Shown here: positions 1-36,064 of the stretch, in pieces
How the letters are laid out: the number at the start of each line of letters is the position of its first letter
Position numbering within the stretch: the stretch's first letter is position 1
Virus record (IMG/VR): IMGVR_UViG_3300030451_002654
Location: 1-36,064 of that record
DNA length: 36,064 nt
From: a virus
Direction: 5' to 3' (one strand)
Made by a program: the position numbers and the translations under genes
The notes under the pieces: model-generated
The model's database searches: none
Told to the model about the DNA's origin: nothing
What the model saw: the letters and a program-made list of their open reading frames with translations, nothing else

Positions 1-99
1 TGTGTAAAGAGTTCTCACATCAAACACTATCAAAGATAGGAGAGTTTGTAGGAAGAGATCACGCATCAGTTATACACGGACTATATGTATTTGATGTTA
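1..99. repeat. Terminal direct repeat, left copy
   Basis: These 99 bases are identical to the last 99 bases of the window (35966-36064). The repeat lies inside one continuous reading frame (the DnaA-like gene), so it is best read as the overlap left when a circular or circularly permuted genome is assembled. It is not obviously a biological terminal repeat. Removing one copy gives a 35,965 bp unit. Confidence 0.95.
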
Positions 100-299
100 T
101 TGCATTACATAAGGATAGCATATTAAACTCATACACTAAAATCAGGAATGAAATATTTGAAGAGACTGAGGATGATTTAAGAAAATATAATAGAGAAAAT
201 TATTATAAAATAAAGTATGAACAACTTCTTGAAGAACATCAAGAGTTACAAAAAAGATATGATTTAACTTATGAAACGCAGAACACCACTACAGATTGA
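1..299 (+). CDS. DnaA domain-IV-like DNA-binding protein (3' part)
   Basis: This is the end of the gene that starts at 35830; merged across the seam it encodes 144 residues. The part seen here carries the helix-turn-helix and the motif GRDHASVIHG (residues 63-72 of the merged protein). That closely matches the signature of DnaA domain IV, where Arg-Asp-His-(Thr/Ala)-(Thr/Ser)-Val reads the DnaA box. The remaining C-terminal 70 residues are charged and probably helical. There is no AAA+ ATPase domain, so it cannot be a full initiator. It could bind DnaA boxes on host or phage DNA, as a decoy, recruiter or repressor. The last 29 bases overlap the next gene. Confidence 0.85.
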   Translation, partial: CKEFSHQTLSKIGEFVGRDHASVIHGLYVFDVIALHKDSILNSYTKIRNEIFEETEDDLRKYNRENYYKIKYEQLLEEHQELQKRYDLTYETQNTTTD

Positions 300-570
300 A
301 CAGTATAAAAAGAAATGGGGATTACCTCCTTACGGAGGTTTATATAATCAGGCAGCAGCCAGGTGGTGTTTAGAGAATGGATATAAGATATATCCAGTAC
401 CTCTTCCAGGATGTATAGGAAGATGTGTTAAGTTTAATTTAGAAGTAGATTATAAGGGTGTAAAAAAGAAAGGAACTAAAGTATATACAGACAAAGAATG
501 GTCTGATGCTATATGGAAAATATATAAGTTCTTATACGAAAAAAATGGGAAGAAAACCAAAGCAGTATAA
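271..570 (+). CDS. Small basic protein before terminase
   Basis: A 99-residue, lysine-rich protein of unknown function. It has aromatic and glycine residues around GLPPYGGLYN (residues 17-26) and no membrane segment or known motif that I recognise. It overlaps the DnaA-like gene by 29 bases and the small terminase gene by 26 bases, so it is very likely co-translated with them. Its place before terS suggests a role in packaging or DNA binding, but this is inference only. Confidence 0.7.
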   Translation: MKRRTPLQIEQYKKKWGLPPYGGLYNQAAARWCLENGYKIYPVPLPGCIGRCVKFNLEVDYKGVKKKGTKVYTDKEWSDAIWKIYKFLYEKNGKKTKAV

Positions 571-946
571 ATATGTCAAGGAGACTGACGGAAGAAGAAA
601 CAATGGACGAAAGCAAGGCGTTAGAAACGTGCCTACTGTACGACCCACATCTTCTGCTGCTCTTAACGATGCCAAGCGAAAACGAGTCGGAATCTACGCA
701 CTTAATGCAATGGCAAAAGTATTTGGATCAGAAGAAGAAGCTTGGGAATCATTAGCAGAACAAGCTAAAAGTTCTTTTCCTCATCTTAAATTACTCTTTG
801 AATATAAATATGGTAAGCCACTTGACAAACCAGAAGAGAAACAACAAAAGGTTAATATCAATATAAAAAACCTATTTACAGGTACACAAGAAGAAGATAA
901 TACAATAGAATTAGATACAGATGAACAAACCAGCTCTGAATCCTAA
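545..946 (+). CDS. terS: Terminase small subunit
   Basis: A 133-residue protein directly before the large terminase gene. The basic N-terminus (MGRKPKQYKY) and the following helical region (about residues 35-85, with GSEEEAWESLAEQA and LFEYKYGKP) resemble small terminase subunits of flavobacterial phages. These recognise the packaging site and hand DNA to TerL. The ATG at 545 is chosen because the longer frame upstream (alternative start at 506) would overlap the previous gene more and has an unlikely N-terminus. It overlaps its neighbours by 26 bases on each side. The call depends partly on position. Confidence 0.75.
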   Translation: MGRKPKQYKYVKETDGRRNNGRKQGVRNVPTVRPTSSAALNDAKRKRVGIYALNAMAKVFGSEEEAWESLAEQAKSSFPHLKLLFEYKYGKPLDKPEEKQQKVNINIKNLFTGTQEEDNTIELDTDEQTSSES

Positions 947-2126
947 ATACAATGCTCTTGGTAACGATACCAGATACTTTGTAATAACAGGAGGTAGAGG
1001 AAGTGGTAAATCATTTGCTATAACCACATTTTTAGCGTTTCTAACGTTTGAACAGGGACACAAGATACTTTTTACTCGTTATACAATGATATCTGCTGCC
1101 AATTCGATTATTCCAGAGTTCTTAGAAAAGTTAGAACTGTACAATATTGTGGAGCATTTTAGAATAACCAAAGATGAAATCTTAAACATAAGCACTGGTA
1201 GTTCTATAATGTTTAAAGGAATTAGAACATCAGCAGGAAATCAAACAGCAGCTCTAAAGTCTATTAGTGGGATTACTACTTGGGTGCTTGATGAAGCAGA
1301 AGAGCTTACTAAAGAAGAAGACTTTGATAAGATAGATCAGTCTGTTAGAAGTAAGTCTAAACCTAATAGAGTTATGATGATACTAAATCCAACTACAAAA
1401 GAGCATTGGATATATCAAAGATTCTTTGCAGGTAAAGGAGTTAATCCTGGAACTAATGATTGGAAAGAAAATGTTACATACATTCATACTACATTTAAAG
1501 ATAATATAGAAAACTTATCAGAATCATTTCTATTACAATTAGAAGATATTAGAAGAAGAAGACCAGATAGATATAATCACCAGATACTTGGTGGATGGAT
1601 GGATAAAGCTGAAGGAGTTATCTTTACTAATTGGACTGTAGGGATGTTTAATGAAGGAGTTGAATACATATATGGACAAGACTTTGGTTTTTCTGTTGAC
1701 CCAACAGTTTTAATTAAAGCTGGAGTACACAAAGAAAGTAAGAAGATATGGATTAAGACAATGTATTGTAAACCAGGTATGTCAACACAGGAGATAGGAG
1801 AAAACAACAGAAGATACGCAGGAGAAGATTTAATTATATGTGATAGTGCAGAGCCAAGACTTATATCAGAGCTGCAAGAATATTGTAATATAAAACCAAC
1901 CATTAAACGCAGTGGGTCTATTCTAACAGGGATAGCTCTTATCCAGGACTTTGATTTAATAATAGATCCAGATAGCACAGAGCTTGTAAAGGAGCTTAAC
2001 AATTATGTATGGCACGAAAGAAACACAAGACCTGTAGATAAATGGAATCACCAGATGGATGCTCTTCGATATTGCATACAATACTTCTTAGCAAATGCTA
2101 ACAGAGGTGTTTATGTTATCAGGTAA
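921..2126 (+). CDS. terL: Terminase large subunit (packaging ATPase/nuclease)
   Basis: A 401-residue large terminase, the motor that pumps DNA into the prohead and cuts the concatemer. The Walker A motif GGRGSGKS is at residues 24-31, Walker B (WVLDEAE) at 121-127 and the coupling motif region ILNPTT at 154-159. The C-terminal RNase H-like nuclease shows its acidic residues in GQDFG (D254), ICDSAEP (D308) and QMDALRY (D380). Length and order fit a complete enzyme of the phage large terminase family. Its start overlaps terS by 26 bases. Bases 1901-1917, inside the nuclease part, match the intergenic 17-base repeat at 16 of 17 positions. Confidence 0.97.
   Translation: MNKPALNPKYNALGNDTRYFVITGGRGSGKSFAITTFLAFLTFEQGHKILFTRYTMISAANSIIPEFLEKLELYNIVEHFRITKDEILNISTGSSIMFKGIRTSAGNQTAALKSISGITTWVLDEAEELTKEEDFDKIDQSVRSKSKPNRVMMILNPTTKEHWIYQRFFAGKGVNPGTNDWKENVTYIHTTFKDNIENLSESFLLQLEDIRRRRPDRYNHQILGGWMDKAEGVIFTNWTVGMFNEGVEYIYGQDFGFSVDPTVLIKAGVHKESKKIWIKTMYCKPGMSTQEIGENNRRYAGEDLIICDSAEPRLISELQEYCNIKPTIKRSGSILTGIALIQDFDLIIDPDSTELVKELNNYVWHERNTRPVDKWNHQMDALRYCIQYFLANANRGVYVIR
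1901..1917 (+). repeat. Near-copy of the 17-base repeat inside terL
   Basis: CATTAAACGCAGTGGGT differs at one base from the repeat copies at 2279-2295 and 2313-2329 (CATTAAACGCAGTAGGT). It encodes part of the TerL nuclease domain (TIKRSGS), so it may be chance or a functional extra site. Confidence 0.5.
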
Positions 2127-2330
2127 TTCTTAAACATAGTAGGTTCTTAAACGCAGTAGGTTTAGAATCTAATTGCTATTATTACAAGAGTAAACATATA
2201 CGAAAAGAAAATACTCATTACTGCAAATAAAACTCCAAGACCAATAGATTCAAAATAAATTCTATTAGGATATTTAGTCATTAAACGCAGTAGGTATTTA
2301 CCTGATCTAATCATTAAACGCAGTAGGTTT
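2127..2330 (+). repeat. Iteron-like repeat cluster A (4 copies)
   Basis: Four direct copies of TTAAAC(AT/GC)AGTAGGT lie in the gap after terL. The TTAAAC core starts at 2130, 2147, 2281 and 2314. The first two copies abut with a 17-base period and share the flank TTC; the last two begin with CA. The 15-base core differs only at the AT/GC dinucleotide. Such short repeats in a noncoding gap suggest a protein-binding array (origin iterons, operators or a packaging-related site). It is not a CRISPR, because copies are too short and spacers irregular. Confidence 0.8.
2162..2281 (-). CDS. Possible minus-strand small membrane protein
   Basis: A minus-strand frame reads 39 residues from an ATG at 2281, or 69 residues from 2371. 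It contains a long hydrophobic stretch with GLGVLFAVMSIFFSYMF, which looks like one transmembrane helix, after a short polar N-terminus. The plus strand here has no competing gene. If real it would be the only minus-strand gene of the phage. I see no good Bacteroidetes-type promoter for it, and the longer version would translate through the repeats. Treat it as a candidate only. Confidence 0.35.
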   Translation of the reverse strand: MTKYPNRIYFESIGLGVLFAVMSIFFSYMFTLVIIAIRF

Positions 2331-2340
2331 GTAACAAACC
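2326..2340. repeat. Inverted repeat next to cluster A
   Basis: GGTTTGT and ACAAACC form a perfect 7-base dyad around one central base. It directly overlaps the end of the fourth cluster A repeat and could be part of the same binding site. Confidence 0.45.
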
Positions 2341-2482
2341 ACCTTGTCCACCAGATAAATTTTTGTTGCATAAGATTATATTTTTTGTTTTCATACTGCT
2401 AATATTTATATGACTTTTTATATTTTTTTTTATTTTATGCTTGTATATAAAAAAAGTTTTTTGTAAAAAAGTTTGTCAATTA

Positions 2483-2515
2483 TTTGTTAATTAAAAATAT
2501 TATTCTATATATTTG
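2483..2515 (+). promoter_or_regulatory. Bacteroidetes-type promoter for small early genes
   Basis: TTTG at 2483-2486 and TATATTTG at 2508-2515 match the -33 and -7 (TAnnTTTG) elements with a 21-base spacer. The next ATG is at 2539, giving a short AT-rich leader. It probably drives the run of small genes 2539-3800. Confidence 0.7.
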
Positions 2516-2538
2516 TATAAACATTAAAACAAATAAAG

Positions 2539-2709
2539 ATGAATAATCAAATACAATGTAGTTTCTGTGGACATTTAAACCATATTAATAATATAAGGTG
2601 TGAGGGTTACGATTGTGGAATACCTCTGGACTTAGATATAGAATTTAAATCTTACTTATATAATGGCGATCAAATAGAACTACCTAACATTAAAAACAAA
2701 ACAAAATGA
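2539..2709 (+). CDS. Small zinc-finger-like protein
   Basis: A 56-residue protein with CSFCG near the N-terminus (residues 7-11) and a second pair of cysteines (C21 and C26) about ten residues on. This spacing could hold one zinc ion as in small zinc-ribbon or treble-clef proteins. The C-terminus is lysine-rich. It is the first gene after the promoter at 2483-2515, a typical place for an early host-takeover protein. The function is unknown; stop and next start overlap (ATGA). Confidence 0.6.
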   Translation: MNNQIQCSFCGHLNHINNIRCEGYDCGIPLDLDIEFKSYLYNGDQIELPNIKNKTK

Positions 2710-2828
2710 AACATATATTATACACTAAACTTACAAATATGAGGTTAAGATATACCTTAGAAAAAGACAAAGAAAAAAGCAGAGAGCTTTTAAAACAAAT
2801 AGAAAAATTAGAAAGACAAATTTGGTAA
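2706..2828 (+). CDS. Short coiled-coil-like protein
   Basis: A 40-residue, very basic and helical peptide. Its second half, rich in Lys, Glu and Leu, could form a short coiled coil. Its ATG overlaps the stop of the zinc-finger-like gene (ATGA), which supports translation. I do not recognise it. Confidence 0.5.
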   Translation: MKHILYTKLTNMRLRYTLEKDKEKSRELLKQIEKLERQIW

Positions 2829-2830
2829 TT

Positions 2831-3058
2831 ATGGAAATAAAACAAATAAATAAAAAGTGTGCTTATATAAAAGTAGATAATGTATTCTTTTATATAGACA
2901 AAACATTAGATGAACCTATTATTGATTGCTGGAAGGAGGGCGATCAAATAGAAGTTAAAGAAACTAAAGATGGTTTTATACCAAAGAAACCTCATAGAGC
3001 TTATATAGATGAATTTAAAGGTTGGGCAGAATTTTTAGGAATAGAACAAAAAGATTAA
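2831..3058 (+). CDS. Small hypothetical protein
   Basis: A 75-residue protein, with start ATG at 2831, two bases after the previous stop. It alternates hydrophobic and charged residues (NVFFYIDKTL, GDQIEVKETKDG), suggesting a small beta fold. The C-terminus has FKGWAEFLGI. No known family is recognised. It is part of the small early gene run. Confidence 0.65.
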   Translation: MEIKQINKKCAYIKVDNVFFYIDKTLDEPIIDCWKEGDQIEVKETKDGFIPKKPHRAYIDEFKGWAEFLGIEQKD

Positions 3059-3075
3059 TAATTAAAATAAACAAT

Positions 3076-3204
3076 ATGAAATTTATAAATACAATTAATA
3101 AGATACTTTATACTATCGAAGAAAACGATCAGTATTTTATAACAGACCAAGAGAAATTTACTAAAAGAATTTCCGAAAGAAGTTACCACCAATTAAATAA
3201 ATAA
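3076..3204 (+). CDS. Small hypothetical protein
   Basis: A 42-residue protein starting at ATG 3076, where an AT-rich leader (AAACAAT) precedes the start as for its neighbours. It is polar and basic with no motif I recognise. A longer upstream frame exists but would overlap the previous gene, so the internal ATG is preferred. Confidence 0.5.
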   Translation: MKFINTINKILYTIEENDQYFITDQEKFTKRISERSYHQLNK

Positions 3205-3206
3205 TT

Positions 3207-3380
3207 ATGGATTACTACGATTTGCAAGATCAGATAATATTAAATTTAGCTAAAATGAATAATAAAAGTTTTACTAAATTTTGTAACAAATATGATATAA
3301 AAACTCCAAAAGATATAGTATGTTTTTTTGCACAAAAACAAACTGAAGAAGAATTGGAAAAAATATTTTACGATAACTAA
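3207..3380 (+). CDS. Small hypothetical protein
   Basis: A 57-residue protein starting two bases after the previous stop. It is predicted to be largely helical (DLQDQIILNLAKMNNKSF, then KQTEEELEKIF at the end). No motif is recognised. The tight spacing supports translation as part of the same unit. Confidence 0.5.
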   Translation: MDYYDLQDQIILNLAKMNNKSFTKFCNKYDIKTPKDIVCFFAQKQTEEELEKIFYDN

Positions 3381-3391
3381 ATAAATAAATT

Positions 3392-3673
3392 ATGGAAACA
3401 AACAATAAAAATAAAATAAAACTAACAATGGAAGAAGCATTTTGTACAAGATTTAGCTTAAACATTGAATTTGAATATAATAATAAATTATATGGGGCAA
3501 CTTCAGATTATATCCCTTATGATAAATTAAGAGATATAGATATCTGGGAAATAGATACAGATGAAATATTGGAAAGATTAGATATTGACGATACAACTTT
3601 TCAAGAGCTTTTACCGATAGTTAGATTTTACTTGGAAAGATTAGAGATTAATGATAAAACTTTAACTTATTAA
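3392..3673 (+). CDS. Small acidic protein
   Basis: A 93-residue acidic protein with many Asp, Glu and Ile residues in the second half (DIWEIDTDEILERLDIDD). Small acidic phage proteins often mimic DNA or bind host proteins, but nothing here proves that. It follows its neighbour by 11 bases. The family is not recognised. Confidence 0.65.
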   Translation: METNNKNKIKLTMEEAFCTRFSLNIEFEYNNKLYGATSDYIPYDKLRDIDIWEIDTDEILERLDIDDTTFQELLPIVRFYLERLEINDKTLTY

Positions 3674-3674
3674 T

Positions 3675-3800
3675 ATGGATACTAAATTTAATATGTCAAA
3701 AGAAACTCAAAGACAACTCCTGGAAGTTTATGAGCTTCGAATTGAACGATTACAAAAAAGGATTCAATACCTGGAATCAATTATTAATGATCCTTATTAA
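3675..3800 (+). CDS. Short helical protein
   Basis: A 41-residue protein with heptad-like spacing (LLEVYELRIERLQKRIQYLES), likely one long helix or coiled coil. Its stop codon lies inside the first copy of repeat cluster B, and its start is two bases after the previous stop. It is the last gene of the first early unit. Confidence 0.5.
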   Translation: MDTKFNMSKETQRQLLEVYELRIERLQKRIQYLESIINDPY

Positions 3801-3874
3801 ACATAATAGGTTCTTAAACATAGTACCCTAATTCTTAAACATAGTAAGTAAAGCAATCATTAAACATAGTAAGT
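3794..3874 (+). repeat. Iteron-like repeat cluster B (4 copies)
   Basis: Four direct copies of TTAAACATAGTA(G/A)GT, with cores starting at 3797, 3814, 3835 and 3860. The first two again have a 17-base period joined by GGTTC, as in cluster A. One copy has AATAGGT and one ends ACCC. The array sits between a gene stop and a terminator-like hairpin, just before the next promoter. Confidence 0.8.
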
Positions 3875-3900
3875 TTTTTGGTTGCTTTGCTTTTTTTTTT
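3850..3900 (+). terminator. Possible terminator enclosing a repeat copy
   Basis: AAAGCAA (3850-3856) pairs with TTGCTTT (3882-3888), followed closely by a run of ten T (3891-3900). The loop is 25 bases and holds the last cluster B repeat. The stem is short, so this is a moderate call. Confidence 0.5.
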
Positions 3901-3969
3901 GCCACTATGAAAAAGATATAATTCACAAAACAAACATAAAAAAAATATTAAAATAATTAACATTATTTG

Positions 3970-4000
3970 TTGATTAATTAAAATATTATATTTATATTTG
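3970..4000 (+). promoter_or_regulatory. Bacteroidetes-type promoter
   Basis: TTG at 3970-3972 and TTATATTTG ending at 4000 (TATATTTG at 3993-4000) are separated by 20 bases, matching the -33 and -7 elements. The ATG at 4028 follows after a 27-base AT-rich leader. It likely drives the genes 4028-5075. Confidence 0.7.
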
Positions 4001-4027
4001 TATCATAAACAAATTAAAATTATTAAT

Positions 4028-4282
4028 ATGAATACAATAAAAGAACAACAACAGGAAGAAATAAGAGAACAAATTGAATTTCTTATTTCTGATATATCTG
4101 ATTTGCTTAATGCAAATTATAAGTATCAAAGCATTTACGATGAAATTAAAAATGCTATTGACTTAAGAATTGAGGGGTTTACAAATGAAGATATGCATCA
4201 GTTAGCAACTTCAATTGAAAGCCAAATATCATACTTTATGATTAATTGGTATGAAGAAAATAAAAACGATTTTATAGATTAA
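4028..4282 (+). CDS. Small helical hypothetical protein
   Basis: An 84-residue acidic protein, helical throughout by composition (QQEEIREQIEFLISDISDLL). The frame could be extended upstream to a TTG at 3998, but that lies within the promoter, so ATG 4028 is chosen. No family is recognised. It is the first gene of the second early unit. Confidence 0.65.
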   Translation: MNTIKEQQQEEIREQIEFLISDISDLLNANYKYQSIYDEIKNAIDLRIEGFTNEDMHQLATSIESQISYFMINWYEENKNDFID

Positions 4283-4284
4283 TT

Positions 4285-4383
4285 ATGAAAAGATTAGATT
4301 TTATTAAATGGGCAATATTAACTTATATATTAGTTTTTATATGTCTTATTATTATCGGTACATTAACCTATTATTTACCTTAA
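4285..4383 (+). CDS. Tiny membrane protein
   Basis: A 32-residue peptide with a single hydrophobic helix (WAILTYILVFICLIIIGTL, residues 9-27) and two basic residues before it, so the N-terminus is probably cytoplasmic. It starts two bases after the previous stop and ends two bases before the next start. The function is unknown; such peptides can act on host membranes. Confidence 0.55.
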   Translation: MKRLDFIKWAILTYILVFICLIIIGTLTYYLP

Positions 4384-4385
4384 TT

Positions 4386-4649
4386 ATGAAACTACAATTA
4401 GAAACAGAAATTAAAAATTGGTATTTAAGTGAATACCCCACAGATGAAGAGGGTATTCACCTAAAATCAGGGATCACTTTTTTAGATCTATTCAAACATT
4501 TAGACACTAAAGATGTAAATAAAGATATTTATAACTTTATCTTTAATGATTATGGAGATAGTTTAATTAGAGAGAGACTATTTTCAGCATTATCTGAAAT
4601 ATTTAAAACCGATTATAATTATATTTATAATAAATGGTTATACAATTAA
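4386..4649 (+). CDS. Small hypothetical protein
   Basis: An 87-residue acidic protein with start ATG at 4386. It contains SGITFLDLFKHL and DVNKDIYNFIFNDYGDSLIRERL and appears helical. A longer frame from 4308 would read through the membrane peptide gene, so it is not used. It belongs to the second early unit; the family is not recognised. Confidence 0.6.
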   Translation: MKLQLETEIKNWYLSEYPTDEEGIHLKSGITFLDLFKHLDTKDVNKDIYNFIFNDYGDSLIRERLFSALSEIFKTDYNYIYNKWLYN

Positions 4650-4676
4650 TATAATAACTAAAAACAAAACAACATT

Positions 4677-5075
4677 ATGAAAACACTAACACAAATTGAA
4701 AACGATATTATAAATCATTTACTCGATCAATTAGATGATTTAATTGATACTTATAAAGATGATTTACATCATAATTCTTTTAACGCTGATTATTTTATTA
4801 CAGGATACTATTCAGCCGAAAGATGGCTTAAGGATAATGACATTTACACATTTGATGGCATTAAATATTGTCAAGAAATGGAAGAAGAAAACTTTGGCGA
4901 AATACAAACTATCTTCAACGATCCAGAAACATTAGTTAATCATTATGCTTATTGGAAAGGTCAAGAATTAATTTATTCTTTAAATTGCTTTAATGATCTT
5001 AATGACACATTAACTAAAGAAGATATTCAAAAGATAAAAGATGAGATTTGGGCATACTATAAACTACCATTTTAA
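4677..5075 (+). CDS. Acidic hypothetical protein
   Basis: A 132-residue, strongly acidic protein rich in Asp, Asn and Tyr. It has YSAERWLKDNDIYTFDGIKY in the middle and a helical C-terminus. It resembles unannotated proteins carried by Bacteroidetes mobile elements, though I cannot name a family. It is the last gene before two terminators. Confidence 0.65.
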   Translation: MKTLTQIENDIINHLLDQLDDLIDTYKDDLHHNSFNADYFITGYYSAERWLKDNDIYTFDGIKYCQEMEEENFGEIQTIFNDPETLVNHYAYWKGQELIYSLNCFNDLNDTLTKEDIQKIKDEIWAYYKLPF

Positions 5076-5140
5076 ACATCTTTTTAAACGATTTAAGATA
5101 CCTTTTTTCATAGGTTAATACTTAGGTTAATTATGTTTAG

Positions 5141-5169
5141 AAACCTGCTTTAAACGGCAGGTTTTTTTT
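5141..5169 (+). terminator. Intrinsic terminator
   Basis: AAACCTGC (5141-5148) pairs perfectly with GCAGGTTT (5157-5164) around an 8-base loop, followed by a T run to 5169. It ends the second early unit. Confidence 0.85.
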
Positions 5170-5185
5170 ATTCCAATTATTTTAC

Positions 5186-5216
5186 AACTATCTGATAAAT
5201 AGAGATAGTTTTTTTT
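5186..5216 (+). terminator. Second intrinsic terminator
   Basis: AACTATCT (5186-5193) pairs with AGATAGTT (5203-5210), followed by a run of T. It is a tandem backup to the terminator just before it. Confidence 0.75.
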
Positions 5217-5254
5217 GTTAGGTAAAAAACTCTTCTTTTTTCTACTACTTCTTA

Positions 5255-5276
5255 AATGTAAAATATGCTTTACATT
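5255..5276. promoter_or_regulatory. Perfect dyad, operator-like
   Basis: AATGTAAA and TTTACATT are perfect inverted half-sites separated by 6 bases. A 22-base dyad with 8-base arms and no T tail is typical of a dimeric regulator's site, not a terminator. Confidence 0.5.
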
Positions 5277-5381
5277 GAACTGAATAACTGAACTTAGATA
5301 GTAAACGTAAAATTGGATTAATTATTCTTTAGTAGCTGAATTAAGAAAAATTAACGTGTTTTGCATTCTGCTGTAGGTGAG

Positions 5382-5390
5382 TTATCCACT
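5382..5390 (+). promoter_or_regulatory. DnaA-box-like 9-mer
   Basis: TTATCCACT differs from the consensus DnaA box TTATCCACA only at the last base. It is notable because the phage encodes a DnaA domain-IV-like protein. It is a single site and could be chance. Confidence 0.35.
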
Positions 5391-5419
5391 TCCATAAATT
5401 CAACCACATATCAAAAAAA

Positions 5420-5446
5420 AGCCCAGTAAGGATGTTTACGTGGGCT
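5420..5446 (-). terminator. Hairpin resembling a minus-strand terminator
   Basis: AGCCCAGTAA pairs with TTACGTGGGCT (one bulge), with eight A before it on the plus strand, which is a T run on the minus strand. No minus-strand gene is seen upstream, so it may end a short antisense RNA, or act as a stable structure in a plus-strand leader. Confidence 0.45.
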
Positions 5447-5501
5447 TAAACTAAACAAATATGAAAAACGATTATTTATCGATTAAATACAATTCTGGTG
5501 A

Positions 5502-5546
5502 GTCTTTATAAATATAGTCTTAAAGATATAAAATATTGTCTTAATA
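5502..5546 (+). repeat. Three GTCTT-type direct repeats
   Basis: GTCTTTATAAATA, GTCTTAAAGATA and GTCTTAATAAATA begin at 5502, 5517 and 5538. They lie 40-90 bases before the methylase start, where an operator would be expected. Confidence 0.4.
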
Positions 5547-5577
5547 AATAACCATATATCTATTTAACTGTGTTTTT

Positions 5578-5596
5578 TAATTTTGTTGTACTTTTG
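5578..5596 (+). promoter_or_regulatory. Candidate -7 elements of the Dam promoter
   Basis: Two TAnnTTTG matches occur, at 5578-5585 and 5589-5596. A good TTG is missing at the usual distance, so the -33 part is weak. The second element ends 4 bases before the ATG at 5601, which would give a leaderless mRNA. Confidence 0.5.
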
Positions 5597-5600
5597 TAGT

Positions 5601-5999
5601 ATGAATATAGGAAAGAATGGAAAAGCATTTCATAATGATTATGCGACACCAAAATACATATACGAACCTTTAGATGCTGAATTTAATTTTGACTTTGATC
5701 CTTGTCCACTAAACCACAATATGGAAGAGTGGGATGGTTTACAGGTGGAATGGGGTACAAGTAATTTTGTCAATCCACCTTATGATAGAAAGACTAAAGA
5801 AGCATTTATTAAAAAAGGTATAGAGGAATACAAAAAGGGAAAAATAGTTGTTATGCTTTTACCTGTATCTACCTCTACTAAGATATTTCACGAACATATA
5901 TTAGTTAATAAACCTGAAATAAGATTTATAAAAGGTAGAATTAAGTTTGACAAAAATAAAGCAGGTACATTTGACAATATGCTTGTAATATTCAAATAA
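5601..5999 (+). CDS. dam: Phage DNA N6-adenine methyltransferase (Dam-like)
   Basis: A 132-residue protein that fits the short phage Dam family. It has the N-terminal YATPKYIYEPLDAEF element, the AdoMet-side motif FDPCP (residues 32-36) and the catalytic NPPY (58-61) that contacts the flipped adenine. These enzymes methylate adenine N6 and often protect phage DNA from restriction. It stands alone after the control region, with its own -7 element. ATG 5601 is chosen over TTG 5583 because the latter overlaps that element. The recognition sequence cannot be read from the protein. Confidence 0.88.
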   Translation: MNIGKNGKAFHNDYATPKYIYEPLDAEFNFDFDPCPLNHNMEEWDGLQVEWGTSNFVNPPYDRKTKEAFIKKGIEEYKKGKIVVMLLPVSTSTKIFHEHILVNKPEIRFIKGRIKFDKNKAGTFDNMLVIFK

Positions 6000-6027
6000 C
6001 AATAAACTAATTGATGGTTATATAGAT

Positions 6028-6744
6028 ATGAGTAAAACATTCACCCTAAGCATCCCAAAAGAGTTATCTGGAATATCTCTTAAGCAGTATCAAAAGTATA
6101 TCAAGACTGTAAAGGTTGAACAGGGCAAAGAGCCTACAAAGGAAGAAATAGACTTTGCGAATCTAAAACTATTGGAATGTTTTTGTGGTATTACAATGAA
6201 GGAAGCTTATAATCTACCTCTAACAGAATTTAGTGGGATTATAGGACATATTGCAGAGCTGTTTAAAGAAGATACACCACTGCAAAGAACATTTGAGATG
6301 ACTGATCCTAATGGACAAACAGTAAAGTTTGGGTTTATGCCTAAGCTTGACGATATATCTTTAGGTGAGTTTATCGATTTAGACAAGTATATATCAGACT
6401 GGCAGCAGATGCACAAAGCATTAGCTGTATTATATAGACCAGTTGTATTTGAGAAAAAGGATTTATACTTAATAGAAGAATATGAGGGGTCAGATAAATA
6501 TGCAGACGTGATGTTAGATGCTCCTGTTAATGTAGCACTGGGAGCAACGGTTTTTTTTTACCGTTTAGGCAGCGAGTTGTCGAAGCATATGATGGGTTAT
6601 TTGGAGAAACAGCTGAAGGTGGACTCGGAGCTTCAGCAAACTTTGGAGCAAAATGGGGTTGGTATCAATCAATTTACGGACTTGCTCAAGGCGACCCAAC
6701 AAAATTTAAAGACGTTACAAAACTTTCCTTATTTCAATGCTTAA
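6028..6744 (+). CDS. Tail assembly chaperone (zero-frame product)
   Basis: A 238-residue protein of a type common in Bacteroidetes siphoviruses, starting SKTFTLSIPKEL. It lies 8 kb ahead of the tape measure gene, as tail chaperones (lambda G/T type) usually lie before it. Features include the LECFCGI segment, LDDISLGEFIDLDKYISDW (about residues 110-128) and GATVFFYRLGSELS near residue 172. At residues 175-178 the coding strand has a run of nine T (6551-6559). From here a second open frame overlaps to 6812, giving a probable frameshifted longer form. Zero-frame translation ends at 6744 and would act as the G-like short form. The chaperone role is inferred from position and the frameshift. Confidence 0.75.
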   Translation: MSKTFTLSIPKELSGISLKQYQKYIKTVKVEQGKEPTKEEIDFANLKLLECFCGITMKEAYNLPLTEFSGIIGHIAELFKEDTPLQRTFEMTDPNGQTVKFGFMPKLDDISLGEFIDLDKYISDWQQMHKALAVLYRPVVFEKKDLYLIEEYEGSDKYADVMLDAPVNVALGATVFFYRLGSELSKHMMGYLEKQLKVDSELQQTLEQNGVGINQFTDLLKATQQNLKTLQNFPYFNA

Positions 6745-6812
6745 CCTGGTTAGAGTTTGAAAAGGAAAAGAATGAACTGGAAAGAAAAATGTTAAAACAA
6801 AATATAAGATGA
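6549..6812 (+). other. -1 frame extension of tail chaperone, slippery T9A
   Basis: A -1 shift on the T run at 6551-6559 would join 177 zero-frame residues to 84 more (TTA at 6558 to AGA at 6809), a 261-residue product. The new tail contains AKWGWYQSIYGLAQGDPTKF and CLTWLEFEKEKNELERKM, a conserved-looking sequence. Its stop TGA overlaps the next ATG (ATGA, 6809-6812), as for other coupled genes here. The overlap keeps two frames open for about 185 bases in AT-rich DNA. The mechanism could be ribosomal -1 slippage, transcriptional slippage adding one base, or (less likely) a homopolymer sequencing error. Confidence 0.75.
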
Positions 6813-7270
6813 GACAAGTTTATACAGTATTAGATAAATTAAAAACAATATTAAGAGCTAACGGCACGACAAAAACCGTCACCTTCGGTGACATACTTGA
6901 AGTTGATCTAAACAAGACAACTATATATCCACTTGCTCATATCGTATTTGGCAATGTAGTATTTACAGATAGAATGATGACTGCTACTCTGCAAGTATTA
7001 TGTTTAGACATAGTAGATGTAAACAAAGAAAAGCAGACTGAAGATAATTTCTATGGCAATGACAATTTGCAAGATGTATTAAATACTCAACTACAAGTCA
7101 TAAACGACTTACAACAAAACTTAAGAAGAGGAGATGCTTTCTCTGATAACTTTCAAGTAATAACAACTGTAACTGCAGAACCTATGCTTGATAAATATGA
7201 GAATCAATTAGCAGGATGGGGAATGACTGTAGATATACAAGTACCAACAAATGAATTATCTCTTTGCTAA
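6809..7270 (+). CDS. Tail completion/terminator-like protein
   Basis: A 153-residue protein of alpha/beta character. It starts with a helix (VYTVLDKLKTIL) and contains MTATLQVLCLDIVDVN and a C-terminal beta strand (WGMTVDIQVP), a pattern seen in tail terminator and head-tail joining proteins of siphoviruses. It starts in ATGA overlap with the chaperone extension and its stop overlaps the next start (TAATG). The assignment is by position and fold impression, not by a clear motif. Confidence 0.55.
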   Translation: MRQVYTVLDKLKTILRANGTTKTVTFGDILEVDLNKTTIYPLAHIVFGNVVFTDRMMTATLQVLCLDIVDVNKEKQTEDNFYGNDNLQDVLNTQLQVINDLQQNLRRGDAFSDNFQVITTVTAEPMLDKYENQLAGWGMTVDIQVPTNELSLC

Positions 7271-7746
7271 TGGTATATACTTTTACAGCTGAAGCTTTAA
7301 ATAGATTAAGAGTAAAAATTACTGATGAGATAAAAAATGAAATTGACTCAAAGAAGTTAAAAGCGACAGGAAGATTAAGAAATAGCATTAGAGGAACTGT
7401 ATTTGCTTCGTCTAAATCTATCTCACTAAACATCTATGCAGCTGAATATTTTGATTCAATTGATAAAGGTACAGATCCAGGAACAAAACCTCCTTATAGC
7501 AAAATAGCAGAATGGGCATATAAAAAAGGATTACAACCTTTTAACAAGCAAGGAAGTAAAGTTAGAATGATTAAATCTATTCAAGAAGCTATTCTACAAA
7601 AAGGTACAATAAAAAGATTTTCATATGGTGGTGCAAAGATAATTGACCACATAAACAGAAAATATAAAGATGAAATAACAGAAGAGATAAAACAAGGTTA
7701 TTTAAAAGACTTAGAATCAGAAATAAATATAAATGGGAACAATTAA
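7270..7746 (+). CDS. HK97 gp10-like head-tail joining protein
   Basis: A 158-residue basic protein. It contains KLKATGRLRNSIRGTV, then YFDSIDKGTDPGTKPPYSKI, the short 'GRLRNS ... YA..I..GT' pattern of the HK97 gp10 family (tail completion or joining). ATG 7270 is chosen because it overlaps the previous stop as TAATG; a TTG-type start at 7264 is less likely. It overlaps the next gene by 14 bases. Confidence 0.6.
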   Translation: MVYTFTAEALNRLRVKITDEIKNEIDSKKLKATGRLRNSIRGTVFASSKSISLNIYAAEYFDSIDKGTDPGTKPPYSKIAEWAYKKGLQPFNKQGSKVRMIKSIQEAILQKGTIKRFSYGGAKIIDHINRKYKDEITEEIKQGYLKDLESEININGNN

Positions 7747-10700
7747 AGTAAACTCAAGAAGTCCGTATTATGTAGTGTCATCAGGAGCAGAAGGAAGTTC
7801 GGTAGAAAATGCTCTGTTAACTATAGATGGACCTGTAAAAGGAACAATAAATACTGATATTACATTAACTGCACAACCAATTAACTTTACACCTGTAAGT
7901 TATGCTTGGACAGGAGGAGCTATTGCAGGAAGTTCAAGTGCAGAATTAACATTTACTGAAACATCAGGTGGTGAAGTTACGTATGGAGTTACAGCAACAG
8001 ATTCAGCAGGAAATACTTATACTGCTTCTCAAACTGTTTCTTGGTCAGCCAATCCACAATTTGAAGCTACTTTAACTGTAGATAATCAAATATCAGGACC
8101 ATCTCAAGGATATACAATAGGTGGAGATTTGAATGGTACGAAAAAGACAGGTGAAACAGGTGATGGATATAGTTTTACAACAACATTATCATTAAACAGC
8201 GGATATACTGCAGATGTTGCATTAGCTATTAGTCCATCTCAACCAATTACAGGAACATTTGGATCTGTAGATGTAACAGAAACAACTACTTTGACAGGAA
8301 CTGTATCAAGAAATTCTGATTACAGATTATCTGAAATAAATGGTAAGTCACAAGTAATAGAAGGACAAACTTTTACAATTAGATTAATTGATGCAAATAG
8401 TGCAACTCCAAACAACACTTCTATTCCTTTTGAAATTACAGGAGGTGTTAGTGCTGCTGATTTACAAAGAGGAACTCTTACAGGAGCTTTTGTTATGATA
8501 GATAATGTAGCTGAACAAACCTTTGAGGTGTTATCAGACAACACATCAGAAAGTGCAAGTGGAGAAACATTTATATTAACATTAGACAACTTTAGTTCTG
8601 TAAACATAACTTTAACTATTTTTGACCAGACAGAAACTGCAGATCCACAAGAAGTATTAATATCATCTAACAATTTTGATAGTGCTAATGGTGCTTGTGC
8701 TGCTACTGCAACAGAAACAGTTTATTATGGATTATTCTCTGGAGAAACATTTGGAACAGGTACTACACTATATATAAGTGATGCACTACAAACACCTTAC
8801 TCTGGTGGTGGTAAGTATTTTAAAATAGGCTCAAATCACAATGGTAGAATTGGTGAGAATAATAATGGTGAGATAACTGGATATGTACAGTGTCCAACAA
8901 CAGTTACATCTTGTACTATTCCTGAATCAAGCACATCGCCTAACAACGCTATTGTATCTTCAAGCTTTTCTACTGTAGCAGGACCAAACGGTGCTAATGC
9001 TTGTGCTTTAACTGCAGACCAAGATGTATATTACAATGGTTCTATAACTGCAGGAGCAACATTATTTACAGTAAAAGACTCTAATAATAATCTATCAAAT
9101 CCTTTTGGAGGAACAGATAACTGGTATAAATTAATATTAACTTGTGCAGACGGATCACCTCAAGAACATTATGTTTTTATAAACAGCTATCCTGCTGGTC
9201 GTGTAAATAGTATATTTGTTTGTGGGAGTGATATAGTTCCAACAACATCTATTACAGCAGCTCCAAGTGTAACGATTGATATGGCAACTGCAGATGGAAA
9301 CAATCAGGGATTTGCTTATGTTGACCAACAAGTAACTCTAACAGCTTTAACTCAAAATATTACTAACCCAACTTATCAGTGGTACAAAAGCACAACGAAC
9401 AATGATATAACAGCAGATTCAGCAAACTTAATTTCTGGTGAAACGCAGCAAACATTAGTAATAAATGGAAGTGGTACACAGACTCAAACAGCAACAGGAA
9501 CTTTATATTACAACTGTTTAGTAAGTTCAACAACTGACGCAGACACAAATAAATCAATACAGTGGCAAAACAGACCATCGTATGCAACTACATTTATTAC
9601 ATCAGCAGACACTACCAATCCTAATTATGGTGCTTGTACTGGTTCATCTGTAACATTATATACAAACAGAGATGGTGAAACAGCTTATTGTGTTGCAAGT
9701 AAATTTTATTCTAATGCAGCAGGTTCTTCATCACCAGCATTAACTGCAGGATGGTATGCTTTTAATGACGGAACAAATCACAATATAAGATATATAGACG
9801 CAAGTGGTAACCCTCAAGGATGTGTTACTGGTGGATGTGCAGGTCAAGAAGACCCTACTCCAGTTGCCCCTACAGTAGGATATGCAACTATACAAAAATG
9901 TCCTAATCAAACAAATGCAGGAATTGTTAGAGATGTAGCTTTTGATGGGTTCACTCGTACAACAGGAGAAGTTATACAGCTAACTGATTTTGGTGGTAAT
10001 GGAACTACTGATGGTTGTTGGACTGTTACTAATACATATACAACGCTTTCAAGTTGGGATAACACATTAACAACTGATGAATTTGTTAGACTGCAACCAT
10101 ATGGTTCTTGTACTGAATGTGTTGGAGATATAGAGGTTATTGTAGAAACAGGACAAGATCCTAATAGATATTATGGTGGTTATAGACAGTGTAACAATGA
10201 CGGAGCTCCTATTATATACTATTCATCTACATCACCGCTTCCAAATGTATTTAGAACAAGTGCAAACACTTTAACTTGTAGAAGTAAGGTAAATGATGAT
10301 TATTCTTCAACAGCAAACGAAGATGATGGTAAAATAGAAAACTATCCAGGTTATGCTCCTTTTAATAATTGTACTGATTGTTTAGAAGGAGATACAGTAA
10401 CACCAGACACACTTGCTTATTTTAGACAATATAATAACTGTGATGGTGGTGGTGGTTATGTTATTGTAGGAAGTGTAACTGATTTAGATGCTACAGGACA
10501 CTGGGCTTCTGTAATTAAATATAGTGGAGTTTGTTACAGTGATGGAGGAAACACATCTACTACTTCTATTATAAATATAACAGATTTAGTAACTTATTCT
10601 GATTGTACAGCTTGTGGATACGTAGCTCCTACGCCTGATGAGCCAGATGTAATAACAACAAATGTAATAAGAATAACAAGTACAGCATTTTCTACAACGA

Positions 10701-10939
10701 CAAGTGCTTGTTCAGGATCAACAAGTAATTTCCCTACAACTTTATATTACACAGGAACACTTGGTGATGGAACACAATTATATTCAAGTTCTGACTTAAC
10801 AAGAGTTTATGCACCTGCATCTACTGATTTCTATTTATCAGAAGATGGGTATTATTTTAAAATGGGTACAGGACCTACAGGAAATAATTTACCAAGAGGT
10901 GAGATATATTCGTTTGGTCAATGTGAGAACATAATATAA
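7733..10939 (+). CDS. Large modular Cys-rich tail/surface protein
   Basis: A 1,068-residue protein of repeated beta domains. Residues about 25-110 look Ig-like (PVSYAWTGGAI). Residues about 195-303 resemble a Calx-beta domain (ending FSSVNITLTIFDQ). Module A (AC..T...YY.G....GT.LY ... YFKIG ... C) recurs about four times near 316-392, 413-505, 627-705 and 982-1068. Module B, ending in CxxC (SCTECVG, NCTDCL, DCTACG), recurs three times between about 718 and 975. One more Ig-like unit lies near 505-625. It has no signal peptide. It sits in the tail block, so it likely decorates the tail or helps bind host surface. The precise role is unknown. Confidence 0.75.
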   Translation: MGTIKVNSRSPYYVVSSGAEGSSVENALLTIDGPVKGTINTDITLTAQPINFTPVSYAWTGGAIAGSSSAELTFTETSGGEVTYGVTATDSAGNTYTASQTVSWSANPQFEATLTVDNQISGPSQGYTIGGDLNGTKKTGETGDGYSFTTTLSLNSGYTADVALAISPSQPITGTFGSVDVTETTTLTGTVSRNSDYRLSEINGKSQVIEGQTFTIRLIDANSATPNNTSIPFEITGGVSAADLQRGTLTGAFVMIDNVAEQTFEVLSDNTSESASGETFILTLDNFSSVNITLTIFDQTETADPQEVLISSNNFDSANGACAATATETVYYGLFSGETFGTGTTLYISDALQTPYSGGGKYFKIGSNHNGRIGENNNGEITGYVQCPTTVTSCTIPESSTSPNNAIVSSSFSTVAGPNGANACALTADQDVYYNGSITAGATLFTVKDSNNNLSNPFGGTDNWYKLILTCADGSPQEHYVFINSYPAGRVNSIFVCGSDIVPTTSITAAPSVTIDMATADGNNQGFAYVDQQVTLTALTQNITNPTYQWYKSTTNNDITADSANLISGETQQTLVINGSGTQTQTATGTLYYNCLVSSTTDADTNKSIQWQNRPSYATTFITSADTTNPNYGACTGSSVTLYTNRDGETAYCVASKFYSNAAGSSSPALTAGWYAFNDGTNHNIRYIDASGNPQGCVTGGCAGQEDPTPVAPTVGYATIQKCPNQTNAGIVRDVAFDGFTRTTGEVIQLTDFGGNGTTDGCWTVTNTYTTLSSWDNTLTTDEFVRLQPYGSCTECVGDIEVIVETGQDPNRYYGGYRQCNNDGAPIIYYSSTSPLPNVFRTSANTLTCRSKVNDDYSSTANEDDGKIENYPGYAPFNNCTDCLEGDTVTPDTLAYFRQYNNCDGGGGYVIVGSVTDLDATGHWASVIKYSGVCYSDGGNTSTTSIINITDLVTYSDCTACGYVAPTPDEPDVITTNVIRITSTAFSTTTSACSGSTSNFPTTLYYTGTLGDGTQLYSSSDLTRVYAPASTDFYLSEDGYYFKMGTGPTGNNLPRGEIYSFGQCENII

Positions 10940-10987
10940 GCTGTAATACTATATTGCTTTTTTTAGTTATACATATAAATAATTAAT

Positions 10988-12061
10988 ATGGCTGTATTAT
11001 CTACTTCTAAATTAGATTTATATTGTTGGACAGGAAGCTATACAGATATACCGTCTGCTCCTCAATATAGTATATCTAAAACAAATCCAGATTCTAACAA
11101 TACAATTAGATTTGAAATATCTGAACTTGTACAAGATTATATAAATGTTGTGTTTAATAATAATTATACAACAGGTAATGTAAAAACTACTTGTTGGTTT
11201 TATTATATAAAAAGAAATACATATACAGATAGAGATCCACAAGAAATTATTGGTTATGGAATAGGAACAAAAGGATACACATATTTTGAAGATGGAATTA
11301 ATTCAGCATTAAGTACATCTAAACTATTTACAAATACATATATTTATTTACCAGAAAATCAATCTATAAACATACCTATATATATCGGACCAGGTGGAGT
11401 TAAGTTTGTTAGATTCTTCACTAAAGATTCAGCAGGTAATGAGTCAATAGCAGAAACAAAGAGTTTTACATTACTCTTAAACATACCAACATCAGAAGAC
11501 TCAAATGATTATATACAATATGTAACATCCAGTGTACAGGCAAGTAAAATAGAAATAGAATCAGTTAATACTTCTGCTTCAACATACTCGGTTGCGACAT
11601 CGAGTGCTATAGAAACAGTTTATCCTATTTATACTTGTGAGCCAAAATACACTAATTATAAAGTATCATTTATAAATAAATTTGGTGTAATACAAGATTT
11701 ATATTTTAATAAGAAAAGAACAGATGATTTAAGTGTTAAAAGAGATAGCTTTGACACAAATACAATAGCATCTTCCACATCAGCCGTTAGTTATAATACA
11801 TACAATCCAAGTTCAATTGTTCAAGATGTTACATCTAAAAAATCATTAACATTAAGTACTGGTTTTGTTAAAGAAGAATATAATGAAGTTATAAGAGAGT
11901 TGTTCCAATCCGAAGATGTGTGGATTAGAGAAAACAATAAAACATTACCAGTAAAAGTAAAAGATTCAGATTTTACATATAAAACACATCTAAACGACAA
12001 ACTTGTAAATTATACTGTACAATTCCAATATGCTTTTGACAGTATTAATGCAATTAGATAA
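10988..12061 (+). CDS. Tail protein, distal-tail-like
   Basis: A 357-residue, beta-rich and Ser/Thr-rich protein before the tail hub gene. It has no recognised catalytic motif. The C-terminus (WIRENNKTLPVKVKDSDF ... LVNYTVQFQYAFDSI) resembles beta-sandwich ends of distal tail proteins. It follows a 48-base gap, and its stop overlaps the next start (TAATG). The role is inferred from synteny. Confidence 0.55.
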   Translation: MAVLSTSKLDLYCWTGSYTDIPSAPQYSISKTNPDSNNTIRFEISELVQDYINVVFNNNYTTGNVKTTCWFYYIKRNTYTDRDPQEIIGYGIGTKGYTYFEDGINSALSTSKLFTNTYIYLPENQSINIPIYIGPGGVKFVRFFTKDSAGNESIAETKSFTLLLNIPTSEDSNDYIQYVTSSVQASKIEIESVNTSASTYSVATSSAIETVYPIYTCEPKYTNYKVSFINKFGVIQDLYFNKKRTDDLSVKRDSFDTNTIASSTSAVSYNTYNPSSIVQDVTSKKSLTLSTGFVKEEYNEVIRELFQSEDVWIRENNKTLPVKVKDSDFTYKTHLNDKLVNYTVQFQYAFDSINAIR

Positions 12062-14790
12062 TGAAACAAAAAGTACAGCTTTTTATAAATAATGAAGAAG
12101 TAGATGTTTTTCAAGATGGATCTATTACAATACAATCATCTATAAAAGATGTAAAAGATCCTGGTAAAATATTTACTGACTTCAGTAAAAACTTTACTTT
12201 ACCTGCTTCAGCTAATAATAATAAAATATTTAAACATTATTATAACTATGCAATTGACATAGTAGATAGTGGCGGTTTTGATGCAGCTGTTGCACAAGAA
12301 GCAAGAATAGAAATAAATAACAGAGTATTTAGGGAAGGTTATATAATGCTTGAAGGAGTAGATCTTAAATATAATAAGCCTTCAACATATAGGGTTACAT
12401 TTTATGGTAATTTAAGATTCTTAAGAGAAAAGTTAGATAATACAAAATTATCTGATTTGACATTCCTAAAAAACTTTTATTTAAATTACCAGCCAACAGG
12501 AACTGATAGTGTTTATGAGTTTCTAACATCATCAAAAAATATTACAGATGAAAATGGAACTACTCACACACAGCCATTAGTTGTCCCTCTTATAACACAT
12601 ACAGATAGATTATATTATAATAGTGACACGACTTATTATGGAGTTTTAGCAGATGGTAATTTATATTATGACGGCAGCAATCTTCCTACTACATATCCTA
12701 AAAATGGATTTAGAAACGGAGTTAGCTGGGATCAATTAAAACCTGGTATTAGAATAGATATAATAATAAAGGCAATTGAAAAATTACTGTCTGAAGAAGA
12801 TCAGACGGTTTCTTTCTCTACTGATTTCTTTAACTCAACAAATTTAGATTATTATAATCTTTATATGTGGCTTCATCAAAAAGAAGGTAAGATAGATAGT
12901 GAAGATGAGCAGGGTAAAATAACAACGTTAATTGATAAGTTTAATATAGGAACAATACCAAGTTATGTATCAGGAACAAGTGCAGTAGGATTTACTGCTC
13001 AATTTATAAATTCATCAGGAATAGGAAGTGGAGCTGCTGCAGATAAAGTAAAAATAACAATTAATAGCCCTAAAGTAGAAAGTGTTCTTGCGAGACTAAG
13101 TCTTGTTAGTTCAGACACTACAACTAAGTATGATGTAAGAATAGAAAGAAATGGTGTTACTTATAAAGAATTTACACAAGAAGTACAAACAGGTACTACA
13201 GATTATTTAGAAACAGAATTAGATGAAGGTACTTATACTTTTACAGTTATAACTGAATCTGGTGCAAGTATAAATTTTGATTCAGGTTTTGAATTAAGAT
13301 TAATTGCAAGGATAGATAGAGATTATTTTGATGGAAGTGTAAATGTGCCTGATATTGTAAGAACTGCATCAAATTTATCTACTAATGCTACAGGCGTTTT
13401 TTATACAAGAGAGAATTTACCAGATATAACTGTTCTTGATTTTCTGTCAGGAATATTTAAACTATTTAATCTTGTCGCAGAAGTTAGAAATGATTCTCCT
13501 ACGCAAAAAACAATTGTAGTAAAAACTTTAGATGATTTTTATACATCTTCACTTGTAGAAACAGATTTAACAAACAATATTGACATACAATCAAGCAGCG
13601 TTAACAAGACTTTACCATACACAAAAGTTACATTTGAATATGAAGACACTGGATCTCTACTTGCTAAACAACACAAAGAAGCAAATAATATAACTTGGGG
13701 TGGTGAATTTGCAGATGTAAAAGGAGATAGTAGATATGAAAAAGAATATACTATTAAACCTCCTTTTGGTCATATGAAGTTTGAAAGACTCAAAGATGAC
13801 AATACAGGAACTTTTTCAGATGTACAGGTTGGTTTTAGTGTAACCAAATCTAATGAAGATGCTGCTGCAGGAACACAAGAAAAATACAATCCATATATTG
13901 GAAAACCAGTATTGTTTTATCCAATACTTCTAACTTCTGCAACAGAAATACCGTATGTGTATAATGATAGAGCTGCAAACACAACAACTACTTCGTATTT
14001 TATACCAAGTAATGCTGTTAGTACACAAACATCACAAACAAATCACTTTGGAGCAGAAAAGAATGAATATAATGCAAATGTAGACGGCTCTGAAAGTTAT
14101 ACTGATAATTTATTTTCACAATACTATAAAAATTACATATCATCAGTATTTAATCAATTTAATAGGTTAACTAAATTAAAAGCAATTCTTACTAATGCTT
14201 TTATAAGTAACTTTTCTCTTGCTGACACAGTTGTTGTACGAGGAGAAAAATACAATATAAATAAAATAAACTTAGATATAGTAACAGGTAAGGCTGACTT
14301 AGAACTTATTTCAACATATGCAGCTGTTAGTTATCTATGTTTACCTTCTTTATTTGAGGTAAGAGTAGAAGCTATAACAGGAGGATATATATATATATTT
14401 AGCAATAGATATGGTGTTTATCAATTAGCTGCAGGTACTTACACATTTAGTAATGTTCCTTCAGGTCATCCAATAGCCTTCCACAATAACGGAAAAGAAT
14501 CATTAATTAGTTATACAGGTGCAGTTAATGCAGGATCTAAAACAGGTCTTGATGGAAATACATATACATATTATTCTGGTGATGTAACAGTAACAGTAAA
14601 TGGTGACTTTGGAACTATTAGTTATGAGTGTTATAATCACGGATATATGGGCGGTGAAAACAACTTAACATACAATGCAACTTGTTCAGTAGCACCTACA
14701 CCAACACCTGAAACAGGTAACTTAACAGTAGATGCAACAGACATATCAGTAGATAGTGCATTAATAACAGCAGATCAAACAGACGAATAA
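12061..14790 (+). CDS. Tail hub-like protein with C-terminal cupredoxin-like domain
   Basis: A 909-residue protein. The N-terminal 150 residues (DGSITIQSSIKDVKDPGKIF, TDFSKNFTLPAS) and LSGIFKLFNLVAEVRND in the middle match the general build of Bacteroidetes phage tail hub or baseplate proteins. Residues about 760-875 form a separate beta domain: GTYTFSNVPSGHPIAF, a YSGDVTVTV strand, then SYECYNHGYMGG. His803, Cys857, His860 and Met863 are spaced like type-1 copper ligands (His ... Cys-x2-His-x2-Met). Such domains recur in marine phage structural proteins. The last residues repeat LTVDAT motifs also found in the gene at 23132. The hub call is moderate and the copper call is inference. Confidence 0.65.
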   Translation: MKQKVQLFINNEEVDVFQDGSITIQSSIKDVKDPGKIFTDFSKNFTLPASANNNKIFKHYYNYAIDIVDSGGFDAAVAQEARIEINNRVFREGYIMLEGVDLKYNKPSTYRVTFYGNLRFLREKLDNTKLSDLTFLKNFYLNYQPTGTDSVYEFLTSSKNITDENGTTHTQPLVVPLITHTDRLYYNSDTTYYGVLADGNLYYDGSNLPTTYPKNGFRNGVSWDQLKPGIRIDIIIKAIEKLLSEEDQTVSFSTDFFNSTNLDYYNLYMWLHQKEGKIDSEDEQGKITTLIDKFNIGTIPSYVSGTSAVGFTAQFINSSGIGSGAAADKVKITINSPKVESVLARLSLVSSDTTTKYDVRIERNGVTYKEFTQEVQTGTTDYLETELDEGTYTFTVITESGASINFDSGFELRLIARIDRDYFDGSVNVPDIVRTASNLSTNATGVFYTRENLPDITVLDFLSGIFKLFNLVAEVRNDSPTQKTIVVKTLDDFYTSSLVETDLTNNIDIQSSSVNKTLPYTKVTFEYEDTGSLLAKQHKEANNITWGGEFADVKGDSRYEKEYTIKPPFGHMKFERLKDDNTGTFSDVQVGFSVTKSNEDAAAGTQEKYNPYIGKPVLFYPILLTSATEIPYVYNDRAANTTTTSYFIPSNAVSTQTSQTNHFGAEKNEYNANVDGSESYTDNLFSQYYKNYISSVFNQFNRLTKLKAILTNAFISNFSLADTVVVRGEKYNINKINLDIVTGKADLELISTYAAVSYLCLPSLFEVRVEAITGGYIYIFSNRYGVYQLAAGTYTFSNVPSGHPIAFHNNGKESLISYTGAVNAGSKTGLDGNTYTYYSGDVTVTVNGDFGTISYECYNHGYMGGENNLTYNATCSVAPTPTPETGNLTVDATDISVDSALITADQTDE

Positions 14791-14936
14791 TGATTAAACT
14801 AATAATAGAACTATTAAAGACAGATAATTTTTATGGAGTTAATCCTTATATAGACATTGCTAAAGGAAAGTATAAAGCTCCTTTAACAATAACAGAAGCA
14901 AAAGAAGTAATTAAACGTAGATGGTATGGCAGATAA
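14790..14936 (+). CDS. Small protein between hub and tape measure
   Basis: A 48-residue basic protein. Its ATG overlaps the hub stop (TAATG) and its end overlaps the tape measure start by 11 bases, so coupled translation is likely. It has a helical start (MIKLIIELLKTDNFYG) and ends EVIKRRWYGR. The function is unknown; it may be a small assembly factor. Confidence 0.65.
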   Translation: MIKLIIELLKTDNFYGVNPYIDIAKGKYKAPLTITEAKEVIKRRWYGR

Positions 14937-16824
14937 CAAAAGAATAGTATATACAATTATAATAGATGATAAAGGTAGGGTTAAAATAGAAGACCTTACT
15001 AATTCATTTGAGAGTGCTTCAACTGCAGTAAAAACATTAAATCAAGATTTAATTACGCAGGGTAATATAATGGAGGATAACTCCAAAAAGAATCAAAATA
15101 TGATTGATAAAACAGGATTAGCTGGAGCTACTCTTGTTGAATTATCAAGAACTGTTTCTGATTTTAACTATGGTTTTAGAGCAATGGCTAACAACCTTTC
15201 TCAATTATCTACACTATTTATTACACTTATAGCAACAACAGGGGGGTTAAGAGATGCTGTTGGTCAGTTAACAAAAGCATTTAGAGGTCCGTTAGGATTT
15301 ATAGTTGCTTTTCAAGTTGCTATTGCTGTAATAGAATATTTTACCTTAAATGCAAAAAAAGCTACAGAAGAAGTAGAAAAACTTAATGAAGAATTATCAA
15401 AACAGCAAGGCTTAAATGAAAATATGAGAGTGTTTGTAGAAATACTCAAAGATGGAAACTCTACAGTAGAAATGCAAACTTTAGCAATGGCTAAACTTAA
15501 AAAGGAAGGTTATGATCCAACTGTAGGTTCATTAGAAGAATTTGAAGCTGCCTTGTTAAAAGTGCAAGAACTTGAACTCGAAGAAATAAAAAGAAATGAA
15601 TCAATAGAAGCTCAATTAGAAAAAAGAAGACAAAAAGAAGCTGATTTAGCAGATGCAAAAGTTAGACACGCAGACGCAGATGCTTATTATCAAAGAACTT
15701 CAACTCAACCAGCAATAGATGCTTTAGAAGAAGAACTTGATTTAATTGATTTAAATATTACTGCAGCTCAAACAGGATTTATAAACGCTTCTAAAGAAAT
15801 ATTAAATTCAGAAGAAATAAAAGGAAACCCATTTTTAGCATCACTTTTAGGTTTAAAAACTACAGATGATAAAGGTGTGAGAAAACCAAAAGTAAAAGTA
15901 TTTGATTTTGGTGATGCAGGTGAGCTTTTAGGTAGATTATTTCAGGATATCGAAGATGAATTAGAGGAAAGAGATAAAGAAGCTAAATCTAAAAAAAGAG
16001 CAAGATTAAGAAGGTTGTTAGGTTTGCCTACAGATGAGGAACAGAAAGAAGAATTAAGTAAATTTTTAAGTAGTGAAAGAGAAAGAATAGATTTAAAAGA
16101 AGAAGAGCATCAAAAAGACTTACAAAGAATAGAAGAAAGAAAACAAGCAAATGAAAGACTAACTCAAATGCTTGTTTCACAAATAGGAAAATTAGCAACA
16201 ATACAAAACAAAGCTTTTCAAGGACAGATAACAAGGTTGAATACTGAAAGAGACATTATTTTAAATAATGATAATCTTACTGCAAAAGAAAAAGATAGAT
16301 TGTTAAAAGAAAACGATAAACAAACAAGAGAAATAAGAATAAGACAAATAAAGTTTGAAAGAGATATGTTTCAGATACAAGCTGCTATGGAACTTGCAAA
16401 ATTAACAATGGCAGCTAATGGTGTTTTATTTAACATAGGAGCATCTGCAACTCAAGGAACACTTGACGCTACTTCTTCTATAGGTAAGTTTTTACAACAA
16501 TTAGGTCCTATTGCAGGTCCTGTTGCATTTGCAGCAATGATAGGTGGTGTTATAGCTCAAATAACATCTGCAAGAAAAGCAGCTGAACAACAAATAAGAG
16601 CTCTATCTGGTCCATTAAAAGGAGTTAATGCAAGTGGTGGAGGTTCTTCACCACAAGCACAAGCTCCTGCATTTAACGTAGTAGGTGCAACACAGACAAG
16701 TCAACTTGCTCAAACAATATCACAAGCCGAGCAACAGCCTATAAAAGCATTTGTCGTAGCGTCTGATGTTTCTACTGCACAGGAACTTGAACGTAGTACG
16801 ATTGAAGGAGCATCTATTGGATAA
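14926..16824 (+). CDS. Tape measure protein
   Basis: A 632-residue, largely helical protein with long charged coiled coils (about residues 140-260 and 330-480) and hydrophobic membrane-like stretches (LSTLFITLIATTGG and LGFIVAFQVAIAVIEYF, about 90-140; GPIAGPVAFAAMIGGVIAQI, about 525-545). This build is typical of tape measure proteins, which set tail length and exit with the DNA. At roughly 1.5 angstroms per residue, it would suggest a tail near 90-100 nm. It is the last gene of the tail block. Confidence 0.85.
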   Translation: MADNKRIVYTIIIDDKGRVKIEDLTNSFESASTAVKTLNQDLITQGNIMEDNSKKNQNMIDKTGLAGATLVELSRTVSDFNYGFRAMANNLSQLSTLFITLIATTGGLRDAVGQLTKAFRGPLGFIVAFQVAIAVIEYFTLNAKKATEEVEKLNEELSKQQGLNENMRVFVEILKDGNSTVEMQTLAMAKLKKEGYDPTVGSLEEFEAALLKVQELELEEIKRNESIEAQLEKRRQKEADLADAKVRHADADAYYQRTSTQPAIDALEEELDLIDLNITAAQTGFINASKEILNSEEIKGNPFLASLLGLKTTDDKGVRKPKVKVFDFGDAGELLGRLFQDIEDELEERDKEAKSKKRARLRRLLGLPTDEEQKEELSKFLSSERERIDLKEEEHQKDLQRIEERKQANERLTQMLVSQIGKLATIQNKAFQGQITRLNTERDIILNNDNLTAKEKDRLLKENDKQTREIRIRQIKFERDMFQIQAAMELAKLTMAANGVLFNIGASATQGTLDATSSIGKFLQQLGPIAGPVAFAAMIGGVIAQITSARKAAEQQIRALSGPLKGVNASGGGSSPQAQAPAFNVVGATQTSQLAQTISQAEQQPIKAFVVASDVSTAQELERSTIEGASIG

Positions 16825-16858
16825 TAAAACAGAATAAACTTAATATAGTTATTTAGAT

Positions 16859-18034
16859 ATGGAAAAGATAATAGAACTTATTATAGACGAGCAAAGTGAG
16901 ATTAGTGGTATCGAAGCTATCTCTGTCGTTGAAAATCCTGCAATAGAAGAAGACTTTATTGCACTAAAAGAACACAAAGATATTAAACTTGCTGAAGTAG
17001 ATGCAGAACAAAGAATACTTATGGGTCCTGCACTTATTCCTAACAAGAAGATATTTAGAAAAGGTGCTGATGATGATGATAATGATTACTACATATATTT
17101 CTCTGAAGAGACAGTTAAGAAAGCATCTGAATTATTCTTTATAAAAAGCAAACACCAAAACTCTACATTTGAACATTCATTTGAATTATCAGATATGTCT
17201 GTTGTAGAATCTTGGCTTATAGAAGACCCAAAGAATGACAAAGCATCTGCTTATGGATTTGATCTACCAAAAGGAACTTGGATGGTATCAATGAAAGTAT
17301 TAAATGATGATGTATGGAGAGCAGTTAAAGAAGGAGAAGTAAAAGGATTTTCTATAGAAGGTTACTTTGCTGATGGACTGGAAAGACCAAAAGAAAGTAT
17401 AGAAGAAAATGCTTGTAGCGAATGTCTAAGTGAATTAAACGCAGAGTTTGAATTAGCAGAAGTATTAGCAAGTTTATCTGAAGAGGTAGAACTTGAATCT
17501 TATGGAGGATATCCACAATCTGCAAGAAACAATGCTAAAAGAGGAATTAAATATAACGAAGCTGTAAATAATAAATGTGCAACTCAAGTTGGTAAAGTTA
17601 GAGCAAGACAACTGGAAGCAGGAGAAAACTTTACTCTACCTACTCTTAAACGCATATACTCATATTTATCAAGAGCTTCTGCATATTATCAAGAGGGTAA
17701 CAATGAAGCCTGTGGAACCATATCGTATTTATTATGGGGTGGTAAATCAATGTTAACTTGGGTAACATCTAAACTTAAAGGACTTGATGCAATAGAAGCA
17801 GCATCAACTATTATTGATGGTAGAGCTGCTTATACAACTATTGAAGAAGCAGAAAGAGCTGCAGAGGATATTGGATGTTCAGGTTACCATACTCACGATT
17901 ACGAAGGTGATACTTGGTATATGCCCTGTGAGGAACACAATCTAAAAGCTCCTTGCCAAGATGGATATGAGCAGATAGGTATGAAAGATAAAGACGGTAG
18001 AAAAGTACCTAATTGTGTTCCAATAAAAAGATGA
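16859..18034 (+). CDS. XkdF-type prohead protease with C-terminal extension
   Basis: A 391-residue protein. Residues about 50-170 match the XkdF-like prohead protease: GPALIPNKKIFR, YYIYFSEETVKKASE, FEHSFE (His106), VESWLIEDPKND, KGTWMVSMKV and VKGFSIEG (Ser165). Such serine proteases trim scaffold and capsid in the prohead. After it comes a common phage accessory domain (YPQSARNNAKRGI to LLWGGKSMLTWVTSKL, about 216-310) and a Cys/His-rich end (GYHTHDYEGDTWYMPCEEH). It is followed in ATGA overlap by a small Cys protein. Both neighbours (scaffold, capsid) fit the role. Confidence 0.85.
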   Translation: MEKIIELIIDEQSEISGIEAISVVENPAIEEDFIALKEHKDIKLAEVDAEQRILMGPALIPNKKIFRKGADDDDNDYYIYFSEETVKKASELFFIKSKHQNSTFEHSFELSDMSVVESWLIEDPKNDKASAYGFDLPKGTWMVSMKVLNDDVWRAVKEGEVKGFSIEGYFADGLERPKESIEENACSECLSELNAEFELAEVLASLSEEVELESYGGYPQSARNNAKRGIKYNEAVNNKCATQVGKVRARQLEAGENFTLPTLKRIYSYLSRASAYYQEGNNEACGTISYLLWGGKSMLTWVTSKLKGLDAIEAASTIIDGRAAYTTIEEAERAAEDIGCSGYHTHDYEGDTWYMPCEEHNLKAPCQDGYEQIGMKDKDGRKVPNCVPIKR

Positions 18035-18171
18035 GAAGAAGAAAAAATGCAACAGTAAGTTATTCGTCTCCTAAATCAGGAAGAAGAGGATGTTTGTGTC
18101 CTGACGGAAAAACATATTCTACAAAATGTTGCGATGGTACACTTGAAGCACAAGGTGTTGGAAAAGTATAA
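18031..18171 (+). CDS. Small cysteine-rich protein
   Basis: A 46-residue protein with a basic N-terminus (MRRRKNA) and a cysteine cluster (GCLCPDGKTYSTKCCDGTL). The four cysteines could bind zinc or form disulfides. Its ATG overlaps the protease stop (ATGA). Similar short proteins occur next to head genes in flavobacterial phages. The function is unknown. Confidence 0.65.
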   Translation: MRRRKNATVSYSSPKSGRRGCLCPDGKTYSTKCCDGTLEAQGVGKV

Positions 18172-18220
18172 AAATACAACAGAATAATTTTAATCGGTAA
18201 TTACTATAAATAAGAATCTT

Positions 18221-18721
18221 ATGAAAGCAAGTGAAATTGTAACTAAAATCAAAGATGTTCTTTTATCTTCATCTGAAAAGGAAGAGGAAACAACTCCTGA
18301 CGTTGAGTTAAAAGAAGAAGCTCCTAAAGCTAAAAAAGAAGAAGCTAAAGAGGAGATTAAGGAAGAAGCTCCTGCGGCAGATGTAAAAGAAGTGTCTTAC
18401 TCTGCAGAAGAAGGTGCTGAAGAACTACAAGAGGATAACTACGAAGAAGACATCGTAGAAGATGCTCCTGCTGTAGAGTATGCTACTAAAGATGAGGTCG
18501 TTGAGATCAAAGCTATGGTAGAGAAACTAAGAGGGATGATTGAAGCTAAAGAAGAAGCTAAAGAAGAAGTTCCACAAGAACTATCTGCTGACGAACCTGC
18601 TGAAGCAATAAATCATTCACCAGAAAACGAAGTAAGTAACAATATTGGTGTTAGGTTTGCTCCTAATTCAAATAGAAACACTACTTACAATAGAGTATTA
18701 AACGCAATAAGTAAACAATAA
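18221..18721 (+). CDS. Probable head scaffold protein
   Basis: A 166-residue, very acidic, low-complexity protein (Glu, Lys, Ala, Pro) with a central helix (DEVVEIKAMVEKLRGMIEAK, about 82-101). It ends NRNTTYNRVLNAISKQ, a conserved-looking tail. Acidic helical composition, size and position between the protease and capsid genes fit a scaffold that shapes the prohead and is then degraded. No sequence motif proves it. Confidence 0.7.
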   Translation: MKASEIVTKIKDVLLSSSEKEEETTPDVELKEEAPKAKKEEAKEEIKEEAPAADVKEVSYSAEEGAEELQEDNYEEDIVEDAPAVEYATKDEVVEIKAMVEKLRGMIEAKEEAKEEVPQELSADEPAEAINHSPENEVSNNIGVRFAPNSNRNTTYNRVLNAISKQ

Positions 18722-18739
18722 TTAATTAATTTTTAAATA

Positions 18740-19675
18740 ATGGCAACAACAACTTCAATAACTACTACTTACGCTGGTGAATTTGCAGGGAAGTATATTT
18801 CTGCTGCTTTATTATCAGGTAAAACTTTAGCGGAGGGGAATATTACAACAGTACCTAACGTTAAATATAAGCAAGTAATGAAAAAAGTGGCAACTGATGA
18901 CATCGTAAAAGACGCAACTTGTGACTTCTCTGATACATCAACACTTACTCTTACTGAAAGAATCTTAACTCCAGAAGAGTTCCAAGTGAACTTAGAGTTA
19001 TGTAAAAAGGACTTTAGAAGCGACTGGGAAGCTGCTCAAATGGGATTCTCTGCATTTGACAACTTACCTCCATCTTTCTCTGACTTCTTAATCGCTCACG
19101 TAGCAGATAAAGTAGCTCAAAGAATTGAGACTAACATCTGGACAGGTACTAACGCAACTGCAGGTCAGTTTGACGGATTTATCACTACTTTAGGTGCTGA
19201 TTCAGACGTAGTTGACGTAACAGGTACTGCATCTACTGCATCTAACATTATCACAGAGCTTGGTAAAATTGCTGATGCAATTCCATCTGCTGTATATGGT
19301 TCAGAAGATATGACTATCTACCTTCCAGGTAATATGTACAGAAACTATATTAGAGCATTAGGTGGATTTGGTGCTTCTGGTCTTGGTGCTGCAGGTACTA
19401 ACGATCAAGGTACTCAATGGTACAATATGGGATCAGGTCTATCATTTGATGGTATCCAAGTAGTTCACGCTCCTGGTTTATCTGACAATGACGCTGTAGC
19501 AGCTCAAAAATCAAACTTATTCTTCGGTACAGGATTACTTTCTGACCAAAACGAAGTAAAAGTAATTGATATGGCTGACTTAGACGGTTCTCAAAATGTA
19601 AGAGTCGTAATGAGATTTACTGCTGGTATTCAGCACGGAATTGGAACTGAAGTAGTATTATACGCTACATCATAA
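18740..19675 (+). CDS. Major capsid protein
   Basis: A 311-residue protein immediately after the scaffold and followed by its own strong terminator. It resembles capsid proteins of Bacteroidetes siphoviruses (LLSGKTLAEGNITTVPNVKY at the start, ILTPEEFQVNLELCKKDF, GSEDMTIYLPGNMYRNYIRA, and a C-terminal VRVVMRFTAGIQHGIGTEVV). The HK97 fold is expected but not provable here. Codon use differs visibly from neighbours: many TTC, AAC, GCT, ACT and TCT codons where other genes use the AT-ending forms, as expected for a very highly made protein. Confidence 0.85.
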   Translation: MATTTSITTTYAGEFAGKYISAALLSGKTLAEGNITTVPNVKYKQVMKKVATDDIVKDATCDFSDTSTLTLTERILTPEEFQVNLELCKKDFRSDWEAAQMGFSAFDNLPPSFSDFLIAHVADKVAQRIETNIWTGTNATAGQFDGFITTLGADSDVVDVTGTASTASNIITELGKIADAIPSAVYGSEDMTIYLPGNMYRNYIRALGGFGASGLGAAGTNDQGTQWYNMGSGLSFDGIQVVHAPGLSDNDAVAAQKSNLFFGTGLLSDQNEVKVIDMADLDGSQNVRVVMRFTAGIQHGIGTEVVLYATS

Positions 19676-19699
19676 TAAAACAAATTGTTTAACATAAAA

Positions 19700-19733
19700 A
19701 AGGTAGGTGGAGTTTTACTACCTGCCTTTTTTT
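19700..19733 (+). terminator. Intrinsic terminator after capsid gene
   Basis: AAGGTAGGT (19700-19708) pairs with ACCTGCCTT (19720-19728), one G-T pair, followed by a T run. It separates the capsid from the tail tube gene. Confidence 0.85.
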
Positions 19734-19749
19734 ATAAAATATAAAAATT

Positions 19750-20298
19750 ATGGCTTGTGACTTAACATTAGGAAGAAAAGAACCTTGTAAAGATGTCGTT
19801 GGTGGAATAAAAAACGTTTATTTCACTGATTTTGGAGACTTTGGTACTGTAACATTAACAGATGATGAGATTACCAATATGACAGGTACTTTTACAGCAT
19901 TTAAATATGAAGTAAAAGGAAACTCATCATTAGAGCAAACAGTAAACGCTTCAAGAGAAAACGGAACTGTATTCTATGAGCAAACACTTAACTTAACTCT
20001 TAAGAAATTATCTAAAGAAGATAACAAAGAATTAAAGTTATTAGCTTATGGAAGACCTCACGTTGCTGTTGAAGATTATAACGGTAACGTTATGGTTGTA
20101 GGACTTGAACACGGTGCAGATGTATCAGGAGGTACAATTGTAACTGGTGCTGCAATGGGAGACTTAAGTGGATATACATTAACGTTGACTGGTATGGAAA
20201 CAAAACCAGCTAACTTTGTAGCTTCACCTACATCAACAGACCCATACGATGGTATGTCAAGTGCAACTGTAACTGTAACAGTAGGTACTAACTCTTAA
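19750..20298 (+). CDS. Major tail tube protein
   Basis: A 182-residue, beta-rich protein between terminators. It has KNVYFTDFGDFGTVTLTDDE, ENGTVFYEQTLNLTLKKL and LLAYGRPHVAVEDYNGN, features of tail tube proteins in Bacteroidetes siphoviruses. Being framed by two terminators fits a high-copy structural protein. Its position after the capsid rather than next to the tape measure is unusual compared with lambda. Confidence 0.75.
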   Translation: MACDLTLGRKEPCKDVVGGIKNVYFTDFGDFGTVTLTDDEITNMTGTFTAFKYEVKGNSSLEQTVNASRENGTVFYEQTLNLTLKKLSKEDNKELKLLAYGRPHVAVEDYNGNVMVVGLEHGADVSGGTIVTGAAMGDLSGYTLTLTGMETKPANFVASPTSTDPYDGMSSATVTVTVGTNS

Positions 20299-20322
20299 AC
20301 ATATAGGGTTTTAAAAAGAAAG

Positions 20323-20349
20323 AGAGGACAATTGGTCCTCTTTTTTTTT
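20323..20349 (+). terminator. Intrinsic terminator after tail tube gene
   Basis: AGAGGAC (20323-20329) pairs with GTCCTCT (20335-20341) around AATTG, followed by a T run to 20349. The gap before it begins with TTAAACATATAGGGT, a degenerate match to the 17-base repeat. Confidence 0.85.
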
Positions 20350-20381
20350 GAACATAATCAGGCATATTAGGTTATATACAT

Positions 20382-20747
20382 ATGATAAGATTATCACCTA
20401 CAACAGATTCTCAAACAGTAAGCATAATTCCACGAGCATATACAGTTGCCAGTGACTTATCTATGGTTATCGTAGAAGACGGAACAAGAAAAACACAAAC
20501 AATAACAAGTATCACATCAGCATTATCATCAAATGGTAATTACTTGGAGATGTCTATTGCATTTAGTATTTTAACTGCAGAAAATAGTTATTCGTTTGAA
20601 TTAAAACAAGGAAGTACATTACTATACAGAGGTAAAGCATATTGTACTTCACAAACAGATAATACAACAGATCATACACTAAATAGTAATAAATATAATG
20701 AGTATGTTGGAACTGATACGGATGACCAAAAATATATTGTAATATGA
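20382..20747 (+). CDS. Small protein before portal
   Basis: A 121-residue beta-rich protein (SQTVSIIPRAYTVASDLSMV, NSYSFELKQGSTLLYRGKA). It resembles small proteins next to the portal gene in related phages, perhaps capsid decoration or joining. Its stop overlaps the portal start (ATGA). No catalytic motif is seen. Confidence 0.65.
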   Translation: MIRLSPTTDSQTVSIIPRAYTVASDLSMVIVEDGTRKTQTITSITSALSSNGNYLEMSIAFSILTAENSYSFELKQGSTLLYRGKAYCTSQTDNTTDHTLNSNKYNEYVGTDTDDQKYIVI

Positions 20748-22477
20748 ACAAAGTAAAAGTAATAAATTTAGCAGGGTACGAAGTACCAAGCATAAAAGAA
20801 TCTACCAGATATGATTGGGTAGAATACGGAGACGACAATAACTATTTTGGTGACATTATAGAAAGATATACAGGTAGTCCAACAAACTCAAGATGTATTA
20901 ATGGTATTACTGATCTGATTTATGGTAGAGGATTAAGTGCAACTGATTCAGAAGACAATGCTGTTCAGTTTGGACAAATGCAACAAATATTAAAAGATGT
21001 TGATGTAAGAAGAATTGTAGGAGATTTAAAATTACTTGGACAAGCATCTATACAAGTTGTATATAATAAAAGAAAAACAAAAATTATGCAGCTTAAGCAC
21101 TTTCCTACTGAAACACTTAGAGCTGAAAAAGCAAAAGATGGTAAAATAACTGGATATTATTATCATCCAAAATGGAAAGAATTAAAACCTGCAGATAAAC
21201 CTAAAAGAATACCAGCATTTAAACACGGTAGAAAAAGTGAAACTGTAGAAATCTATATGATAAAGCCATATAGAGCTGGTTTTTATTATTACTCACCTGT
21301 TGATTATCAAGGATGTTTACAATACTGTAATTTAGAAGAAGAAGTATCAAACTATCACATTAATAATATACAGAATGGTTTACAGCCATCACTGTTATTA
21401 AACTTTAACAATGGTATTCCAGGTGATGAAGCACAGGAGATGATTGAACGCAAGATATATGAGAAGTTTAGTGGATCATCAAACGCAGGTAGATTTATAT
21501 TAGCATTTAATGATAATGCAGAGAATCAATCTACAGTAGAACCTATTCATTTACCAGATGCTCACGCACAATATGACTTTTTAGCTAAAGAATCAAGAGA
21601 AAAAATAATGATTGGTCACGGTGTTGTTTCTCCTATACTTCTTGGTATAAAAGATAATACTGGTTTTGGAAATAATGCAGAAGAGCTAAGAACAGCATCT
21701 GTACTTATGGATAATATTGTAATAAGACCATTTCAGACACTCCTAATCAACTCATTTAACGAGTTATTAGCATTTAATGGCATAAGCTTAAACCTTTACT
21801 TTGTTACTCTACAACCAATTGAGTTTACAGAGCTTGATAATATTGAGACTAAGATTAAAAGAGAAGAAGAAACAGGTGAAAAACTATCATCACAAGAAAA
21901 AAATGACTTTAACGATGAAGAAGGTGATGATTTACTATCTCAACTTGAAAGTTTAGGTGAAAAAATAGATGAAAATGACTGGGAACTTATACATACAGAA
22001 AAAGTAGAGGATACAGAAGCAGAATTTGACTTTACTAAACTTGCAGAAGTGTCAAAAGATGATGCTAAACCTAATAGCGTTTCTTCACAGGATAATTCAA
22101 CATATAAGGTTAGATATTCTTATGGTCCTGTAAGAAATTCAGCTAATAGCAGACGTTTTTGTCAAAGAATGGAGCTATTAACAAGTCAAAACCTTGTATT
22201 TAGAAAAGAAGATATAAATATGATGTCTTTTAGAGGTGTAAATAAGGAATTAGGACATAAAGGACAGAACTATTCATTATTTAAGTATAAAGGCGGTGTA
22301 AATTGTCATCACTATTGGGAATTAAAGGTGTATAAGAGAAGAGTTAGCGATAATAACCTGGTCAGTGAACAAGAAGCAATAAAAGATGGCTTAAAAGAGC
22401 CTAAAAACGCTCCTGAAGTCGAAATTGCACCTAAAGATATGCCAAATAGAGGACATCATCCAAATTATAACAAATGA
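20744..22477 (+). CDS. Portal protein
   Basis: A 577-residue protein that forms the DNA entry ring of the head. The N-terminus has DDNNYFGDIIERYTGSPTNS and RCINGITDLIYGRGL, then HFPTETLRAEK and HGVVSPILLGIKDNTGFGNN, a build typical of portals in flavobacterial phages. The end (GPVRNSANSRRFCQRMELL, RKEDINMMS, KGGVNCHHYWELKVYKR; about 455-545) is an extra His/Cys-containing domain often found fused to portal or MuF-type proteins. Length is longer than many portals because of this domain. Confidence 0.85.
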   Translation: MNKVKVINLAGYEVPSIKESTRYDWVEYGDDNNYFGDIIERYTGSPTNSRCINGITDLIYGRGLSATDSEDNAVQFGQMQQILKDVDVRRIVGDLKLLGQASIQVVYNKRKTKIMQLKHFPTETLRAEKAKDGKITGYYYHPKWKELKPADKPKRIPAFKHGRKSETVEIYMIKPYRAGFYYYSPVDYQGCLQYCNLEEEVSNYHINNIQNGLQPSLLLNFNNGIPGDEAQEMIERKIYEKFSGSSNAGRFILAFNDNAENQSTVEPIHLPDAHAQYDFLAKESREKIMIGHGVVSPILLGIKDNTGFGNNAEELRTASVLMDNIVIRPFQTLLINSFNELLAFNGISLNLYFVTLQPIEFTELDNIETKIKREEETGEKLSSQEKNDFNDEEGDDLLSQLESLGEKIDENDWELIHTEKVEDTEAEFDFTKLAEVSKDDAKPNSVSSQDNSTYKVRYSYGPVRNSANSRRFCQRMELLTSQNLVFRKEDINMMSFRGVNKELGHKGQNYSLFKYKGGVNCHHYWELKVYKRRVSDNNLVSEQEAIKDGLKEPKNAPEVEIAPKDMPNRGHHPNYNK

Positions 22478-22971
22478 AAGCATTATTTATAACATTAGAA
22501 GAGTTAAAAAGAAAATCTATTATAGATGGGAATGTAGATACTGATAAACTGATACAGTTTGTAGAAGTAGCACAAGATACTTATATACAAACGCAACTTG
22601 GTACAGTTTTGTATGATAAATTACAGACAGATATAACAAGTGATAGTTTAACAGGGAATTATTCTACACTTGTCAATACATATTTAAAACCAATGCTAAT
22701 TTGGTTTAGTCAATCAGAGTATATGAAATATGCAGCATTTCAAATATCAAATGGTGGTGTATTTAAACACAGATCAGAGAATAGTGATTCTGCATCACTT
22801 GAAGAAATTAACAATTTAGTACATCAAGCTAAGACTACTGCAGATTTCTATACACAGAGGTTTTTAGATTATATGGATCAGAATAGTGAACTATATCCAG
22901 AATATACAGCGAATCAAGATGGTGGTATGTATCCAGAGAGAGATCAAAATATGACAGGATGGGTTTTATAA
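22474..22971 (+). CDS. Head-tail connector-like protein
   Basis: A 165-residue, helical protein. It has ELKRKSIIDGNVDTDKL, FVEVAQDTYIQTQLGTVLYD and YLKPMLIWFSQSEYMKYAAF. This matches the small connector or adaptor protein that follows the portal in Bacteroidetes phages. Its ATG overlaps the portal stop (ATGA). Confidence 0.7.
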   Translation: MKALFITLEELKRKSIIDGNVDTDKLIQFVEVAQDTYIQTQLGTVLYDKLQTDITSDSLTGNYSTLVNTYLKPMLIWFSQSEYMKYAAFQISNGGVFKHRSENSDSASLEEINNLVHQAKTTADFYTQRFLDYMDQNSELYPEYTANQDGGMYPERDQNMTGWVL

Positions 22972-23066
22972 AGGATAAAAAAACATATAAGCCTAAGAAA
23001 GAAAACGAAATAAAATTAAAGAGTTATATAGAAAAGATTAAAAATGTCGTTCGGTTCAATATATGA
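22959..23066 (+). CDS. Short basic protein
   Basis: A 35-residue, lysine-rich peptide (KDKKTYKPKKENEIKLKSY). It starts 13 bases inside the connector gene and ends inside the next small gene. It is probably helical. Support is only that it is open and well placed, so confidence is moderate. Confidence 0.45.
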   Translation: MGFIKDKKTYKPKKENEIKLKSYIEKIKNVVRFNI

Positions 23067-23127
23067 TGATAGTTGGTGGGGTAATGATGATGAGTCTAAT
23101 GGTTGGGGTATAATTTATCCAGTATAA
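23044..23127 (+). CDS. Tiny tail/fibre protein, copy 1
   Basis: A 27-residue peptide with FGSIYDDSWWGN and SNGWGIIYPV. The next gene repeats this pattern (FGEIYSESWFGN, GNGWGYIYPF), so the two form a tandem pair. Both are Trp and Gly rich. The function is unknown; position suggests fibre assembly. Confidence 0.55.
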   Translation: MSFGSIYDDSWWGNDDESNGWGIIYPV

Positions 23128-23131
23128 GAAA

Positions 23132-23299
23132 ATGGGATTTGGAGAAATATATAGCGAAAGTTGGTTTGGAAATACGAATGAAGGTAATGGATGGGGTTAT
23201 ATTTACCCTTTTGATGCAGACGGTTCACATTTAACAGTTGATACAACTTTATTTACAGCCGACAGTTCGACATTAACAGTAGATGCAACAGTATATTAA
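23132..23299 (+). CDS. Small tail/fibre protein, copy 2 with TVD repeats
   Basis: A 55-residue protein. Its first half copies the pattern of the gene before it (FGEIYSESWFGN ... GNGWGYIYPF). Its second half holds two short repeats, HLTVDTTLFTADS and STLTVDATVY, similar to the end of the hub protein (GNLTVDATDISVDSALITAD). It precedes the fibre genes. Confidence 0.6.
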   Translation: MGFGEIYSESWFGNTNEGNGWGYIYPFDADGSHLTVDTTLFTADSSTLTVDATVY

Positions 23300-23310
23300 A
23301 ATAAATTAAA

Positions 23311-23934
23311 ATGGCAAAACAAGCAATAGGAATAGGAACTTCAGCGAATGACGGAACAGGTGATCCGTTAAGAACCGCTATGGATAAAACAAATGACAAC
23401 TTCAATGAAGTGTATGCTTTATTTGGAGATGGGTCAACACTTGCATTAAGTGGAGATGTATCTGTATCTGCAGGTGCAGTAACGATAGCAAATGACGCTG
23501 TAGAAAATGCTATGATTGCTAATGACGCTGTAGATTCTGACCAGATAGCAGATGGTGCAATAGATACAGTACACATTGGAAATGACCAAGTAACAGTGGA
23601 TAAGTTAGCTGATGAATTTACAGCAGCACAAGCAGTATCAAGTGCAGCTTCGTTAACTTTAGACGCAGCAGCTTATGACGTATTTACTTGGACTGCTGGT
23701 CACAGTGCTACAATAGATTTTACAAATGTTACTTTAGGAATGGTAAAAACACTTGTTGTAACAGGTGGTGGAGGTTCTTATACGTTAACACTACAAAATA
23801 TAAATGGTAGTTCTGGTACATTTAATAAAATATCAGGAACTTATGATGACACAAGTTCTACAAAAAATATAATTCAATTCAAGTTTATCTCTACGAGTGA
23901 AGCTTGGTACACAATATCTAAAATAGCAAGTTAA
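23311..23934 (+). CDS. Tail fibre-like structural protein
   Basis: A 207-residue protein. The start IGTSANDGTGDPLRTAMDKT, then NDNFNEVYALFG, is a well-known N-terminal attachment motif of phage fibre and structural proteins. The middle has repeated NDAVENAMIANDAVDSDQIA (a short helical or coiled repeat, often trimeric) and the C-terminus is a beta domain (TLVVTGGGGSYTLTLQNING). It likely anchors or forms a short fibre. Confidence 0.75.
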   Translation: MAKQAIGIGTSANDGTGDPLRTAMDKTNDNFNEVYALFGDGSTLALSGDVSVSAGAVTIANDAVENAMIANDAVDSDQIADGAIDTVHIGNDQVTVDKLADEFTAAQAVSSAASLTLDAAAYDVFTWTAGHSATIDFTNVTLGMVKTLVVTGGGGSYTLTLQNINGSSGTFNKISGTYDDTSSTKNIIQFKFISTSEAWYTISKIAS

Positions 23935-23935
23935 T

Positions 23936-24418
23936 ATGAAAGCAGTAAATATAAATGGTAAAATAACAATACACGCATCAGTACCAAGTACACTTGTAAC
24001 CTCAACAGGTACATACTTAAACGCACCAGCTATGTCTGATGCAGAGTTAAGAAATGCAGGTTTATTTGATGTAATAATAGAGGAAGGATATGATAGCAGA
24101 ATACACGATTTAGGTGAGATATATTTTGATAGTGCTGCTACAGTATTTAGAAAAGATAAAATAAACAAAACTTGGGAACAATCATTATCCGAGTTAAAAG
24201 AAAGACAAATAAATAATTTTAAAGGTCAAATTGGTAGAAAACTTGCAGAGACTGACTGGTATATAATTAGAAATGCAGACAATGGCACTGAAGTACCAAG
24301 CGATATTACAGATGCAAGACAAGCATTAAGAGACCAATCAGACGCTGTAGAAATTGAAATCAATGCTAAAACTACAAAGAAAGCAGTTATGAGCTATGAT
24401 TTCCCAAACATTGACTAA
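23936..24418 (+). CDS. Fibre-associated protein (tail fibre assembly-like)
   Basis: A 160-residue protein lying one base after the fibre gene. It contains ETDWYIIRNADNGTEVPSDI and TDARQALRDQSDAVE. The pattern 'L..TDWY..R......P..I...R..LR' is typical of C-terminal parts of tail fibre assembly or DUF4376-like proteins. It likely helps fold or attach the next large adhesin. Confidence 0.65.
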   Translation: MKAVNINGKITIHASVPSTLVTSTGTYLNAPAMSDAELRNAGLFDVIIEEGYDSRIHDLGEIYFDSAATVFRKDKINKTWEQSLSELKERQINNFKGQIGRKLAETDWYIIRNADNGTEVPSDITDARQALRDQSDAVEIEINAKTTKKAVMSYDFPNID

Positions 24419-27400
24419 ATGAGTTTAAACGATAAATTACTACAAGGAGCTGCTGCCGCAGCAGGAGGACTTACACCAAGTGAACATTTTGGAGTAATGT
24501 TATATGAGGGAGATGGTTCATCTTCTCATTCTATTAATGGAGGTAAGTATGGTGCAGCTGCTAATTTTAATGGTTCAAGCAGTACAATAGTAATACCTAA
24601 TAGTATAGAACAACCTTTAATATTTGCAAAAGAATTTGGTGTTTCTATGTGGTTTAATTTAGCTTCTTTGCCAACAGGTAGTGATGAGGATTTTTTAATT
24701 TCATTATATCAAGAGGGTTATTTAGATATTAGAATTAAAGCAAATGGTGTAATACAAGGTAAAGTAGCGGAAGAAACAACAGGTACAGATAGAATTGTAA
24801 CATCAGCTAATAGTGTAATTTCTGCTAACACTTGGTATCACGTTGTATGGACAGGTGAAACAAATAATTTAATTTTATATGTTAATGGTTCATCAGTTGC
24901 AACAGGCAGTACTTGGAATGGAACATATTATCATTCAAACGCAGGTTGTAGAATTGGTTCAAAGAGTGGACCAAGTTATTATTTTAATGGTAAAATAGAC
25001 CAGACAAGAATATTTCAAAAATATTTATCATCATCAGAAGTTTCTACTTTATATGCAGAAACAACTTCTACAGTTACTTCATTAGACCCATTATCAGAAG
25101 ATACAACAGATACACTTCAAGTACTTGGAGATACTTCTTGTATCGCTTTGTATAAGTTTGAAAATAACGAAGATGATGAAAGTGGTAACTACAATGGAAC
25201 TGGTACAACTGTTCAATATGCAGCAGGAAGATATGGACAAGCAGCAAGTTTTAATGGAACAGATAGTGTTGTAACTGGAACTGCTCAAAATGTAGGGAGC
25301 AGCTTTAGTGTTTCAGCTTGGATATATCCTGCATCTTATGGAGAACATAATTTTTTTAATTTATGGGAAAGTTCATCAGATTTATTTCAAATTGGTTTAT
25401 CTGATTCTACTAATGAAAAACTTAAAATTGCAGCTAAAAGCAGTAATACTTGGTATGTTTATACTACAACAGCCTCGCCTATAACATCTTTAAATCAATG
25501 GTATCATATTGTTGTTAATCGATCATCAAGTGATTTAAAAATATATGTTAATGGTGCTTTTTTAGAATCTGCTAATAATTACTACAATAAAACATATAAT
25601 ACATTTAATATTGGAGCAGGTAAAAGTACATCTACTAATAGTTTTTTTGATGGTAAAATAGACCAATTAAGAGTATTTAATAAAACATTATCAGCAAGTG
25701 AAGTAACTACATTATATAATGAAAACTCGCTTGTAGCTTCTTATAGGTTCGAGGGCAATAGTAATGATGACACAAGAAATTATGATGGCACTGCAACAAA
25801 TGTTACATACGAATACGGATTAGGATTTAAGCCTGATTTAGTTTGGATTAAGCCAAGAAGTTTTGCAGATAATCACGCACTTGCAGATTCAACAAGAGGT
25901 ACAGGTAAAGTTATTGTTTCAAATACAAATTCTGCTGAAAATAATTTAGGTCTTGCTTCATTTGATACAGGCGGTTTTACTTTAGCTAATCCAAATTGGA
26001 ATAACATAAATAGTGATGGACACGATTTCGTAGCTTGGTGTTGGAAAGCAAACGGAGGAACTACAAGCAGCAATACTGATGGAAGTGTTACAAGTACAGT
26101 ACAAGCAAACACAGATGCAGGATTTTCAATAATAAAATATACAGGGACATCTGCGAGCAGTCAATCTGTAGGGCATAATTTATCATCTGCCCCAGAAATT
26201 GTTTTTATTAAAAGTCTTTCAACAACTGATGGTTGGATAGTTTGGTATCCAGGCGCAGGTACTGATAAGTGGTTAGAGTTAAATAGCAATAGTGGTTCCC
26301 AAACAGGTGCTACTTGGGGTGGGGTACCTACATCAACAGTTGTTCATTTACAAAATGGACCGTCAGCGAGGTCAAGTGGAAATGGCAATAATTATATAGC
26401 TTATGCTTTCCATTCAGTCGATTCTTTTTCAAAGATTGGCACATATACAGGTACAGGAGATGCTGATGATAGACCTATTATAGAAACAGGTTTTGAACCT
26501 GCGTTTGTAATGATAAAATCTGTTTCTACTGGAGGTTCAGACCCATATAATTGGAATATATATGATAACAAAAGAAATAAAACTAACCCAAGAAATTTAA
26601 TTCTGGAAGCTGATACAAGTGATATTGATTTAACTGCTTCTACAACTTATATAGATTTTCTTTCTAATGGTTTTCAAATTGGGGCTGCAACATCTGGCAG
26701 AAATAATGGTTCAGGTGTTACGTATGTTTATATAGCATTTGCAGCAGATCCTGATACAGAAGCACCAACAGTAGCAAAAAGTTTTGGAGTTCAAGCATAT
26801 ACTGGTATAAATGCCGCCCAATCTATTGATGGTTTAGGTTTTAGACCGAATTTAGTTTGGATAAAAGATAGAGATACGGCAGGTTGTTATCATAGATTAA
26901 TAGATGATGTAAAAGGTTTAGACCAAATTATTTTTTCAAATGCAACTAATGCTGCATCAACAAATGCAACTAATATAACATCTTTTGATTCAAATGGGTT
27001 TACTATTGGTACTGCAGACTGTGTAGGTGGTGCAAACACAAGAGATTTTATTGCTTGGGCGTGGAAAGCCAATGATAATGAGCCTACACTTTTTGGAGGA
27101 CCTGCAAAAGCAGTATATAAATTTGAGGATAATGGTAATGATGTTACTGGCAATAATAATGCTACTGCAACATCAATAACTTATGGCACAGGTAAATTTA
27201 ACAAAGGTGCAATATTTAACGGTACAACATCTAATTTTAAAACAGGAAGTAGTTTTACAGGTACGAATGGTGGTTCTTTTAGTTTGAGTTGTTGGGTAAA
27301 GATTGATAATATAACTGGAGTTGAAAATATATTATTAGGTAGATTTAGTTATACAACATCAGACAAGCAGTTCATATTAAGAGTGAATAATGGTGGTACT

Positions 27401-28399
27401 ATTACATTAAATGTATATAATTCAAGTGGTACTGGTGAAAGTATTACAACAACTGATACTTTATCTATTGATACTTGGTATCATATTGTAGCAGTTGTAG
27501 ATGGTACAAAAAAATCATTATATATAGATGGACAATTATCGAAATCAGAAACAGGTTCAATAAGTTCTAATTCATCAGCAACTGGATTTTTAGAAATAGG
27601 TGGTTCAGGACATTTACCTGCAAGTGATTCAGGAAGATTAGATGGTATGATGGACCAAGTAAGAATTTATAACGGTGCGGTATCTGATATAGGTGTTGCA
27701 GCATTGTATGCAGAAACTGTAAATGATAATGATGATTTAACTTTAGGTGGTCCGCCTGAAACTATAATTAGTGCAAATGCTAATGCAGGATTTAGTATTG
27801 TTAAATATACTGGGACTGGTGGAAATACATCTGTTCCTCACGGACTTTCAGCTACACCAGAGCTTATATTAATTAAAAATTTAGATAGTGCAACAAACTG
27901 GAATGGATGGACACCAGTATCAGGAACATCTAATTATATTTCTTTAAATTTAACTGCAGAATTAAAAACAACTACAGGCACATCAGGATTTAGTAATGGA
28001 GCTCCAACATCAACAGTAGTTAATTTAGATGGTAGTGTTTGGAGTAATGAATCAGGAAGTGAACATATAATGTATTGTTGGCATTCAGTATCTGGGTATA
28101 GCAAGATTGGAAGTTATAGTGGAGATGGTACGACAACTAAAACTATAACAACAGGATTCCAACCTGACTTTGTATTAATTAAAATAACAGACCAAGCTGA
28201 TAATTGGGTAATATTAGACAGTGTTCGTGGTGGTAGTAAAAACATAAAACCTAACAGTAGTGTAGTAGAAGCTACTGAATCAGGAACAAATGTAGAATTT
28301 ATATCTACAGGATTTAAGCTAATTGGTAGTGGTCCTGGTTTAGGTCAAACTAATGGAAATGGTAATTCGTATATATACGCAGCATTTAAAATAAATTAA
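24419..28399 (+). CDS. Large LamG-type adhesin / receptor-binding protein
   Basis: A 1,326-residue protein built of lectin-like domains. LamG (concanavalin-like) units lie at about residues 40-215, 240-436 and 896-1100; each has NTWYHVV or QWYHIVV, then LYVNG or IYVNG and KIDQxRxF or MDQVRIY. Between and after them are other marine-phage-type modules starting GLGFKPDLVWIK (about 467), GLGFRPNLVWIK and GFEPAFVMIK, ending VAWCWKA or IAWAWKA. The N-terminus (SLNDKLLQGAAAAAGGLTPS) likely attaches it to the tail. Probably it binds host surface glycans. No hydrolase site is seen. Confidence 0.8.
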   Translation: MSLNDKLLQGAAAAAGGLTPSEHFGVMLYEGDGSSSHSINGGKYGAAANFNGSSSTIVIPNSIEQPLIFAKEFGVSMWFNLASLPTGSDEDFLISLYQEGYLDIRIKANGVIQGKVAEETTGTDRIVTSANSVISANTWYHVVWTGETNNLILYVNGSSVATGSTWNGTYYHSNAGCRIGSKSGPSYYFNGKIDQTRIFQKYLSSSEVSTLYAETTSTVTSLDPLSEDTTDTLQVLGDTSCIALYKFENNEDDESGNYNGTGTTVQYAAGRYGQAASFNGTDSVVTGTAQNVGSSFSVSAWIYPASYGEHNFFNLWESSSDLFQIGLSDSTNEKLKIAAKSSNTWYVYTTTASPITSLNQWYHIVVNRSSSDLKIYVNGAFLESANNYYNKTYNTFNIGAGKSTSTNSFFDGKIDQLRVFNKTLSASEVTTLYNENSLVASYRFEGNSNDDTRNYDGTATNVTYEYGLGFKPDLVWIKPRSFADNHALADSTRGTGKVIVSNTNSAENNLGLASFDTGGFTLANPNWNNINSDGHDFVAWCWKANGGTTSSNTDGSVTSTVQANTDAGFSIIKYTGTSASSQSVGHNLSSAPEIVFIKSLSTTDGWIVWYPGAGTDKWLELNSNSGSQTGATWGGVPTSTVVHLQNGPSARSSGNGNNYIAYAFHSVDSFSKIGTYTGTGDADDRPIIETGFEPAFVMIKSVSTGGSDPYNWNIYDNKRNKTNPRNLILEADTSDIDLTASTTYIDFLSNGFQIGAATSGRNNGSGVTYVYIAFAADPDTEAPTVAKSFGVQAYTGINAAQSIDGLGFRPNLVWIKDRDTAGCYHRLIDDVKGLDQIIFSNATNAASTNATNITSFDSNGFTIGTADCVGGANTRDFIAWAWKANDNEPTLFGGPAKAVYKFEDNGNDVTGNNNATATSITYGTGKFNKGAIFNGTTSNFKTGSSFTGTNGGSFSLSCWVKIDNITGVENILLGRFSYTTSDKQFILRVNNGGTITLNVYNSSGTGESITTTDTLSIDTWYHIVAVVDGTKKSLYIDGQLSKSETGSISSNSSATGFLEIGGSGHLPASDSGRLDGMMDQVRIYNGAVSDIGVAALYAETVNDNDDLTLGGPPETIISANANAGFSIVKYTGTGGNTSVPHGLSATPELILIKNLDSATNWNGWTPVSGTSNYISLNLTAELKTTTGTSGFSNGAPTSTVVNLDGSVWSNESGSEHIMYCWHSVSGYSKIGSYSGDGTTTKTITTGFQPDFVLIKITDQADNWVILDSVRGGSKNIKPNSSVVEATESGTNVEFISTGFKLIGSGPGLGQTNGNGNSYIYAAFKIN

Positions 28400-28401
28400 T
28401 T

Positions 28402-28692
28402 ATGGCAGATTTAGATATAGAAGATATTAAAAAGAAGAAAGTAAATATTTCAATAGAAAACTTAATAATGTTAGGTGCAGGTATATTTTCGCTTGTAGGT
28501 ATGTGGTATGCATTACAGGGAGAAATTGAAGAAGCTAAATTGTTGCCTGAACCAGAAGTGTCAAGAACAGAATACGATCTAAAAGATCAGCTTGTCAGAG
28601 AAACTATTATTTCTACTCAAAAGAAAGTAGAGGAAATAGATGAAACAGTTAAGAAGATTGATGATAAACTTTTTGAAATAATTAAAAAATGA
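28402..28692 (+). CDS. Membrane protein with coiled coil
   Basis: A 96-residue protein with one transmembrane segment (NLIMLGAGIFSLVGMWYAL, residues 20-38) and a charged coiled-coil C-terminus (KKVEEIDETVKKIDDKLFEI). It begins the lysis cassette and could be a spanin-like or holin-associated protein. No lipobox is seen. It ends in ATGA overlap with the next gene. Confidence 0.6.
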   Translation: MADLDIEDIKKKKVNISIENLIMLGAGIFSLVGMWYALQGEIEEAKLLPEPEVSRTEYDLKDQLVRETIISTQKKVEEIDETVKKIDDKLFEIIKK

Positions 28693-29000
28693 GATTTATA
28701 GTATTAGCATTATTAATTAGTTGTTTTAGTTATGGTCAAGATATAACTACAGTTCATTTTAATTATAAATGGAATGAAAATAATACTTTTAGAGGATTGG
28801 ATCGTTTAAGAAACACAAAGGTACAATATGCTTTTGTAGAAGATCAAAGCGATAATATTAAAAGGTCAATTAAAAGTGTTCCGACAATCGTAATATATCG
28901 TGATTCAAAGCCAGTAGCTAAATTTGAAGCAGGATTAACAATGCAAATAAAAGTAAGGTTAGACAGCATACAGGCTATTATAAATAAATATAAAAAATAA
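28689..29000 (+). CDS. Exported thioredoxin-fold-like protein without CxxC
   Basis: A 103-residue protein with a signal peptide (MRFIVLALLISCFSYGQ, cut likely after Gly or Ala-like position near 16). The mature part has VQYAFVEDQSDNIKRSIKSV followed by PTIVIYRDSKPVAKF, the beta-strand and cis-Pro area of thioredoxin folds. No CxxC redox pair is present, so it is not an oxidoreductase. It sits in the lysis cassette and would act in the periplasm. The role is unknown. Confidence 0.65.
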   Translation: MRFIVLALLISCFSYGQDITTVHFNYKWNENNTFRGLDRLRNTKVQYAFVEDQSDNIKRSIKSVPTIVIYRDSKPVAKFEAGLTMQIKVRLDSIQAIINKYKK

Positions 29001-29146
29001 TGCAAGGATTTGAGCCGACACTATTAGGAGTAGCAGTTTATATAATAACAATAGCAGAAATAAACGCAGTACTACAAGGACTTCTAATAATAGCAACGCT
29101 CGTTTATACAATAATAAAAATATATCAACTATTAAAAAACAATTAA
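29000..29146 (+). CDS. Small holin-like membrane protein
   Basis: A 48-residue protein with two hydrophobic segments (LLGVAVYIITIAEINAVL and LLIIATLVYTIIKIYQLL, about 8-25 and 28-45) and a short basic end. It starts in TAATG overlap with the previous stop. Size and location among lysis genes fit a small holin. This is inference from topology and position. Confidence 0.6.
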   Translation: MQGFEPTLLGVAVYIITIAEINAVLQGLLIIATLVYTIIKIYQLLKNN

Positions 29147-29149
29147 ATT

Positions 29150-29248
29150 ATGGTAAGAATATTAAGATGGTTGGCAGATAAACTCGAAAACTTTAACAAC
29201 AAAGTAGCAACTGCTTGGAACAAGTGGTTAAGTAAAATTAAAATGTAA
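29150..29248 (+). CDS. Short cationic amphipathic peptide
   Basis: A 32-residue peptide, MVRILRWLADKL followed by ENFNNKVATAWNKWLSKIKM. It has Trp, Lys and Arg spaced to make an amphipathic helix and little else. It lies between the holin-like gene and the M15 peptidase. It could insert into membranes or regulate the holin. Support is its spacing (3 bases after the previous stop). Confidence 0.5.
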   Translation: MVRILRWLADKLENFNNKVATAWNKWLSKIKM

Positions 29249-29252
29249 TTAG

Positions 29253-29714
29253 ATGAATAATATAAGTACACATATAACTTATAGAGAAGCCATCAAATCG
29301 AATACAGCATTACGTTTAAACATAGAAAATACTCCTGCAGAATACGAAATTAGCAATATGAGAACTTTAGCTAATGAAGTATTTGAACCATTAAGAGAAT
29401 GGGTAGGTGGTCCAATTAAGATTAATAGTATGTTTAGATGTCCTGAATTAAATACTGCTATAGGTGGCAGCTCTAACTCTCAACATTGTCAAGGTAGAGC
29501 TATGGACATAGATGATGTTTATGGTCATAAAACTAACGCAGAAATGTTTCAATATATAAGAGATAACTTAGAGTATGATCAAATGATATGGGAATTTGGT
29601 GATGACGATAATCCTGATTGGGTTCACGTTAGTTATAAAAACGAGAGAGATAACAGAAAGAAATGTTTAAGAGCATTTAAAAGAGATGGTAAAACACATT
29701 ATATGCAGATATGA
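29253..29714 (+). CDS. M15-family peptidase, probable endolysin
   Basis: A 153-residue zinc peptidase of the M15 (D-Ala-D-Ala carboxypeptidase/endolysin) type. The motif SQHCQGRAMDID puts zinc ligands at His78 and Asp85, and WVHVSY gives His125. INSMFRCPELNTAIGG is the usual preceding segment. It would cut peptidoglycan peptides to release phage. No signal peptide is seen, so it would need a holin. Length matches single-domain phage M15 enzymes. It overlaps the next gene by 4 bases. Confidence 0.85.
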   Translation: MNNISTHITYREAIKSNTALRLNIENTPAEYEISNMRTLANEVFEPLREWVGGPIKINSMFRCPELNTAIGGSSNSQHCQGRAMDIDDVYGHKTNAEMFQYIRDNLEYDQMIWEFGDDDNPDWVHVSYKNERDNRKKCLRAFKRDGKTHYMQI

Positions 29715-30160
29715 GTAAGAAGAAATTAAAAGATACTAAAGTAGGTAAGTTTTTATCTGGAGCTGGATCAAGTATAATAGACTCATTAGGTGATGTACTT
29801 CCTGATAAAGGAGTATTTGGTATAGTAAAAAATTTAATAGATAAAGACCCAGTACTTCCACCAGAAGATAAAGAAAAAGCTTTAGCATTGTTAAATCAAG
29901 ATACTGTAGAAATGCAAGAGGTATCTAAACGTTGGGCAAGTGATATGCAAAGTGATTCTTGGCTGTCTAAAAATACAAGACCACTTGCTTTAATATTTTT
30001 AACTGTATCAATGATGCTTCTTATATTTATAGACTCAACAGGTTTAGACTTTAGTGTAGATGGAGGTTGGGTTGATCTACTGAAATCTTTATTAATTACT
30101 GTATATGTAGCATACTTTGGCTCAAGAGGAGCAGAGAAATTTAAATCAATAAGTAAATAA
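29711..30160 (+). CDS. Holin-like membrane protein (GTA-holin type)
   Basis: A 149-residue protein. The segment RWASDMQSDSWLSKNTRPLA before a hydrophobic helix (LALIFLTVSMMLLIFID, about 91-107) and a second one (LLKSLLITVYVAYFGSRG, about 123-140) is typical of the 3TM gene-transfer-agent-holin-type family found in many phages. It probably makes the membrane lesion or regulates lysis timing together with the smaller holin-like gene. Its start overlaps the peptidase stop (ATGA). Confidence 0.7.
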   Translation: MSKKKLKDTKVGKFLSGAGSSIIDSLGDVLPDKGVFGIVKNLIDKDPVLPPEDKEKALALLNQDTVEMQEVSKRWASDMQSDSWLSKNTRPLALIFLTVSMMLLIFIDSTGLDFSVDGGWVDLLKSLLITVYVAYFGSRGAEKFKSISK

Positions 30161-30162
30161 TT

Positions 30163-30195
30163 ATGTGTAACTGTGATATTTGTATTTGTAGATAA
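30163..30195 (+). CDS. 10-residue Cys-repeat peptide
   Basis: A very short frame MCNCDICICR with four cysteines. It starts two bases after the previous stop and its stop overlaps the next ATG (TAATG), which supports translation. It could bind metal or be only a leader. It is too short to be sure. Confidence 0.3.
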   Translation: MCNCDICICR

Positions 30196-30326
30196 TGCCA
30201 AGAAAAGCAATATCTACTTATGTATTTAAACCTAAAAAGAAAAGACCTGGTGTACATTCTAAGAATGCTTCACGAGGACAAAGTGGTTATAAGAAAAAGT
30301 ATAGAGGACAGGGTAAAAGAAAATAA
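30195..30326 (+). CDS. Small very basic protein
   Basis: A 43-residue, Lys/Arg-rich protein (VFKPKKKRPGVHSKNASRGQ, then YKKKYRGQGKRK). Short basic proteins of the form KKRPGVHSK...YRGQG recur in marine phage genomes. It may bind nucleic acid. The function is unknown. Confidence 0.6.
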   Translation: MPRKAISTYVFKPKKKRPGVHSKNASRGQSGYKKKYRGQGKRK

Positions 30327-30346
30327 CTAAAAGAAAAGAAAGAAAA

Positions 30347-30394
30347 ATGCTAAAAAGAAAGAAAAGAAAAAGTCCCTATAGAAAAAGAAAATAA
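30347..30394 (+). CDS. Possible 15-residue basic peptide
   Basis: A frame MLKRKKRKSPYRKRK follows the basic protein gene. It has the same character but is too short to separate from chance, since this AG-rich stretch would read as Lys/Arg in several frames. Confidence 0.25.
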   Translation: MLKRKKRKSPYRKRK

Positions 30395-30463
30395 ATAACC
30401 TATCTGATCCAACAATATTCCTATTGAAGTTTAGTAATTTTTAGCGTAGATTTACAGCTACGT

Positions 30464-30494
30464 TTTGCAAAAGTAAAAATATTTTATAATTTTA
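30464..30494 (+). promoter_or_regulatory. Promoter for the lone M15-like gene
   Basis: TTTG at 30464-30467 and TAATTTTA at 30487-30494 match the -33 and -7 elements with 19 bases between them. The GTG start at 30499 comes only 4 bases later, so the mRNA may be leaderless. Confidence 0.65.
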
Positions 30495-30498
30495 CAAC

Positions 30499-30858
30499 GT
30501 GGAGTTAAGATATTTTACATTTGATGAGTTTGATTCTCCTGATTATCCAGGTAGTGGATATAAATATATGGACAGAGAATTTGTAGATTGCTTAGATGAA
30601 GCGAGAGATATTGCAGGAATACAGTTTGAAATTCTATCAGGATATAGAACACCAAAGGTTAATAATGAATTAAACGGAGGTACAGCAAGTTCACACTTAA
30701 TTGGCAGAGCTGCAATCATTAAATGTTCCCACACAGGCAAAAGGTTAAAGATCATAGAAGCTTTATCTATGGTTGGCTTTCAACGTTTCGGTATTTCAAA
30801 TACAGAAATATATGTTGATAATGATACACAGAAACCTAATGCTATCTGGCTCTACTAA
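30499..30858 (+). CDS. M15-like protein lacking two zinc ligands
   Basis: A 119-residue protein of the M15_3-like fold. It shows YFTFDEFDSPDYPG at the start, FEILSGYRTPKVN, then SSHLIGRAAIIKC. In active relatives this is SxHxxGxAxD; here the zinc Asp is Ile73 and the C-terminal zinc His (usually IHVD) is Tyr105 (EIYVD). His66 remains. It is therefore probably inactive as a peptidase. The GTG start matches the family N-terminus and the next Met is at residue 24. It has its own promoter and terminator, apart from the lysis genes. It may bind cell-wall peptide, or regulate or exclude superinfection. Confidence 0.75.
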   Translation: MELRYFTFDEFDSPDYPGSGYKYMDREFVDCLDEARDIAGIQFEILSGYRTPKVNNELNGGTASSHLIGRAAIIKCSHTGKRLKIIEALSMVGFQRFGISNTEIYVDNDTQKPNAIWLY

Positions 30859-30890
30859 GTTTTTCGTATAAATTGTTTTTTTGTTTTTCT

Positions 30891-30920
30891 AAAAGGAGGT
30901 TTTAATTAATCTCCTTTTTT
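30891..30920 (+). terminator. Intrinsic terminator after M15-like gene
   Basis: AAAAGGAG (30891-30898) pairs with CTCCTTTT (30911-30918), followed by more T. It makes the preceding gene a single-gene unit. Confidence 0.75.
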
Positions 30921-30932
30921 TATTAATATTTA

Positions 30933-30962
30933 TTGTTTATTAATTTAATTGTGTTAACTTTA
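30933..30962 (+). promoter_or_regulatory. Promoter for recombination block
   Basis: TTG at 30933-30935 and TAACTTTA at 30955-30962 are spaced by 19 bases, close to the Bacteroidetes consensus. The first gene, Erf, starts at 30980. Confidence 0.65.
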
Positions 30963-30979
30963 ACATAAATTAAACAATT

Positions 30980-31534
30980 ATGAATTTAACAGATAAACTT
31001 TTAATTATACAATCGGAGTTAAAGGCTCCTAAAAATCAAAGGAATAACTTTGGTAATTATAACTATAGAAGTGCAGAAGATATTCTGGAAGCTGTAAAGC
31101 CACTTGCTAAGAAACATAAAGTCGTATTTAAGATAAGCGACAAGTTAAAAGAAATAGCTGGAAGACCTTATATAGAATCTACAGCTAAAATGATTGACTG
31201 TACTGATCCGAGTTTAGAAATACAATCAACAGCACAAGCAATCATAGACTTCAACGCAAAAGGTATGCAAGATCCACAAAGAACAGGAGCTGCATCTTCT
31301 TATGCTAAAAAGTATGCTATCGGTAATTTATTATTAATAGATGATACTAAAGATGCTGATGCAACAAATACTCACGGTAATACCGTAGATAATAGTAAAC
31401 CACTTTTAGAAAATAACTCTAAGGCTTTTGTTAAAGCTGCAAAGTTTGTAAAAGATGGTGGGAAGATAGAAGATATTCAAAAGAAATATCGTGTAACTAA
31501 ACAAGTAGAAAAAGCTTTATTAGAAATAGAATAA
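30980..31534 (+). CDS. erf: Erf-family single-strand annealing protein
   Basis: A 184-residue ERF-superfamily recombinase that anneals complementary single strands during phage recombination and concatemer formation. The hallmark RNNFGNYNYRSAEDILEAV is at residues 21-39, and TGAASSYAKKYAIGNLL, followed by DD.KDAD, at 102-127. The C-terminal 50 residues are variable and likely bind partners. It heads the operon and is followed two bases later by an SSB-like gene; a PD-(D/E)XK nuclease lies 3.3 kb further on. Confidence 0.93.
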   Translation: MNLTDKLLIIQSELKAPKNQRNNFGNYNYRSAEDILEAVKPLAKKHKVVFKISDKLKEIAGRPYIESTAKMIDCTDPSLEIQSTAQAIIDFNAKGMQDPQRTGAASSYAKKYAIGNLLLIDDTKDADATNTHGNTVDNSKPLLENNSKAFVKAAKFVKDGGKIEDIQKKYRVTKQVEKALLEIE

Positions 31535-31536
31535 TT

Positions 31537-31800
31537 ATGGCAACAATAGGTACAATAGGATTAAAAGATGCAAAGGGTAAGTACAAAAACTTTACTATAA
31601 GCATCAATGACGAAACCAATCAGTATGGTCAGAACATAGCAATATGGGAAGAGCAAACTAAAGAAGAGAGAATGGCTAAGAAGCCAAGAGTGTATGTAGG
31701 AAACGGTAGAGTTGTATGGACTAATGGACAGGTCAGTGTAGCTGAAAGACAAGCAGAGCAAGTTGGCTCTGCAGACGACACAGCAGACTTACCTTTCTAA
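31537..31800 (+). CDS. Small SSB-like protein with acidic tip
   Basis: An 87-residue protein. The N-terminal part alternates strands (GTIGLKDAKGKYKNFTISIN) as in OB-type or similar folds. The C-terminal tip DDTADLPF (residues 80-87) closely resembles the acidic tip of bacterial SSB (DDDIPF) that recruits DNA repair and replication partners. With Erf just upstream, a single-strand-binding role is likely. It is short for an OB-fold SSB, so this could be a tip-bearing mimic instead. Confidence 0.65.
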   Translation: MATIGTIGLKDAKGKYKNFTISINDETNQYGQNIAIWEEQTKEERMAKKPRVYVGNGRVVWTNGQVSVAERQAEQVGSADDTADLPF

Positions 31801-31807
31801 AGGTTAC

Positions 31808-31830
31808 AGGGAGCTTCGGCTCCCTTTTTT
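31808..31830 (+). terminator. Intrinsic terminator with TTCG loop
   Basis: AGGGAGC (31808-31814) and GCTCCCT (31819-31825) enclose the extra-stable TTCG tetraloop, with six T after. It lies between the SSB-like gene and the ATPase start at 31838, so it would lower expression of the downstream genes. Confidence 0.85.
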
Positions 31831-31837
31831 ATTTAAT

Positions 31838-32662
31838 ATGGGTACATTAATGACACAAGAAAATTTACAGCAGCATCAAAAATTTACGCAAATACTAAAG
31901 CAAAGTTTTGTAGATGCAAAAGAAGATATACCTGAACCACCTGTTGCTATATCTAAAGGAAGATTATCTAACGGAGAATATATTCCTATGGGTACATATG
32001 GTAATTTTAGTTTTATATCGGCAGGACCAAAGAGCAAAAAGACATTTTTAGTATCACTTCTTGCAAGTGCATACTTAGGATCACACGATGTGTTTGTTGG
32101 AGACTTAAAAGGTTTTAAAGGAGATAAGAAGGTTATACATTATGATACAGAACAAAGTCGTTACCACGCACAAAAAACATTTAAAAGAGTACATAGAATG
32201 TCTAAAGATGCAAGTGATTATTATACATATGCACTTAGACAATTCTCACCAGAGGAAAGATTAGAGTTTATAGATTGGCATTTAAAAGAAACAGATAAAG
32301 TAGGACTTGTTATCATAGACGGAGTAGCTGATCTACTAAACGACATAAATGATTTAGAGAAGTCAAACAAAGTAATACATTACTTAATGAAGTGGACACA
32401 GGATTACAATATACATATCATTACTGTTATACATTCTAATTTCTATAACTCTAAAGCAACTGGACATTTAGGTTCGTTTTTAGAGAAAAAGACAGAGACA
32501 CAAATTACTGTAACACCTACTGAAGATAATCCTGATGTAGTAGTAGTTGATTGTAAAAGAAGTAGAGGATATTCATTTAAAACATTCTCTTTCGAGGTTA
32601 AATCAGGACTACCTCAAATATGTGAAATGCCTGATGGAGTTAACGATTTTATACATTCGTGA
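31838..32662 (+). CDS. RecA-like AAA ATPase (RepA/DnaB-type fold)
   Basis: A 274-residue P-loop ATPase. The P-loop is GPKSKKT (residues 63-69), the Bacteroidetes variant in which the residue before KT is basic instead of glycine. HYDTEQSRY (101-109) carries the likely catalytic Glu, and VGLVIIDGVADLL (155-167) is Walker B with Asp161. IHIITVIHSN (192-201) is a sensor-like motif. Such proteins act in replication as RepA-like helicases or loaders. Although the frame is open from 31763, ATG 31838 is chosen because the terminator hairpin lies between. The end overlaps the next gene's GTG. Confidence 0.82.
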   Translation: MGTLMTQENLQQHQKFTQILKQSFVDAKEDIPEPPVAISKGRLSNGEYIPMGTYGNFSFISAGPKSKKTFLVSLLASAYLGSHDVFVGDLKGFKGDKKVIHYDTEQSRYHAQKTFKRVHRMSKDASDYYTYALRQFSPEERLEFIDWHLKETDKVGLVIIDGVADLLNDINDLEKSNKVIHYLMKWTQDYNIHIITVIHSNFYNSKATGHLGSFLEKKTETQITVTPTEDNPDVVVVDCKRSRGYSFKTFSFEVKSGLPQICEMPDGVNDFIHS

Positions 32663-33066
32663 AGTTGACATTAGAATTAAACATAAGACCCCTTGCTCAT
32701 CAATCATTTAAGATTGGTAGAGGTGGCATAAAGTATAAACCTAAAAAGGTTAAAGACTATCAGGAATATTTAAGAAGGTTGGTTAGTGAACAGTTACCAA
32801 AAGACTTTTATATAATTGAAGCAGGATCAGAAATTAAAGTTAATTATATAGAATATATATATGCTTATCCTAAAAGTTTTTCTAAGAAGAAAAGAGTAAA
32901 GACATTTAAAGTTACTAAGCCTGATTTACAGGATAACCTTAATAAAGCTTTCTTTGATTCATTAGAGGGTTTGTTGTATGAACAAGATCAAAATATAGTA
33001 GAAATAAACAGAATGAGTAAGTTCTATGGAGAAGCTGATAAGATAAGAGTAGAATTTGAATATTAA
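32659..33066 (+). CDS. rusA: RusA-type Holliday junction resolvase
   Basis: A 135-residue protein. The RusA motif KPDLQDNLNKAFFDSLEGLL (87-106) with D89, D92 and D100, then D110, gives the acidic metal-binding residues. RusA-like enzymes resolve branched DNA before packaging. The start is GTG at 32659, overlapping the stop of the ATPase gene (GTGA). The position in the recombination operon fits. Confidence 0.88.
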   Translation: MKLTLELNIRPLAHQSFKIGRGGIKYKPKKVKDYQEYLRRLVSEQLPKDFYIIEAGSEIKVNYIEYIYAYPKSFSKKKRVKTFKVTKPDLQDNLNKAFFDSLEGLLYEQDQNIVEINRMSKFYGEADKIRVEFEY

Positions 33067-33068
33067 TT

Positions 33069-33215
33069 ATGAATGTACAATTTGAATTTATTAAAGGATT
33101 TTTACTTGGCATAGATTATGTTGAGGACATTGAGATACCTGAATACGATACTACTGCAGATCTATTAAGAGTTTGTGCTGGTTTTGTATTCATACATTTC
33201 TTCTTTTTCAAATGA
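33069..33215 (+). CDS. Small membrane-associated protein
   Basis: A 48-residue protein with an acidic middle (YVEDIEIPEYDTT) and a hydrophobic, Phe-rich end (CAGFVFIHFFFFK). It starts two bases after rusA and its stop overlaps the start of the sigma-like gene (ATGATG). Similar short proteins occur at this place in flavobacterial phages. The function is unknown. Confidence 0.55.
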   Translation: MNVQFEFIKGFLLGIDYVEDIEIPEYDTTADLLRVCAGFVFIHFFFFK

Positions 33216-33811
33216 TGGAACTGTTATCTAAATATCATAAACTTTGGATTTCTATGGGAATATCTATGGGCATACCTAAACATTTAGTTGAGGACTTTGT
33301 TCAGGAGATGTATCTTAGACTAAATAAGTATGTAAAGAATCCAGAGAAGATTATGTATAATGAAACAGATGTAAATAAATTTTATGTATATATAACAATA
33401 AAGAACTTATATAATGATTATCTAAAAGAAAGAAGTAAACATCATATGGTTCGTCTTGATGATATAGAAGTTACTTATGAAATTGTAGAAACAACATCAG
33501 AAGCACAGTTAAAACAAGAAGTACAAAAGCAAAAAGCAGAGGAAAAATTAGTAGATCTAATACAACAAGAAGTAGGTAGCTGGGATAGATGGTATGACCA
33601 AAAGCTATTTAAAATATATTACGAAACAGATATAAGTATGCGTAAACTATCTGCGGATACTAATATAAGTGTTACATCTATATTTAATAGTTGTAAGAAT
33701 TATAAAGAAATACTAAATACAAAGTTTGCAGAAGATTTCCAAGATTACATCAATGGGGATTTTCACTTAATTAAAATTAATAAAAATGACAAAGATTCCT
33801 CCGAAACCTAA
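33212..33811 (+). CDS. Sigma-70-like factor
   Basis: A 199-residue protein resembling small group sigma factors. Residues about 22-78 match region 2 (PKHLVEDFVQEMYLRLNKY and FYVYITIKNLYNDYLKER). A helix-turn-helix like region 4 lies at about 141-166 (ISMRKLSADTNISVTSIFNS). Between them is an acidic linker. It could direct host RNA polymerase to late phage promoters, or be a packaging or DNA-binding relative. The start at 33212 overlaps the previous stop; the frame is open further upstream but would read through the small gene. Confidence 0.75.
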   Translation: MMELLSKYHKLWISMGISMGIPKHLVEDFVQEMYLRLNKYVKNPEKIMYNETDVNKFYVYITIKNLYNDYLKERSKHHMVRLDDIEVTYEIVETTSEAQLKQEVQKQKAEEKLVDLIQQEVGSWDRWYDQKLFKIYYETDISMRKLSADTNISVTSIFNSCKNYKEILNTKFAEDFQDYINGDFHLIKINKNDKDSSET

Positions 33812-34214
33812 CGACAAGAGAACCAAACGATATAAAGAATGGGTTGCTAAATATGAGAAGCAATCTGATGGAGTTGGTGATACTGTAGAAAAGATAACTA
33901 AAGCTACAGGAATTAAAGCAGCAGTTGATGGTGTATTTGATGCACTTGGAAAAGACTGTGGATGTGATAAAAGAAAAGAGACATTAAATAGAATGTTTCC
34001 ATATAATAAACCTAATTGCTTAACGCAAGATGAACATAGTTATTTAACTGACTTTTATTCACAGGAAAGAAATAGAATATCAGTAGAAGAGCAAAGACAA
34101 CTTTTAACTATATACAACAGAGTATTTAATTACAATGATAAGATGACAAGTTGTGGTAGTTGTTTTGCTGGTAAACTCAATAAGTTAAAATCTTTATTTG
34201 ATAAATATGAGTAA
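33786..34214 (+). CDS. Cysteine-containing hypothetical protein
   Basis: A 142-residue protein. It has a basic start (KIPPKPNDKRTKRYKEWV), a Cys cluster DCGCDKRKETLNRMFPYNKP and a second one TSCGSCFAGKLNKL near the end. The two pairs could bind zinc. It overlaps the sigma-like gene by 26 bases and the next gene by 8. Similar proteins accompany replication or structural genes in Bacteroidetes phages, but the function is unknown. Confidence 0.65.
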   Translation: MTKIPPKPNDKRTKRYKEWVAKYEKQSDGVGDTVEKITKATGIKAAVDGVFDALGKDCGCDKRKETLNRMFPYNKPNCLTQDEHSYLTDFYSQERNRISVEEQRQLLTIYNRVFNYNDKMTSCGSCFAGKLNKLKSLFDKYE

Positions 34215-34500
34215 CGATAAGCATAAAGAAAGAAAGAATACACCTGTTTATACAGGGGTGATAAAGTATTTTCCTAATGCACTTAAGTATGTTAGTAAGG
34301 TAAGTTTACAAGGTAATACTCAACATCATCCTGACAAACCTCTTCACTGGGATAAAAGTAAAAGTACAGATCATTTAGACGCACTTACAAGACATCTAAT
34401 TGATGCTGATAAGATAGATGATGATGGTTTGTTGCATTTAGGTAAAGTAGCTTGGAGAGCTTTAGCTGCACTTGAGGATCATATAGAAAATTTAGACTAA
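34207..34500 (+). CDS. dATP/dGTP pyrophosphohydrolase-like protein (MazG-like)
   Basis: A 97-residue helical protein. The segment VIKYFPNALKYVSKVSL and then STDHLDALTRHLIDADK, with DDDGLLHLGKVAWRALAAL, matches the pattern of phage dATP/dGTP diphosphohydrolase N-terminal-type proteins (acidic and His residues D55, D58, H63, D73, H77 would bind metal). Such enzymes shape the nucleotide pool. In some cyanophages a relative (MazZ) works with PurZ in 2-aminoadenine genomes, but no PurZ is seen here. ATG 34207 is chosen over the upstream TTG. Confidence 0.65.
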   Translation: MSNDKHKERKNTPVYTGVIKYFPNALKYVSKVSLQGNTQHHPDKPLHWDKSKSTDHLDALTRHLIDADKIDDDGLLHLGKVAWRALAALEDHIENLD

Positions 34501-34826
34501 TGAAAAAAGATATAGCAAAAGAATTAGAAGAGTTTGCACTTGTCATAAGAGATAGATATTCTAATAAACAGAGAGCAGGTAACTTTAACAATGAAACATT
34601 TGAGATGGAAGAAATAATTCCTATGTCAGATCATACAGCTACAGTCATATTTAAAAAAGATACAGGCAAGAAAGCTGCCTTCTTTTTCTATTATATAAAT
34701 ATGGGCAGAAGTAAAGGATGGAAATACTTCGTTCCTACTGATAGTCATATACTTGGTATGGCTAATTTTAGCTTCTATAAAATGCAAGTAGAAAGAGAGA
34801 ACTATAAACATAACTTTAATAAATAG
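34500..34826 (+). CDS. Hypothetical protein
   Basis: A 108-residue, mixed alpha/beta protein with KKDIAKELEEFALVIRDRYS at the start and VIFKKDTGKKAAFFFYYINM in the middle. It starts in TAATG overlap with the pyrophosphohydrolase-like gene. It is not recognised. It is the last gene before the next promoter. Confidence 0.6.
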   Translation: MKKDIAKELEEFALVIRDRYSNKQRAGNFNNETFEMEEIIPMSDHTATVIFKKDTGKKAAFFFYYINMGRSKGWKYFVPTDSHILGMANFSFYKMQVERENYKHNFNK

Positions 34827-34857
34827 TTGCTTGTTAACTATTTGTTCATTATATTTA
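34827..34857 (+). promoter_or_regulatory. Promoter for nuclease-terminase operon
   Basis: TTG at 34827-34829 and TATATTTA at 34850-34857 are separated by 20 bases. The ATG at 34862 is 4 bases later, so the first mRNA may be leaderless. Downstream genes run, with overlaps, across the seam into terL. Confidence 0.65.
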
Positions 34858-34861
34858 CACT

Positions 34862-35638
34862 ATGATTAGATTATTAGACGGTAAGGAATGGGAGGAGAAA
34901 GACCTGTTAGACAGAATGGATGACGATAGTTTTTACTATGGTTATCTTGGTGAAGCAGCTTTATCTTCAAGTAGTATAAAAAGTTTATACGAATCTCCTG
35001 TTAAATATAAAGCATACCTTGCAAAGGACAATGGTGATGTTCCTGCACTTAGAGAAGGTAGATTATTTCATATGCTTCTTTTAGAATACGGTAAGATACC
35101 TGACAGATATATTTTTGTAGATGCAAGTTCTCGTAATACAAAGATGTTTAAGGAAGCGAAGCTTGACAATCCAGGTGTAGAAGTAATGCTTCACAAGGAG
35201 CTTAGATCAATGAGTTATTTAGTATCAAAGATAGAAGCTAACTATGAAGCAAGTGAATTATTAAGAGGAGGTTTAGAAGAGGTAGCAGGTATAGGAGAGA
35301 TTAGTGGTTTACCGTTTAGAGGTAAGGCAGATTACTTAAGAACAGATATGATTGTAGATGTAAAGACAACAAGTGATCTATCATCTTGGGTTTATTCTGC
35401 AAGATATAAGTGGCATTATGACGTACAAGCATATATTTATATGCAACTGTTTAATGTACAAAAGTTTGTATTTTTAGTTATAGATAAAAGCACTGGTGAG
35501 ATTGGGATATATGAATGTAGTGAGGAGTCGATGGAAAAAGGAAGACAGAAGGTAGAGGTTGCTTGTAATAATTATAGAAAATATTTCTATGATAAGACTG
35601 AAAATGTAAATGAATACGTTAGAAAAGGATACATATAA
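34862..35638 (+). CDS. PD-(D/E)XK exonuclease (RecE/lambda-exo-like)
   Basis: A 258-residue nuclease. ALSSSSIKSLYESPVKYKAY at the start, REGRLFHMLLLE (His70), FRGKADYL (Asp157), then MIVDVKTTSDLSSW (Asp166, Lys168) and YDVQAYIYM (Gln189) form the PD-(D/E)XK core of RecE-type phage exonucleases. It would chew one strand from DNA ends to give the single strands that Erf anneals. ATG 34862 is chosen because the -7 element lies just before it. It overlaps the next gene by 29 bases. Confidence 0.85.
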   Translation: MIRLLDGKEWEEKDLLDRMDDDSFYYGYLGEAALSSSSIKSLYESPVKYKAYLAKDNGDVPALREGRLFHMLLLEYGKIPDRYIFVDASSRNTKMFKEAKLDNPGVEVMLHKELRSMSYLVSKIEANYEASELLRGGLEEVAGIGEISGLPFRGKADYLRTDMIVDVKTTSDLSSWVYSARYKWHYDVQAYIYMQLFNVQKFVFLVIDKSTGEIGIYECSEESMEKGRQKVEVACNNYRKYFYDKTENVNEYVRKGYI

Positions 35639-35861
35639 AAAGAAGATTGATAAGAGTTATTATTTAACATTAAATGATTTGCTTTTAGGCGTTACATATG
35701 AGGAGCTTATACAAGATATGTTTGAGTTTGAGAAGAAAGAAATGTATGAGCTTTGTGAGGGAATAAAAAAAGCATTGTTATATGCAGAAGAAAAGACTTA
35801 TAAAGAAATAAAAATAGAAGTAGAAAATTATGAATCAAGAAACCAATCCATTGAGTATTAG
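35610..35861 (+). CDS. Small helical protein
   Basis: An 83-residue charged protein that is likely helical (DLLLGVTYEELIQDMFEFEK, KKALLYAEEKTYKEIKIEVE). It overlaps the nuclease gene by 29 bases and the DnaA-like gene by 32 bases. It has no motif I recognise. Confidence 0.6.
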   Translation: MNTLEKDTYKKKIDKSYYLTLNDLLLGVTYEELIQDMFEFEKKEMYELCEGIKKALLYAEEKTYKEIKIEVENYESRNQSIEY

Positions 35862-36064
35862 CTTAGCCGACATAAAGCATTTTGTTGAGAATGAGCTAAA
35901 GATAAATATCTCAAGAAACACAAGAAAAAGAGAATATGTTTATGCACGAGCTATATTCTTTAAATTGTGTAAAGAGTTCTCACATCAAACACTATCAAAG
36001 ATAGGAGAGTTTGTAGGAAGAGATCACGCATCAGTTATACACGGACTATATGTATTTGATGTTA
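35830..36064 (+). CDS. DnaA domain-IV-like DNA-binding protein (5' part)
   Basis: This is the start of the 144-residue protein that ends at base 299 after the seam is merged. The N-terminal 30 residues are polar; then TRKREYVYARAIFFKLCKEF leads into SHQTLSKIGEFVGRDHASVI. This matches DnaA domain IV: basic loop, helix-turn-helix and the conserved Arg-Asp-His. Position 36064 falls inside a codon, so the gene is cut only by the contig end. It is co-transcribed with nuclease and terminase. DNA recognition of a DnaA-like box is expected but not shown. Confidence 0.85.
   Translation, partial: MNQETNPLSISLADIKHFVENELKINISRNTRKREYVYARAIFFKLCKEFSHQTLSKIGEFVGRDHASVIHGLYVFDV
35966..36064. repeat. Terminal direct repeat, right copy
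   Basis: Exact copy of bases 1-99. The reading frame that starts at 35830 continues without a break into base 100 and ends at 299 if the two copies are merged, which supports circular closure. Confidence 0.95.

Follow-up and report, generated by a model that had tools for sequence, protein, structure and literature searches.

Two repeat arrays behind the terminase gene

The window analysed here is the whole 36,064-nt stretch of the virus record IMGVR_UViG_3300030451_002654. It carries the gene of the large terminase (TerL) and, behind it, two arrays (A and B) of a short direct repeat:

35830..36064, plus strand: 5′ part of a DnaA-C-like gene (Bac_DnaA_C, 1.9e-12), which runs on through the 99-b end repeat to 299
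1..299, plus strand: 3′ part of the DnaA-C-like gene (ORF, Bac_DnaA_C)
921..2126, plus strand: TerL, the gene before array A (Terminase_3, 3.4e-32)
1903..1917, plus strand: near-perfect copy TTAAACGCAGTGGGT in the TerL coding sequence, in the codons of K-R-S-G-S (sequence match)
2130..2144, plus strand: array A unit 1, AT type; the core begins at the 4th base past the TerL stop codon
2147..2161, plus strand: array A unit 2, GC type (sequence match)
2162..2371, minus strand: conserved 69-aa gene with a hydrophobic C-terminal half, convergent with TerL (ORF, conservation)
2281..2295, plus strand: array A unit 3, GC type, antisense within the coding part of the 69-aa gene
2314..2328, plus strand: array A unit 4, GC type, also within the 69-aa gene
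2483..2515, plus strand: promoter-like TTTG-N21-TATATTTG downstream of array A (sequence pattern)
3797..3811, plus strand: array B unit 1, an AATA variant of the AT type; the preceding small ORF appears to stop at the TAA of this unit (read from the sequence)
3814..3828, plus strand: array B unit 2, AT type, with a CCC tail (sequence match)
3835..3849, plus strand: array B unit 3, AT type (sequence match)
3860..3874, plus strand: array B unit 4, AT type, between AAAGCAA and TTGCTTT, then a T run
3966..4000, plus strand: promoter-like TTTG-N23-TATATTTG downstream of array B (sequence pattern)

A recheck placed the eight cores at 2130, 2147, 2281, 2314, 3797, 3814, 3835 and 3860, in agreement with the original prediction. 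TTAAACNNAGTARGT is matched exactly by six of the eight copies. Core 3797, the AATA variant, has one mismatch, and copy 3814, which has a CCC tail, departs at three positions and is therefore missing from the list of matches with at most two mismatches. The 18 such matches in the window are beyond chance (shuffle mean 5.2, maximum 13). The pattern TTAAAC[AG][CT]A[AG]TA, with AAT allowed for AGT, finds nine cores on the plus strand and none on the minus strand; eight are those of the arrays and the ninth, at 18698, lies in a coding sequence. The predicted split of the variable pair holds, with GC in three of the four copies of array A and AT in all four of array B. The first two copies of each array are 17 bases apart as described, but the remaining steps are 134, 33, 21 and 25, and the term 17-base repeat is thus valid for the first pairs only. 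The repeat had been confined to two gaps; to these are added a near-perfect copy (1903–1917) within the terminase gene and, at 20295, a degenerate copy. The copies are not randomly scattered in the genome, and they recur in the homologous gap of relatives L003–L007, so that the conditions under which the original prediction would fall mostly do not hold. The 35 nt that separate the convergent TerL and 69-aa genes are taken up exactly by units 1 and 2 of array A, and TerL transcription is faced by all four units of this array.

A repeat family of one phage clade

The eight copies belong to a family with the consensus YYN-TTAAAC(GC/AT)AGTRGG, in which the head is variable (TTC, CTC, TCA, TCG, CCC) and RYAGTRGG is the conserved part. 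Arrays occur in 99 of 102 sampled tips of one TerL clade of uncultivated tailed phages, most of these tips having been fetched because of their arrays, and in none of 69 tips outside the clade. Among relatives fetched by TerL alone, six of ten have arrays and the other four have single or decayed units. The gap behind TerL is occupied in L003–L007, whereas L008 has one copy and L009 and L010 have only decayed copies there; as these three and L013, all close relatives, hold one unit or decayed units only, arrays can be lost. The distribution suggests a single gain, with arrays kept over TerL identities down to 53%.

The collection scans require two codirectional copies within 30–32 nt, and the loci are therefore chosen for pairs; the whole-record counts (31 records, 11 genomes) are free of this criterion. 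Copies are present in 30 of 31 whole records, each record on one strand only, with 4–14 strict copies in 26 records and 0–3 in five. In the 11 genomes mapped, copies lie mostly in arrays, with further arrays 1.2–3.3 kb away in 10 of them. Downstream of TerL, the first copy is reached within 400 nt in 65 of 71 loci. The array places in a genome are after TerL, 1.2–3.3 kb further, and after the gene adjoining a putative capsid gene. Several counts rest on the ORFs of a simple caller.

Almost all of the 732 units fall into two main alleles (GC 375, AT 341; GT 4), with units and spacers in GTA-rich coding repeats left out (20 units in this count, 17 of them GT). The paucity of alleles, the differing unit number and order between relatives and the single or decayed units in four of the ten TerL-fetched relatives would fit selfish or recombinogenic repeats that aid accessory-gene exchange and spread by gene conversion, with no regulatory function. 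However, the presumed single gain with long retention points to selection for function, as do the one-way orientation, the set distances from stop codons and the locked codons described below, and this reading is improbable.

Neither Rfam at the gathering score (0 matches) nor a tRNA scan found anything in the window, and no repeat family was matched in the Rfam and literature searches made, as the original prediction had supposed. A blastn search of the array consensus against 50,697 phage records gave weak staphylococcal matches (E = 4) or none, and the sole occurrence of the core 12-mer in the open literature is in an unrelated watermelon paper. In isolate P12024S there is no gap behind TerL and no core within 8 kb around TerL. 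Among the ten papers listed of 118 in the open literature, none deals with phage repeats of this kind, and one is that on the TAACTGA repeats (PMC4679880). The pair pattern was found in 11 stretches in 257 Gb of genomes, as opposed to at least 120 stretches in contigs of viruses. Of the 11, several represent different repeats, tandem or coding, and in five such genomes the strict single motif occurs as the seed pair only (three) or is absent (two). On these figures a host-genome origin of the repeat was rejected.

Orientation and spacing of the units

Strict copies at 261 loci number 1269 on the major strand versus 1 on the other; the loci overlap in part (901 distinct contexts) and retain a few unrelated ones with GTA-type coding repeats. 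Matches to the PWM of at least 14 bits in the 11 genomes number 136 sense versus 0 antisense. As nearly all genes lie on one strand, orientation with transcription is inseparable here from orientation with the genome.

The distances between neighbouring units are odd in 266 cases versus even in 20, counting all copies and leaving out GTA-rich flanks (43 even in an earlier count). In the same recount, 7 further even distances span a degenerate core, and 9 of the 266 odd ones hold one too. The spacings (17, 19, 21, 23, 25, 27 and so on) are broad, with no helical period. Constraints such as odd spacing and a coupled dinucleotide are unusual, and any correct mechanism must account for them.

Folding of array RNA (90 of 145 arrays) gave z scores against dinucleotide shuffles with a mean of -0.08 and a median of 0.18; this absence of a stable fold favours linear sequence recognition. 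Stems of at least four pairs between head and tail of a unit were rejected: even register sums lie slightly above shuffled tails and odd sums mostly slightly below, and the largest excess (sum 10, first units, 0.333 vs. 0.253 ± 0.027) is too weak to build on. The stem filter dropped GT units by construction.

Gene ends, terminators and promoters

Of 231 arrays, 56 have a core whose TAA serves as the stop codon (offset +3), and in 65 the stop is followed by the core at a distance of 4 or 5 positions (offset -4, 44; offset -5, 21), so that about half of the first copies (121/231) are anchored to stop codons. Copies in ORFs of at least 100 aa, and duplicates by the first 55 nt of the array, were dropped before this count. 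Terminators occur near 26% of 243 arrays, about twice the frequency seen at the ends of control genes (12% of 485); the GC-rich hairpin with T run of an intrinsic terminator is not a feature of the arrays as such. The flanks of array B unit 4 resemble a possible terminator by eye only, and the terminator scan does not list it. Patterns of the same kind as TTTG-N21/N23-TATATTTG, which we take to be the Bacteroidota-type promoter consensus, lie downstream of 58 of 259 arrays versus 3 of 259 reversed controls.

A further gene end, site C, lies ~18 kb from the array A region:

20295..20309, plus strand: degenerate unit TTAAACATATAGGGT, whose TAA is the stop codon of the gene at 19750–20298
20323..20349, plus strand: hairpin and T run, intrinsic-terminator-like, behind the unit; the scan lists the hairpin on the minus strand only

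At 20 homologous gene ends, 17 have the unit (at most three substitutions), 17 a terminator and 15 both, with the terminators standing behind the units. As a control, an antisense unit occurs at 18 of 2210 gene ends.

The position between stop codon and terminator at 15 of 20 site-C ends would also suit a 3′-UTR element that is recognised by a host or phage protein in the RNA during synthesis and acts in termination control (nut/boxA-like antitermination) or in stability or processing of the mRNA 3′ end. Copies lie on the sense strand only, also within genes, including the codon-locked one in TerL, and TTC-headed AT units resemble the boxA of two Bacteroidota rRNA operons (our assignment): of its 12 bases, GTTCTTAAACAT shares 9 with each of the two spacer copies, and 10 and 7 with the two leader copies. 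CTCTTAAACA is also close to the lambda and E. coli boxA. However, the boxA-like head is the variable part and the conserved RYAGTRGG lies outside it, GC-type units do not match the host boxA, and neither a boxB-like hairpin nor a fold above shuffles is present, which leaves the RNA element unlikely. Homology with the boxA of host rRNA operons was rejected as partial and outside the conserved part of the unit.

The copy inside TerL

The TerL-internal copy is codon-locked in 32 of 35 TerLs having the peptide K-R-S-G-S, GTA-rich coding repeats again being left out of the count. Because TerL has a large array next to it and a copy inside it, the units might be packaging sites (pac/cosB-like) for the terminase, and the fixed genome orientation and the closeness of the first copy to TerL agree with this. 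However, more arrays lie 1.2–3.3 kb off in 10 of 11 genomes, site C is far from TerL in the window, and just 1 of 38 phages with AT-type arrays has the TerL-internal copy. Packaging sites are thus very improbable.

Candidate partners and replication

A DnaA-like or sigma-like partner had been proposed. The DnaA-like protein is encoded upstream of TerL at 90 of 90 array loci versus 10 of 39 relatives, the latter figure possibly being too low because array loci supplied the sequences for the search model. In 37 of the 49 loci where the distance was measured, the gene ends 0.57–0.8 kb before TerL. Many genes are common to the clade, which tempers this co-occurrence. Against a DnaA-like reader, its recognition helix is variable at the residue corresponding to D433 of E. 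coli DnaA, whereas the repeat core is invariant, and the isolates mumin and Harreka have the protein with neither the repeat nor TTATCCACA arrays. The sigma-like protein occurs in 49 of 70 loci of TerL relatives, nearly all of them array-free. The foremost candidate for the reader is the DnaA-C-like protein, whose gene lies just upstream.

The same protein, or another initiator, could instead bind the arrays as replication-origin iterons beside an AT-rich unwinding region. The direct repeats share one orientation, 2000–5500 is the most AT-rich region of the window (GC 0.23–0.26), the DnaA-C-like gene is near and co-occurs, and TTAAACRYA recalls the DnaA box TTATNCACA. However, the window has 1 + 1 TTATNCACA and no TTATCCACA, against a unit core of TTAAAC(GC/AT)A. 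GC skew, suggested earlier as a check for an origin at the clusters, is positive across the whole window with no change of sign. Stop codons adjoin the units and a copy is locked in TerL. Because arrays occur at two or more places per genome besides site C, and spacings lack a helical period, an origin is less likely.

A stoperator-like reading

The copies are probably binding sites through which the stopping of transcription is controlled. The original prediction had the array bind a replication, partition or regulatory protein; a site array for a sequence-specific regulator fits, but replication and partition are less supported because of the several places per genome, the stop-codon–terminator class, the lack of a helical period and the fixed TerL copy. 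The leading reading, which falls just short of an even chance, is that the units are orientation-dependent, protein-bound transcription-stop elements with a stoperator-like function, outside the mycobacteriophage stoperator system. On this view a single asymmetric recognition site is repeated where transcription units end. The protein that binds it would be sequence-specific and most likely encoded by the phage; its molecules would sit singly, one after another, along the array and, in one orientation only, halt or release RNA polymerase coming from the upstream gene, as in the stoperators of mycobacteriophage L5. Several copies would strengthen the block, and TerL and late transcripts would be kept from entering the small convergent gene and the promoters that follow the array.

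The orientation, stop-codon anchoring, site C, filling of the convergent gap, downstream promoter-like patterns, L5 precedent and DnaA-C-like gene support the stoperator-like reading. Against it, terminators are only about twice as frequent as in controls, arrays can be lost, a scan of 26 window proteins recognised neither a repressor nor an integrase of the L5 type, transcription of TerL would have to tolerate the internal copy, and the odd spacing and coupled GC/AT step lie outside its account. A possible, less probable reading takes these last features in: an undescribed, clade-wide transcription punctuation, with oriented one-site arrays at unit ends, a DNA or nascent-RNA reader whose geometry would demand odd spacing and the coupled step, and one codon-locked terminase copy. 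To our knowledge, transcription ordering in Bacteroidota phages is poorly understood. The family offers natural variants by the hundred at fixed positions and in strict orientation, together with a candidate partner, which makes the reader and mechanism directly testable.

Comparison with known systems

Origin iterons of plasmids and phages are tandem direct repeats spaced regularly, about two helical turns apart, at a single origin. The present units are likewise direct repeats in tandem and in one orientation, with an AT-rich region and the gene of a DNA-binding protein close by, but they lie at several places per genome, are anchored to stop codons and show no helical spacing. In lambda nut sites, antitermination signals, a conserved boxA is followed by a boxB hairpin. 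The likeness is a sense-strand element between stop codon and terminator with TTC- or CTC-headed units resembling boxA; unlike nut sites, the repeat forms tandem arrays, has no boxB hairpin and is conserved outside boxA.

The TAACTGA heptamers are intergenic direct repeats of Beggiatoaceae, Cyanobacteria and some Bacteroidetes. In the available text of PMC4679880, they contain stop codons, are mostly intergenic with some overlapping gene ends, lie mostly in one orientation in the Guaymas genome and have no assigned function. However, they are 7-base units of cellular genomes mostly just upstream of start codons, whereas the present units are phage-borne and lie behind stop codons.

The stoperators of cluster A mycobacteriophages (L5, Bxb1, TipsytheTRex) are, in the available text of PMC9283540 and PMC6550527, short asymmetric multi-copy sites in short intergenic spaces, oriented with transcription, inactive when reversed in L5, and varying in sequence between related phages. 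The present repeat shares the single orientation (1269:1; 136:0), transcription and genome direction being inseparable. It differs in its unrelated sequence, odd-spacing rule and TerL copy, and in forming arrays at few gene ends rather than 20–30 dispersed single sites. The L5 system also has a cognate monomeric repressor (HTH and stoperator domain) that halts elongation when bound, with no counterpart recognised among the 26 window proteins scanned. If the stoperator-like reading is true, polymerase stopping of this kind arose in phages unrelated to those of Actinobacteria.

Repeat units in the window

The record of 36,064 bases belongs to a tailed phage whose genes lie almost all on the plus strand; it has an identical 99-base repeat at its two ends (1-99 and 35966-36064) and is circular or terminally redundant. 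The original prediction of eight iteron-like direct copies in two gaps was confirmed at every position (array A, 2130-2328; array B, 3797-3874), and their number exceeds chance. TerL itself contains a ninth copy, near-perfect, at 1903, and at site C the stop codon of the gene at 19750-20298 is overlapped by a degenerate copy. Array A lies between two convergent genes and reaches into the second:

921-2126, plus strand, TerL
2162-2371, minus strand, gene convergent with TerL, encoding a small protein of 69 aa whose C-terminal half is hydrophobic

Units 1 and 2 of array A occupy the 35 nt separating the stop codons of the two genes, and units 3 and 4 lie antisense within the minus-strand gene; all four face transcription from TerL. 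The 69-aa gene is conserved, with homologues in five fetched loci (L003, L004, L257, L274 and L284) and a longer relative in L007. An intrinsic-terminator-like hairpin is present at 5139-5166, the loop and 3' arm of which (TTTAAACGGCAGG) come near the repeat core; judging from this hairpin, the repeat units may be related to the 3' halves of terminators.

Unit sequence, orientation and distribution

The unit consensus is YYN-TTAAAC-RY-AGT-R-GG, with tails that are mostly GGT or GGG and CCC in a minority. Positions 6-7 of 732 unique array units are GC in 375 and AT in 341, with only rare AC (7), GT (4), CG (3), AG (1) and TC (1), indicating that the two base changes are coupled. Among 307 unique noncoding spacers, 264 place neighbouring units at an odd distance. 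Removal of GTA-rich coding repeats gives 266 odd versus 20 even spacers, and a further 7 even spacers contain a degenerate core, as do 9 of the odd ones; after clustering of similar spacers the counts are 58 odd, 12 even and 2 ties (p = 2e-8). The arrays show no folding above shuffles, and thus linear recognition is likely.

A search of 2.9 million viral contigs for pairs of codirectional cores within 30 nt retrieved at least 120 stretches. Separate AT-type and GC-type scans retrieved 119 and at least 120, some shared with the first scan. Applied to 257 Gb of bacterial and archaeal genomes, the pair scan retrieved 11 stretches, several of which are other repeats. In one of the fetched loci, from a Bacteroidetes single-cell genome (L212), two units at 4117-4165 lie near a large ORF that by eye resembles a tyrosine recombinase gene and a small ORF carrying an HUH-like motif; these units possibly belong to an integrated element. 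The pooled set comprises 261 partly overlapping loci, of which ten were retrieved on TerL alone, and contains 1269 strict copies (901 distinct contexts) on the major strand versus 1 on the opposite strand. Copies are present in 30 of 31 whole records, on a single strand in each, and a PWM scan of the window and ten further records gave 136 sense versus 0 antisense matches of at least 14 bits.

Placement at gene ends

An upstream ORF end was found for 231 of 259 arrays. The TAA of the core is itself the stop codon in 56 of these 231; in 44 and 21 others the core begins 4 and 5 positions past the stop, respectively. The first copy lies within 30 nt behind TerL in 48 of 71 loci and within 400 nt in 17 more; a second array follows 1.2-3.3 kb onward in 10 of 11 genomes. 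The gene at site C encodes a 182-aa product and adjoins a putative capsid gene. Among 20 distinct homologous ends of this gene, a unit with up to 3 substitutions occurs at or after the stop codon in 17, a terminator-like hairpin is present in 17, and both occur in 15, whereas the same search on the antisense strand of plus-strand gene ends found a unit in 18 of 2210. A role of these direct repeats as an iteron-type replication origin is less likely because of the several sites, the anchoring to stop codons and the irregular spacing.

Terminators accompany 26% of 243 arrays, about twice the 12% of 485 control gene ends. For 58 of 259 arrays, versus 3 of 259 reversed controls, a promoter pattern of the Bacteroidota type occurs in the 350 nt downstream. 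The palindrome TTATTTAGAATNATTCTAAATAA (up to 5 substitutions) occurs within 160 nt downstream of 55 of 242 arrays versus none of the reversed controls, at a median distance of 25 nt from the last unit (for example in loci L099 and L138). The middle of this palindrome is one free base away from the Riemerella anatipestifer Fur box predicted in PMC5609570, a likeness that may mean iron control of phage genes.

The copy inside TerL

In 35 TerLs with the KRSGS peptide, the first four codons are exactly AAA CGC AGT GGG in 32, and the fifth codon is TCT in 33. The KRSGS codons make up five of just 11 columns in which one codon reaches 90%, among 179 amino acid-invariant columns; three exceptional TerLs differ throughout, so that a 97% threshold leaves no invariant run. 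Over all 101 TerLs the site is not outstanding (window ranks 55-113 of 393), since only some of the clade has the peptide. GC-type arrays are the ones that the copy accompanies: it is present with 23 of 47 GC-type, 8 of 16 mixed and 1 of 38 AT-type arrays. This points either to selection acting at the nucleic acid level or to conversion by the arrays. In all 26 cases with both seen, the copy and the first array unit are 223 or 227 apart, a distance largely set by TerL length.

Retention of arrays and a candidate partner

In a TerL tree rooted at the midpoint, with 171 sequences (the window and pooled loci contributing 101, relatives 69 and an isolate 1), every array carrier belongs to one group of 102 tips (support 0.925); arrays are absent from all 69 tips outside it. 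Three group tips lack a unit pair (L009, with decayed units, and L008 and L013, with one unit each), but the resulting 99 of 102 overstates the regularity of array keeping because most group tips were fetched for having arrays. Of ten members found by TerL similarity alone and with sequence behind TerL, six have arrays (L003-L007 and L012). The other four lack them: L008 has one unit in 590 nt, L013 has one unit, and L009 and L010 share the same decayed gap. The record of L009 (G006) has decayed units (TTCAACATAATGGGG) behind TerL, and a TTGATCTGA / TCAGATCAA motif is over-represented instead in both orientations (9-mer TCAGATCAA, 10 + 7). The lowest TerL identity among the 101 is 0.53. The nearest isolate, Nonlabens phage P12024S (TerL 51%), has no gap behind TerL and no core in the surrounding 8 kb.

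All 90 array loci with 3 kb or more of upstream sequence have, in the 4 kb before TerL, a gene for a small Bac_DnaA_C protein, the first candidate partner, versus 10 of 39 TerL relatives, the search model having been built from array loci. In the recognition helix of this protein the H is kept and the A mostly kept. The position equivalent to E. coli DnaA D433 varies (n = 99: D 58, N 23, H 12, T 4, E 1, I 1) at a constant repeat site. The repeat was not seen in two isolates encoding such a protein, and the association could be due to descent alone.

Comparison with known termination systems

The favoured reading is that of transcription blocks that depend on orientation; its strongest rival is a termination signal acting at the RNA level. 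GTTCTTAAACAT has 9, 9, 10 and 7 of 12 bases in common with putative boxA copies, of our own identification, in two Bacteroidota rRNA operons; however, the conserved part of the unit lies outside this likeness. Gene-end placement, strict orientation, the multiplicity of copies and, in the window, the convergent gene all fit such blocks, which would act as L5 stoperators do. Against membership in the L5 stoperator system itself stand the sequence, the grouping in arrays and the fact that no L5-type repressor was recognised among the 26 window proteins scanned. L5 stoperators follow the direction of transcription and are inactive if reversed (PMC9283540, PMC6550527).

Follow-up and report, generated by a model that had tools for sequence, protein, structure and literature searches.

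The gpG and gpGT proteins of phage lambda are two products of a single start that share their N-terminal part, generated by a -1 shift at a slippery site; the longer one carries an additional C-terminal domain (PMC5009743). In phage P2, the E and E+E' products (91 and 142 aa) result from a slip at TTTTTTG with no downstream hairpin (PMC3091744), and in bacteria, transcriptional slippage on runs of nine A or nine T has been described in IS elements and in Thermus dnaX (PMC1088944). The gene analyzed here is located in a window of 36,064 nucleotides (the whole stretch of IMG/VR record IMGVR_UViG_3300030451_002654), a piece of a tailed-phage genome in which terminase, portal, head protease and capsid-like genes are also present, and it is probably a two-product gene of the gpG/gpGT and E/E+E' kind that operates by ribosomal -1 slippage.

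Comparative sequence evidence indicates that this gene has in common with lambda gpG/gpGT a shared N-terminal part, an additional C-terminal domain in the longer form, two products from one start and a -1 shift at a slippery heptamer. It differs from lambda in that the shift is located 61 codons before the zero-frame stop, rather than near the 3' end, in that both frames are selected over the overlap, and in its position: it follows a terminase gene and lies approximately 8 kb upstream of a probable tape-measure gene (14926-16824; weak phrog_18891 match, E 9e-4), from which it is separated by several genes, and is thus not directly upstream of it. The lambda parallel drawn in an earlier note on this sequence holds for the two-product gene logic, while the chaperone function is attributed by inference and the gene position is different. 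The same note had set a switch so far before the zero-frame stop against lambda, which is correct, although the arrangement is not unprecedented, as seen in P2 E/E+E' (PMC3091744). The T-run heptamer and the lack of downstream structure are also features of P2 E/E+E', from which the present gene differs by a run of at least nine T, by longer proteins and by a sequence that is unrelated as far as the libraries show. The overlap with the zero frame in P2 E/E+E' is reportedly also sizeable. A conserved homopolymer of at least nine bases, as in the 9A/9T transcriptional-slippage genes, is seen at 282 T sites of the family; one clade has A_AAT_TTT in its place, where polymerase should not slip.

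Recalculation reproduced all coordinates and lengths that had been proposed for the gene (products of 238 and 261 residues, a tail of 84, and ends of 61 versus 84 residues), and the resulting layout is presented in Table 1. The -1 shift after TTT TTT joins 177 shared residues to the 84 residues of the tail, at a point approximately 183 nt upstream of the zero-frame stop, and the base following the T9 run is A. Positions 6531 to 6809 are open in the -1 frame, whose TGA stop (6810-6812) overlaps the ATG (6809-6811) of the next gene, so that the TGA/ATG overlap claimed for this junction is seen as ATGA at 6809-6812. The overlap had a GC content of 0.423, compared with 0.358 upstream, 0.277 in the tail-only part and 0.315 for the whole window, in agreement with the lower AT content expected there. 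The T9 at 6551 is the only run of at least nine T inside any listed sense-strand gene of the window, and the other T9/T10 runs (2423, 3891 and 20341) are all intergenic. No ATG, GTG or TTG is found in the -1 frame upstream of the WGWY motif, and therefore the tail in the window needs a frame switch. An AACGGT/ACCGTT inverted repeat flanks the T run (6546-6565) and is confined to the close relatives of the window.

Table 1. Features of the two-frame gene and its surroundings (positions within the window).
Feature	Position	Strand	Remarks
Zero-frame gene, short product, 238 aa	6028..6744	+	Stop TAA 6742-6744
T9 run with in-phase slippery heptamer T_TTT_TTT (6553-6559)	6551..6559	+	Zero frame reads GTT TTT TTT TAC
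-1 frame tail, 84 codons, helical domain with KWGWYQSIYGLAQGD motif	6558..6809	+	
Dual-coded stretch, approximately 61 codons in both frames	6560..6741	+	
Next gene, 153 aa, overlaps the -1 stop as ATGA	6809..7270	+	

Scanning of IMG/VR, GTDB genomes, a phage collection and Bacteroidota genomes yielded hundreds of loci, and profiles built for both domains identified 288 distinct tails, each with the upstream gene as its partner. In every one of the 288, on IMG/VR contigs as well as in bacterial genomes, the tail occupies the -1 frame of the gene upstream, a frame relation that, judged on these sequences, is far above chance. The relatives include cultured Nonlabens phages, a prophage-like copy within a large chromosomal contig (L442) and, from the GTDB scan, copies on contigs of Flavobacterium, Psychroflexus and another Bacteroidetes MAG. 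The gene family is carried by a large, uncharacterised group of Bacteroidota phages from marine and freshwater settings, and its known relatives lie in Bacteroidota. Within the phage collection, the N-domain as query retrieved the Nonlabens phages only, and the tail protein alone as query gave no matches. The homologous gene of Nonlabens phages P12024S and P12024L (Inhavirus) has a CTT TTT TTT TAT site and a -1 tail containing LKW[GS]WYH, and its annotation splits it into two hypothetical genes. In both P12024S (L052, 12534-12701; JQ823122.1, P12024S_39) and P12024L (L053, 3522-3689; P12024L_41), a separate hypothetical gene corresponds to the C-terminal part of the -1 tail, and a two-frame gene explains this separate-ORF annotation.

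Genomic context analysis revealed that the order two-frame gene, 149-153-aa gene and 160-171-aa gene (6809-7746 in the window for the latter two) is kept even in distant relatives, and that in L442 and L443 this three-gene order directly follows the large terminase gene. In the window, a Dam-type adenine methyltransferase gene (PF05869; 5583-5999) is located directly upstream of the two-frame gene. Elsewhere in the window, at 29253-29714 and 30499-30858, a peptidase M15 domain protein (PF08291) is encoded together with a nearby second ORF that appears M15-like by eye; two endolysin-like genes together would be unusual.

The slip site was found to be highly conserved among the homologues. All 282 distinct T-run sites have at least nine T, and lengths of 7 or 8 were never seen: 260 sites read NTT TTT TTT T, 18 have length 10, one has length 12, and three contain T9 in other registers. 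The odd registers TTT TTT TTT C and GGT TTT TTT TTG both still have exactly nine T. An in-phase X_XXY_YYZ heptamer, mostly T_TTT_TTT, is present in 230 of the 230 aligned cases. In one clade of 13 distinct sequences, A_AAT_TTT replaces T_TTT_TTT at exactly the same codons; the preceding codon is GTA, GCA or ATA, with a constant A at the third base while the residue changes, and the gene layout is the same, the site being free of T runs of seven or longer. At the slip codons, the V and the first F both showed 0.00 of the expected synonymous diversity and the second F showed 0.06, while upstream of the slip GTT accounts for about one-third of Val codons and 23% of the Phe codons are TTC. The -1 frame is conserved immediately from the slip onwards (F3, R4). 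A stimulatory RNA structure at the slip was rejected, since the 60-nt windows covering -90 to +150 all had a mean z close to zero and no consensus structure for the slip region emerged from RNAalifold. Rfam searches returned only sub-threshold microRNA and lncRNA matches, and upstream of the slip no strong synonymous constraint was found that would mark a Shine-Dalgarno-like signal.

Dual coding of the overlap was evaluated by measuring dS in the fused frame across 82 independent pairs, a synonymous-site comparison of the kind suggested in the earlier note. Synonymous change was strongly suppressed after the slip: dS was 0.632 upstream, 0.140 in the first ~22 codons post-slip, 0.303 in the rest of the overlap and 0.457 past the zero-frame stop. 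The bootstrapped ratio to the post-stop zone was 0.31 (0.24-0.38) for the first ~22 codons and 0.66 (0.54-0.81) for the rest of the overlap, the latter being conservative because signals of the next gene may themselves lower dS in the post-stop zone. Past the zero-frame stop, where the -1 frame stands alone, dN/dS was 0.11. The zero-frame open run after the slip had a median of 62 codons in the relatives, as compared to an expectation of ~13 (the mean zero-frame run after resampling synonymous codons of the -1 tail). Among the representatives, zero-frame stops per 50 codons amounted to 0.10 observed against 2.36 expected, while the unused third frame showed 5.41 against 5.92, and the zero frame beyond its usual stop 2.92 against 2.61. 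The drop in dS together with the depletion of zero-frame stops across the overlap indicates that both frames are maintained; at the level of sequence comparison, the dual coding is real and both frames are under selection. The zero-frame constraint peaks in the first ~22 codons post-slip and is weaker in the remainder. The length of the zero-frame tail varies, with just 25 codons in the Nonlabens phages and ~80 in the A_AAT_TTT clade, and that of the -1 tail is mostly ~82-89 codons.

In accordance with the two-frame reading, the slip site and the -1 tail are retained among the homologues and the zero frame nearly always stays open; no homologue found has a single frame there, and conservation is better in the -1 frame than in the zero frame. 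The one exception, alone among 237 homologues, is L225, which keeps T9 and has a -1 stop one codon past the slip (TTA TAA) with the tail beyond it conserved, and which is possibly a damaged copy or the result of a base error.

Structure prediction of the zero-frame product with AlphaFold2 (70 sequences) gave a mean pLDDT of 87, with confidence of ~60 past residue 200. The model comprises a folded N-domain (approximately residues 1-165), a helix at 167-198 and two weaker helices. The predicted helix 167-198 passes through the slip point at 176-177, so that the slip sits within a helix that either frame can continue, and the first ~22 post-slip zero-frame codons, the zone of strongest zero-frame constraint, complete it. 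Folded separately, the -1 tail reached a mean pLDDT of 86, with main helices at 25-42, 47-54 and 58-83. Foldseek retrieved several predicted viral proteins of 226-267 aa, among them A0A6J5N0W0 and A0A516L611, that match both the N-domain and the tail models; these Foldseek matches suggest that single-frame versions of the long product may exist elsewhere.

Searches for known families gave no significant match in Pfam or NCBIfam and no match in PDB profile and fold searches; across these three resources, no significant sequence or solved-fold similarity to known tail chaperones was found. The family phrog_32199 (unknown function) matched the zero-frame gene in 70 of the 70 aligned members, and Pfam, PHROGs and NCBIfam assign no function to either domain. 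The family phrog_166, annotated as tail protein, matched two of the 70 members (best E 2.5e-5), and in one case the fold of an annotated tail assembly chaperone was matched weakly (E 0.1).

In the mechanism that we consider probable, translation would begin at a single start and most ribosomes would stay in the zero frame, producing the 238-aa protein. A fraction of the ribosomes would slip back one base with tRNA-Phe on T_TTT_TTT (GTT TTT TTT TAC) and continue in the -1 frame, producing a 261-aa protein with the same 177-residue N-terminal part and another C-terminal helical domain; the 61 codons downstream of the slip are read, and selected, in both frames. If lambda gpG/gpGT and P2 E/E+E' are taken as models, the short form would act as an abundant tail-assembly chaperone and the long form as a rare partner linking the tape measure to the tail-tube protein. 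Sequence comparison establishes the frame relation, the conservation of the slip site, the dual coding and the missing internal start. We infer the ribosomal nature of the slip, its efficiency and the chaperone role, the last from the two-product gene logic, the setting among structural genes and the weak phrog_166 and fold hints. Because it is not adjacent to the tape-measure gene, the gene is said here to work like G/GT and is not filed as a proven member of that class.

The most serious alternative is that RNA polymerase slips on T9, giving some mRNAs with 10 U from which ordinary translation reads the -1 tail, with ribosomal slippage operating in the A_AAT_TTT clade. This would account for a run that never falls below nine T at any of the T sites, although seven suffice for a ribosome, and for the two odd registers, which keep exactly nine. 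In the codon counts, 7 of 282 sites carry a third T ahead of the first Phe codon and 14 of 282 carry two T's behind the last one; both nine-T rescues by chance would have a probability of ~0.05 x 0.025, of the order of 0.001, a post hoc figure from very few events. The A-site Phe of the in-phase heptamer is TTT where TTC would be synonymous in both frames, and the lack of a stimulatory structure at the slip is also as expected of transcriptional slippage and, like the missing Shine-Dalgarno-like signal, counts against the ribosomal account. In addition, selection against T/A runs starts to show at nine bases in many bacterial genomes (PMC1088944). As the run is never 7 or 8, as nine T are retained after flank changes and as nine coincides with that length, polymerase slippage in the T9 lineages keeps an appreciable probability, but we regard it as unlikely.

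Several observations argue against it. The A_AAT_TTT clade keeps the gene layout without a T run of at least 7, and slippage of RNA polymerase on a T run therefore cannot serve that clade. The V, L, I or F before and the T-initial codons after Phe-Phe would mostly yield nine T's from protein constraint. The T at the last position also fits ribosomes, since with a single tRNA-Phe a UUC codon should slip to UUU less readily than UUU does. Finally, the known tail-chaperone cases are described as ribosomal (PMC5009743). That one family uses two machines, with polymerase slippage on T9 in most lineages, ribosomal slippage on A_AAT_TTT in one clade and the overlap selected in both frames in either case, is a proposal that we hold as doubtful, a shade more so than polymerase slippage as such. 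The A_AAT_TTT clade speaks for tandem ribosomal slippage, as do the precedents of lambda G/GT and P2 E/E+E'.

Translation of the -1 tail alone from an internal start, never fused to the N-domain, might be suggested by the separate small ORF annotated there in the Nonlabens phages. However, a start codon before the conserved motif is absent from the window and from 146 of 230 relatives, just 6 of 230 have an ATG there, the slip site does not vary, and -1 conservation begins at the slip itself; an internal start was rejected on the missing start codons and is highly improbable. A sequencing or assembly error in a homopolymer, a kind of sequence prone to errors, with a true run of 10 T and a plain single frame of 261 aa, has a negligible probability and was rejected, given nine T in hundreds of independent contigs and bacterial genomes, selection on the post-slip zero-frame codons and a clade with A_AAT_TTT and no homopolymer.

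No report of tail-gene recoding in Bacteroidota phages was found in the literature searched. The gene is probably a distinctive version of the lambda-type frameshift trick of tail building, which is itself already known. A protein family that is nameless in the libraries used, yet common in environmental phages, thereby acquires two products and a probable role. With about 290 natural sequences, it represents a well-populated case for how dual coding persists, and the same set may serve to ask whether ribosome and RNA polymerase can take each other's place at one recoding site.
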